From: an uncultured Eubacterium sp.
GTDB lineage: Bacteria; Bacillota; Clostridia; Oscillospirales; Acutalibacteraceae
Assembly: GCA_944380635.1 (NCBI GenBank)
Contig: CALWID010000021.1
Location: 1-44,183 of the forward strand
Length of the DNA stretch: 44,183 bases
Reading direction: 5' to 3'
In this document: piece after piece, positions 1 through 44,183 of the stretch
Numbering within the stretch: the stretch's first letter is position 1
Layout: every line of letters starts with the position of its first letter
Program-made: the position numbers and the translations under genes
The notes under the pieces: generated by a model
What the model saw: only the letters and a program-made list of their open reading frames with translations
The model's database searches: none
What the model was told of the DNA's origin: nothing

Positions 1-399
1 AAAGGCGATGTAAAGAACAGTCAGTTTACATTTACGGATTTAACACCCGCTTGGGAATATGACGCTAAAATTGTTGCATACAATGAAGAAGACGAAGTTT
101 CCGCTGTATACAGAATCTGCGCGGCGCCTGCACCGACAGACAGCCTTAAAGCAAGCGCTGATAATAACACAATAACGGCAACATGGGTGGAACAAGCGTC
201 TCACGGCTATTACATTCAGTGGTCAACGGACGAAACATTTACAAATAATGTAAGCGGAGCGTTTATTAACGGCTCAGGCTCAACAAGTTACACAATAAAT
301 GTTGCAAATGCTCAGGATTATTATGTAAGAGTTAGAGCGTGGAAATGGTATCAAGGCAGCAGACTTTACAGCGATTTCTGCGAGCCTGTTAAACCATAA
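1..399 (+). CDS. C-terminal end of a secreted fibronectin type III protein (5' partial)
   Basis: The reading frame is open from base 1 to a TAA at 397-399, so the gene starts outside the window and about 132 C-terminal residues are visible. The sequence alternates hydrophobic and polar residues in the manner of fibronectin III folds, with a typical strand ending YYVRVRAWK and an earlier WEYDAKIVAYN strand. This gives the end of one repeat and one full repeat. Proteins with such tails are usually extracellular in Clostridia. No sorting signal, dockerin or membrane anchor follows, because the protein ends directly after the last repeat. Its catalytic or adhesive part cannot be judged here. An ATG at 187 is internal to the repeat and is not a start. 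Confidence 0.7.
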   Translation, partial: KGDVKNSQFTFTDLTPAWEYDAKIVAYNEEDEVSAVYRICAAPAPTDSLKASADNNTITATWVEQASHGYYIQWSTDETFTNNVSGAFINGSGSTSYTINVANAQDYYVRVRAWKWYQGSRLYSDFCEPVKP

Positions 400-449
400 A
401 ATAGTTGCCGCATAAGCGCAATATTGAAAATCAATTTGAAATGCGTTGA

Positions 450-475
450 AACGCTTTAACGAACAGCGTTTTTGT
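450..475 (+). terminator. weak terminator-like hairpin after the FnIII gene
   Basis: AACGCT at 450-455 and AGCGTT at 465-470 can form a 6-bp stem, followed by TTTGTTTG. It is 50 nt after the stop codon. It is short and may be incidental. Confidence 0.3.
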
Positions 476-569
476 TTGCGGCAAATAGAAGCGATACGGA
501 AGTATGTTGCGTAAGTCTTTATAAAACCGCCTCTATATAATAACAGAACATACTGAATATTGAGCAAAC

Positions 570-604
570 AAAAAAGGCTTGGGAATATTCCCGAGCCTTT
601 TTAT
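570..604. terminator. bidirectional intrinsic terminator
   Basis: A stem formed by AGGCTTGGGAA and TTCCCGAGCCT (one mismatch) is flanked by A-runs on the left and T-runs on the right, so it can stop transcription from both sides. It lies 20 nt beyond the stop of the leftward D,D-carboxypeptidase gene and also ends readthrough from the rightward FnIII gene. The rest of 400-570 shows nothing else convincing. Confidence 0.8.
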
Positions 605-624
605 TTTAATATTATAAAATAAAC

Positions 625-1953
625 TTATTCCTCATCGTCATTTGCGGAGCGTTTTTTTGCTTTTTTCTTATTTGACTTATAGATAAACAGCCCTATATAT
701 GATGCAAAGCCGACAACAATTATTGCTATAATTATTTTTACAACCGTAAGCGAAAAGAAGTGCTTAACGGCGTTAAGAATGGTAAGGAAAGTTGAAAGTT
801 CAACTGTATCTGCGGCAACGAGTTGTACTTCCGCCACAACCTGGTCTGCATAGATTATTTCAGCCGTGCAAACGGCTTCGCCCTTTTCGACCGGCGCCTC
901 AACGGACTGCGGTTTATCCTTTGTTTTTATAACTATATTAGACCGGTCAAGCCCGTTAGGCACGATTGCCGTAACATCTTCACCGGCAACAAGGCGCAGT
1001 GTATCGGCGTCTTTGCCGTTTTCTACCGGGACTTCATCAATCACTTCATTCTGCTCTATAACGGTTGAATATTTAAGGCTGCCGAACGCCCATTTAAATA
1101 GCGTTGCGGCGTCTATGAACGAACATTTTTCAACATAACCGTCGTGATTATAATCTATAACAGGCGCGCCGAGAACTATTGCAAGGTAATTATATCCATC
1201 CTTACTTGCGGTAGTTATAACGCAATAGCCCGCCTCTGAAGTGGAGCCTGTTTTTATGCCCTTTGCGTACTCATAATAATAAGAGAGATAACCGCTGCGC
1301 AGCATAAGATTGGTATTGTAATAATTCATTCCGTTATATTCATATTCGACGGTATAAGCGATTTTAGTAAAAGTTGAATTTTTAAGCGCGTCAAGAGTTA
1401 TTTTGGCAAGGTCTGACGCAGTTGTGTAATGATTATCGTCATGCAATCCGTCCGGATATACAACATGAGTGCCCGTGCAGCCGAGCGAGGACGCGTAATC
1501 ATTCATCATTTTAACAAAATTATCCCTTGTGCCGCCAACATATTCGGCAAGGACTTCAGACGCATCGCACGCAGAATGAACCATAGTGAGATACAAAAGC
1601 TGCTCCACCGTTAGGGTATCCCCTATCTCCAGCCCTGCCACCTGGGCGCCGGTGCCGAGCAAAATATTAAACGCCGCCTCAGAAACGGTAACCTGCTCCT
1701 GAAGATTTGAAACATTATTAAGCGTTACGATAGCGGTAACTATTTTGGTAAGAGAGGCGGGATACATTTTTTTATCCTGATTTTTCTGAGCCACAACAGG
1801 GTAAGAATCATCATCAAGATTAATGAGCATATACGCCTCTGAATAAAGTTCTACATCCGGCTGATATACGGCGGCATTTGCTGAAAAAGCGCCGAAGAAT
1901 ACAGATACCGCAACGATAACTGCGGCAAGAAAAACTGAGATAAACTTTTTCAT
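625..1953 (-). CDS. D-alanyl-D-alanine carboxypeptidase, peptidase S11 (DacA/DacF type)
   Basis: Removes the terminal D-Ala from peptidoglycan stem peptides and so limits crosslinking; it acts outside the membrane. Residues 1-28 form a signal peptide ending in SANAA. The serine penicillin-binding motif SLTK holds the nucleophile at about S67 and K70, and KTG is at about 234-236. The second motif reads SAC (about 127-129) where most of the family has SxN. A C-terminal transmembrane helix and a lysine-rich tail (SNKKKAKKRS) suggest a membrane anchor rather than the usual amphipathic helix. I chose the ATG at 1953 because AAAAGGTG sits 9-10 nt before it. The longer frame opening at a GTG at 1965 would place the start inside that ribosome site. 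The gene is monocistronic, with a terminator just beyond. Confidence 0.92.
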   Translation of the reverse strand: MKKFISVFLAAVIVAVSVFFGAFSANAAVYQPDVELYSEAYMLINLDDDSYPVVAQKNQDKKMYPASLTKIVTAIVTLNNVSNLQEQVTVSEAAFNILLGTGAQVAGLEIGDTLTVEQLLYLTMVHSACDASEVLAEYVGGTRDNFVKMMNDYASSLGCTGTHVVYPDGLHDDNHYTTASDLAKITLDALKNSTFTKIAYTVEYEYNGMNYYNTNLMLRSGYLSYYYEYAKGIKTGSTSEAGYCVITTASKDGYNYLAIVLGAPVIDYNHDGYVEKCSFIDAATLFKWAFGSLKYSTVIEQNEVIDEVPVENGKDADTLRLVAGEDVTAIVPNGLDRSNIVIKTKDKPQSVEAPVEKGEAVCTAEIIYADQVVAEVQLVAADTVELSTFLTILNAVKHFFSLTVVKIIIAIIVVGFASYIGLFIYKSNKKKAKKRSANDDEE

Positions 1954-2080
1954 ATAACTTGACACCTTTTAGAATAAAATATATTATATAAATATCGCTT
2001 AGATATTAAACTCTGATTAATATTCTATCATTTTTAAAATTGATTTAAAAGTAGAAATTTATTAAATTTAGGTGAAATTT

Positions 2081-2755
2081 ATGATTTATGTTACAGGGGA
2101 CACTCACGGGGATATTTCCTGGTTTAAAAATTCAAAACTTAAAAAACTCGGTGAGAAAGACACACTTATAGTCTGCGGCGATTTCGGCTTTTTATGGAAC
2201 GGAAGCGAGCAGGAAAAGAAAAACCTTGAAATACTAAAAAGTAAAAAATACACAATTTGCTTTGTTGACGGCGCGCACGAGAATTTTGATATGCTTAATT
2301 CCTATACTCCGTACAGGTGGAAAGGCGGAAACGCCCACAAGATTGCGGACAATATATTTCACCTTATGCGCGGCGAAATATTTACGCTTGAAAACAAGAC
2401 CTTTTTTGTTATGGGCGGCGGCGAGAGCGAAGACCGCGATATGCGCGAGCCGGGCGTATCCTGGTGGGAAGAAGAAATGCCGAGCGCGGAGGAAATAAAA
2501 AACGCGGAAGATAATTTGAAAGACAATGAATTCAAAGTGAACTATATACTGACATATGAAGCGCCTGCCATTGCCAAAGACTTTTTAAAACTGCACACAA
2601 ATCAGGCAACAAAACTTTCTCCGCTTAACACATATTTGCAGGAACTTACGAAGAATGTTGAATACTACCACTGGTATTTTGGCTCTTTGCACACGGATTT
2701 ACAGATAACAAGCCGTATGACCGCGGTATTTAACAAAATATATGAACTTAAATAA
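2081..2755 (+). CDS. calcineurin-like metallophosphoesterase
   Basis: A 224-residue cytoplasmic protein with the metallophosphoesterase metal-site motifs in order: GDTHGD (6-11), GDFGF (33-37), GAHEN (64-68, the usual GNHE block) and a late FGSLHTD. The family cleaves phosphomono- or diesters with two metal ions; the substrate is not visible. The start ATG at 2081 follows AGGTGA at good spacing. A GTG at 2072 lies within that ribosome site and is unlikely to be the start. The gene is 14 nt upstream of an HD-domain phosphohydrolase, so the two are probably co-transcribed and may act on related phosphorylated or nucleotide substrates (inference). Confidence 0.85.
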   Translation: MIYVTGDTHGDISWFKNSKLKKLGEKDTLIVCGDFGFLWNGSEQEKKNLEILKSKKYTICFVDGAHENFDMLNSYTPYRWKGGNAHKIADNIFHLMRGEIFTLENKTFFVMGGGESEDRDMREPGVSWWEEEMPSAEEIKNAEDNLKDNEFKVNYILTYEAPAIAKDFLKLHTNQATKLSPLNTYLQELTKNVEYYHWYFGSLHTDLQITSRMTAVFNKIYELK

Positions 2756-2769
2756 AGAAGTGATAAAAT

Positions 2770-3375
2770 ATGGAATATAAAACACCCGAAAGGCTTAAAA
2801 AGCAACTCGATTTTATTTTGCAGACGGACGCCGAAAAGGAAATAGAACGCCGCACGCTTATATCAAGCGGCAAGCGGTTTGAAAATGACGCGGAACACGC
2901 CTGGCACATGGCGCTTATGGCGATACTGCTGAGTGAATACGCTAATCAGGAAATAGATGTGCTGAAGACGGTAACAATGATACTTATTCACGATATAGTG
3001 GAGATAGACGCAGGCGACACATATTGCTATGATTATGAATCAGAAAAAACCAAGCGGGAGCGTGAAACAAAAGCGGCGGACAGAATCTATTCCCTGCTGC
3101 CTAAAGACCAGGGCGAAAAACTGCGCGCGCTTTGGGACGAATTTGAGGCAAATGACACGCCCGAGGCAAACTTTGCCCACGCTATGGACTGCCTGCAGCC
3201 GACTATGCTTAATGACGCCACAAACGGCGTTATGTGGAAAAAGAACGGGATAAAACTAAGCCAGGTGCTTAAAAGAAACGAATACACCAAAAAGGGGTCA
3301 AAGGCGCTTTGGGACTATCAGTTAAACGAACTGATAATGAAAAATGTTGAAAACGGCAATCTGAAAAACGAATAA
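2770..3375 (+). CDS. HD-domain phosphohydrolase (HD_3, YfbR/HDDC2-like 5'-deoxynucleotidase)
   Basis: A 201-residue protein with the ordered metal ligands of HD phosphohydrolases: H43 and H46 in NDAEHAWHM, the HD pair at H74-D75 in LIHDIVEIDAGD, and D140 in AHAMD. This arrangement and length match the YfbR/HDDC2-like family, whose characterised members remove the 5' phosphate from deoxynucleoside monophosphates. Exact substrate remains an inference. It follows the metallophosphoesterase by 14 nt, with a GAAGTG ribosome site, and is followed by a strong terminator, so the two genes form a complete small operon. Confidence 0.85.
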   Translation: MEYKTPERLKKQLDFILQTDAEKEIERRTLISSGKRFENDAEHAWHMALMAILLSEYANQEIDVLKTVTMILIHDIVEIDAGDTYCYDYESEKTKRERETKAADRIYSLLPKDQGEKLRALWDEFEANDTPEANFAHAMDCLQPTMLNDATNGVMWKKNGIKLSQVLKRNEYTKKGSKALWDYQLNELIMKNVENGNLKNE

Positions 3376-3390
3376 ATACGGCATAAATTC

Positions 3391-3424
3391 ACCCGGTATG
3401 AATCAAGCATACCGGGTATTTTTT
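3391..3424 (+). terminator. intrinsic terminator
   Basis: ACCCGGTATG (3391-3400) and CATACCGGGT (3408-3417) form a perfect 10-bp stem with a 7-nt loop, followed by ATTTTTT. It ends the metallophosphoesterase-HD operon. Confidence 0.92.
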
Positions 3425-3491
3425 ACGCATTTATATCAAATTATGTAACAAAACCTCCGCGCGGCAAAGGCGGGCGCGCTGTTTACAAATT

Positions 3492-4238
3492 TTACAATTT
3501 TACCGCTTTCATAAGCAGGCGCACATAATCCACATACCAAACGCCGTCTTTAAAGAGCACGGGGCGGCAAATTTTTGCCGTTTCCTCAATAATGCTCTTT
3601 TTATCATTTTGGGCAACGCCGTTAAACGCCGTTGTAACAAACATTTCTATCCAGTTTTGAAGTCCGTTTTCGCCGTTTTGAGGAGTGGGGCGGTCATACA
3701 GGCGGGCATACTGAACCTTGAATCCGTGCTTTTCAAGAATAGGGGCAAATTCTCCTATAGAGCGGAAATTAAAATCCATTCTGTATTCATATCCGTATTT
3801 TTGGAACGCCTTATACAGCGCCTTATGCACCGTATCGGCGCAGCCCTTGCCGCCGAACTCGAACACGAGTTCGCCGCCTGTTTTAAGGTTGCGTGCAATA
3901 TTTTCTATCAGTTTATCCTGATTTTCTATCCAGTGGAAAACGGCGTTTGAAAACACCGCGTCCGCTTTCTTTTCAAGCGAAAAAGAACAGGCGTCATCAC
4001 ATAAAAAATCAATTTTAGGATAATCGCTTTTTGCTTTTCTGAGCATTTCAGGCGAAGAATCAATGCCAACGGCGTTATATTTTTCGGCAAGTTTTGATGT
4101 AAGCGCTCCGTTGCCGCAGCCAAGGTCAACAACGAAACTGCCCTGCCGAACAGTTATAAGATCCAGCAGTTTTTCACCGTACTGATGCACGAATTTAAAA
4201 TTTTGAGTATAATTCTTTTCATCCCATTGAGTTTTCAC
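3492..4238 (-). CDS. class I SAM-dependent methyltransferase
   Basis: A 248-residue Rossmann-fold methyltransferase. Motif I reads VVDLGCGNG (36-44), the acidic end of strand beta2 is GIDSSPEML, and motif IV-like FSNAVFHWI follows. This layout resembles the trans-aconitate 2-methyltransferase / small-molecule methyltransferase group, but the acceptor cannot be told from the sequence. The start is a GTG at 4238; two nearby ATGs upstream are in other frames and no strong ribosome site is visible. It is probably monocistronic: the next gene on this strand starts 5' after a gap of 124 nt that holds no obvious terminator. Confidence 0.85.
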   Translation of the reverse strand: MKTQWDEKNYTQNFKFVHQYGEKLLDLITVRQGSFVVDLGCGNGALTSKLAEKYNAVGIDSSPEMLRKAKSDYPKIDFLCDDACSFSLEKKADAVFSNAVFHWIENQDKLIENIARNLKTGGELVFEFGGKGCADTVHKALYKAFQKYGYEYRMDFNFRSIGEFAPILEKHGFKVQYARLYDRPTPQNGENGLQNWIEMFVTTAFNGVAQNDKKSIIEETAKICRPVLFKDGVWYVDYVRLLMKAVKL

Positions 4239-4362
4239 AACAACATCTCATTTCCTTGGATTTTAGTAGTAAAATTTAAAAGCAAAATATAAAACCGTAT
4301 TAAATAAACTGTTTTTAAAGGCGCGCTGAAGTCAAAAAAAGGTCATCGTACATTGCCTGAAA

Positions 4363-5313
4363 CTAATAAATCTTATTTTCTTTTTTTGATTTGAAATTTG
4401 CGTTTACGATATAAATACCGATACAAACAAGAACGAGTGAAACAAGATTTTTTACGCTGAACGCCTCCCCTGTTTCACCGAGAAAAACGGCTGAAAGCAG
4501 TACCCCGAAAACGGGATTCATAAAGCCTATTACCGCCACGCGGGAAACCGGATTATATTTAAGCAGCAATCCCCAAACGGTATACGCCACGGCGGAAATA
4601 AGGGCAAGATACAAAACAGCAAGCACGCTTTTTACATTTGGCTGCATATGAACCCTGCCGCCTGCGGCAAACGCCGCCGCTGCCATTAAGGCGCCGCCTA
4701 TAAGAAACTGCCAGCCGGAAAGCATTACCGGGTTTTCATTAACGGAAAATCTCTTTATAAGCACGCTTGAAACAGAATACGCAAAAGCGGAAAAGATTAT
4801 CGCTCCCTCGCCGTTTAATGAAAATCCGCCCAGACCACCGGCCTCAAAATTGATGAGAACAACGCCGGCAAAACCGATTATAACACCGATTATTTTGGGC
4901 GCGGTAAGTTTTTCCATTTTAAACACGGCGGCGGAAAGAATGAGTGAGAGAAACACATTAAGCGCAACAAGTATGCTTGATTTAACGCCGCTTGTATGCG
5001 CAAGTCCTATATAAAACGCCGTATACTGCAATATTGTTTGAAACAGGCTCAGCGCAAGGCAATGGCATATTTCCGTTTTGTTTTTGGGGTAAAGCGGTTT
5101 TTTTGCAATAATAGAGCCGAATATTATAACAAGTATTCCGGCAAGGGCAAAGCGGATGCCCGCAAAAAGAATCTGCGAGGCGGTATCGCTTTCGCCTATT
5201 GAAAACATTGAATAACCTGTTTTTACCATAGGAAACGCACTGCCCCACAAAAAACAGCAAAGCAGCGCAAGCGGCGCCATTATATATATTTTTGAAAGTT
5301 TTGAATTACTCAT
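4363..5313 (-). CDS. EamA/DMT-superfamily transporter
   Basis: A 316-residue membrane protein with about ten hydrophobic helices arranged as two EamA repeats. The first repeat begins ALLCCFLWGSAFPMVKTGY, and the second carries the matching AYTVWGLLLKY and NPVFGVLLSA segments. Members of the drug/metabolite transporter superfamily export or import small metabolites; specificity cannot be read here. Its ATG overlaps the end of the alcohol dehydrogenase gene by 8 nt, so it is the last gene of the hydrolase-iolB-dehydrogenase-transporter operon. This suggests it moves a substrate or product of those enzymes (inference). No clear terminator follows. Confidence 0.88.
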   Translation of the reverse strand: MSNSKLSKIYIMAPLALLCCFLWGSAFPMVKTGYSMFSIGESDTASQILFAGIRFALAGILVIIFGSIIAKKPLYPKNKTEICHCLALSLFQTILQYTAFYIGLAHTSGVKSSILVALNVFLSLILSAAVFKMEKLTAPKIIGVIIGFAGVVLINFEAGGLGGFSLNGEGAIIFSAFAYSVSSVLIKRFSVNENPVMLSGWQFLIGGALMAAAAFAAGGRVHMQPNVKSVLAVLYLALISAVAYTVWGLLLKYNPVSRVAVIGFMNPVFGVLLSAVFLGETGEAFSVKNLVSLVLVCIGIYIVNANFKSKKENKIY

Positions 5314-6400
5314 TTAAGCCGAATACCCTGTTATATATTTTTTGAACATCGTCCGCCTCAAGCACGGTGGGATTTGTAAGAAGTTTAGCGGTATTAACGC
5401 TTTTTACAAATTCATTTACCTGATTTTCCCGAGCCTTAGGCGTGGGAAGTTCAAATTCATCAATAAGCGAGGCGAATATCACGGCGCCGTCCCGTGAATT
5501 TTTACCGCCGAGCATAACGCCGAGTTCATCAAGAGTATTAAGCACATATTCGCGCCCTCTTGAATCGTTAACCCTGTCATTTTGCTCATTCATATACTTC
5601 CATATTTCTGCAAGGCAAACGGCAACAGAATGGCCGTGTGCCGTGGAGCAGTTCATTGTGATATTATAACACATTGCATGGGCGGAAGTGGTTGAAGTGA
5701 TATTGATAGCCTTGCCGCCGTAATAAGACGCCATAAGCATACCGCGGTTTGCGCGCTGCTCATTAGCGATATAACCGTTTTTATTTTCAGAAAACAGGTA
5801 TATAGCCTTTGCGGCATATTCTTTACTTTCAGTATTGCTTCTAACGCTCCAGTAACTTTCTATAGCGTGGCACAAAGCGTCAAGGCAGGTGGCGCGGCGC
5901 TGATAAGGCGAAACGGTCTTTATAAAACTTTCGTCCAAAAGAACAAAATCAGGCAAAAAAGCGTCGTTTGACACGGAATGTTTTACATTTTCATTAACAT
6001 AAAACACGGAATACTTAGTTGCCTCAGAGCCGGTGCCGGAAGTTGTGGGAATAGCAAAAAATCCTATATCGTTATCCTGCATTGGCTCTGTAAGCGCGGT
6101 TTCAGGATTATTCGTAACAAGAAGTTTTATCATTTTTGCCGAATCAAGCGGCGAGCCGCCGCCGGCGCCTATCATATAATCGCACTTTTCCTTTTTAAAA
6201 AGTTCCGCCGCCTCAAGCATATCCTCATACCTCGGATTCGGGCGGATATTATCCCAAACCGTTAAATTAAACGCCGATTTAAGATATTCGAAAGCGGGCG
6301 TATTCTTAAACGATTTTCCGCAGCAAAGAAAAGGTTTCTTACAGGAAGAAACCTTTTCAAATTCATATATATCTTTTAAAATTACACCTTTAGTCCGCAT
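5306..6400 (-). CDS. iron-containing alcohol dehydrogenase
   Basis: A 364-residue group III (iron-dependent) alcohol dehydrogenase. Residues 78-89 (GAGGGSPLDSAK) form the dinucleotide-binding loop. The metal ligands are D174 and H178 (DALCHAIES), H240 and H254 (AHAMCYN and AHGHS). The family interconverts alcohols and aldehydes or ketones with NAD(P)H. I prefer the ATG at 6400, which overlaps the iolB-like stop by 11 nt and fits translational coupling. An in-frame ATG at 6427 would add nine residues inside iolB. Its position directly after an IolB-like isomerase suggests a sugar acid or keto-polyol substrate rather than ethanol, but this is inference. Confidence 0.9.
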   Translation of the reverse strand: MRTKGVILKDIYEFEKVSSCKKPFLCCGKSFKNTPAFEYLKSAFNLTVWDNIRPNPRYEDMLEAAELFKKEKCDYMIGAGGGSPLDSAKMIKLLVTNNPETALTEPMQDNDIGFFAIPTTSGTGSEATKYSVFYVNENVKHSVSNDAFLPDFVLLDESFIKTVSPYQRRATCLDALCHAIESYWSVRSNTESKEYAAKAIYLFSENKNGYIANEQRANRGMLMASYYGGKAINITSTTSAHAMCYNITMNCSTAHGHSVAVCLAEIWKYMNEQNDRVNDSRGREYVLNTLDELGVMLGGKNSRDGAVIFASLIDEFELPTPKARENQVNEFVKSVNTAKLLTNPTVLEADDVQKIYNRVFGLNE

Positions 6401-7163
6401 TTGCAAGCCACTCATATTCCTTAACATAAATTCTTGTTTTATCCCACGGGTCGCCGTCCAAATGTCTTATAAGCCAAACATAATACATTTCATATCCGGG
6501 CGCCGTAACCTGCTGATGAGCGTTTCCGCCCCTTATGCAAAGGCAGTCCCCGTTCATAACTTTATACGGTGTATCGCCCTCAAATCCCGCTCCGAAACCT
6601 TCGGGGCGATCAAAACAATAATAATAAAGTTCCGGCTGAGGATGATGATGCGGCGGATAAGACGACCATTTACCCGGCTGATTAAACACCTCGCCCATTA
6701 CCATATTTGAATAGGGCGCGTTATCAAGGTCAAACATTGTTGAAACAATTCTGTGGCCCGCGCCGCCCCACTGGCCTTTACCAAATTCCTGATAAAGGCA
6801 GTTTTCGGGATTATAGAAAACAGGCTCCCAGGTTTTATCATTATCAGTCTGCTGCACGAGCACTTCACTATCCTCCAGAGCGGTTATAACAGCCTTTACC
6901 TGCTTTGGAAAATGAACTGCATAAGGCTTTTTCTCAAAAGGATTTGCCCTTTTGCAGGTTTCGTCTATACTGCCGCCCACTTTAAAATTAACTTCACCGG
7001 AAAGGAGCAAAACCGCACATTCGTTTTTATCCTCATAAATTTCAAGAGTTTCGCCCTTTTTAAGTTTTTTCACATAGATGTCCATAAGCATCTCGGAGTT
7101 TACTCCGTTCATTTCGCACAGCACCTTTTTGCCGTTTTCATCAAATTCCGGTCTGTAAATCAT
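6390..7163 (-). CDS. iolB: IolB-like 5-deoxy-glucuronate isomerase (KduI/IolB family)
   Basis: IolB converts 5-deoxy-D-glucuronate into 2-deoxy-5-keto-D-gluconate in myo-inositol breakdown. This 257-residue protein has the bicupin layout of the family. The hallmark metal site is YPPHHHPQPELYYY (169-182), with H172, H174 and E178 in ligand positions, and the C-terminal cupin contains GNAHQQVTAPGYEMYYVWL. Length is close to the usual 270. GGAGG lies 9 nt before the ATG at 7163; the ATG at 7172 abuts the ribosome site and is not a likely start. The other inositol genes of the window (iolC, iolJ) lie 18 kb away, and its neighbours here are a hydrolase and an alcohol dehydrogenase, so a related uronate substrate is possible. 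Confidence 0.85.
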   Translation of the reverse strand: MIYRPEFDENGKKVLCEMNGVNSEMLMDIYVKKLKKGETLEIYEDKNECAVLLLSGEVNFKVGGSIDETCKRANPFEKKPYAVHFPKQVKAVITALEDSEVLVQQTDNDKTWEPVFYNPENCLYQEFGKGQWGGAGHRIVSTMFDLDNAPYSNMVMGEVFNQPGKWSSYPPHHHPQPELYYYCFDRPEGFGAGFEGDTPYKVMNGDCLCIRGGNAHQQVTAPGYEMYYVWLIRHLDGDPWDKTRIYVKEYEWLANAD

Positions 7164-7180
7164 AAAAATCATCCTCCGTT

Positions 7181-8095
7181 TTATTTGTTTAAAAATGAAT
7201 AAATATATTCATAAACTTCTTCTTTATTCAGTTCGTTAAGCACCTCGTGGCGGCATTCGGGATAGAGTTTTTCCTCAACCGCAGTATGGCCGCTTTCAAC
7301 AAGTTTATTATAAACCTCGTCTATACCTTTTGAATATTCGCCGACCGGGTCTTCCGCGCCGCTTATAAGCAGTATAGGTAAATCTTTTCTTACTTTTTCA
7401 TACCATTCATTGCTGTTTGCGGCGGTATTCAGCCTAAGCAAATCCCTCATACCGTTTATGGTAAAAAGATAACCGCAAAGCGGGTCGGCAATATATTTAT
7501 CAACTATATTTTTATCGCGCGTCAGCCAATCGTATGCAGTGCGCTTTTCAAATTTTGAATTATACGAGCCAAAAGCAAGTTTATCCATAAGTTTTGAGCG
7601 GTGGTGAGCGCCTTTTAACGCGGAAATTACGGCCGCTGCGGCAAGCCCTGCGCCCGCCGCCGGATTAGAGCCGCCGGTGCCCATATAAACGGAACAATCG
7701 CTGAGATTGGGATACTGAGCGTCAAAACAGCGAACAACAAACGAGCCCATTGAATGGCCGAAAACAATATGCTTTTCATTTGGATAAGTTTTAGCGGCAA
7801 GGTCAAAAACCGTTTTATAATCTTTAATAAGACCCGACCAGCCGTTTGTTTCGCCGAAAAATCCGAGTTCGGCTGCATTTTGATTTGATTTTCCGTGATT
7901 TGCCATATCGTGCATAAAAACGGCAATTCCCTTTGAAGTTAAGTAATTCACAAAATCCGCATATCTCTCAATATGCTCCGCCATACCGTGATGCAGCGAT
8001 ACTACTGCCTTTACGGGAATTTCCGGGATAAATTCACTGCCGTGAATTTCACACACGCCTGTTGCCGATTTAAATGAAAAATTTTTAACCTGCAT
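7181..8095 (-). CDS. alpha/beta hydrolase (serine aminopeptidase S33 / monoacylglycerol lipase-like)
   Basis: A 304-residue hydrolase. The oxyanion region is HHGMAEH (35-41), the nucleophile elbow is GHSMG (S115), the acid is D249 in GAEDPVG, and the histidine is H283 in ECRHEVLNE. The order and spacing match the lysophospholipase/monoacylglycerol lipase branch. It lacks a signal peptide, so it is cytoplasmic. AGAGGTG precedes the ATG. It is the first gene of the operon, 17 nt upstream of iolB. In this setting it may open an ester or lactone of the operon's sugar-derived substrate (inference). Confidence 0.85.
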   Translation of the reverse strand: MQVKNFSFKSATGVCEIHGSEFIPEIPVKAVVSLHHGMAEHIERYADFVNYLTSKGIAVFMHDMANHGKSNQNAAELGFFGETNGWSGLIKDYKTVFDLAAKTYPNEKHIVFGHSMGSFVVRCFDAQYPNLSDCSVYMGTGGSNPAAGAGLAAAAVISALKGAHHRSKLMDKLAFGSYNSKFEKRTAYDWLTRDKNIVDKYIADPLCGYLFTINGMRDLLRLNTAANSNEWYEKVRKDLPILLISGAEDPVGEYSKGIDEVYNKLVESGHTAVEEKLYPECRHEVLNELNKEEVYEYIYSFLNK

Positions 8096-8161
8096 AAAAA
8101 CACCTCTTTTAACTTGCCGTTTCAGGCTTAAAGGAAAATTATGCCTTACAAATTTATATTA

Positions 8162-9031
8162 TCACATTACACCGGTAAAATCAAACGGCGGAATAAAATT
8201 TTCACTTGCGGATGAAAGTTCCTGCACGAAAACATTTTGCATACCCGACCGAATAGCGTAATCTACCACTTTTTCATATTCGCGCTTTGTAATTTTTCTG
8301 TTTATCTCCGGGTATTTTTCAAGGTTTCCGCACGGCGTATACTGCGCCATAAGGCTGAGATAAGCGCCCGGAAAATTATTTTTGCAATAATCTATTATAT
8401 CAACTGCCGAATTAGTGTTGCCCGGCAAAATCAGATGGCGAATTATAACGCCCTTTTTCATAACGCCGCCGTCAAAAACCGCTTTAGGCTGCTGGCGCAG
8501 CATTTCCTTTAACGCCGTTTTTGCAACCTGCGGATAATCCGCCGCGCGGCTGTATTTTGCGGCTTTATCACTTCTTATGTATTTAAAATCAGGCAGATAA
8601 ATATCAATAATACCCTCCAGCGCCTTTAGAGTTTGCGCGCTTTCATATCCGCCGGAATTATACACAACGGGAACAGGGCATTTCCATTTAGAAAAAAGTT
8701 CTTTAATCTGCAAAGCGTAATGAGTGGGATTTACAAGATTTATATTTTCCGCTCCGGAATCAATAAGCCTTTCAAATATTTCAATAAGTTTAGGGGCGCT
8801 TACCGTAATTCCTTTATTTTTAAGGCTTATCTCATTATTTTGGCAAAAAACGCATTTAAGATTACAGCCGCTGAAAAAGACCGTGCCGCTGCCGTTTTTG
8901 CCGCTTATGCACGGCTCCTCCCAAAAATGGAGCGCCGCCCTGGCAACGCGGAAATCCTGAGGTGAAGAGCAAAAGCCGTACTTTTCAGTTCTGTTTACGC
9001 CGCACTTTCGCGGGCACATATTGCAAATCAT
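8162..9031 (-). CDS. PflA-like radical SAM protein
   Basis: A 289-residue radical SAM enzyme with the cluster motif CNLKCVFC (C56, C60, C63) and an extra cysteine set at the N terminus (C3, C6, C10, C21). This two-part pattern matches PflX/YgiQ-type PflA-like proteins of bacteria, whose targets are mostly unknown. The conserved NPTHYALQI and LPDFKY segments of this subgroup are present. Its ATG overlaps the rsmI stop as ATGA, so it is translationally coupled at the end of the rlmD-lepA-rsmI operon. Whether it activates a glycyl radical enzyme is not shown. Confidence 0.85.
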   Translation of the reverse strand: MICNMCPRKCGVNRTEKYGFCSSPQDFRVARAALHFWEEPCISGKNGSGTVFFSGCNLKCVFCQNNEISLKNKGITVSAPKLIEIFERLIDSGAENINLVNPTHYALQIKELFSKWKCPVPVVYNSGGYESAQTLKALEGIIDIYLPDFKYIRSDKAAKYSRAADYPQVAKTALKEMLRQQPKAVFDGGVMKKGVIIRHLILPGNTNSAVDIIDYCKNNFPGAYLSLMAQYTPCGNLEKYPEINRKITKREYEKVVDYAIRSGMQNVFVQELSSASENFIPPFDFTGVM

Positions 9032-9846
9032 AAAAGTTCCCTGTATATATCCGCTTTTTTGAACGGAGTTTGAGCGGCGATTTCTTTTGCCGCCCTGTTA
9101 ATGCTCATACCGCCCTCAACAAGTTTTTTTGCTCTGCCTACGGCGTCTTCAAGCGTAATTTCCTGCTGCTCTTCTTTTTTGCCCTCTATTATTAAAACCA
9201 TTTCGCCCTTTAAACTGCCGTCTGCATATCTTTCAGCAGCCTCTTTAAGAGTGGTGCGTATAACTTCCTCGTGTATTTTGGTAAGTTCGCGGACTATTGC
9301 TATTTTTCTGTTTCCGAAAGCGGCGTACATATCCTTTAAAGTATTTGCAAGTTTGTGCGGCGCCTCATAAAACACCATTGTGCGTTTTTCGTCCTTAACC
9401 TCATCAAGGTGCTCAAACCTGGATTTCTTAGAAACGCTTAAAAAGCCCTCAAAAGTAAACCTGCCAGTATCCATACCGGAAATGGCAAGCGCCGTTGCAA
9501 AAGCGGTTGGGCCGGGAACGGCGGCAACCTCAATTCCGTATTCGGCGCACTGAGCAACAAGTTCCTGCCCGGGGTCGGAAATTGCAGGCATACCCGCGTC
9601 AGTAACAATCGCGCAGTTTTCGCCCGCAAGAATACGGGAACAGATAACCTCGCCCCGCTCCCGCTTATTATGCTCATAATAACTTACCATTTCTTTTTTT
9701 ATGCCGAAATGATTTAAAATTTTAAGTGTTACTCTTGTATCTTCCGCGGCAATGAAATCCACGGTTTCAAGAGTTTCAGCGGCACGCGGCGAAAAATCGG
9801 AAAGATTACCTATAGGCGTGCCGACTACATACAATTTACCTTTCAT
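9028..9846 (-). CDS. rsmI: 16S rRNA (cytidine(1402)-2'-O)-methyltransferase RsmI
   Basis: Methylates the ribose of C1402 in 16S rRNA at the decoding centre, using SAM. The 272-residue sequence shows the tetrapyrrole-methylase fold signatures of the family: VGTPIGNLSDFSPRA near the N terminus, AAEDTRVTLKIL, and GMPAISDPGQELV followed by VPGPTAFATALAISG. Length is normal. The start overlaps the preceding trmN6-like stop by 4 nt (ATGA), and its own stop overlaps the next gene, showing tight coupling in an RNA-modification operon. Confidence 0.96.
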   Translation of the reverse strand: MKGKLYVVGTPIGNLSDFSPRAAETLETVDFIAAEDTRVTLKILNHFGIKKEMVSYYEHNKRERGEVICSRILAGENCAIVTDAGMPAISDPGQELVAQCAEYGIEVAAVPGPTAFATALAISGMDTGRFTFEGFLSVSKKSRFEHLDEVKDEKRTMVFYEAPHKLANTLKDMYAAFGNRKIAIVRELTKIHEEVIRTTLKEAAERYADGSLKGEMVLIIEGKKEEQQEITLEDAVGRAKKLVEGGMSINRAAKEIAAQTPFKKADIYRELL

Positions 9847-10577
9847 TTATCATACCCGTCCGCATAGGAGCCGTATACAGCCAGCATTTCGTCCGTAAAC
9901 CTTCCGTTATCTTTTTTTATCCTAAGCAGAGGCTCAACACGCAAAAACGGCTTTGAATTTTTTTTGCCCTCTATAAGGAAAAGAAACGGCTCCTGACCAT
10001 TTTTATCAACAACAAATCTTAATCTTTTAGGCTCAAGGCTGTACTGCCGCATAAGGCAGACTGCGTCCGCAAGCCTTTCCGGGCGGTGGCACATACAAAA
10101 CCTGCCGCCGAATTTAAGCAGATACGCCGCCGCCTTAACAGCGTCCTCTATATTGCAACATATCTCGTGGCGCGCTATTTTAGCGCTGTCATTTTTAGAC
10201 TCTATCCCTGTGCCAACCGGCTTATACGGCGGATTCATACTTACCAGCGAAAAACTCTCCGCCGGGAAATATGAGCGAACTTCGCGCAAATCGCAAAGGT
10301 GGGGAATGAGCCTGCCCTGAAGTTTGTTTCTTTCAATACTGCGCTGCACCTGCTCAAATGCGTTTTGCTGTATATCAAGGCAATGCACAGCGCTTTGAGC
10401 GGGATTTCTGAGCCAAAGAAACGGAATAATTCCGCAGCCGGTGCCCATATCAAGCGCTTTATCGTTATTTTTCGGCGCGGCAAAATACGCAAGTAAAAGC
10501 GCATCCGTGCCGAAAGTATGCTCGGGGCTGACCTCTATATAAATATCGTCAGAAAGTCTTTCAAACTTGTTACTCAT
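9843..10577 (-). CDS. tRNA1(Val) (adenine(37)-N6)-methyltransferase-like protein (TrmN6/YfiC)
   Basis: A 244-residue N6-adenine methyltransferase. The SAM-binding motif is DMGTGCGIIPF (43-53) and the catalytic motif is NPPYKP (115-120), typical of amino-methyltransferases acting on adenine in RNA or DNA. YfiC-type proteins modify A37 of tRNA1(Val) in E. coli. In Firmicutes the homologue commonly sits directly before rsmI, as here, which supports an RNA target. It follows lepA by 15 nt. Confidence 0.88.
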   Translation of the reverse strand: MSNKFERLSDDIYIEVSPEHTFGTDALLLAYFAAPKNNDKALDMGTGCGIIPFLWLRNPAQSAVHCLDIQQNAFEQVQRSIERNKLQGRLIPHLCDLREVRSYFPAESFSLVSMNPPYKPVGTGIESKNDSAKIARHEICCNIEDAVKAAAYLLKFGGRFCMCHRPERLADAVCLMRQYSLEPKRLRFVVDKNGQEPFLFLIEGKKNSKPFLRVEPLLRIKKDNGRFTDEMLAVYGSYADGYDK

Positions 10578-10592
10578 AAAAAGATTCCCGCC

Positions 10593-12410
10593 TTATTCAT
10601 CATCGGAAGATAGTTTAAGCACTGCCATAAACGCCTCCTGCGGCACCTCAACAGAGCCAAAACGGCGCATACGCTTCTTGCCCTCTTTTTGTTTTTCAAG
10701 CAGTTTCTTTTTTCTGGTAACATCGCCGCCGTAACATTTTGCAAGCACATCTTTACGCAGCGCCTTTACCGTTTCCCTTGCGATTACTTTGCCTCCGATA
10801 GCAACCTGTATCGGAATCTCAAAAAGGTGGCGCGGAATATGCTCTTTAAGTTTTTCTGCTATTTTTCTTGCGCGCGGATAAGCCTTATCCGCATGAATTA
10901 TGAATGAGAGCGCGTCTATTACCTCGCCGTTGAGCAGAACATCCACTTTAACAAGTTTACTGCGGCGGTATTCAGATATTTCATAATCAAAAGACGCATA
11001 ACCCCTTGTGCGTGATTTAAGGGCGTCAAAGAAATCATAAATAATCTCATTGAGCGGAAGTTCGTAACTTATATCAACTCTGTCAGGCGTAATATATGTC
11101 ATATTTTTAAATATTCCGCGTCTGTCCTGGCACATATCCATAATAGTGCCCACAAACTCGCTGGGAGCGTAAATGCTGGCGTTGCAAAACGGCTCCTCGG
11201 AATAATCTATCGTTGCGGGGTCCGGATAATTAGTAGGATTATCTATTTCAATCATAGTGCCGTCCGTCAGGTGAATCTTATAAACAACGCTGGGAACGGT
11301 TGTTACAAGGTCAAGATTATATTCCCTTTCAAGCCTTTCCTGAATTATCTCAAGATGAAGAAGACCCAAAAATCCGCAGCGAAATCCGAATCCGAGAGCG
11401 CCGGAAGTTTCAGGCTCATAGGATAGTGAAGCGTCGTTAAGCTGCAACTTTTCAAGGGCGTCGCGCAAAGCCTCATAATCAGCGCCGTCCGCAGGATAAA
11501 CGCCGCAGAACACCATTGGATTAACCTTTCTGTATCCCGGAAGCGGCTCATCTGCCGGATTATCGACAAGCGTTACGGTATCGCCTACATGAGCGTCATG
11601 CACCGTTTTTATAGACGCCGTAATATAGCCTACTTCGCCGGCGCTGAGTTCAGCCGCCTTTTCCATTGATGTAGCGCGCATATAGCCCACTTCAACAACA
11701 TTGAATTCAGCGCCTGTTGCCATCATACGCATTGTATCGCCCGCTTTTATTTTTCCGTCCATAATTCTTACATAAACGATTACGCCCCTGTAAGAATCAT
11801 AAACGGAGTCAAATATCAGCGCCTTAAGCGGTTTGCTTTCATCGCCCTGAGGCGGGCGAATCTCTTTGACTATATATTCTAATATCTGCTCCACATTTTC
11901 TCCGGTTTTGGCGGAAACGCGCGGAGCGTCCATACAGGGTATGCCTATAACTTCCTCCACCTCTTCGGCAACTTCCTGCGGGCGCGCCGCCGGCAAATCT
12001 ATTTTATTTATTACGGGCAGAATATCAAGATTATGGTCCAGAGCCAAATAAGTATTGGCAAGGGTCTGAGCCTCAACGCCCTGAGAAGCGTCCACTATAA
12101 GCAGCGCTCCCTCACACGCGGCAAGGGAACGGGACACCTCATAATTAAAATCAACATGACCGGGCGTATCAATAAGGTTAAATTCATACTTTTCGCCGTC
12201 TTTTGCCGTATAATCAAGTTTTACGGCATGCGCTTTTATAGTAATTCCCCTTTCGCGCTCAAGGTCCATATCATCAAGTATTTGATCCTGCATATCTCGC
12301 TTTTCAACGGACTGAGTGAGTTCCAAAAGGCGGTCTGCCAAAGTGGATTTACCATGGTCTATATGTGCAATAATTGAAAAGTTTCTTATATTTTTTTTGT
12401 TTACGGACAA
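10593..12410 (-). CDS. lepA: elongation factor 4 (LepA) GTPase
   Basis: A ribosome-binding translational GTPase that acts in initiation/biogenesis and on stalled elongating ribosomes. The 605-residue length is standard. G-domain motifs are AHIDHGKST (15-23), the DTPGHVDF switch II and NKIDLP. The LepA-specific C-terminal part is present, with [14 protein letters not shown] near the end. The start codon is TTG at 12410, supported by AGAGG 8 nt upstream; no ATG occurs before the G1 motif. It sits 18 nt after the nucleotidyltransferase gene within the operon. Confidence 0.97.
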
Positions 12411-12428
12411 TTTATTTACCTCTGAAAA

Positions 12429-13562
12429 TTATTTATTTTTATCTTTTGATATTTCCTTAACTGTTTTAAGTTCTCTTTTTGCTTTTTTCAGCGCGCCGGA
12501 AGATTTTGACAAAAGCCGAAGTATATAATAAAACCAAAGCAGGTAAGGCTTTTTATTTAAAACGGGATATTCGCGTTTCATAAATTCCATACTTGGAAAA
12601 AGCCGGTAAAGAGCAAAAGAAAAAACAGAAGTGCTGCCTTTTTTATCTTTGAATTCATTATACATCAATTCAATGCCGACACGCTGATTGCCGTATATGC
12701 CGAAACCTACTTTTTCATTAAAGAATTCAGCGTCCTTTTCGTTTAGCGCGGCGCCGTCCATTACAGCAAACGCAATCCGCCGCACCTGTTCTTCAAAATC
12801 AAGCAGTGAAAATCCGGCAAGTTTTTTATTTATATAATCTCTGTTCCAATTTTTTTGCTCTTTTGACACAATAAGATAAGTATCAATCAAGAAACGAATA
12901 CCGAAACCGCCAAGCATACAATGCTTATACATATGCGCTATATGGTGAAGATAAAGATCCTCAGCGCTCATCTGATATTCAAATGAATTTTGCACTTGCC
13001 TTGCATTATCCCACACAAAAGAAAAATCCGGGCAAAATCCGTATTCACTTTTAAAAAGTTCACGGTGAAATTCAAAAGTATAGTACGGCGGCTTTGTAAA
13101 ATCATCTGAATTTCCGCCGAAAGACATTTTCTTATATCCGCGGTTTTCCATTATGCCGATAAGGCTGTCTTTTTTATCCGCGTCATACATAATATCAATG
13201 TCGCTCATCTGGCGCATACTCTGCTTAGGGTAATAATTTCTGATAACAGCGCCTTTCAAAAGCATATATTTTATGCCTTTTTCCTCAAGTTCGCTCTCTA
13301 TGGCCTTAAGTTCATTCTGCATTGCTATAAGGCGCACAAGTTCGCTTTTTGAGTAATCGTTAAGATTACCCGCAATATCCGGCGGCAGATATTTAAAATC
13401 AACGCTCTGCGCCACCATAGAATAAACTTCCTGCTTTTTTGCAAGTTCAAAAAAAGCCTGCCAATCAATGCCCTCGGGCGGCTCGCCCGCCTTTTTGCCC
13501 TTAACTGCGCATTGCAGAACAAAAAGCAGATATTCGGTTTCCCTGCTGTCTAAATTCATCAT
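12429..13562 (-). CDS. nucleotidyltransferase family protein (NTP_transf_5)
   Basis: A 377-residue protein of the uncharacterised nucleotidyltransferase family PF14907. The catalytic core is LLKGAVIRNYYP followed by RQMSDIDIMY (117-126), with the two metal aspartates at D121 and D123. The rest is helical and contains conserved-looking histidines (LYLHHIAHMYKH). The substrate is unknown. In peptide natural-product loci, relatives act as tailoring enzymes next to PqqD-like proteins. Here the gene starts 2 nt after such a PqqD-like gene, so the two are clearly coupled, but no peptide cyclase, protease or exporter lies nearby. Confidence 0.85.
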   Translation of the reverse strand: MMNLDSRETEYLLFVLQCAVKGKKAGEPPEGIDWQAFFELAKKQEVYSMVAQSVDFKYLPPDIAGNLNDYSKSELVRLIAMQNELKAIESELEEKGIKYMLLKGAVIRNYYPKQSMRQMSDIDIMYDADKKDSLIGIMENRGYKKMSFGGNSDDFTKPPYYTFEFHRELFKSEYGFCPDFSFVWDNARQVQNSFEYQMSAEDLYLHHIAHMYKHCMLGGFGIRFLIDTYLIVSKEQKNWNRDYINKKLAGFSLLDFEEQVRRIAFAVMDGAALNEKDAEFFNEKVGFGIYGNQRVGIELMYNEFKDKKGSTSVFSFALYRLFPSMEFMKREYPVLNKKPYLLWFYYILRLLSKSSGALKKAKRELKTVKEISKDKNK

Positions 13563-13564
13563 AA

Positions 13565-13831
13565 TTATTCTTCCAAAATTCCCGCTTTTCTTATAACATC
13601 AAGCAGTTCTTTTACATCCGCTCTTACAACATCTTCCTCAGCGTCATACTTTTCAAGCACGGCGGCAACAATACTATCCTCCGTCTGCTCCGTTTTAAGC
13701 AGATTAAATATAAAATTAGCGGTGGGGTTATTATTGATGATACCGTTAAATTTTTTTGAAAGTTCACCTGTTGCTATGGCAAAATCTTTACCGTCTATAT
13801 TGCCGAGCATAATATCTTTATTGAGTTTCAT
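13565..13831 (-). CDS. PqqD family protein (RRE-like peptide-binding domain)
   Basis: An 88-residue protein with the PqqD layout: a short beta segment at the N terminus (DIMLGNIDGKDFAIATGE) and helices that end in VKELLDVIRKAGILEE. Stand-alone PqqD proteins present the leader of a precursor peptide to a modifying enzyme (RiPP recognition element). The ATG at 13831 is preceded by GGTGA and gives the usual N terminus. A GTG at 13840 would add three residues and also has a ribosome site (AAAGG), so the start is not certain. It lies between rlmD (35-45 nt away) and the nucleotidyltransferase. No precursor peptide is visible next to it. Confidence 0.8.
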   Translation of the reverse strand: MKLNKDIMLGNIDGKDFAIATGELSKKFNGIINNNPTANFIFNLLKTEQTEDSIVAAVLEKYDAEEDVVRADVKELLDVIRKAGILEE

Positions 13832-13875
13832 ATTAATCACCGTAACCTTTCAGTATAAAAAATAAATAAAAATCA

Positions 13876-15231
13876 TTAAATTTTTTCAACCAAAGAAACA
13901 GCCTCCACATGCGCGGTGCGTGGAAACATATCAACAGCCTTAAGGCGCTTTAAGCGGTAACCTTTGGAATTTAAGATTTCCAAATCGCGGGCAAGTGTAG
14001 CGCTGTTGCAGGAAACATACACTATTTTTTTAACGCCTAAATTATAGATAATATCAAATAGTTCTTTTTGGCAGCCTTTCCTCGGCGGATCAAGTATAAC
14101 AACATCGGGCAAGGCGCCTTTTTTAACAAGCAGTTCTGCGCCCTTAAAAGCGTCAGCCGCTATAAAATGCGCGTTGGTTATACCGTTTATCGCAGCATTT
14201 TCACGGGCGTTTTCAACCGCCTGCTCCACAATTTCAACTCCGTAAAGCGCGCGGCATTTATCCGCAAGGGTAAGCCCGATAGTACCGGCGCCGCAATACA
14301 TATCAAGCACCGTTTCAGTGCCTGTGAGGCAGGCGAATTGAGCAACGCAGGAATAAAGTTTTTCACATTGAGAACGGTTAACCTGATAAAAACTTTCAGG
14401 CGATATAACAAACTTTTTTCCAAGCAGAATATCCGTTATTTTATCACTGCCCCAAATAATTTCAGTTTCACTGCCGAGAATTACATTCGTGTTTTTTTGA
14501 TTTATATTAACGGCAACGCTTTTAAGCCCCGGAACAGCGGATTTAAGCAGCGAAACAAGCAATTCGGGGTTAGGGATAGTTCTGCCGTTTATAACGGCGC
14601 ACGCCATTATCTGGCCCGTTGCAAAAGCTTTGCGAAAATAGATATGGCGCAAAAGGCCTTTGCCTGTTTTTTCATCAAAAGAATCCACTTTGCTCTTAAG
14701 CGCCCACTGCTCAAACGCCCTGATGCCGCTTGAAAACTCAGGCGGCTGAAGGCGGCACGAATCTGCGGGAACAACGCGGTGGCTCTTAAAAGCGTAAAAT
14801 CCGGCGGTAAAACTGCCGTTTTCAATTCTAACGGGATATTCGGCTTTATTTCTGTAAAAACAGGTTTCATCCGCGCCGATAATATCCTCCGCCTCAAAAT
14901 CCATATGCCCTATTCTGCGTATATTTTGCTCAACAAAATCTTTTTTAGCGGCAAGTTCCGCAGAATAATCAATATTGCGAAAAGAACAGCCGCCGCATTT
15001 ATCGGAAACAGGGCAATCGGACGGTATTCTTGACGGTGAGGGAACAAGTATTTCCCTTACTATGCCCACGGCATAATTTTTTGATGTTTTGATAATGTGG
15101 GCAAGTATTTCATCTCCGGGAACGGCATTTCTTACGAAAACCGCCATGCCGGCATACCTGCCGACGGCGCTTCCGAGCGGTGTTACCGAATCAATATTCA
15201 GTTTTATTTCATCGTTCTTTTTAAGCGCCAA
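13876..15231 (-). CDS. rlmD: 23S rRNA (uracil-C5)-methyltransferase, RlmD/TrmA family
   Basis: Methylates a uracil of 23S rRNA (U1939 in E. coli) at C5 using SAM. It has an N-terminal TRAM domain (about 1-65), iron-sulfur cluster cysteines C73, C79 and C82 in CPVSDKCGGC, a SAM site near VLDMYCGAGTIGL, the DPPRKGC loop, and the catalytic cysteine in YVSCNSATLARDL. The 451-residue length is normal. The start is TTG at 15231, supported by TTGGTGA 7 nt upstream. It is the first gene of the long leftward operon that ends with the radical SAM gene. Clostridia often carry paralogues, so the exact target base (RlmD versus RlmCD) is not fixed. Confidence 0.92.
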   Translation of the reverse strand: MALKKNDEIKLNIDSVTPLGSAVGRYAGMAVFVRNAVPGDEILAHIIKTSKNYAVGIVREILVPSPSRIPSDCPVSDKCGGCSFRNIDYSAELAAKKDFVEQNIRRIGHMDFEAEDIIGADETCFYRNKAEYPVRIENGSFTAGFYAFKSHRVVPADSCRLQPPEFSSGIRAFEQWALKSKVDSFDEKTGKGLLRHIYFRKAFATGQIMACAVINGRTIPNPELLVSLLKSAVPGLKSVAVNINQKNTNVILGSETEIIWGSDKITDILLGKKFVISPESFYQVNRSQCEKLYSCVAQFACLTGTETVLDMYCGAGTIGLTLADKCRALYGVEIVEQAVENARENAAINGITNAHFIAADAFKGAELLVKKGALPDVVILDPPRKGCQKELFDIIYNLGVKKIVYVSCNSATLARDLEILNSKGYRLKRLKAVDMFPRTAHVEAVSLVEKI

Positions 15232-15249
15232 TATAAATCACCAACATAT

Positions 15250-15278
15250 ATAATAGCATATATAATTTAAAATATAAA
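15250..15278 (-). promoter_or_regulatory. possible promoter of the rlmD-lepA-rsmI operon
   Basis: On the reverse strand an extended -10 TGCTATTAT (hexamer at 15250-15255) lies 19 nt before the TTG start. A weak -35 TTTATA is 17 nt upstream of it. The region is very AT-rich, so chance similarity is possible. Confidence 0.4.
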
Positions 15279-15321
15279 GAATAAATTTTAACTAAAATAT
15301 CAGTAATTAAAATCGGCAAAC

Positions 15322-15350
15322 AAAAATCCCGCGCCGAAAACGGCACGGGA
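15322..15350 (-). terminator. intrinsic terminator of the cation ATPase gene
   Basis: On the reverse strand CCCGTGCCG and CGGCGCGGG form a 9-bp stem with one G-U pair and a TTTT loop, followed by ATTTTTG. It lies about 10 nt beyond the ATPase stop. Confidence 0.9.
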
Positions 15351-15360
15351 AATACATTTA

Positions 15361-18021
15361 TTACTTTTGCGCTCTGCGGCTCTCAATTTTTCGCTGGATG
15401 AGTTTTACGAGTTCAACTATCGGGATTACCATAAATGCAAGCAGGATAGAAATTAAATACTCAAGCGGAGAAATTGCGGCAAAATCAAAAGCATTTGCAA
15501 GAAACGGCACATATATTACAAGCGTGGTAAGCACAAAACTGAGCGCCATTGCTCCGTACAGAAACTTATTATGCGATTTAAGCCTGAATATTGATTCGCG
15601 CCTTGAACGCATATTAAACGAATGGAATATTTCCGCAAGGGAAAGAGTGAGAAACGCCATAGTCATTCCGTTTTGATGAATAAACTCGTCGGTGCCGTGA
15701 GCAAGGTGCATTCCGGCATAATAAGCAAGCAGAGTTACAACGGAAACCATAAGCCCCTGCCACGCAACATCAATGCCCATACCGCCTGCGAAAACGCCGT
15801 CGCTGCTGTTTCTGGGTGCTCGTTTCATTATATCCGGCTCGCCCTTTTCAACGCCGAGCGCCATTGCGGGGAAAGAATCGGTAATAAGATTTATCCACAG
15901 CAGGTGAACAGGCTCAAGCACAACGAAACCTGCAAGCGTTGCAATAAAGATGGTGAGCACTTCCGAAAGATTTGAAGAAAGCAGAAACTGAATTGATTTT
16001 CTGATATTATCATAAATTCTTCTGCCCTCTTCAACGGCGGAAACTATAGTTGCAAAGTTATCATCAGCAAGCACCATATCGGCAACATTTTTTGTAACAT
16101 CCGTGCCGGTAATGCCCATACCTATACCTATATCGGCGTTTTTAATGGACGGAGCGTCATTTACTCCGTCGCCGGTCATTGCGGTAACTTTTCCGTTTTT
16201 GCGCCATGCGTTTACGATTCTTACTTTATGTTCCGGCTGAACACGGGCATAAACGCTGTATTTTTCTATATCTTTTTCCAACTGCTCATCAGATATTGAG
16301 TTGAGTTCAACGCCGGTTATCGCCTGCGATTCATCGGTTGCAATACCGAGTTCCTTTGCGATTGCTACGGCAGTGTCTTTATGATCCCCGGTTATCATAA
16401 CAGGGGTGATACCCGCCTCTTTTGCCTCCTGAATAGCGGCAACCGCCTCCGGGCGGACGGGGTCTATCATTCCTGCAAGCCCTATATAACAAAGGTCTTT
16501 TTCAAGCGATTCGGCTGAAGTATCTTCCGGCAGTTTTGAATACGCTTTCATTGCAACCGCCAAAACACGCAGCGCCTTATCCGCCATTTCTTTATTATCG
16601 GCAAGAATTTTGTTTTTAATATCATCCGTCATCGGAACTCTTTTGCCGTTTATAAGCGCCTGGGTACACACGCCCAAAACAACATCCGGCGCGCCCTTGG
16701 TATACTGAATAAACCCTTTATTGATTGATGAATGAACGGTAGACATCATTTTTCTTGAAGAGTCAAACGGAGCCTCCCCGACGCGCGGAAATTCAAGTTC
16801 AAGTTCTGTTTTGGGCATTTCAAGTTTTTTTGCCCATTCAACAAGCGCCGCCTCCGTAGGCTCGCCCTTTACAACGCCGTCCTCAAGCACTGCATCCGAA
16901 CAAAGTGCCATTGCCTGCGCTATAAGTTTTTCGCTGTCTCCCCTGAAATCGGTAACCGTCATCTTATTTTGCGTAAGAGTACCCGTTTTATCAGAACAGA
17001 TAACCTGAGTACAGCCAAGGGTTTCAACGGCGGTTAAACGGCGCACAACGGCATTTCTTTTGCTCATTTTTGTTACGCCTATGGAAAGCACAATAGTAAC
17101 TACTGTTGCAAGGCCCTCCGGAATAGCGGCAACGGCAAGAGAAACCGCAACCATAAATGTATCAAGCATAGTATCAAAAGTGAGCGCCTGACCGCTTGTT
17201 ATATTTCTTATAATATCAAGCGCGAAAATAACTACGCATATTCCGAGAACAAGATAGGACAGCACTTTTGAAAGTTGATTAAGTTTTATCTGAAGAGGCG
17301 TTTCGCCGTCCTTTGCGTCATTCAGCGCGCCCGCAATTTTGCCCATTTCGGTATCCATACCCGTTGCGGTAACTACTGCCTCACCGTGCCCATAAACAAC
17401 ATTTGAGCCCATATAGCACATATTTTTACGGTCGCCGAGCGGAATTTCGTCTTCGCCCGAAAGCGGCTCGGACTGCTTATCAACAGGTACTGATTCGCCT
17501 GTAAGCGCCGATTCCTCTATTTTCATAGACGCGCAGTTAAGAATACGGCAATCGGCGGGAACGCTGTCCCCCGCTTCAAGAACAACAACATCGCCTGTTA
17601 CAAGTTCCTCGGACGGGACAATTTGCAGTTTTCCGCCGCGCTTTACCTTGCTTTTTGCCGCGGCTATCTGCTGAAGAGCGTCTATTGCTTTTTCCGCTTT
17701 TGTTTCCTGATATACGCCCAGCACGGCGTTTATAAGCACAACAAGCAGAATTATTATTACATCCGCCGGAAATTCATTTTCATATGCGGAAGTTATTGCG
17801 GAAACAACTGCGGCAACGATAAGAATTATCGTCATAGGGTCTGTAAACTCCATAAGGAATTTATGGATAACGGATTCCTTTTTGCCCTCCTGCAATTTAT
17901 TTCTGCCGTTTTCTTCAAGGCGCTTTTGAGCCTCGTCTGAAGAAAGCCCGCCGGCTGAACTTTTCAGTTCATTAAGAACCGAACCGCCGTTCTGCAGATA
18001 TTCTTTCACACTAATCACCAT
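15361..18021 (-). CDS. P2A-type cation-translocating ATPase (Ca2+/Mn2+ exporter type)
   Basis: An 886-residue P-type ATPase that pumps divalent cations across the membrane. Visible motifs are TGES (174-177), the phosphorylation site CSDKTGTLTQN with D344, MTGDGVNDAPS, and the ion-site motifs AAIPEGL (helix M4) and NLITDSFPAMALG (helix M6). These are the SERCA/PMCA-like (P2A) ion ligands. Family members export Ca2+, and several bacterial ones behind a yybP-ykoY riboswitch export Mn2+. The leader of this gene looks like such a riboswitch, so Mn2+ efflux is likely (inference). AAAGG is 7 nt upstream of ATGGTGATTAG. The gene is monocistronic and ends at a clear terminator. Confidence 0.95.
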   Translation of the reverse strand: MVISVKEYLQNGGSVLNELKSSAGGLSSDEAQKRLEENGRNKLQEGKKESVIHKFLMEFTDPMTIILIVAAVVSAITSAYENEFPADVIIILLVVLINAVLGVYQETKAEKAIDALQQIAAAKSKVKRGGKLQIVPSEELVTGDVVVLEAGDSVPADCRILNCASMKIEESALTGESVPVDKQSEPLSGEDEIPLGDRKNMCYMGSNVVYGHGEAVVTATGMDTEMGKIAGALNDAKDGETPLQIKLNQLSKVLSYLVLGICVVIFALDIIRNITSGQALTFDTMLDTFMVAVSLAVAAIPEGLATVVTIVLSIGVTKMSKRNAVVRRLTAVETLGCTQVICSDKTGTLTQNKMTVTDFRGDSEKLIAQAMALCSDAVLEDGVVKGEPTEAALVEWAKKLEMPKTELELEFPRVGEAPFDSSRKMMSTVHSSINKGFIQYTKGAPDVVLGVCTQALINGKRVPMTDDIKNKILADNKEMADKALRVLAVAMKAYSKLPEDTSAESLEKDLCYIGLAGMIDPVRPEAVAAIQEAKEAGITPVMITGDHKDTAVAIAKELGIATDESQAITGVELNSISDEQLEKDIEKYSVYARVQPEHKVRIVNAWRKNGKVTAMTGDGVNDAPSIKNADIGIGMGITGTDVTKNVADMVLADDNFATIVSAVEEGRRIYDNIRKSIQFLLSSNLSEVLTIFIATLAGFVVLEPVHLLWINLITDSFPAMALGVEKGEPDIMKRAPRNSSDGVFAGGMGIDVAWQGLMVSVVTLLAYYAGMHLAHGTDEFIHQNGMTMAFLTLSLAEIFHSFNMRSRRESIFRLKSHNKFLYGAMALSFVLTTLVIYVPFLANAFDFAAISPLEYLISILLAFMVIPIVELVKLIQRKIESRRAQK

Positions 18022-18028
18022 AGCCTTT

Positions 18029-18088
18029 CAGGCTACAAAAAAATAATTGAAATTATTAACGCCTTATTGTAGCCTGATAAGGCGTTAA
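18029..18088 (-). promoter_or_regulatory. hairpin with a loop complementary to the bases just before the ATPase ribosome site
   Basis: On the transcript, TTAACGCCTTAT (18088-18077) pairs with ATAAGGCGTTAA (18067-18056) in a perfect 12-bp stem. Its whole 9-nt loop, CAGGCTACA, is the exact complement of TGTAGCCTG at 18037-18029, which directly precedes the AAAGG ribosome site. Folding could give a pseudoknot that touches the initiation region. A short AATAATT/AATTATT hairpin and a T7 run lie in between, so a terminator function is also possible. Function is inferred from the sequence only. Confidence 0.6.
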
Positions 18089-18104
18089 TGGTGATTACAG
18101 CCAT

Positions 18105-18135
18105 CTCAAAATTATGCCGCAAGGCAAATTTTGAG
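18105..18135 (-). promoter_or_regulatory. strong hairpin over the stop codon of the leader ORF
   Basis: CTCAAAATTTGCC and GGCATAATTTTGAG can form a 13-bp stem with a single bulged base and a 4-nt loop. It covers the TAA of the leader ORF, so translation of the ORF would be expected to disturb it. Confidence 0.55.
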
Positions 18136-18180
18136 GGCAATATAATCCGGATTAGCATGAATTTTCACGCTAATCACCAT
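18112..18180 (-). CDS. 22-residue leader ORF copying the ATPase N terminus
   Basis: A short ORF with its own ribosome site (GAAAGG before the ATG at 18180) encodes MVISVK followed by IHANPDYIALKICLAA and a TAA. The first six residues are identical to the ATPase N terminus (MVISVKEYLQ), because the start region is duplicated. The 5' half of the ORF lies in an inverted repeat (GATTAGC...GCTAATC, about 18151-18176). Its stop codon lies in another (18105-18135). It may be a regulatory leader peptide or just a by-product of the duplication. Confidence 0.5.
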   Translation of the reverse strand: MVISVKIHANPDYIALKICLAA

Positions 18181-18263
18181 AACCTTTCCTGCTGCCGAAA
18201 AAACACCGCGCGTCCTCTGCGGCAGCCGGCAGAGATACGCAGTTAAGGGATTGCCCGAGAATT

Positions 18264-18302
18264 AAAAAGACCCGTATATAGTATTACTACCATATACGAG
18301 TC
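18264..18302 (-). terminator. riboswitch expression-platform terminator
   Basis: On the reverse strand GACTCGTATAT (18302-18292) pairs over 11 positions (one G-U) with ATATACGGGTC (18279-18269), followed by TTTTT. It sits directly after the aptamer and its 5' arm is contiguous with the aptamer's 3' strand. This is the usual layout for a transcription-terminating riboswitch that is relieved by ligand. Confidence 0.85.
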
Positions 18303-18384
18303 TCATTCTTTAAAACTAAACCAGCTTAAAAAGCATGATGTTGATTTAGATTACACGATAAGTGCGGAACTACTCCCTCATATC
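18303..18384 (-). promoter_or_regulatory. probable yybP-ykoY (Mn2+-sensing) riboswitch aptamer
   Basis: The leader transcript begins near GAGGGAGTAGTTCC. It has a small CAC/GTG hairpin, then a helix TAAATCA/TGGTTTA enclosing ACATCAT and a GCTTTTTAAGC hairpin, and ends in GAATGAGAC next to the terminator. The GGGAGTAG and CATCATGC...AGCTGG elements and their order match my recollection of the yybP-ykoY family, which senses Mn2+ and often controls P-type ATPases. The assignment rests on pattern recognition, not on a covariance search. Confidence 0.72.
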
Positions 18385-18390
18385 GATTTA

Positions 18391-18419
18391 ATTATACCAT
18401 ATATTTCCAAACAAATCAA
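18391..18419 (-). promoter_or_regulatory. promoter of the ATPase leader
   Basis: Reverse strand: -35 TTGATT (18414-18419), 17-bp spacer, and a perfect extended -10 TGGTATAAT with TATAAT at 18391-18396. Transcription would start about 18384, at the start of the riboswitch, giving an untranslated leader of roughly 360 nt. Confidence 0.85.
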
Positions 18420-18468
18420 TTTGCAAATGCACTAATGTGTATAAACTTTTCAAATATTCCGGAAATAA

Positions 18469-19683
18469 TTATTTATTTATCTGTTTTGAATATTTAGCAA
18501 GATAAACAGTGCGCATAAGGAAACATTCCATTTTCGGAACATAATGCTCACGGTTAAAGATATTAACATCAACAGCCGCTTCGCAGCCCTTATCCATAAT
18601 TATCTCAAGCGCCTGCATATCGCCCTCGTTATTGCCGAAAACAAGCGCGCCGTTTGAATCAATAATAACGGCGTTTCTGCCGGAAGCAGCCTTGCCGATT
18701 TTAGCGGCGCACTCATCAGTATCGCCGTCTATCCACGCGCAGTTTTTAACATCAACGCCGACTATCTGGGCAAAGTCATCTATCATAGGCAGCATATTCT
18801 CACCCGTGCAGGAATAAGCAACGGCATAAGGATCTGTGATATGCTTGATGATAGTTACATCCTGATTATCATATATAGCCTTATGAATCTTAGCGCATTT
18901 AGGAGCGATACCGTTTATTCCGAGGCAGGTTTCCAAGTCTACATCAACGGTTTCGCCGCCGACCGTAAGGGTAAACATATTGCCGTTTCTTACTGACGAG
19001 CCGAGATCGCAGATTGATTCGGGCATTTTGCCGGCATGAACCTTATTAAGATAGAAATTAAGTTTATCCTCTTCGCTGTATTTATTTGCCCAGGAATAGC
19101 GCATATAATTATCTTTTATAACGCGCTTGCAGCATTCTTCAAGTTTATCAGCAAGTTCAAAAGCGTGCTCATAAGAATCGCCCATGCAAAGAGTGCCGTG
19201 GTGCATAAGCATAATGGCTCTCGCTTCCGGATTCATCATAATGCACATTTCAACTTTTTTACGCAAAGATTCCGTTGTTGACATAGCATAATCCGCAACG
19301 GGAACTTTGCTGCCGAGAACAGGTCTTAAATCGCTGTAAACATTTCTGATTTCCATGCCTGTAATGCTTACGATTGTAGCATATTTCTGATGAGTATGAA
19401 TAACAAAATCAACAGTGGGATGATGCCTGTAAGCCGCGGCATGAACGCCTTTTTCTGACGACGGCTTAATATCGCCCTCGTATGAGCAATCGTCGATATT
19501 AACAACAACAAGTTCATCCGGTGTAAGCGTTTCATACGCTCTGCCGGACGGAGTAATAACAAACTGAGTATCTGAAATACGCGCGGAAACATTGCCCCAT
19601 GTGCGCGCGATAAGGCCGGTTTCTATCAGTTTTTTGCCGGCTTCAATAACAAGTTTTTTTGCTTCTTCAATTTCGTATGCCAT
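18469..19683 (-). CDS. class II aldolase/adducin protein with two tandem domains
   Basis: A 404-residue protein made of two class II aldolase/adducin domains. The first (about 1-210) has the metal site of L-fuculose-phosphate aldolase and L-ribulose-5-phosphate epimerase: H96 and H98 in HTHQ, a third His in MHHGTL (161-162), and the SSEKG glutamate E77. The second (about 245-400) matches it in outline but has lost the ligands: HTH is replaced by HIT at 281-283 and MHHGTL by DSNGAL. Single-domain members are near 215-230 residues. The gene is downstream of the class III aminotransferase (139-nt gap) and probably under the same TetR-type control. It likely cleaves a phosphorylated sugar or keto-polyol (inference). 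Confidence 0.85.
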   Translation of the reverse strand: MAYEIEEAKKLVIEAGKKLIETGLIARTWGNVSARISDTQFVITPSGRAYETLTPDELVVVNIDDCSYEGDIKPSSEKGVHAAAYRHHPTVDFVIHTHQKYATIVSITGMEIRNVYSDLRPVLGSKVPVADYAMSTTESLRKKVEMCIMMNPEARAIMLMHHGTLCMGDSYEHAFELADKLEECCKRVIKDNYMRYSWANKYSEEDKLNFYLNKVHAGKMPESICDLGSSVRNGNMFTLTVGGETVDVDLETCLGINGIAPKCAKIHKAIYDNQDVTIIKHITDPYAVAYSCTGENMLPMIDDFAQIVGVDVKNCAWIDGDTDECAAKIGKAASGRNAVIIDSNGALVFGNNEGDMQALEIIMDKGCEAAVDVNIFNREHYVPKMECFLMRTVYLAKYSKQINK

Positions 19684-19780
19684 AATATTCCTTTCCCCTT
19701 AAACCCTTAAAAGAAATAAACGCAAAACACGGTTTTATAAAACTGCATTTCACATTATATAATATTCTTTAAAAGCCGAT

Positions 19781-19810
19781 AAGGGCGGTAAACATGCGTA
19801 AACCGCCCTT
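19781..19810 (-). terminator. hairpin between aminotransferase and aldolase genes
   Basis: AAGGGCGGT (19781-19789) and ACCGCCCTT (19802-19810) form a 9-bp stem about 12 nt past the aminotransferase stop. The tail on the reverse strand (ATCGGCTTTT) is a poor U-run, so it may be a partial terminator or an mRNA-stabilising stem rather than a full stop. Confidence 0.5.
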
Positions 19811-19822
19811 AGGATAATTTAA

Positions 19823-21307
19823 TTAATAATCAATTTTTTCGCACTTGGAAAGAACTCTGTCAAAGCGGCGAATGCACTCGTCAATATCCTCTTCTGTATA
19901 AGCGGCAGAAGTGTAAAGACGAGAGCCTGCAAGAGTAACAAGTCCTTCAGCCATATAAGCAGCGCCCATATACTGCATTTCAGTCTGGCGGATACCGGTC
20001 TGCTTAAGAACGCTCGGAATAGTCCACGGTTTTGACCAGTTTACTCTGAAGTGCATTGTTGCAACCGTATGAAGGTGGCAGATAGAACCGATATTGTAGC
20101 ATACGAACGGAAGATCATACTTCTTAATTGATTCGTTGATGCCCTTAACAAGACGGTCTGCCATCTGGCCGGCTTTCTGGCAAGCGTTTCTCTTTTCAAT
20201 CTCACAAATTACGGTATAGCCTGCGCAGCAGGAGATAGGAGTAGCAGCCATTGTGCCGCCGCACATTGCTTTATGTATCTTCTTGCCCTCAGCCTTATCA
20301 AGACCTGCGCCAAGATACTTCATAACTTCTCTGTGGCCGCCTATGCCGCCTGCGCCCGGATAACCGCCGGCAATGATTTTACCGAAGATTGTAATATCAG
20401 GGTCAATTCCGTAATAACCCTGAGCGCCGGAAAGACCGATACGGAAACCGGTAACAACTTCATCACAAACAAGCAGAGCGCCGTATTTGCGGCAAAGAGC
20501 CTGAACGCCTTTCGGGAAGTCCTTATCAACGGGACGGGTTGCTGATTCAGGGCCGCACGGCTCAATGAATACAGCAGCGGTGCCGCCGCGGAACTTGTTG
20601 AGGATAAGTTTTCTTTCAAGGCTCTTAAGGTCATTCGGGAAGAATTCCTGAGTGTGCTTGAATACGAAAAGCGGAACGCCGTGAGACTGCGTATTAAGTG
20701 TTCCAGGAACACGCATGCCCCATGCAAGTTGGTCTGACCAGCCGTGATAAGCGCCGCCCATTTTAATTATATTCTTATGGCCTGTTGCAAGACGGGCAAC
20801 ACGGACTGCGCACATACAAGCCTCAGTACCTGAACCGAGCATACGGAACATTTCTACTGAAGGCACACATTCTGAAATCTTCTTTGCAAGTTTATATTCA
20901 TAAGGATGGAAAAGACCTGTTGAAGGGCCGCAATCCTCAAGAAGTTCGATTACCTTATTTTTAACAACATCGTCGTTTGAACCGATAATGGTTGGGCCGC
21001 CTGCCTGCAGGAAGTCATAATACTCATTACCGTCAATATCATAGAGTTTATTGCCCTTTGCTTTTACCATAACTATCGGGAAAGGATAGTTGAAAGCAAG
21101 GTTATGCTGAACGCCGCCGGGGATGATTGTTTTTGCCTCTTCAATCATTTCCTTAGACTTTTTGCATTTCTTTGCAAAATACTCTTCTTCATATTCTTTA
21201 AGAGCTTCTCTGCTGATAGAATAGATTGGCTTTTTGATGAGCGCGTCAAGCTGGGCAGTAAGCACGGCTGCATCAGGATACTCTGTGATGGCGAATCTTG
21301 TATCCAT
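19823..21307 (-). CDS. class III PLP-dependent aminotransferase (glutamate-1-semialdehyde aminomutase-like)
   Basis: A 494-residue PLP enzyme of aminotransferase class III. It has the phosphate-binding GSGTEAC (158-164), the cofactor-stacking GGAYHGW (184-190), the DEVVTGFR motif with D282, and the PLP lysine K310 in IFGKIIAGGYP. It is longer than GSA aminomutase (about 430) because of an N-terminal extension of about 55 residues before the conserved TIIPGGV. It is unlikely to serve heme synthesis, since no other heme gene is near. It is paired with an aldolase, a sugar kinase and inositol-type genes. AGGAGG precedes the ATG, and two palindromic operators lie between promoter and start. A role in removing an amino group from an amino-polyol or amino-sugar is inferred. 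Confidence 0.88.
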   Translation of the reverse strand: MDTRFAITEYPDAAVLTAQLDALIKKPIYSISREALKEYEEEYFAKKCKKSKEMIEEAKTIIPGGVQHNLAFNYPFPIVMVKAKGNKLYDIDGNEYYDFLQAGGPTIIGSNDDVVKNKVIELLEDCGPSTGLFHPYEYKLAKKISECVPSVEMFRMLGSGTEACMCAVRVARLATGHKNIIKMGGAYHGWSDQLAWGMRVPGTLNTQSHGVPLFVFKHTQEFFPNDLKSLERKLILNKFRGGTAAVFIEPCGPESATRPVDKDFPKGVQALCRKYGALLVCDEVVTGFRIGLSGAQGYYGIDPDITIFGKIIAGGYPGAGGIGGHREVMKYLGAGLDKAEGKKIHKAMCGGTMAATPISCCAGYTVICEIEKRNACQKAGQMADRLVKGINESIKKYDLPFVCYNIGSICHLHTVATMHFRVNWSKPWTIPSVLKQTGIRQTEMQYMGAAYMAEGLVTLAGSRLYTSAAYTEEDIDECIRRFDRVLSKCEKIDY

Positions 21308-21337
21308 TTGTGAATTCCTCCTTAAAAATTTTATATA

Positions 21338-21379
21338 GTGAGCGGGCGCTCACCGTTTAAAATGTGAGCCATTGCTCAC
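21338..21379 (-). promoter_or_regulatory. twin palindromic operators, probable TetR-family binding sites
   Basis: Two perfect 16-bp palindromes, GTGAGCGGGCGCTCAC (21338-21353) and GTGAGCCATTGCTCAC (21364-21379), share the arms GTGAGC/GCTCAC with a 4-bp centre. Their centres are 26 bp apart, about 2.5 helical turns. They lie just downstream of the aminotransferase promoter and facing a divergent TetR-type gene, so a repressor bound here would block the start of transcription. Confidence 0.88.
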
Positions 21380-21394
21380 GCAAATTACTCTTTA

Positions 21395-21422
21395 AGTATA
21401 TCACTTTTTAATGATTTGTCAA
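21395..21422 (-). promoter_or_regulatory. promoter of the aminotransferase-aldolase operon
   Basis: Reverse strand: consensus -35 TTGACA (21417-21422), 16-bp spacer, extended -10 TGATATACT with TATACT at 21395-21400. The predicted start is a few bases before the first operator palindrome. Confidence 0.85.
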
Positions 21423-21462
21423 ACCTCAATTCTATTTTTTTTGGTAAAATCCGTTCAAATTC

Positions 21463-21491
21463 TTGCAAGATTTAGAATTTCGTGTTAGTAT
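21463..21491 (+). promoter_or_regulatory. promoter of the TetR-family gene
   Basis: Forward strand: -35 TTGCAA (21463-21468), 17-bp spacer, extended -10 TGTTAGTAT with TAGTAT at 21486-21491. A strong AGGAGG follows at 21517-21522. Confidence 0.6.
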
Positions 21492-21533
21492 ATTTACAAT
21501 ATATTCTTAGATAGGCAGGAGGATTTGTACGAC

Positions 21534-21565
21534 TTGCACAAACCAATTTAAAATGCTTTGTGCAA
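21534..21565 (+). promoter_or_regulatory. inverted repeat between ribosome site and tetR start
   Basis: TTGCACAAA (21534-21542) and TTTGTGCAA (21557-21565) are perfect inverted repeats separated by 14 nt. They lie between an AGGAGG and the likely tetR ATG at 21585. They could be an mRNA hairpin controlling translation or a second DNA operator. Confidence 0.6.
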
Positions 21566-21584
21566 ACATACAAAATTTGATAAA

Positions 21585-22247
21585 ATGGCAGGCACACATC
21601 ATAAAGAAGCGTTTGATAAAATATCTGAAACGCGCCAAAACGAAATACTTGAAATCGCCATTGAAGAGTTTTCCTCCAAGGGCTATAAAAACGCAAATAT
21701 CAACATTATAGCAAAAAATGCGGGAATAAGCATAGGGCTTATGTATAAATACTTTGCAACTAAAGACGATTTATTTTTGGAATGTATTTCAAGAGGCATA
21801 AATATTTTGCAGGTAACCCTTGAAGAGATAATGAAAAGCCGCAACAAAATACTGAAAAAAGCGGAACTTGTTATCAGAGCCACCTGTAAACTTTCCAGAC
21901 AATACAAGAACTATATAAAACTTTACAATGAGATAACCGCGGAAAAAGACGGCGAAAGGGCTGTTGCCTTTGCAAGAGAAATAGAGAGCCAGACAAGCAG
22001 ATTTTACATAACCGCCATTGCTCAGGCGCTTGCCAGCGGAGATGTGAGGCAGGACCTTAACCCAAGGCTGTTTGCTTTTTTTCTTGACAATCTGCTGCTT
22101 ATGCTTCAATTTTCATTTACATGTGAATATTACAAGGAACGGCTTTCTATATACACCGGGGTTGATGTTGACGAACTTGATGACGAGGAAATAGTTACCC
22201 AACTTTTAAAATTTATTGAATCGGCATTTACATTTTCAAAAGAATAA
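21585..22247 (+). CDS. TetR/AcrR family transcriptional regulator
   Basis: A 220-residue one-component regulator. The N-terminal helix-turn-helix spans about residues 14-58, with ILEIAIEEFSSKGYKN, INIIAKNAGISIGLMYKYF and the typical KDDLFLE that follows. The C-terminal helical ligand domain is unrelated to characterised members I can recognise. I prefer ATG 21585; a TTG at 21558 would add nine residues. Neither has a good ribosome site, because the AGGAGG at 21517-21522 is more than 35 nt upstream and is separated by an in-frame TAA at 21549. Divergent from the aminotransferase gene and upstream of a sugar kinase, it probably represses both units. Confidence 0.87.
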   Translation: MAGTHHKEAFDKISETRQNEILEIAIEEFSSKGYKNANINIIAKNAGISIGLMYKYFATKDDLFLECISRGINILQVTLEEIMKSRNKILKKAELVIRATCKLSRQYKNYIKLYNEITAEKDGERAVAFAREIESQTSRFYITAIAQALASGDVRQDLNPRLFAFFLDNLLLMLQFSFTCEYYKERLSIYTGVDVDELDDEEIVTQLLKFIESAFTFSKE

Positions 22248-22303
22248 GGTTTTACCTGCTTAAAGGCAGTGAATATATTTTTTGCGGAAAGGCTTGGAAT
22301 AAT

Positions 22304-23920
22304 ATGGCAAAATATGTTATTACTTACGACATAGGCACAACGGGAATAAAGACCTGCCTTATCGAGATTGACCAAGAGATGAAAATTCTTGGCTCATCTT
22401 CTCTCGGTTACGGGCTTTATGTTGACGATGAAGTAGGAGTAAAAGGCGGCGCCGAACAGAACGCCGACGAGTGGTGGGACGCTATGTGCGTTACTACAAA
22501 AACGGTATTTGAGAAAGTGCCTTACATAAAAAAAGAACAGATAGACGGAATTTCATTCTGCTCTCAGATGCAGGGTCTTGTGCTTGTTGATAAAGAGGGC
22601 AACTGCGTGCGAAACCCTATGAGTTACATGGACCAAAGGGCGCGCGAGGAACTGAAAACCGGTATTGCTCACGGATTTAAAATTGCCGGAGCAGAAGTTA
22701 CAAAACTTCTTAAATACCTTAAATACACCGGCGCTGTAAGTTCATCTGTAAAAGACCCGATTTGGAAATATAAATGGGTAGAGGCGCACGAGCCGGAAAT
22801 TTTTAAAAAAGTATACAAATGGCTTGATGTAAAAGAATATCTTATCTGCCGCGCGAGCGGAGAATTTGTTATGACAAGGGACAGCGCTTTCGCAACACTG
22901 CTTTATGACACAAGAAAGGGTCATGAAGGCTGGTGCAAACCCATATGCGATATGGTTGGCGTAGATATAAAGCACCTGCCCGAAATCAAAGAATGTACTG
23001 AAAAAGTGGGTGAAGTAACCGAAAAGGCGGCCGCACAACTCGGTCTTGCTCCGGGGACGGCAGTTTTCGGCGGCGGCGGTGACGCATCTCTTATAGGCGT
23101 CGGCGCGGGCTGTACGGAAGTAGGCGACACCCATATATACAGCGGCACATCGGGCTGGGTCGGCACGATAGTTGACAAACAGGTTGTTGACGCAGGCGCG
23201 ATGATGGCTGCAATAGTAGGCGCTGACCCTAAGACTTATAATTATTTCGGTGAACTTGAAACATCAAACAAATGCGTTGAATGGGTTAAAGACCACCTTG
23301 CGCTTGATGATATAGGCGTATATCTTCAGGACAAAAATATTTCCGATTCTGTTGAGGCACTCAACATTAACCTGTACGATTATATGGAAGATGTTATCGA
23401 CCAGATTCCGGCAGGCTCAAACGGAACAATTTTTACTCCGTGGCTCCACGGCAACAGATGCCCGTTTGAAGATCCAAACGCAGCGGGCATGTTCTTTAAC
23501 ATAAAGATAGAAACCGGTAAAACCGAATTGATAAGAGCCGTTGTTGAGGGAATTTGTTTCCATATGAGGTGGATGCTTGAGAGGCAGGATATTAAGAAAG
23601 AAGTCAGCATCTCAAATCCCATACGCTTCTGCGGCGGCGGCGCGCTGGGCGCTGTTACCTGCCAAATTCTTTCAGATATTCTGCAAAGAGATATAGAGGT
23701 AGTAGACAGTCCTCAGAATGTAGGCGCAGTAGGCGCGGCGGCGTGCATTGCAGTTGGTCTTGGTCTTATTCCAGACCTGCAGCATGTTAAAACGCTTATT
23801 CCCGCAAAGCATACATACCACCCAAGCAAAGAAACAAAAGCCGTGTATGACAGAAATTTCAAAGTTTTCAAAAACCTTTATAAGAGCAACAAAGAAAATT
23901 TTGCAATCCTCAACGGCTGA
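22304..23920 (+). CDS. FGGY-family carbohydrate kinase (xylulokinase-like)
   Basis: A 538-residue sugar kinase. It begins with the ATP-site strand YDIGTTGIKTCLIE (about 6-19). The middle carries FCSQMQG and MSYMDQRA, and the C-terminal domain carries GGGGDASLIGVGAGC and IRFCGGGALGAVTCQIL followed by VGAVGAAACIA. The layout is that of FGGY kinases such as xylulokinase, which phosphorylate open-chain or ring sugars and polyols, and the length is typical. The sugar cannot be told. It is 56 nt after the tetR stop with no terminator between them, so it is probably co-transcribed with tetR. It may phosphorylate the product of the aminotransferase before aldol cleavage (inference). Confidence 0.9.
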   Translation: MAKYVITYDIGTTGIKTCLIEIDQEMKILGSSSLGYGLYVDDEVGVKGGAEQNADEWWDAMCVTTKTVFEKVPYIKKEQIDGISFCSQMQGLVLVDKEGNCVRNPMSYMDQRAREELKTGIAHGFKIAGAEVTKLLKYLKYTGAVSSSVKDPIWKYKWVEAHEPEIFKKVYKWLDVKEYLICRASGEFVMTRDSAFATLLYDTRKGHEGWCKPICDMVGVDIKHLPEIKECTEKVGEVTEKAAAQLGLAPGTAVFGGGGDASLIGVGAGCTEVGDTHIYSGTSGWVGTIVDKQVVDAGAMMAAIVGADPKTYNYFGELETSNKCVEWVKDHLALDDIGVYLQDKNISDSVEALNINLYDYMEDVIDQIPAGSNGTIFTPWLHGNRCPFEDPNAAGMFFNIKIETGKTELIRAVVEGICFHMRWMLERQDIKKEVSISNPIRFCGGGALGAVTCQILSDILQRDIEVVDSPQNVGAVGAAACIAVGLGLIPDLQHVKTLIPAKHTYHPSKETKAVYDRNFKVFKNLYKSNKENFAILNG

Positions 23921-23944
23921 CACTTATAAAACAAAAAAGCAAGG

Positions 23945-23972
23945 CCCCGCGGCAATATAACCGCGGGGTTTT
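23945..23972 (+). terminator. intrinsic terminator of the tetR-kinase unit
   Basis: CCCCGCGG (23945-23952) and CCGCGGGG (23961-23968) form a perfect 8-bp stem followed by TTTT. It lies 24 nt after the kinase stop. Confidence 0.88.
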
Positions 23973-24015
23973 AAAATGAAAATTCTAATAATTTAAGCCA
24001 TAATTTTATCTGTTT

Positions 24016-24054
24016 AAAAACAGCCGCCTAAACGAAATGTTTAAGCGGCTGTTT
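24016..24054 (-). terminator. intrinsic terminator of iolJ-iolC
   Basis: AAACAGCCGC and GCGGCTGTTT with the inner TAAAC/GTTTA form a 16-bp stem with one mismatch and a 5-nt loop, followed on the reverse strand by TTTTT. It lies 35 nt past the iolC stop. Confidence 0.88.
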
Positions 24055-24088
24055 CTGTTTATTAATGCGCTGTTTGTTAACAGCGAAA

Positions 24089-25105
24089 TCACGCTCTTGC
24101 AACCATTTCGCCGTATTTTTCCTTACTTTCCTTAATAAACAGTTCCACCTGCTTTGCGGACGGCATAGCGTCTGAACAACTGTGCGCCGAAATCAAAATG
24201 GACGCTGACGCAGAGCCGAATTCAAGGCAATCAATCATTTCTTTGCCCTGAAGAAGGCTGTAAAGGAATGCGGAGCCGTAACCGTCGCCGCCGCCGAAAC
24301 CTTTAAGAACAACTGCGGGGAAAGGTTTGATAGTATAATATTTACCGTCATTCGTATAGGCGGTAGAGCCTTCTTTGCCGTGCTTGATAACGCAGATTGA
24401 GGCGCCGAATGACTGCCAATACTGAGCGGACTCCTTGTCTGAACTCTTCACGCCGACAATGCCTTCCGTTAAATCAAACTCCTCGCGGGAGCCCATTATA
24501 ACATCGGCATACTGAGCGGCAAGGCTGTAATAAACAGCGATTTCATCCTTTGATTTCCATGTGTATTCACGGTAATCAATATCAAAAATAATTCTTACAT
24601 TATTTTTCTTTGCAAGCATCATTGCCTTAAAGCAAGCCTCTCTTGACGGGCTTTTGGCAAGTGCCGTTCCGCTTATAACAATTGCTTTTGCACTGCTTAC
24701 ATATTCTTCGTCCACATCGGCAGGGTCAAGGCAGAAATCCGCAACATTATCGCGATACATAAGGATAGAAGACTCTTCCTTAGAAAGAATTTCGGTAAAA
24801 GTAAGCCCTATTTTTTCGCCGTTCTTAGCGCGGGTAACATGGCTTGTGTCTATCCCCTCTTTTTCAAAATAATCAACTACGAAATCGCCGAACTGGTCAT
24901 CGGAAACGCATCCGAGAAAACCAACTTTACAACCAAGGCGGGCAAGTCCCACGGCGATATTCGCAGGCGAGCCGCCTACATATTTGTTGAAATTTGACGA
25001 TTCCGAAAGCGGCATATACATATCCGTAGGGTTAAAATCAATAGCGATTCTGCCCACTGGGATAAAATCAATAGGTTTTGTCATATCAAATTCTATGTAT
25101 TTCAT
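24089..25105 (-). CDS. iolC: 5-dehydro-2-deoxygluconokinase (IolC-like PfkB kinase)
   Basis: Phosphorylates 2-deoxy-5-keto-D-gluconate to its 6-phosphate in myo-inositol breakdown. The 338-residue PfkB-fold sequence begins with FIPVGRIAIDFNP, as in IolC proteins. It has GGSPANIAVGLARLG (44-58) and the catalytic GGGDGYGSAF (271-280) with D274, where most PfkB kinases read GAGD. SD GGAGT precedes the ATG. It starts 26 nt after iolJ, so the two form an operon joining consecutive steps. Other inositol genes are absent nearby. Confidence 0.9.
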   Translation of the reverse strand: MKYIEFDMTKPIDFIPVGRIAIDFNPTDMYMPLSESSNFNKYVGGSPANIAVGLARLGCKVGFLGCVSDDQFGDFVVDYFEKEGIDTSHVTRAKNGEKIGLTFTEILSKEESSILMYRDNVADFCLDPADVDEEYVSSAKAIVISGTALAKSPSREACFKAMMLAKKNNVRIIFDIDYREYTWKSKDEIAVYYSLAAQYADVIMGSREEFDLTEGIVGVKSSDKESAQYWQSFGASICVIKHGKEGSTAYTNDGKYYTIKPFPAVVLKGFGGGDGYGSAFLYSLLQGKEMIDCLEFGSASASILISAHSCSDAMPSAKQVELFIKESKEKYGEMVARA

Positions 25106-25131
25106 AATTTTTACTCCTTAAATGCGCCTGA

Positions 25132-25974
25132 TTACGCTTTATTATCAGTGCCGAAGATAAGAATGTGGCGTTTTGCATTCTGATAAGCACCCTCGACTTC
25201 CGCAGCCTGAAGGTCATAATAGCCTGACACCTTATTTTCATTATAACAGTCATGTACGGTTTTTTCAACAGAATCAAAAGTTGCCGTGGCAATATTAATC
25301 TTTTTTATACCGGTTTCAGCACAACGCCTGAAATCATCCGGGCTGATGCCGGTGCCGCCGTGAAGAACAAGCGGAACGCTGACTCTTTTTGCACATTCCT
25401 CCAAAATATCAAATCTGAGTTTTGGGGCGGATTTATAATTCCCGTGAGCATTTCCGATTGCAACGGCAAGCGCGTCCACAGCCGTTTCAGCGGCGAATTT
25501 AACGGCGTCATCAGGTTTGGTGCAGTTTATTGCTATATCCTCACTGCCGTCCTCTGAGCCGCCCACACAGCCTATTTCAGCCTCTGTTGCGGCGCCGTAC
25601 TGCTTTGCCATAGAAACTATCTTTTTAGTTTGAGCAATATTTTCTTCAAGCGGAAGATGACTGCCGTCAAACATTACGGAAGTAAAACCGAGTTCAAGCG
25701 CGGTATGAATCATCTTTTCTGTTTTACCATGGTCAAAATGGACGGCAACAGGCGTTTTTGCGTTCTTTGCCGCCGCCACCATCAGCGGGCCTATCAATTC
25801 AAGCGGCGACTGTTTTAATCTTACCTCGGCAATCTGTAAAATTACAGGCGCATTCAGTTCCTGAGCCGCTTTCAAAACGCCGAGCACCATTTCCATATTA
25901 GCAATGGAAAAGGAGCCAACAGCGTAATTACCTTTTTGCGCGTTTGCAAGCAGGGTGCGCATATTAACAAGCAT
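25132..25974 (-). CDS. iolJ: class II aldolase, IolJ/FbaA family (6-phospho-5-dehydro-2-deoxy-D-gluconate aldolase likely)
   Basis: A zinc-dependent class II aldolase of 280 residues, the usual length. The catalytic D81 and Zn ligand H82 are in VHFDHGK; H177 (GNAHGNYK) and H205 (LHGGTG) complete the metal site. The KINIATATF segment holds the phosphate-binding residues. Fructose-bisphosphate aldolase and IolJ are close relatives. Its partnership with iolC favours IolJ, which splits the phosphorylated keto-deoxygluconate into DHAP and malonate semialdehyde. AAGGAG lies before the ATG. The start is only 23 nt from the 3' end of rnpB. Confidence 0.86.
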   Translation of the reverse strand: MLVNMRTLLANAQKGNYAVGSFSIANMEMVLGVLKAAQELNAPVILQIAEVRLKQSPLELIGPLMVAAAKNAKTPVAVHFDHGKTEKMIHTALELGFTSVMFDGSHLPLEENIAQTKKIVSMAKQYGAATEAEIGCVGGSEDGSEDIAINCTKPDDAVKFAAETAVDALAVAIGNAHGNYKSAPKLRFDILEECAKRVSVPLVLHGGTGISPDDFRRCAETGIKKINIATATFDSVEKTVHDCYNENKVSGYYDLQAAEVEGAYQNAKRHILIFGTDNKA

Positions 25975-25997
25975 AACAATTACTCCTTAAAAATATA

Positions 25998-26329
25998 AAA
26001 CGGGTCGGTCTGTAAGCCGAGTTCTGTTATCGGCAGCCATCTATCTCGACGCGCCATTGCTGACGCGCTCCAGCCACATTTCGGGATTATGTGTCGAGCA
26101 AACAACCTCCCAGTCTGTGTTGCAGCGGATAGGGTTTACATGGCAGCGGATGTCTCCACCCGCTCGGTGAGCTCTTACCTCGCCTTTCCACCCTTACCGT
26201 TTTCACGGCGGTATATCTCTGTTGCACTTTCCCTAAGGTTTCCCTCGGCGGCCGTTAGCCGTTATCCTGCTCTGCGCTGCTCGGACTTTCCTCACATTTT
26301 AAAATGCGCGGCTGCCCGACCGGCCCGTT
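25998..26329 (-). ncRNA. rnpB: RNase P RNA, bacterial class A
   Basis: The catalytic RNA that matures tRNA 5' ends. On the reverse strand the 5' helix P1 (ACGGGCCGGTC) pairs with the 3' GACCGACCCGT. The universally conserved GAGGAAAGTCC is at 26283-26293, the GGAAAGTGCAACAGAGA block follows, and the 3' part holds AGATAGATGGCTGCC and ACAGAACTCGGCTTACAG. Length (about 330 nt) and P-helix order fit the A type. No separate U-run terminator is seen before iolJ. Confidence 0.96.
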
Positions 26330-26336
26330 TTTTAAT

Positions 26337-26365
26337 ATTTTAAAATATAAATCAAAAAGTGTCAA
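26337..26365 (-). promoter_or_regulatory. rnpB promoter
   Basis: Reverse strand: consensus -35 TTGACA (26360-26365), 17-bp spacer, -10 TAAAAT (26337-26342). The predicted start coincides with the 5' end of RNase P RNA near 26329. Confidence 0.88.
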
Positions 26366-26393
26366 TAATTTTATAAAGGTTTTATTAAGGCTG

Positions 26394-26422
26394 TTGCAAA
26401 GAATAATAAAATATTGTAATAT
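26394..26422 (+). promoter_or_regulatory. promoter of the LCP gene
   Basis: Forward strand: -35 TTGCAA (26394-26399), 17-bp spacer, -10 TAATAT (26417-26422). It is back to back with the rnpB promoter and gives a short leader with AGGTGA before the ATG. Confidence 0.6.
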
Positions 26423-26439
26423 TGATAAGAGGTGATTGA

Positions 26440-27750
26440 ATGGCGCCGAGAAATTTTAATGACGACAGAGACCGCACCGTGCCGCCCGAAGAAGATTATT
26501 ACGGCAAAGCGCCTGTTGATTTGAATTTTAACAGCAGAGAAAGCAAAGCGGACGACGAAGGCGGTATTAACCCTGCGGCTGAATACGAAAAATACTACGG
26601 CGGGCAAAGCGAAAGCCAAAGAAATTCCGGCACGCCTGAGTATCAGCGTAATAACAAAAGCGCAAAGCCTTACAACAGCCGGCAGACTCGGGATTCCTAT
26701 TCGAGGGACGATTTAAGATATTCGCCGGAAGCGGCTAAAAAAAGCAGTGCCGCTAAATCCGCTCAAAAAGGTAAAAATAAAAAAGCAAAAAAGAAAAATC
26801 CAGCGCCTAAAATATTAACAGGCGTTATTGCGGTTGTACTTGTGTTAGTAATTGCCGCAACGGCAATGGTGGAATCGGTGCTTGGCAAAGTCAATTATGA
26901 CGAAAAAGAGGACAACCAATATGTTTCCTCAAGCGAACTGATGTCATCATCAAAAGTAACGAACATACTTTTGCTCGGCGTTGACGCAAGAGCGGATGAC
27001 GAGGACGAAGCAAGCCGCGCTGACTCAATGATGCTTATATCTTTTGACAGAGAACACGGCTGCATAAAAATGACTTCTTTTTTGCGTGATTCCTGGATAT
27101 ACATTCCCGTTGCGGACAGAAAACAAAGGCTGAACGCAGCATGCACTTACGGCGGTTACAGTGGAGTTGTTGACACTATTGAATACAACTTCGGCATTAA
27201 TATTGACGGATATGTTGTTGCTGATTTTGAAATGTTTAAAATCATGGTGGACAGTATCGGCGGCGTTGAAGTTGAAGTAACCGAGGAAGAGGCAAAGGAA
27301 GTAACGAACCACCCGGGAAGATACGGAAATGTTACGCTCGACGCCGGTACATACAAATTAACCGGCGAACAGGCTCTGGCTTATTGCCGAATAAGGAAAA
27401 TAGATACTGACTGGAAAAGAACAGAGCGCCAAAGAACGGTTATTGAGGCAATTATAAAGGGTGTAGTTTCCGGCGGGCCGGTCAGCGCTTACAAAGCGGC
27501 AAGCAGCGTTGCCCCGTACATTGAAACAGACCTTTCAAAAGGCGAAATCAGAGGGCTTGTTTTTGACGCACTGATGTGCGTTGGAGGAGGATTTGAGCAA
27601 AATTCCTGCCCGTTTGACGGCACATGGGAATATGCAACACACGGGGGAGCCTCCGTTATTGACCTTGATGTAGATGAAAACAAGACTAAACTGATTGATT
27701 ATATTTATAATTCAGATAAAACTGACGAAAGCGAAACTACCGAGGAATAG
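26440..27750 (+). CDS. LytR-CpsA-Psr (LCP) family cell-wall glycopolymer ligase
   Basis: LCP proteins transfer wall teichoic acids or polysaccharides from lipid carriers to peptidoglycan outside the cell. Residues 1-122 form a charged, repetitive cytoplasmic tail rich in Asp, Glu, Lys and Asn; a transmembrane helix follows at about 125-143. The LCP domain begins at NILLLGVDAR (174-183) and has the conserved charged set: SRADSMMLIS (D194), FLRDSW (R215, D216) and QRLNAA. ALAYCRIRKID..W.R..RQR is the usual late block. The cytoplasmic tail is long for the family. It is monocistronic, with a strong terminator beyond. Confidence 0.93.
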   Translation: MAPRNFNDDRDRTVPPEEDYYGKAPVDLNFNSRESKADDEGGINPAAEYEKYYGGQSESQRNSGTPEYQRNNKSAKPYNSRQTRDSYSRDDLRYSPEAAKKSSAAKSAQKGKNKKAKKKNPAPKILTGVIAVVLVLVIAATAMVESVLGKVNYDEKEDNQYVSSSELMSSSKVTNILLLGVDARADDEDEASRADSMMLISFDREHGCIKMTSFLRDSWIYIPVADRKQRLNAACTYGGYSGVVDTIEYNFGINIDGYVVADFEMFKIMVDSIGGVEVEVTEEEAKEVTNHPGRYGNVTLDAGTYKLTGEQALAYCRIRKIDTDWKRTERQRTVIEAIIKGVVSGGPVSAYKAASSVAPYIETDLSKGEIRGLVFDALMCVGGGFEQNSCPFDGTWEYATHGGASVIDLDVDENKTKLIDYIYNSDKTDESETTEE

Positions 27751-27827
27751 AAATTAAAAATTATTTAGTTTTTTTAACACAAAAATAAAATCAGTTTATT
27801 TCAAATTGAATTAAACAGGTAATTGAT

Positions 27828-27868
27828 AAAACCTCCCGCGGCAAGAAAATGCCGCAGGAGGTTTTTTA
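27828..27868 (+). terminator. intrinsic terminator of the LCP gene
   Basis: ACCTCCCGCGGCA (27831-27843) and TGCCGCAGGAGGT (27850-27862) form a 13-bp stem with one mismatch, followed by TTTTTT. The 27869-28004 interval holds only the short direct repeat listed separately. Confidence 0.92.
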
Positions 27869-27955
27869 TTGCCGATTTTTGATTAATGCTTAAATCATAT
27901 TTGAATATAGGCTATTCGTAAACATAAGTTATTCAGAAATATATAATATGCAACA

Positions 27956-27998
27956 CTTAGGTTAAAACAATGCAATTATACAACCGCTTAGGTTAAAA
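27956..27998. repeat. short direct repeat
   Basis: CTTAGGTTAAAA occurs at 27956-27967 and again at 27987-27998, both preceded by CAAC within a few bases. It lies in a gene-free AT-rich gap; no function is apparent. Confidence 0.5.
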
Positions 27999-28004
27999 AC
28001 AAAC

Positions 28005-28033
28005 AAAAAAACTCCCCTCTTTGCAGAGGGGAG
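28005..28033 (-). terminator. intrinsic terminator after the 44-residue peptide gene
   Basis: CTCCCCTCT (28012-28020) and AGAGGGGAG (28025-28033) form a perfect 9-bp stem with a 4-nt loop. On the reverse strand it is followed by seven Ts. It closes the giant secreted protein / small peptide operon. Confidence 0.93.
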
Positions 28034-28057
28034 AAAATTATAACTTTTATTTTTAAA

Positions 28058-28192
28058 TCATCCAAAGACATCCAAATCGCCGTAATCATCGCCGTCGCCG
28101 AGATTAGGCTCGGAGGGACTTGTGAACAATGAATCTGAAGGAAAATCATATTTACGAATATTGATTTCCGGTTCTTCATAAATTAATTTCAT
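28058..28192 (-). CDS. 44-residue peptide with YxxPxI leader-like motif, unknown function
   Basis: A small gene just before the terminator and 17 nt after the giant secreted protein's stop. AAAAAGGAGG lies 9 nt upstream of the ATG at 28192, an excellent ribosome site. The product starts MKLIYEEPEINIRKYDF and ends in an acidic, Gly-rich tail (GDGDDYGDLDVFG). It has no signal peptide or membrane helix and no Cys. The Y-x-x-P-x-I pattern resembles the leader motif recognised by RRE/PqqD-like domains in lasso and other peptide systems. Many Clostridia encode short proteins of this general form. Whether it is a precursor peptide is speculation. A 63-residue frame on the same strand (27988-28179) has no ribosome site and runs through the terminator. 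Confidence 0.8.
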   Translation of the reverse strand: MKLIYEEPEINIRKYDFPSDSLFTSPSEPNLGDGDDYGDLDVFG

Positions 28193-28209
28193 AAACTGAC
28201 TCCTCCTTT

Positions 28210-31200
28210 TTAAGCAATAGGCGCCTGAGTTATAACATCAGAATAAGTATAATACTCATTGCCCGCATTGTCAACATAAATTACATAAGCAACTACAGAA
28301 GCACTTGGATACATAGTAGTACTGTTGAAGCTTACAGTAAACTGATTTCCGTTTTGACCCTCATTTGTGTAATGAGAAGCAGAAAGGTTAAATATCTGAT
28401 TAGCAGTACTGATGTCTGCAAGACTAACATCTGAATTGAACGGATCTAATCTGTCAAGTACAAAACCATAAGACTTAATTGTTACATCATCAGGTAATGC
28501 AAATGAACCAACAAGATAAACCTTTCCGGCATCACTATCTACAACCGGAGCAGCAACATCAACACTTACAGTTTTTTCAGAAACAGAACTTACTGCCTTA
28601 ACAGTAATATTACGGCAAGCATAGAAACTGTATTCTGAACCGTAGCAAAGAACTTTTCCGTTTTCATTGTTGATATATGCAACGGCATTATCCGCCACCA
28701 GAGTTACCTCTTCATTATAAGAAGCGTGCTGAACATCAATCTGTTCACCGTTTTCATCAACAAGCGTTATAGCATAATCTGTTGGGGAAACATTAGTGAA
28801 ATTAACATATACATCCATATTACCGTTTACAGTTATCTGCGCTTTTGCGCCGGTACCGAGTTCGCTCATATCGGCTCTGTTGTAAAACGCTTCAACTTCA
28901 TAGAACGGGATATTGTAGTACATGTTAAGGTTCTGCGCTCTGATTCTTGAACCGTCTTCCGCATACTGAACATCAATTATGCTGTTAGTCGGAACGCCGT
29001 CAACCATTAGCAGGAAATTAACCTTGCAAAGGTTTGGATCAACTTCTTCCGCTCCCGATGTAGTATAAACTTCAGTATTTCCTCTTACATTAAATGTGTA
29101 TTCGGTATCACTGCACTGATACTTATTGTTAACTTCCGGCTCAAGGTTATCGGTATAAACATATGTGTTCCATGCACACACTTCGTCCGGATTGGTTGGG
29201 TTGGTAACGGTTACGAGATCGCCGTAATGGAATTCTGTTGCCAAATCGGGATCATCAGTATAACTGAAAGTGCCATCCTCTTCCTTAACAACCCAATACT
29301 CATTTTCTTCATAATCTAAAACAAGGATTGTGTAAGGAATCCAGTTTTCAGTTAAAGCGGTGCCGAGAGGCGTGTTATAGTTATCATAATCATAGCCGGT
29401 ATAATCTTTACCGTTTACCGGAACAGTAGTTTCAACGCTTATGCCTTCAACAGCCTGCTGAACAGCAGTTACATCATACGCGTCAGCATTAAGGGTGCTA
29501 ACTCTGTAAAGGTTGGCTTCGTAAACGCTGTCGTCCGCAATGCCGTCCCTAAGAGCAGTTACAGCAGCTTTAATGCTTTCTGTTTGAGCGTCAACAGAGT
29601 TCTGCTCTGTATCAGCAACAGTTAACTGATCTGTTTCTGTATAGTTGTAATAAGAGATTGCGGCAATATCGCTGTCTGCATCGCTGAGGGCAGAAGATTT
29701 GAACTTCATTGAGCCGTCTGCAGAAGCGGTAAGGAGTGCTTCCATTTCAGCCTTAGCGGCATTAAACTCTTCCCAATTTGCAGGAGTATAAAGCAACTGA
29801 CCGCAATATACGCAGGTTCCTGTGCCGTTATCCGTGCAGGCAACATTCAGTTCTTCATAGTCGCCGCGGGAGCAAACAATATTATGAGTTCTTTTGTCAT
29901 TGTTTGAAACATACTGCAAGTCATGATTGAGCATCGGTACTGTTTCAGTATAATCATATCCGCAAAGCGAGCAAATCTTATGAATATAGCCATCGCTTGT
30001 GCAGGTTGCGTCTTTGCAATCATCCTGATCAACGAACTGGTGAGTACCCTCAGTATTTCTCTGAAGATTTTCTTTTGCTTCAAGAAGAGTATCATAACGG
30101 CTCTGTGCATCTGCAACAATGGCGTCATTGGTCATAGACCTGTATTCCATATTTGCCATTGCGGCATTAAGAGCGGTTGTGAAAGCGGACCATGTGCTTT
30201 CAGTGTAGCAATTATAAACATTATTCTGAAGCTTATCTCTGAGCGCAACGGATTCATCAACAAGCGTGATTAAATCGGAAATATCAATAACCGTAACGGT
30301 TTGTTTTGATTCGTCGTTTACACGCTCTCTTGATTCCTGGCCCGAAACGCCGCTGTTTACTCTGATATATTCATAAAGATCAGGAGTAGTGAACGATACG
30401 GCTCTGATACCGCCGTCATTAACGGTTACTCTTGTTTCGCCGAGAATTAAAGTGCCGTCAGTATCCGCAGGAATGTTTACATAATCTGAACCATGAACCG
30501 CCTGATAAGGAGTCTTCATAAGCAAATCATGATATGAAGAGTATGCGCCGGTTGAGCCTGCAATTTCAGCTCCGCCCTCTTTCCAGTAAACGGACATTGA
30601 GCCGTAATCATAATTTACAGTATCCTGGCCGTAACCGCCGAAGCCGAGGCTGTGCAGCTGAACGCCTTTCATACCCATATATTCCCAATGGTTATTAAAT
30701 CTTAAATCATATTCGGTTGTATATATTTGCGAGCCAGGCTCTGTTTTGAAATAAGTAATATCTACAATCTGATTATCAAGATAAGACCTTACATCATCTG
30801 CGTTTTCGCCCGGAGTTGCGCCTATTGACTGGGAAACAACAGTGCCGTCTTCAATAGCGGTAAAGGCATACTGGAGCGAACCGATAGCAGTTACAAGCTG
30901 GGAAAGAACCTCGTTATACTGAGCGATAATTTCGCTCTGAGTGGTGAAATCGGTTTGGTCAAGAGCGTCCATAACCGTTTTTGCATTGTTTACGGCATTT
31001 ATAACTTCGTCATAATTTGAATAAAGTTTACTATCCAAGCCGTTTACATATTCAATAGCAATAGTATAACTTACGCTGATACCGCTGAAAACAAGCGAAG
31101 CATCATGACTTATACGAAGAGCCGCCATAGCGGTTTTAACTTTACCAAGGGTTTCATTATAGATTTCCTGATTTTCGGGAGTATCTAAAAGAGTGATACC

Positions 31201-32733
31201 CAAAGTATAATCGCCGTCTGTATAAAGGCTGAGAGCGTCTTTAATTTCAGTTGTTAAATTATCATATGTATCGGCAACATAATAACTTGCAACAAGATTG
31301 TAATACTCTGCAAAGCACGCATGGAGTTCAGAATCATCAACGCGCTTTTCAGCAGCTCTTAATCCGTTGTAGCCGCTAACCAAGTTATTGTTGGTGGTGG
31401 TTGCGTCTGTAAAATTAATAATGCCCAAAACATTATTTAAAACGGTTGTTGCAGCGTCATAACCGCGTTTGAAAACAGTATATGAATTCGCGTCGTAATA
31501 ACCGTCCGCATTATTACCGGAGGCAACAGCGGTATAAGCCGCATAATTTCTGGCAAGATCAACATAACTTTGGATATTGGTAGTTTGCCTTAAATTATTC
31601 TTTTGATTATTCAATGCGCTTACTGCGCTTGATATAGCGGAAGCGCAGGCGTTTACATCACCCGCCAAATCGGATGTTGAGTTATTGAAATAAGACTGCG
31701 GGTCAAGATTCATAGCAGTTTCAAGCGCGGTGAAATAATTAACAACCTGCGAATAACTGTAAGAGCAAACATCAGCGGCAAGGTTCCGAACAGCATCTAT
31801 AAGAGCCTTATAATTAATTACATAAATACTTGCATTAACATTAAATGTGCCGGAATCGGATGCGTTCGTGTAAGCGAGCCAACTCTGTGAATTATATGTA
31901 AGAGAATATTCATTGCTGCCAAATGAACTTGAATTGCCGTTCCAATACATCGTATTAGAATATCTGGTTGGAGAATACTGGCTAGTATTATTTGCACCAT
32001 TTGGACCGGCATTATCCTGATAGCCAACAAAACTATCATAATTTGTTTGGTAAGCGCCACCTTCGCTGGTACTGTAACCATGCCAATTTTTTCTAAGTTC
32101 AAAACCGCTGATTGTTGGTCTTAAACTTCTTGCATTACAATCCGATGTGCCAAAAGGTCTTCCATAAAACATTGATACCGGAAAAGCCGGAGTACTAACA
32201 CCATCATAAAGCAGAACCGTATTACCATATTGCGCCCCGATAAACAATGTAGAAGCGATACCCAAGAACGATTCGCCATCCAAATTCTCAGTCTGACCAT
32301 AAGGTGCATTATTGCCAACACCGTATGCATAAAGTACATTGGTCATTTCGTCATTTGCAACCAATATATCTTTTGAATAAGAGCCGTCCGCCGCGGAACT
32401 TGCGGTTGCCTGAGCCGGAGTCCATTCCTGCATCTCATTCATTTCAGCCTGAAGCGTATTATAAGCGGTATCAACCTGCTCTGCATCCAAAAGGCCGGCG
32501 GTAACGCCCACATATGTGCGGTAAGCGGAATACCACGCCTCATAGGAATCAACCAGATTAGTATAAACCGTTGTGCCCTCTACCCTTGTTTCATATTGAT
32601 CAAGAAGGGTTTTCAACTCATCCGCGCTATGCTCTGCCGCATAGGAGCTGAAAGGCATTGCGGCAAAGGTGGTGAGCACCATTATTGCTGCAAGAAATGC
32701 AGCAAGAAGCCGCTTAGACTTTTTTGTTTTCAT
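28210..32733 (-). CDS. giant secreted multidomain protein (FIVAR-like helical repeats, beta modules, Cys-rich module)
   Basis: A 1507-residue extracellular protein. The signal peptide (1-33) has KTKKSKR, a hydrophobic core and a YAA cleavage site. Helical FIVAR-like segments (patterns such as AYNTLQAEMNEM and RYDTLLEAKENLQ) occur near 34-105, several times between 330 and 640, and near 860-915. Beta-rich domains lie at about 110-320 and 640-850. A module near 915-1000 has CxxC-type pairs (CSLCGY, CVYCGQ), as in clostridial surface proteins. The C-terminal 400 residues look like immunoglobulin-like strands. No LPXTG signal, SLH, dockerin or transmembrane anchor is seen, and no enzymatic motif is recognised. 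It has a perfect AAGGAGGTAA ribosome site. Confidence 0.82.
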   Translation of the reverse strand: MKTKKSKRLLAAFLAAIMVLTTFAAMPFSSYAAEHSADELKTLLDQYETRVEGTTVYTNLVDSYEAWYSAYRTYVGVTAGLLDAEQVDTAYNTLQAEMNEMQEWTPAQATASSAADGSYSKDILVANDEMTNVLYAYGVGNNAPYGQTENLDGESFLGIASTLFIGAQYGNTVLLYDGVSTPAFPVSMFYGRPFGTSDCNARSLRPTISGFELRKNWHGYSTSEGGAYQTNYDSFVGYQDNAGPNGANNTSQYSPTRYSNTMYWNGNSSSFGSNEYSLTYNSQSWLAYTNASDSGTFNVNASIYVINYKALIDAVRNLAADVCSYSYSQVVNYFTALETAMNLDPQSYFNNSTSDLAGDVNACASAISSAVSALNNQKNNLRQTTNIQSYVDLARNYAAYTAVASGNNADGYYDANSYTVFKRGYDAATTVLNNVLGIINFTDATTTNNNLVSGYNGLRAAEKRVDDSELHACFAEYYNLVASYYVADTYDNLTTEIKDALSLYTDGDYTLGITLLDTPENQEIYNETLGKVKTAMAALRISHDASLVFSGISVSYTIAIEYVNGLDSKLYSNYDEVINAVNNAKTVMDALDQTDFTTQSEIIAQYNEVLSQLVTAIGSLQYAFTAIEDGTVVSQSIGATPGENADDVRSYLDNQIVDITYFKTEPGSQIYTTEYDLRFNNHWEYMGMKGVQLHSLGFGGYGQDTVNYDYGSMSVYWKEGGAEIAGSTGAYSSYHDLLMKTPYQAVHGSDYVNIPADTDGTLILGETRVTVNDGGIRAVSFTTPDLYEYIRVNSGVSGQESRERVNDESKQTVTVIDISDLITLVDESVALRDKLQNNVYNCYTESTWSAFTTALNAAMANMEYRSMTNDAIVADAQSRYDTLLEAKENLQRNTEGTHQFVDQDDCKDATCTSDGYIHKICSLCGYDYTETVPMLNHDLQYVSNNDKRTHNIVCSRGDYEELNVACTDNGTGTCVYCGQLLYTPANWEEFNAAKAEMEALLTASADGSMKFKSSALSDADSDIAAISYYNYTETDQLTVADTEQNSVDAQTESIKAAVTALRDGIADDSVYEANLYRVSTLNADAYDVTAVQQAVEGISVETTVPVNGKDYTGYDYDNYNTPLGTALTENWIPYTILVLDYEENEYWVVKEEDGTFSYTDDPDLATEFHYGDLVTVTNPTNPDEVCAWNTYVYTDNLEPEVNNKYQCSDTEYTFNVRGNTEVYTTSGAEEVDPNLCKVNFLLMVDGVPTNSIIDVQYAEDGSRIRAQNLNMYYNIPFYEVEAFYNRADMSELGTGAKAQITVNGNMDVYVNFTNVSPTDYAITLVDENGEQIDVQHASYNEEVTLVADNAVAYINNENGKVLCYGSEYSFYACRNITVKAVSSVSEKTVSVDVAAPVVDSDAGKVYLVGSFALPDDVTIKSYGFVLDRLDPFNSDVSLADISTANQIFNLSASHYTNEGQNGNQFTVSFNSTTMYPSASVVAYVIYVDNAGNEYYTYSDVITQAPIA

Positions 32734-32871
32734 TAAATTACCTCCTTAAAACTTGCTGAAAAGCAACTCCCAACGGCGAATACACTGACCAATTTGCCCT
32801 GCTGGTTTATAACATTGCTTTTTAGCAAACAGTTCAAAGGGTATACCTACCCTATTGAATAATATTCTACA
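32734..32871 (-). promoter_or_regulatory. structured 5' leader of the giant secreted protein gene
   Basis: About 138 nt lie between the predicted transcription start and the ATG. Three small hairpins are visible: AGGGTA/TACCCT, TTGCT/AGCAA with an AAA loop, and TTGCT/AGCAA with a TTTC loop just before the ribosome site. I could not match it to a known riboswitch. Confidence 0.4.
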
Positions 32872-32877
32872 GCATTA

Positions 32878-32906
32878 ATAATACCACATTGACAATTATA
32901 TGTCAA
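32878..32906 (-). promoter_or_regulatory. promoter of the giant secreted protein gene
   Basis: Reverse strand: -35 TTGACA (32901-32906), 17-bp spacer, -10 TATTAT (32878-32883). The -35 lies in a palindrome, TTGACA-6-TGTCAA, which could be a regulator site. The AT-rich stretch at 32907-33100 shows nothing more. Confidence 0.7.
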
Positions 32907-33100
32907 CTTAAAAGTATAAAATTTATCTATTAAATGTTTACATTTTGTTTACAATATTCCGCTGAGGAATTAACGCAAATAAATTTAGTATTTTTCATAA
33001 TATTTTCATTTACTGATTTTTTGCATATTTGTAATATTATACATTATATTCCGAATACTTACAGCATATTTGTATATTTATACAAATATTTTTAAATTCC

Positions 33101-33129
33101 TTGACTCCACGCTGTTATATGTTTATAAT
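33101..33129 (+). promoter_or_regulatory. promoter of argG
   Basis: Forward strand: -35 TTGACT (33101-33106), 17-bp spacer, perfect -10 TATAAT (33124-33129). Confidence 0.85.
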
Positions 33130-33137
33130 GATTAACA

Positions 33138-33190
33138 GTTAGGAAACAAGGCAAGGTAACCTGCTCCTAAAACGCTGCCGAACGGCAGTT
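33138..33190 (+). promoter_or_regulatory. structured leader of argG
   Basis: At the very start of the argG transcript, TTAGGA (33139-33144) pairs with TCCTAA (33165-33170). It encloses GC(A)AGG/CCTGC with a 3-nt loop and a one-sided internal loop AACAAG. A CTGCCG-AA-CGGCAG hairpin follows at 33175-33188 and then an AT-rich tail. I do not recognise a known riboswitch; regulation of arginine synthesis by this structure is only a possibility. Confidence 0.4.
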
Positions 33191-33240
33191 ATATTATTTT
33201 ATTACATTAATATCTATTATGTTTTTCGGAGGAAAGAGAA

Positions 33241-34470
33241 ATGGCAAAGGAAATTAAAAAAGTTGTGCTTGCTTACAGCGGCGGGCTTGACACTTCAATA
33301 ATCATTCCGTGGCTTAAAGAAAATTACAACAACTGCGAAGTTATAGCCGTAAGCGGCAATGTTGGCCAGGGGACGGAATTAGACGGGCTTGAGGAAAAAG
33401 CGATAAAGACCGGCGCTTCAAAACTTTACATAGAGGATTTAACGCAGGAATTTGTTGACGACTACATTATCCCCACCGTTCAGGCAGGAGCAAAATACGA
33501 AAACGAATATTTGCTCGGCACTGCGTTTGCGCGCCCGATAATTGCAAAAAGGATAGTTGAGATAGCAAAGGCAGAGGGCGCTGACGCCATATGCCACGGC
33601 TGCACCGGAAAGGGCAACGACCAGGTAAGATTTGAACTTGCGATAAAGGCATTTGCGCCGGATATGCAGATTATAGCTCCGTGGAGGACTTGGGAATTCA
33701 AGAGCCGTGAAGAAGAGATTGAATACGCTGAAAAGCACAATATTCCGCTTAAGATAAACAGGGAAACAAACTATTCCAAAGACAAGAATCTTTGGCACCT
33801 GAGCCATGAGGGACTTGACCTTGAGGACCCGGCAAACGAGCCAAAATATGACGAGATACTTGAAATGGGAGTATCGCCGGAAAAGGCGCCTGACAAGCCG
33901 ACTTATCTTACAATTCATTTTGAAAAGGGCGTTCCGACCGCTATTGACGGCAAAGAAATGAACAGCGTTGAACTTATTGAAAAACTGAATGAACTGGGCG
34001 GCGCAAACGGCTGCGGAATTATTGACATGGTTGAAAACAGGCTTGTGGGAATGAAGAGCCGCGGCGTTTATGAGACCCCGGGCGGCGCTATTCTTTACAA
34101 AGCACATGAAACTCTGGAGCAGATTTGCCTTGACCGTGAAACTCAGCACTATAAATTCCTTATTGCCCAGAAATTTGCGGAAGTTGTTTATTACGGCCAG
34201 TGGTTTACTCCGCTGCGTGAGGCGCTTTCAGCATTTGTTGAATCCACGCAAAGAACTGTTACGGGCGATGTTAAGATTAAACTTTACAAAGGCAACATTA
34301 TAAATGTTGGAGTAAAATCGCCTTACAGCCTTTACAGTGAGGAATTTGCTACATTTGACGCTGATGAAGTATACAACCAAAACGATTCGGCGGGATTCAT
34401 TAATCTTTTCGGACTTCCGATAAAAGTTAAGGCTTTGCTTGACGAGCAGAGGAAAAATAAAAAAGACTGA
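33241..34470 (+). CDS. argG: argininosuccinate synthase
   Basis: Joins citrulline and aspartate with ATP to give argininosuccinate, the penultimate step of arginine synthesis, in the cytoplasm. The 409-residue length is standard. The PP-loop ATP site is [16 protein letters not shown] (about 8-23), and the family blocks [13 protein letters not shown] and LEDPANEP are present. CGGAGGAAAG precedes the ATG. It is followed by argH, consistent with a short arginine operon; the early genes of the pathway are elsewhere. Confidence 0.98.
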
Positions 34471-34493
34471 TTAAGATAATAACACACGGCGCG

Positions 34494-34524
34494 TTTTGCG
34501 GCAGCACAGCGCGCCTGTATTTAT
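34494..34524 (+). other. hairpin between argG and argH
   Basis: GGCGCG and CGCGCC near 34498-34523 can form a stem with a 14-16 nt loop and no U-run. It may protect or space the two messages; it is not a convincing terminator. Confidence 0.35.
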
Positions 34525-34557
34525 ATGTTTTAAGATTTTAAAGAAAGATGTGAAAAT

Positions 34558-35931
34558 ATGGCGCAACTTTGGAAGGGCAGATTCAAAAAAGAACTGGCGA
34601 AAGAAACGAACGATTTTAATTCCTCTATAAAATTTGACAAAAGAATGTTTGAAGAGGATATAAAGGGCAGTATGGCTCACGCTGAAATGCTTGGCGCCGC
34701 GGGAATAATTGCAAAAAGCGAAAGCGATAAAATCGTTGACGGACTTGACGGCATTTTAAATGACATTAAAAGCGGAAAACTTGAAATAGACGAAACCGCT
34801 GAGGACATACACACATTTGTTGAGGGCGAACTTACAAAGCGCCTGGGCGATACGGGGAAAAGGCTGCACACGGCACGCTCAAGAAATGACCAAGTTGCTC
34901 TTGACATCAGGCTGACGCTGCGCAAAGAAACAGGCATAATTGAGGAAAAAATTAAGGAACTTATAGGCGTTATATGCAGCAAAGCAGAAGAAAACAAAGA
35001 TACGATAATGCCCGGCTACACACACCTGCAAAGAGCGCAGCCGATTACATTTGCCCACCACATTATGGCATATGCGGCAATGCTTTGCCGCGACCTTGAC
35101 CGACTTAAAGATATAAAACGCAGAATGAACATCTGCCCGCTCGGCTCCGGCGCGCTTGCGGGAACCACTTACCCGCTTGACCGCGAAATGGTGGCAAAAA
35201 AACTGGGGTTTGACGGGATTACACTTAATTCGCTTGACGGAGTTTCAGACCGTGATTTCTGTATTGAACTTGCGGCGGCGCTTTCAATAGTAATGGTGCA
35301 TCTCTCAAGATTTTCGGAAGAAATAATTATGTGGTGCAGTTGGGAATTCAAATTTGTGGAACTTGACGACGCTTTTTCAACCGGTTCTTCAATTATGCCG
35401 CAAAAGAAAAATCCCGATATTGCGGAACTTGTGCGCGGCAAGAGTGGGCGTGTTTTCGGCGACCTTACGGCGCTGCTGACCGTAATGAAAGGCATTGCGC
35501 TTGCATACAACAAGGATATGCAGGAAGACAAAGAGGCAATTTTTGACGCTGTTGACACCGTTAAAATGTGCCTTACGGCAATTACGCCGATGATTGAAAC
35601 TATGACGGTGCTTAAAGACAATATGAGAAACGCCGCGGCAAAAGGATTTATAAACGCAACCGACTGCGCGGATTACCTTGTTGGAAAAGGGCTGCCGTTC
35701 AGGGACGCTTATAAGGCGACGGGCGAACTTGTGGCGCTGTGCATAGACAAAAATTTGACGCTTGAAACCCTGCCCATTGAAGAATACAAAAAGATATGCC
35801 CTCTGTTTGACGAAGAAGTTTACAAGTCGATTAATCTTGAAAAGTGCGTGGCGGACAGACTTGTGCCCGGCGGGCCGAGCAAAGAAAGCGTTGAAAAACA
35901 GATAGATGCGGCGAAAAAAGCAATTTCCTGA
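34558..35931 (+). CDS. argH: argininosuccinate lyase
   Basis: Splits argininosuccinate into arginine and fumarate. The 457-residue sequence has the fumarase/aspartase superfamily signature SSIMPQKKNPD near residues 280-290. It also has the N-terminal DEDIHTF-like block (here AEDIHTFVEGEL), HTARSRNDQVALD and the TPGYTHLQ-like PGYTHLQRAQP. Length is normal. It starts 87 nt after argG with no terminator between, so the two are probably one transcript. Confidence 0.98.
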   Translation: MAQLWKGRFKKELAKETNDFNSSIKFDKRMFEEDIKGSMAHAEMLGAAGIIAKSESDKIVDGLDGILNDIKSGKLEIDETAEDIHTFVEGELTKRLGDTGKRLHTARSRNDQVALDIRLTLRKETGIIEEKIKELIGVICSKAEENKDTIMPGYTHLQRAQPITFAHHIMAYAAMLCRDLDRLKDIKRRMNICPLGSGALAGTTYPLDREMVAKKLGFDGITLNSLDGVSDRDFCIELAAALSIVMVHLSRFSEEIIMWCSWEFKFVELDDAFSTGSSIMPQKKNPDIAELVRGKSGRVFGDLTALLTVMKGIALAYNKDMQEDKEAIFDAVDTVKMCLTAITPMIETMTVLKDNMRNAAAKGFINATDCADYLVGKGLPFRDAYKATGELVALCIDKNLTLETLPIEEYKKICPLFDEEVYKSINLEKCVADRLVPGGPSKESVEKQIDAAKKAIS

Positions 35932-35971
35932 GTTTACAAAGAAGTTATTTTGTAAAATAACTGTGAATTGA

Positions 35972-36001
35972 TTGACATATGGTAAAAGATTAGTTTATAA
36001 T
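35972..36001 (+). promoter_or_regulatory. promoter of the degV-like gene
   Basis: Forward strand: consensus -35 TTGACA (35972-35977), 18-bp spacer, perfect -10 TATAAT (35996-36001). A small AGTTATTTT/AAAATAACT hairpin lies just upstream. Confidence 0.8.
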
Positions 36002-36047
36002 GAGTTTGCATTAGTTTGCAAAATAAGGAAAGGCTTAAGAATTAATT

Positions 36048-36911
36048 ATGGCATACAAACTTGTAGTTGATTCCTGCTGCGATATTACAGACGATATGAA
36101 AGAGTGGAAAGATTTTGAAATAATTCCGCTCACACTTCAAATAGGCGATTACATTATAAAAGACGACGCTGATTTTAACCAGGATGATTTTATATCAAGA
36201 ATGACTGCAAGCAGTGAACTTGCAAAATCCGCGTGTCCCTCCCCGGAGGCGTTTGCCGACGCCTGCAAAGGGGATTATGATGAAGTTTACCTGATGACGA
36301 TAACAGATAAACTGAGCGGAAGTTACAACAGCGCCGTGCAGGGCGTTGAACTTTACCGCGAAGAACACAACGACGGAAAAAAGATACATGTTTTCAATTC
36401 TCTTGCCACATCCGGGCTTGAAACAATAATGGCGCACAAAATAAAGGAACTTGCAGACAGCGGCAAAGAATTTGAAGAGGTTGTTGCCGAGGCGGAAGAA
36501 TACTGCGTTAAAAACTGCGGGCTTTACTTTTGCCTTGAAAGCCTTGACGCTTTAAAGGGCAACGGCAGGCTTTTTAACCTTGCCGCAAATGTTATTGAGG
36601 CGCTTAGAGTTAAATTGATTTGCAGAAGGACGGATTACGGCAACATTTCCGTTGCGGGAAAGGATTTGACGCAGAAACGCGCGCTTTCCAAACTTGCTAA
36701 TCTTGTTGCCAAAGACACCGAAGGCTGCGGTCTTAAAGGAAAAGTTTGCATAATCAGCCATGTATGCTGCGAAGATAAGGCAAATTATGTTAAAGAACTT
36801 ATATCTTCTTTATGCGGCTATGATGATAAGAATATATTTGTTATTAAGGCAAGCGGGCTTAATTCGCTTTACGCTTCAAACGGCGGAATTATAGTTTCGT
36901 TCAGCAAATAA
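36048..36911 (+). CDS. DegV family fatty-acid-binding protein
   Basis: DegV proteins (FakB-like) bind a fatty acid and in some Firmicutes present it to the FakA kinase for incorporation into phospholipid. The 287-residue sequence starts YKLVVDSCCDI, has the conserved ECR-like central stretch replaced by SSELAKSACPSPEAFADA, and the family block ITDKLSGSYNSAV. It carries its own promoter and a terminator follows. No FakA gene is in the window. Ligand and partner are not shown by the sequence. Confidence 0.9.
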   Translation: MAYKLVVDSCCDITDDMKEWKDFEIIPLTLQIGDYIIKDDADFNQDDFISRMTASSELAKSACPSPEAFADACKGDYDEVYLMTITDKLSGSYNSAVQGVELYREEHNDGKKIHVFNSLATSGLETIMAHKIKELADSGKEFEEVVAEAEEYCVKNCGLYFCLESLDALKGNGRLFNLAANVIEALRVKLICRRTDYGNISVAGKDLTQKRALSKLANLVAKDTEGCGLKGKVCIISHVCCEDKANYVKELISSLCGYDDKNIFVIKASGLNSLYASNGGIIVSFSK

Positions 36912-36951
36912 CAGGTATAAAATAATAAGGCTATACAGGTCTATAAATACC

Positions 36952-36992
36952 AAAAACAGGGATTCGCCTAAACGGAGAATCCCTGCTTTTTT
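36952..36992. terminator. bidirectional terminator between degV and hydF
   Basis: CAGGGATTC (36957-36965) and GAATCCCTG (36977-36985) form a perfect 9-bp stem. T-runs lie on both outer sides (CTTTTTT forward, TTTTTGG reverse), so it serves both convergent genes. Confidence 0.9.
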
Positions 36993-37007
36993 GTTATTCG
37001 GTTTCAG

Positions 37008-38198
37008 TTAATCAATATCGGGAACAGGAGAAATACTGCGCTCAAGAATACCGTTCATATAGGCAATTGCCGTGCCGTAATTAGTAAAAGGCACGCCCTG
37101 TTCGGCGGCAAAATTCATTCTGTATTCTATCTCCGCGGGATTCAGCATACAACCTCCGCAGTGGATAACAAGTTTAAAGCCTGATAAATCCTGAGGAAAT
37201 CCGCCGCCGCTGCTCCACTGAAGAGAGAGATTTGCGCCTGTGCGCTCTTTAAGCCAGCGCGGCAGTTTAACAGTGCCTATATCATCGCACTGCCTGTGAT
37301 GAGTACAGCCCTCACTAATCAGCACCTTATCGCCGTCTTTAAGCGTATCAATAACCCTTGCGCCTTTTACGGCGGCGGCAAGAAAGCCTTTATACCTTGC
37401 CATAAGTATTGAAAACGATGTGAGCGGCACTGATTCGGGCACTATTTTTGAAACAAAGCCGAAAGCCTGAGAATCCGTAATAACAAGAGCGGGCGGATTT
37501 TTTAACACCGAAAGCGTTTTTTCAAGTTCCGTTTCCCGAGTTACCACGGCTATGGCGCCGCTGTCTATAATATCCCTTACAGCCTGCTGCTGCGGCAGTA
37601 TCAATCTGCCTTTAGGCGCGGCGGAATCAATAGGCGTTACAAGGACTACCGTATCACCTGCCGAAACCAAATCCCCAACAAGTTTTTTCTGCTTTCGGGG
37701 CGGCGAATAAAGTCTGCCGAGAGTGTTTTTCAGTTCTGTAATCCCCTGCTTTTTCAGCGCGCTGGTATAGACCGTGTTATCTGAATTCGGCGGGATTTTA
37801 TCAAGTAAATCCGATTTATTTTTAACGGTTAGATACGGGATTTTACGCTCATTAAAAAGTGAGATGAGTTCGTTTTCACAATCATTGAGTTTTCTTGAGG
37901 CGTCTGTTACAAGAACGGCGATATTGCAGGAACGCAGTATCTTTCGCGCAGAATCGACACGCCTTTCGCCGAGCGCGCCCGTATCGTCAAACCCAGGGGT
38001 ATCAATAATCATTACGGGGCCGAGGGGAAGAAGTTCCATTGCTTTTTTTACCGGGTCCGTAGTTGTGCCGCCGATTTCGCTGACAACTGAAAGATCCTGC
38101 CCGGTAACAGCATTTACAAGGCTGCTTTTACCCGCGTTGCGGCAGCCGAAAAACGCTATCCATATTCTTTCACCCGAGGGGGTGCTGTTTAGGCTCAT
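37008..38198 (-). CDS. hydF: [FeFe] hydrogenase H-cluster maturation GTPase HydF
   Basis: HydF is the scaffold on which the 2Fe subcluster is assembled and from which it is passed to HydA. This 396-residue protein has an N-terminal GTPase domain with CRNAGKSSLVNA (P-loop), GGTTTDP (G2), DTPGFDD (G3) and NKSD (G4). A C-terminal iron-sulfur domain has CTHHRQCDD and CGGCML, giving the CxH...CxxC ligand set. GGAGATG precedes the ATG. It is the last gene of the TM1266-hydE-hydG-hydF operon, 27 nt after hydG. Confidence 0.96.
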   Translation of the reverse strand: MSLNSTPSGERIWIAFFGCRNAGKSSLVNAVTGQDLSVVSEIGGTTTDPVKKAMELLPLGPVMIIDTPGFDDTGALGERRVDSARKILRSCNIAVLVTDASRKLNDCENELISLFNERKIPYLTVKNKSDLLDKIPPNSDNTVYTSALKKQGITELKNTLGRLYSPPRKQKKLVGDLVSAGDTVVLVTPIDSAAPKGRLILPQQQAVRDIIDSGAIAVVTRETELEKTLSVLKNPPALVITDSQAFGFVSKIVPESVPLTSFSILMARYKGFLAAAVKGARVIDTLKDGDKVLISEGCTHHRQCDDIGTVKLPRWLKERTGANLSLQWSSGGGFPQDLSGFKLVIHCGGCMLNPAEIEYRMNFAAEQGVPFTNYGTAIAYMNGILERSISPVPDID

Positions 38199-38225
38199 AA
38201 AATCATCTCCGTATACTATCTGCGG

Positions 38226-39647
38226 TTAAAATCTGAAGTCCCTCTCTCCGTTTTCAATCTTAACAAGGCGTTCGCGCACAATCTGCTTTACCTTTTCACT
38301 GCCGATATTTTCAATTTCCTTTTCAATAAGCGCCTCGCCCTTTTTCCTTGTATCCTCGCTTGCGTAATCCATAAGAAATTCCTTTAAAGTCATAAGCGCA
38401 TTCGGGTGGCAGCAATTCTGTATCTGCCCGGATTTACAAAGGCTCATAAAGCGGTCGCCCGTTCTACCCTCACGATAGCACGCCGTGCAGAAAGACGGAA
38501 TATACCCCGCGCCCATAAGCCAGTTTACAACCTCATCAAGAGTGCGGTTATCAGAAACATCAAACTGCTCGGTATCGTGAGGCCTTTCCTCCTCGCAATA
38601 ACCGCCCACGGAAGTTCTTGAGCCGCCGCTGATCTGGCTTACGCCGAGACGGATTATTTTTTCACGGACCGCCGGCGTTTCTCTGGTGGAGATTATCATA
38701 CCGGTATACGGCACGGCTATTCTGATACAAGCCGCTATCTTGCAGAACATTTCATCGCTTAGTGAATTATCAAAATCATTCGGGTCAATATCATCCGCCC
38801 TTTTAACACGGGGAACGCTGATTGTGTGCGGGCCGACGCCGTGAACAGCCTCAAGATGCTCGGCGTGCATAAGAAGCCCGGCAAACTCGTATCTGTACTT
38901 ATCAAGCCCGAAAAGCACACCGATGCCGACATCATCTATTCCGCCCTCCATAGCCCTGTCCATAGCCTCTGTATGGTAAGCGTAATTATGTTTCGGTCCG
39001 GTAGGATGCAGATACTCATAACTTTCCTTGTGGTAAGTTTCCTGAAAAAGAATGTATGTACCTATTCCCGCCTCTTTAAGTTTTCTGTAATTTTCAACCG
39101 TTGTGGCAGCTATATTTACATTAACGCGGCGGATTGCGCCGTTTTTGTGCTTAATGGAATAAATGGTTTTAATACAGTCAAGTATGTATTCAATAGGATT
39201 ATTTACAGGGTCCTCCCCCGCTTCAATGGCAAGGCGTTTATGCCCCATATCCTGAAGCGCAATAACCTCTTTTGCAACCTCTTCCTGAGTCAATTTCTTT
39301 CTTGCGATATGTTTATTTTTCTGATGATACGGGCAGTAAAGGCAGCCGTTTACGCAATAGTTGGAAAGATACAGCGGCGCAAACATAACAATTCTGTTGC
39401 CGTAAAAATCTTTTTTAATCTGCTCGGCAAGGTCATAAATCTCTTTTATTTTTTCCTCGTTATCGCACGCAAGGAGCACGCTTGCCTCCCTGTGGTTAAG
39501 CCCTTTTCTGAGTTTTGCCTTTTCTATAATCTTATCAACAAGTTCTATATCATCTTTATGCTCGTCTGCATATTTAAGCGTTTCCTGAATTTCGGCGTCA
39601 TTAATAAATTCCTCCGCCTTAAGTGATTTCGGGTCGTATTTTATCAT
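38226..39647 (-). CDS. hydG: [FeFe] hydrogenase maturase HydG, radical SAM tyrosine lyase
   Basis: HydG cleaves tyrosine to give CO and cyanide bound to iron for the H-cluster. The 473-residue protein has the radical SAM motif CVNGCLYCPYHQ in the N-terminal third. A C-terminal second cluster motif begins FCTACYREGRTGDRF and ends with CCHPNALMTLKEF, as needed for CO/CN release. Length is standard. It has AAAGG before the ATG and starts 33 nt after the hydE stop. Confidence 0.97.
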   Translation of the reverse strand: MIKYDPKSLKAEEFINDAEIQETLKYADEHKDDIELVDKIIEKAKLRKGLNHREASVLLACDNEEKIKEIYDLAEQIKKDFYGNRIVMFAPLYLSNYCVNGCLYCPYHQKNKHIARKKLTQEEVAKEVIALQDMGHKRLAIEAGEDPVNNPIEYILDCIKTIYSIKHKNGAIRRVNVNIAATTVENYRKLKEAGIGTYILFQETYHKESYEYLHPTGPKHNYAYHTEAMDRAMEGGIDDVGIGVLFGLDKYRYEFAGLLMHAEHLEAVHGVGPHTISVPRVKRADDIDPNDFDNSLSDEMFCKIAACIRIAVPYTGMIISTRETPAVREKIIRLGVSQISGGSRTSVGGYCEEERPHDTEQFDVSDNRTLDEVVNWLMGAGYIPSFCTACYREGRTGDRFMSLCKSGQIQNCCHPNALMTLKEFLMDYASEDTRKKGEALIEKEIENIGSEKVKQIVRERLVKIENGERDFRF

Positions 39648-39679
39648 ATTCTCATAACCTTTCGTTTTTATTTAATATT

Positions 39680-40723
39680 TTAAGGGATATAATCGCCCCT
39701 GTCTGAAACAACAGTATATCCCGCGCGGCTCATCTGCTCTTTAAGTAGGGCAATTCCCTCCGCGGATTCCGCTCCCGTACTTGCCTTATTGTTATAAAGA
39801 GCATATTTTTTCCGCTCGCCTTTCGGGGTAAGATTCGGCATAATTACATTAGCGCCGGCGTTCATACCGTTTTCGTGCCCTTTTCCGTCCACCGTTGCAA
39901 GGGCGGTTGTTGCCGGCAGCAGCACATGCGGCAAAGTAAGGCGCACAAGCGCCAGCATAAACAGCGTAAGTTCCGCCGAACCGCCGGGGAAATCACGAAA
40001 CGGTGTATCACGGTGAGGCACAAACGGGCCTATTCCAACCATTTCAGGCTGAATTTTCTTAAGAAATTCAAATTCGCCGGCAAGGTCATCCGCAGTCTGA
40101 TAAGGCGAGCCAACCATAAATCCCGCGCCTGTTTGATACCCGCAGGATTTTAAATTTTCAAGGCAGCGCACTCTGTTATTATAACTCATCTCCGGCGGGT
40201 GAAGTTTTCCGTAGTGCTCTCTGTTTGCCGTTTCGTGGCGGAGCAAATATCTGTCCGCTCCTGCGGATTTAAGGCGTTTATAACTATCATAACTCCGCTC
40301 GCCCAAAGAGAGCGTTACGGCACATTCGGGGCACTCTGCTTTTATACGGCCGATTATGCCGCAAAGCGTGTCGTCAGTATAATACGCATCTTCCCCGCCC
40401 TGCAAAACAAAGGTACGAAATCCGAGTTCATAACCTTTCTTTACGCATTGCATAATATCGTTTTCATAAAGCCTGTAACGGGCCGCATTGCTGTTTGAAC
40501 GGCGTATGCCGCAGTAATAGCAGTCATTTCTGCAATTGTTTGATATTTCTATAAGGCCTCTTATATAAACTTTTCTTCCGTATACACTGTCACGCACCTG
40601 CCGCGCGTTTTCAAAAAGATAATCGGCGCATTTATCCCTGTTTTCTATAAGAATTTTATACTCTTCCCTGCTGAGAAAAGTATCTTTTCGCAGTTTATTC
40701 GCAAGTTCCTTAAACATTTGCAT
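39680..40723 (-). CDS. hydE: [FeFe] hydrogenase maturase HydE, radical SAM
   Basis: HydE acts with HydG and HydF in making the dithiomethylamine ligand of the H-cluster. The 347-residue sequence has the radical SAM motif CRNDCYYCG and the family features RYRLYENDIMQCVKKGYELG and TFVLQGGEDAYYTDD in the expected order. The ATG at 40723 overlaps the TM1266-type gene by 14 nt; a second ATG at 40717 is also possible. There is no clear ribosome site, so translation is probably coupled. Confidence 0.96.
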   Translation of the reverse strand: MQMFKELANKLRKDTFLSREEYKILIENRDKCADYLFENARQVRDSVYGRKVYIRGLIEISNNCRNDCYYCGIRRSNSNAARYRLYENDIMQCVKKGYELGFRTFVLQGGEDAYYTDDTLCGIIGRIKAECPECAVTLSLGERSYDSYKRLKSAGADRYLLRHETANREHYGKLHPPEMSYNNRVRCLENLKSCGYQTGAGFMVGSPYQTADDLAGEFEFLKKIQPEMVGIGPFVPHRDTPFRDFPGGSAELTLFMLALVRLTLPHVLLPATTALATVDGKGHENGMNAGANVIMPNLTPKGERKKYALYNNKASTGAESAEGIALLKEQMSRAGYTVVSDRGDYIP

Positions 40724-40955
40724 ATGCCGTCTTTGCAGAAACGCCGCTGAGCCTTCCGATCTTTCCGCCGAGGGTATTAATGATGTCCTGCGGCGCGTCT
40801 ACGGCAACAGAAATTATATTAATATTCCTTTTGTGGTACGGCACGCCCATTCTGCCGATGATATAATCGCCGTATTCGGACAGTACCGCATTCAGTTCGG
40901 CAGCCGAATCCCTGTTTTCAACAATAATGCCTATAACTGCAACACGAGTTTCCGT
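40710..40955 (-). CDS. TM1266-family iron-only hydrogenase system regulator, apparent ACG start
   Basis: An 81-residue ACT-like protein found in [FeFe] hydrogenase maturation operons and thought to be regulatory. The translated sequence contains ETRVAVIGIIVENRDSAAE, YGDYIIGRMGVPYHKR and SGVSAKTAY, all hallmarks of the family. There is no ATG, GTG or TTG in frame at the 5' end. A TAG stop lies 4 codons before the start region. The codon at the family's usual Met position is ACG (40953-40955), 6 nt after AGGGGGGG, an ideal ribosome-site spacing. Either ACG is a real non-standard start, or this is an assembly or sequencing variant (the run of seven Gs is also a risk for an indel). The gene leads into hydE. 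Confidence 0.88.
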   Translation of the reverse strand, partial: TETRVAVIGIIVENRDSAAELNAVLSEYGDYIIGRMGVPYHKRNINIISVAVDAPQDIINTLGGKIGRLSGVSAKTAYANV

Positions 40956-40975
40956 AACTATCCCCCCCTAAAATG

Positions 40976-41001
40976 AAAAATCCGCGCAAAACAAGCGCGG
41001 A
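40976..41001 (-). terminator. terminator (attenuator) upstream of the TM1266-hydEGF operon
   Basis: On the reverse strand TCCGCGC (41001-40995) and GCGCGGA (40987-40981) form a 7-bp GC-rich stem followed by TTTTT. It lies between the operon promoter and the first gene, not after a gene. AAGCGCG at 41025-41019 is complementary to CGCGCTT in the 5' arm and could form an antiterminator. Confidence 0.7.
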
Positions 41002-41074
41002 AAATAGCAATTATGCTGCGCGCTTTCGGTCAGGATAACAAGTATGCTTTCCGTCAGTTTGCGGTATTGTGAAT

Positions 41075-41103
41075 ATATTAACACTTTTTTTTCGTATTTT
41101 CAA
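41075..41103 (-). promoter_or_regulatory. promoter of the hydrogenase-maturation operon
   Basis: Reverse strand: -35 TTGAAA (41098-41103), 17-bp spacer, extended -10 TGTTAATAT with TAATAT at 41075-41080. Predicted start near 41068 gives a leader of about 113 nt before the TM1266 ACG. Confidence 0.75.
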
Positions 41104-41110
41104 TAGTCTA

Positions 41111-41139
41111 TTGCTTTAAAACAAGTTAAAATGTATAAT
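41111..41139 (+). promoter_or_regulatory. promoter of the pseudouridine synthase operon
   Basis: Forward strand: -35 TTGCTT (41111-41116), 17-bp spacer, perfect -10 TATAAT (41134-41139). The predicted start (about 41146) coincides with the first ATG of the gene. Confidence 0.72.
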
Positions 41140-41145
41140 CTAAAT

Positions 41146-41997
41146 ATGAGGACGATTGATTTTGAAATCAAAGCAGAGGATTCAGGAAAAAAGATTAAAG
41201 ACTTTTTAAGAGATTTCGGCGTTTCCGGCTCTCTGCTTAAGAAACTTAAAAATTCTGAAAGCGGAATACTTAAAAACGGCGCCCACGCACGCGCCATAGA
41301 CTGTGTTTCAGCCGGCGACACTTTAACAATAAACATTGAAAATTCAGGCAAAGCGCCGGAAAAATCTGAAACAAAAATAAATATTTTATATGAGGATGAA
41401 GATATTATCGCGGCAGACAAGCCGGCAAATATGCCGGTGCACGAAAGCCGAAACCACCGCGGCGACACACTTTCAAACGCTGTTGCGGGAAACTGCCCCG
41501 GCGCTTTTAGAGCAATTTACCGGCTGGACAGGGATACAAGCGGAATAGTGCTGATTGCAAAAAACGAACTTGCCGCCGCAAAACTTGCCGGAAAAGTAAA
41601 GAAATATTATTACGCCGTGGCGTGCGGGATAATCGAGGGCGGCGGCACTATTGATAAACCGATAAAACGGGAGAGGGAAAGCATTATAAAACGCTGCGCT
41701 GCCCGGGACGGCGAAAGAGCCGTTACCCACTACGAGGCGCTGGCGCACAATGCAAAATACACTCTACTTAAACTTGAACTTGAAACAGGGCGCACTCACC
41801 AAATAAGAGTGCACCTTGCCCATATAGGCTTTCCGCTTGCCGGAGATGACCTTTACGGCGGCAGTACAAAAGATATTAAAAGGCAGGCGCTGCACTGCAG
41901 GGACATATATTTTACGCACCCGGTTTCAGGAAAAAGAATTCATATATTTTCTGAATTTCCGCAGGATATAAAAAAACTTACCGAGGGGATGAGTTGA
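41146..41997 (+). CDS. RluA/RluD-family pseudouridine synthase
   Basis: Converts a uridine of rRNA or tRNA into pseudouridine. The 283-residue protein has an N-terminal S4-like RNA-binding part (GKKIKDFLRDFGVSGSLLKKL) and the catalytic motif YRLDRDTSG with D128. The late RTHQIRVHLAHIGFPLAGDDLYG block is typical of the family. The start ATG at 41146 is preferred; a frame opening at 41131 would begin upstream of the -10 box. No ribosome site precedes the ATG, and the predicted transcript begins at or near it, so the mRNA may be leaderless. It overlaps the next gene by 1 nt. Confidence 0.9.
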   Translation: MRTIDFEIKAEDSGKKIKDFLRDFGVSGSLLKKLKNSESGILKNGAHARAIDCVSAGDTLTINIENSGKAPEKSETKINILYEDEDIIAADKPANMPVHESRNHRGDTLSNAVAGNCPGAFRAIYRLDRDTSGIVLIAKNELAAAKLAGKVKKYYYAVACGIIEGGGTIDKPIKRERESIIKRCAARDGERAVTHYEALAHNAKYTLLKLELETGRTHQIRVHLAHIGFPLAGDDLYGGSTKDIKRQALHCRDIYFTHPVSGKRIHIFSEFPQDIKKLTEGMS

Positions 41998-42917
41998 TGC
42001 CGGCGTTTTCCACGCATTATCTTTTTGCAAGGGAAATGATTGAAAAACTTAAAAGCGAGGCAGATTTCACATTAAATAAGGACGCCGTTTTCATAGGCGC
42101 GCAGGGGCCGGATATTTTCTTTTTTCACAGGGCGCTTCCGTGGCAAAAAGGAAAAACGCTGAGAAAAGCAGGTTCAATACTGCACCGCGCAAAATGCGGG
42201 GATATTATAGACTGCTTTAAGGCGTACTGCGGCTCGGAAAGCGAAAACCCGATTGCAAAAAGTTATGTTTACGGATTTATACTTCACTACGCGCTTGACA
42301 GAATATGCCACCCGTATATTTACTTTGTGCAAAACAGGATTACGGAAAAATTCCCTAAACTGAACGAACACTCCGTTCACAATATGATTGAACTTTCGCT
42401 TGATTCTGTGCTGCTGAAAGAAAAAGAGCACGCCGAACGCCCGAAAGCATACAAAACGGAAAATATGATAAATTTTACCGAAAAGGAACTTGAGGAAGTT
42501 TCAAAAGTAATAGCGTGCGCCGGGAAAATAACGGAGCCTTATGCGATAACTGCGCAGGACGCGGCTCAGGCGATAAAAGACACACGGGCGGCGCAGCACC
42601 TGCTGACGGACGGCAGCGGCAGAAAAGAAAAATTTTTAAAACACGCGGAGCGTTTATTTTTCCCGCTGACGGGAAATTTCAAAATCTCATCATTTCTGCG
42701 TACTGACGACTTGGAAAAAGCAATAAAATATGTTAATATTAATAACAGAATCTGGAAATCCCCTTTCAGCGGCGAATCAAGTTCAAAAAGTTTTACCGAA
42801 CTGTTTGAATTTGCTAAAGAGGACGCTCTTAAAATGATACGGCGTTTTAACGCAGGTATGAGCGGAGAGGAGATTACAGAAAATATATCATTTTTAACGG
42901 GAGTGAAAGTACAGTGA
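41997..42917 (+). CDS. zinc-dependent phospholipase C-like protein (PF00882)
   Basis: A 306-residue protein of the zinc-dependent phospholipase C / S1-P1 nuclease-like family. H6 in AFSTHYLFA, GAQGPDIFFF and the helical block YGFILHYALDRICHPYI contain the early His and Asp zinc ligands. No signal peptide is present, unlike secreted phospholipases, so it may be a cytoplasmic relative with unknown substrate. The ATG at 41997 overlaps the preceding TGA (TGATG), and its stop overlaps the GTG of luxS, so the three genes are coupled. Confidence 0.82.
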   Translation: MPAFSTHYLFAREMIEKLKSEADFTLNKDAVFIGAQGPDIFFFHRALPWQKGKTLRKAGSILHRAKCGDIIDCFKAYCGSESENPIAKSYVYGFILHYALDRICHPYIYFVQNRITEKFPKLNEHSVHNMIELSLDSVLLKEKEHAERPKAYKTENMINFTEKELEEVSKVIACAGKITEPYAITAQDAAQAIKDTRAAQHLLTDGSGRKEKFLKHAERLFFPLTGNFKISSFLRTDDLEKAIKYVNINNRIWKSPFSGESSSKSFTELFEFAKEDALKMIRRFNAGMSGEEITENISFLTGVKVQ

Positions 42918-43372
42918 AAACAATACCGAGTTTTCAGATAGACCACAATAAACTTAAAAAAGGAATTTATATCAGCCGCATAGACGATGATATTACCACA
43001 TATGACATAAGAATGAGGGAGCCGAACAGGGAGCCCGTTATGACCAATGCCGCTATGCACACGATTGAGCATATTTTTGCAACTTATGTGCGCAACACGG
43101 AATTCGGCGATAATATTATATATTTCGGCCCTATGGGGTGCAGAACGGGTTTCTATTTTCTGACCCGCTCCCTTTCAGACGGATATTCAATACAACTTAT
43201 TAAAGACGCATTTCAGTACATTGCCGATTACTGGGGAATGATTCCCGGCGCAACGATGAAAGAATGCGGCAACTGCAAAGACCATAACCTGGCTCAGGCA
43301 AAAGAAGAGGCTAAAGAATTTCTTGAAGTTATAAAGAACTGGACTAAAGAAGACCTTAAATACCCCGAATAA
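42914..43372 (+). CDS. luxS: S-ribosylhomocysteine lyase LuxS
   Basis: Splits S-ribosylhomocysteine into homocysteine and DPD, the precursor of autoinducer 2. The 152-residue length matches the family. The metal ligands are H49 and H53 in MHTIEHIFATY and C118 in KECGNCKDH; the catalytic cysteine is C76 in GPMGCRTGFY. The start is GTG at 42914, overlapping the phospholipase-like stop by 4 nt (GTGA). No pfs/mtnN gene is nearby. It is translated as part of the operon with the pseudouridine synthase. Confidence 0.97.
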   Translation: MKTIPSFQIDHNKLKKGIYISRIDDDITTYDIRMREPNREPVMTNAAMHTIEHIFATYVRNTEFGDNIIYFGPMGCRTGFYFLTRSLSDGYSIQLIKDAFQYIADYWGMIPGATMKECGNCKDHNLAQAKEEAKEFLEVIKNWTKEDLKYPE

Positions 43373-43381
43373 GGAGAAATT

Positions 43382-43888
43382 ATGGAACCGTTATTTTCCG
43401 CCCAAACTAATAACACATTTGAGGAATACAAGCGCTGGAATTATGAAATCAACAAAAGCAAACTGATTATCATAGGTGTATTATACTTAATTATTTTTTT
43501 ACTGCTGTCATTTATAAACATTATTTATTTAAAAATGGACGCGGTTTTTGCAATTATTTTATTTATGATATTTATGGTTTTGATTTTTGTAGTTTTTATG
43601 CAGGCTTTTAACAGCGCAATTAAAAAAGCGTACTATTCAAACAAGGCTTTGCAAAAATGCCCCGTGATAACAACTGAATTTTACAATGATTACCTGGAAT
43701 CAAAAAACGAGCAGCATTATTCAAAATTTTTTTATGAAGATATATACAAAATAGTTGAAACAGGCACTAATTTTTATATAATGCCGGCAGTAAACAACGG
43801 CATTATTATTTCAAAGCAGAACTGCCGGCCTGAACTTATCTTATTTTTGCAAACGCTTAAAAACAATGTTAATTCGGGTAAAAAATAA
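43382..43888 (+). CDS. YcxB-like membrane protein
   Basis: A 168-residue protein with two close hydrophobic helices (about 28-48 and 55-75) followed by a soluble C-terminal part. The FYNDYLESKNEQHYSKFFYE stretch and the ending pattern FLQTLKNN resemble the YcxB-like C-terminal domain of Firmicutes. Function is unknown. Start ATG at 43382 after AAGGAG, 9 nt from luxS, in the same direction. Confidence 0.65.
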   Translation: MEPLFSAQTNNTFEEYKRWNYEINKSKLIIIGVLYLIIFLLLSFINIIYLKMDAVFAIILFMIFMVLIFVVFMQAFNSAIKKAYYSNKALQKCPVITTEFYNDYLESKNEQHYSKFFYEDIYKIVETGTNFYIMPAVNNGIIISKQNCRPELILFLQTLKNNVNSGKK

Positions 43889-43911
43889 TCATAAATAAGA
43901 GGGATATGATT

Positions 43912-44183
43912 ATGAAAAAATTTTTCAGAAACGCGATTGCGCTGATTACTGTTTTTACAATGCTTTTGTGCTGCTGTCCGTTTACTGCCGCAGCGGCTGA
44001 TAACGATATATTGCAGTTTAGAAACGGTAAATTTAAAATTCTTATTTTATCCGATTTGCAGGACACAAATGAGCCGCGGCAGGAAACAACGGATATGATT
44101 ACAGCCGCTATTTCCAAAACCGAGCCTGACCTTATAGTTCTTTTGGGAGATAACATTGCAGGCTGGTGGAAAGGCGTTGACAA
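43912..44183 (+). CDS. secreted metallophosphoesterase, N-terminal part (3' partial)
   Basis: The gene runs off the window. The visible 90 residues start with a signal peptide (MKKFFRNAIALITVFTML, a CCC run, then AAAA) followed by FKILILSDLQDTNEPRQET and DLIVLLGDNIAG. This is the D-x-H/Q-type and GDN motif pair of calcineurin-like phosphoesterases; the usual DxH reads DLQD here, as in the YkuE/PA-phosphatase-like secreted branch. AAGAGGG lies 8 nt before the ATG at 43912, so an in-frame ATG two codons upstream is less likely. Confidence 0.85.
   Translation, partial: MKKFFRNAIALITVFTMLLCCCPFTAAAADNDILQFRNGKFKILILSDLQDTNEPRQETTDMITAAISKTEPDLIVLLGDNIAGWWKGVD

Follow-up and report, generated by a model that had tools for sequence, protein, structure and literature searches.

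A dispersed, structured repeat, probably mobile, at the start codons of unrelated genes in an uncultured Eubacterium sp.

The window, a stretch of 44,183 nt from the genome of an uncultured Eubacterium sp., carries in front of a P-type ATPase gene one copy of a repeat of ~165 nt, of which there are about 42 copies in the 2.0-Mb genome as a whole. We consider it quite probable that this repeat is a non-autonomous, MITE-like mobile element that acts through its RNA, inserting between the SD sequence and the start codon of a gene and providing a substitute ribosome site. On this explanation, insertion would be tolerated because the element brings that site with it, in the form of GAAAGG plus, in one subtype, GGUGAU. 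The site could be covered by helix P3, which is formed by an anti-start arm and a start-side arm; initiation should thereby be lowered or tuned, and hairpin P4 and pseudoknot P5 would hold the SD next to P3. As copies age, they would lose the 5' body and keep the short ribosome site at the 3' end. In the window, the element would have landed against an older copy before the ATPase, giving rise to a duplicated start and a chance leader ORF. The features concerned are collected in Table 1.

Table 1. Features of the ATPase locus and of the repeat in the window
Feature	Positions	Strand	Basis and remarks
Cation-transporting P-type ATPase	15361..18009	-	Pfam PF00122 and PF00690 within first 260 residues; start from relatives
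Riboswitch-like leader with terminator hairpin, upstream of ATPase	18262..18381	-	Weak SSRC10 match; core motifs
Older diverged copy, 3' half	18171..18236	-	Hairpin loop CGGCTGCCG, complementary strand CGGCAGCAG, GAAAGG, AUGGUGAUUA
Recent copy of mobile structured element (probable)	18012..18175	-	R1 195 bits, match 18004-18180
Helix P1 (GATTAGCGTG / CATGCTAATC)	18150..18175	-	Covariation
Helix P2 (GCCCTCAAAATT ... AATTTTGAGATGGC)	18100..18138	-	Covariation; GCTC/GAGC arms as alternatives in some relatives
Anti-start arm of P3 (TAATCACCAT)	18088..18097	-	Covaries with start region across relatives
Hairpin P4	18055..18089	-	Its loop, CAGGCTACA (18076-18068), contributes one strand to pseudoknot P5
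Pseudoknot P5, second strand (TGTAGCCTG)	18029..18037	-	Both-side changes with pairing kept in 6/9 P5 pairs
GAAAGG, SD-like part of the putative supplied ribosome site	18024..18029	-	In 130/138 copies; a loosely set purine pattern served to locate its place
Start-side arm of P3 (ATGGTGATTA) with GGTGAT, a further SD match	18012..18021	-
3'-end remnant of the same repeat family, before the next gene downstream	13832..13851	-	GAAAGGTTACGGTGATTAAT; pattern match

Distribution and placement of the repeat

When a 271-base query from this region was run against the genome of the window, 59 matches had E<=1, with E falling below 1e-10 at 42 places; the other 17 are short and lie mostly on the opposite strand within the same copies. 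The covariance model R1, for which 43 copies and a hand-written structure were used, makes 43 matches in 39 stretches of this genome, 40 of them above 40 bits, and the set of own copies examined here numbers 42, counting two upstream members of tandem pairs that are known from blastn. R1 is positive in 48 of 60 genomes of the genus, own included, and in 10 of 134 other genera of the family; blastn alone was positive in 26 of 37 genus genomes (own again included) and 0 of 23 from other genera. Within the genus, a genome has between 0 and at least 45 copies by R1, although repeats can be missing from MAGs or collapsed in them. The ATPase locus of G005, a genome with 5 copies, is contained whole in L069, a contig of Eubacterium coprostanoligenes ATCC 51222 (189/189 sampled 30-mers), which makes it probable that the element is also present in a member of the genus that is in culture. 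No Rfam gathering threshold is passed by the window copy, nor in 14 loci that carry own, genus and other-genus copies, and a literature search covering titles and the beginnings of abstracts, with subscription literature largely outside its reach, found no description of the element.

Nearly all own copies lie in the sense orientation and end at a set spacing ahead of a start codon. A copy was counted as placed when the first base of its GAAAGG had, 17-22 nt away, the start of an ORF of 60 codons or more (or of one still open where the locus ends). By this measure, 39/42 own copies and 91/96 copies of relatives qualify (130/138 together); among random sense positions drawn from these loci, 967 of 13800 do so (7%). 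The three own misses comprise two upstream members of tandem pairs and one copy with the start at 25 nt; of the five among relatives, three have no recognisable gene start, one precedes a 42-codon ORF and the last is truncated by the end of its contig. Copies from other genera are placed likewise in 19 of 20 cases (six genomes); their arm sequences are quite different, but the complementarities of the anti-start and of the pre-SD strand can again be made out by eye in several. Directly to the left of the element, SD-like sequence (for example AAAGGAGTTTT..., CAGGAGGATAAT... and TAGGAG...) is found for 89 of 103 copies, compared with 1182 of 6900 random 14-mers.

The downstream genes share no functional theme: Pfam matches were obtained for 37 of 40 downstream ORFs (up to 260 residues scanned), and the families are mostly unrelated, including P-type ATPase, MatE, HIT, starch synthase, class I tRNA synthetases, response regulator, alanine racemase, SpoIIP, DNA polymerase III beta subunit, FecCD and others.

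RNA structure and the supplied ribosome site

The fold of the RNA is under selection, and its helices covary, including the helix between the anti-start and the start region and the pseudoknot beside GAAAGG. In alignment A1, 88.5% of the cells of 52 hand-written pairs are paired, and both-side changes occur in 26 pairs versus 15.5 after shuffling; the signal drops when the partners are slid, a control that somewhat favours this structure, since it was written by hand and then counted. Measured without alignment, in fixed windows across 94 copies from relatives, with shuffles that ignore relatedness, the mean match of the P3 strands is 8.35 nt versus 6.03 shuffled (maximum 6.54), and that of the pseudoknot strands is 8.26 versus 5.97 (maximum 6.44). 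A second comparison for P3 (8.03 versus 5.15) is circular: the anti-start arm had been chosen by its fit to the start region. P3 covariation is not seen in the own copies alone (6.03 versus 5.66 shuffled, maximum 6.21) because they hardly vary. Across relatives, the start-side octamer reads AUGUGAAU in 26 copies, AUGGUGAU in 25, AUGGGAAU in 22 and AUGGAAAU in 8, with AUGCAAAU also present, and the anti-start changes along with it. The sequence-only reading had proposed the anti-start as a pairing partner of the start region, and this much of it is borne out: the two form a genuine RNA helix.

A bistable switch, in which P3 would alternate with a second anti-start pairing just after P4, is modestly supported, the latter pairing reaching 5.92 nt versus 5.23 shuffled (maximum 5.53). 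RNAalifold, applied to A1, recovered no more than P1, some of P2 and a small hairpin adjacent to GAAAGG, presumably because shifted subtypes misalign and pseudoknots are beyond its prediction.

The 3' end of the element has the form GAAAGG-CU-AUGnnnAUUA-nn-start, which is kept even in copies without the body. We infer that it acts as a substitute ribosome site, with GAAAGG as the SD. P3 would hide this site, which may serve to tune expression, to quiet the element or to aid its mobility. The spacing of GAAAGG to the start codon is 14 nt, long for an SD in the subtypes without GGUGAU. A 17-nt pattern for this end, GAAAGGNTATGGTGATT, occurs at 59 sites in the own genome with up to two mismatches, versus 2 for the reversed control. 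Ten short sites were picked by eye from exact matches to the pattern and judged, likewise by eye, to be nearly or wholly body-free; all ten lie 19-25 nt from an ORF start. Eight of them could be located in G027, the nearest relative found: one (L328) shares a similar GAAAGGCTAAGGTGAA, another (L337) has GAAAGGTGATTA, and the other six counterparts have different leaders, mostly with ordinary SDs. Against the explanation given at the outset, older copies that have lost the anti-start arm suggest that the switch is dispensable to the host gene.

Two other ways of starting the downstream gene were considered and rejected. The AUG within the element was rejected as a general start: among the 97 copies that have both this AUG and a gene, it is in frame with the gene in 76 and out of frame in 19, and 21 of the in-frame copies meet a stop ahead of the gene start, so that the internal AUG cannot be the start in those. 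A leader peptide or translational coupling fails on frames that differ between copies. An ORF running through the whole element and ending at the gene is present in 13 of 131 copies, and any ORF of at least 10 codons ending there in 47 of 131; with its frame not conserved, a functional leader ORF, as suggested from the window sequence, is not supported.

Mobility and competing explanations

The ATPase of G027 is 92% identical to that of the window. Of 22 downstream genes sought in this genome, 20 were located, together with one found incidentally, and none of these 21 has the element; most of the orthologues present, by eye, an SD-like sequence just before the start codon. Because these orthologues, judged in this one close relative, are without the element and most have an ordinary SD, the repeat is best explained as mobile, with its insertion point between the SD and the start codon. 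The reciprocal search, for the gene that follows one G027 copy, found no orthologue in the own genome and is uninformative. Inspection by eye for target-site duplications and terminal inverted repeats gave no consistent case, and the boundaries of the element are inferred ones; GGTGATTA is present at both ends of some copies as a direct repeat, those in the window, L009 and L014 among them.

These observations also bear on a different explanation, that of a genuine regulon, in which a cis-regulatory RNA (a riboswitch or a protein-binding site) exerts translational control over many genes and has been spread by selection. The strong covariation of P3 and P5, the fixed spacing to the start codon, and the recurrence of the same architecture in other genera despite very different sequence would all be at home in such a regulon. 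However, the downstream genes lack a common theme, the element is absent from 21 of the 21 orthologous genes located in G027, its copy number ranges from 0 to at least 45 within one genus, and tandem copies and copies that have lost their 5' part occur; hence, we regard a regulon as distinctly unlikely.

With mobility as the preferred reading, the question of its route arises. REP elements are linked to IS200/IS605; for the present element, such an origin was rejected. A search for the Y1 transposase in 36 genomes, the own one among them, was positive in 18, but gave no match in the own genome (G000) or in the copy-rich G015 and G021; some genomes without matches to the element, such as G002 and G016, do have it. 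A reverse-transcriptase route was set aside as well: of the six genomes with at least 13 copies, five (G015, G021, G060, G082 and G073) give no match to RVT_1. The own genome gives one weak match, at 32.8 bits versus a cut-off of 29.6.

A mobile element working at the RNA level, intron-like or by reverse splicing, would recognise its target through pairing of P1 with the SD-adjacent bases. Covariation with the P1 3' arm is indeed seen in the bases to the left of the element, for the most part at positions 3 to 5 (position 3 is paired in 87 of 103 copies, with 49 expected, and position 5 in 68, with 35 expected), the element starts G(U/C)GUG, and 5'-shortened copies retain the 3' end. The shuffles behind the P1/left-flank counts ignore relatedness, however, and several comparisons with G027 suggest, by eye, that the left ATTA is borne by the element, not derived from the target, so that the covariation may be compensatory. 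Moreover, Rfam gives no intron or ribozyme match for the window copy or in the 14 loci mentioned above, and the five high-copy genomes named above are without a reverse transcriptase. We consider this route very unlikely.

The ATPase locus

The ATPase frame can be followed across the genus, where M[KR]EY[LF] stands at its corresponding place in 28 of 30 same-genus ATPase loci examined, the two exceptions being the window (VKEYL) and L159 (MKEYQ). Because of this conservation, the true start of the ATPase is probably GTG 18009, 12 nt past ATG 18021. The riboswitch upstream is unrecognised by Rfam at its cut-offs; the sole match of a permissive scan, SSRC10, is weak (28.7 bits versus a cut-off of 56), and the leader resembles yybP-ykoY. 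In 25 of the 30 loci it has the two core motifs, GGGAGTA[AG]TTCC and GAATGAGAC, together.

Between riboswitch and ATPase, the sequence-only reading had described a repeat of the start region 159 nt upstream. The duplication is present at that offset, but it is imperfect: regions 18195-18166 and 18036-18007 agree in 25 of 30 bases. The upstream start does open a 22-codon ORF, MVISVKIHANPDYIALKICLAA, with MVISVK as the first six residues common to the downstream frame, and UAAUCACCAU (18097-18088) is, as described, an exact complement of AUGGUGAUUA both at 18180-18171 and at 18021-18012. The segment folds at -86.8 kcal/mol (z -7.4), far more stably than shuffled sequence.

The new copy adjoins the end of the older one before the ATPase, and this adjacency explains why the start is duplicated, why there is a leader ORF and why the anti-start is complementary to two places. 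The old half copy (18236-18171) now has a mismatch in its pseudoknot strand. In G027, the same old half lies directly before the ATG of the ATPase (loop CGGCTGCCG, strand CGGCAGCCG, GAAAGGCT), and the full element is absent; this old piece reads CGGCTGCCG ... CGGCAGCCGGAAAGGCTTGTGAATCAA then ATG, and its R1 score is weak (18.4 bits). A strong R1 match is found in one of the 30 same-genus ATPase loci, namely the window's own, the remaining matches being two weak ones (L164, 19.9 bits; L158, 18.4 bits). Additionally, R1 matches at the remnant before the next gene downstream (13826-13990, 26.7 bits).

The sequence-only reading had put these features together as a second stage that the ATPase riboswitch would have for this gene alone, in which the anti-start would mask either the leader ORF or the ATPase start. 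The complementarity to both starts is exact over 10 nt, and both pairings can form, since the enforced folds reach -70.0 (anti-start with leader) and -78.7 kcal/mol (anti-start with ATPase start); against this, the element precedes ~40 mostly unrelated genes and a single ATPase locus in 30, the frame of the ORF is not conserved, and the anti-start pairs with the left flank over at least 7 nt in only 10 of 111 copies, though the mean of 5.15 nt (4.83 shuffled) lies slightly above the best shuffle of 5.07, and we find a second stage scarcely credible. The sequence-only reading had itself named homologous ATPase leaders without the repeat as a refuting result, and this is what is seen for the ATPase, but the element itself belongs to a real and widespread family.

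Precedents and implications

By analogy, the closest precedent for the element is found in the mycobacterial MIRUs: short dispersed repeats, described as mobile, that insert at start codons, likely with little effect on the gene (review PMC12548453, citing Supply et al. 1997). Copies of the present element likewise sit at start codons in the sense orientation (130/138 versus 7% for the control), whereas MIRUs carry a gene-coupled ORF and the element has no conserved one. The element differs further in having a conserved fold with a pseudoknot, an anti-start arm and an SD-like site that it appears to supply. The bcr1 repeat of the Bacillus cereus group, similar in size to the element, is also a dispersed repeat for which a mobile-element character is reported; we know of no tie of bcr1 to start codons or to the supply of a ribosome site. 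The TAACTGA repeats of Beggiatoaceae similarly occur in many copies immediately before start codons of genes without a common function, but they consist of 7-bp tandem units with little SD character, and the available excerpts of PMC4679880 describe no evidence of insertion. REP elements are short, palindromic and multicopy (PMC3733652); the element is set apart from them, and from MITEs of the IS200/IS605 type, by its strict start-codon placement and its pseudoknot, and by an own genome without a Y1 match. With MITEs in general it shares being multicopy and absent from the orthologous sites of a close relative.

A more ambitious proposal would make the element a new class of mobile genetic element, defined by an SD-to-start-codon target, P1-arm pairing as guide and a pseudoknotted, switchable ribosome site. 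We hold this to be unlikely; if true, such an element could spread through essential genes without killing them.

On the preferred reading, a mobile repeat invades those few bases at which a gene is most sensitive, and apparently brings a replacement ribosome site, and the genes that it adjoins include housekeeping ones such as those for the DNA polymerase III beta subunit and class I tRNA synthetases, among others. The pairs of occupied and empty sites provide a resource for measuring how far insertion at the start codon is tolerated. Overall, given that the 17-nt 3' end occurs 59 times in the own genome, we estimate that translation starts may have been rewritten by a mobile element in a few percent of its genes.

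RNA features around the ATPase gene

The leader upstream of the cation-transporting P-type ATPase gene received no Rfam call, despite its core motifs recurring at same-genus ATPase loci; its top permissive match was the Streptococcus sRNA SSRC10, and the two may represent the same RNA type. Separately, the next gene downstream is itself preceded by a short remnant of the element, the dispersed RNA-folding repeat of ~165 nt that lies between SD and start codon.

Additional RNA features of the window
Feature	Position	Strand	Basis
Riboswitch-like leader	18262-18381	(-)	core motifs in 25/30 same-genus ATPase loci
3'-end remnant of element family, GAAAGGTTACGGTGATTAAT-ATG	13832-13851	(-)	model match and sequence reading
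RNase P class A RNA	25997-26327	(-)	

Diverged and near-consensus copies

The layout of the element is the same in strongly diverged versions from two genomes, G186 (loci L358-L365) and G136 (L366-L368); by eye, the G136 strand that pairs with the bases ahead of the SD seems to lie 5' of the anti-start arm, not in a hairpin loop. A genome of another genus holds a single copy, near-consensus at 195 bits (L357; G115:C64:9585-9760), which suggests either recent transfer or a contaminating contig.

Covariation with the left flank

Across 103 copies, about three to five bases of the left flank, directly 5' of the element and beside the native SD of the gene, covary with the 3' arm of P1, the element's first hairpin; it is as if element and target were matched to each other.
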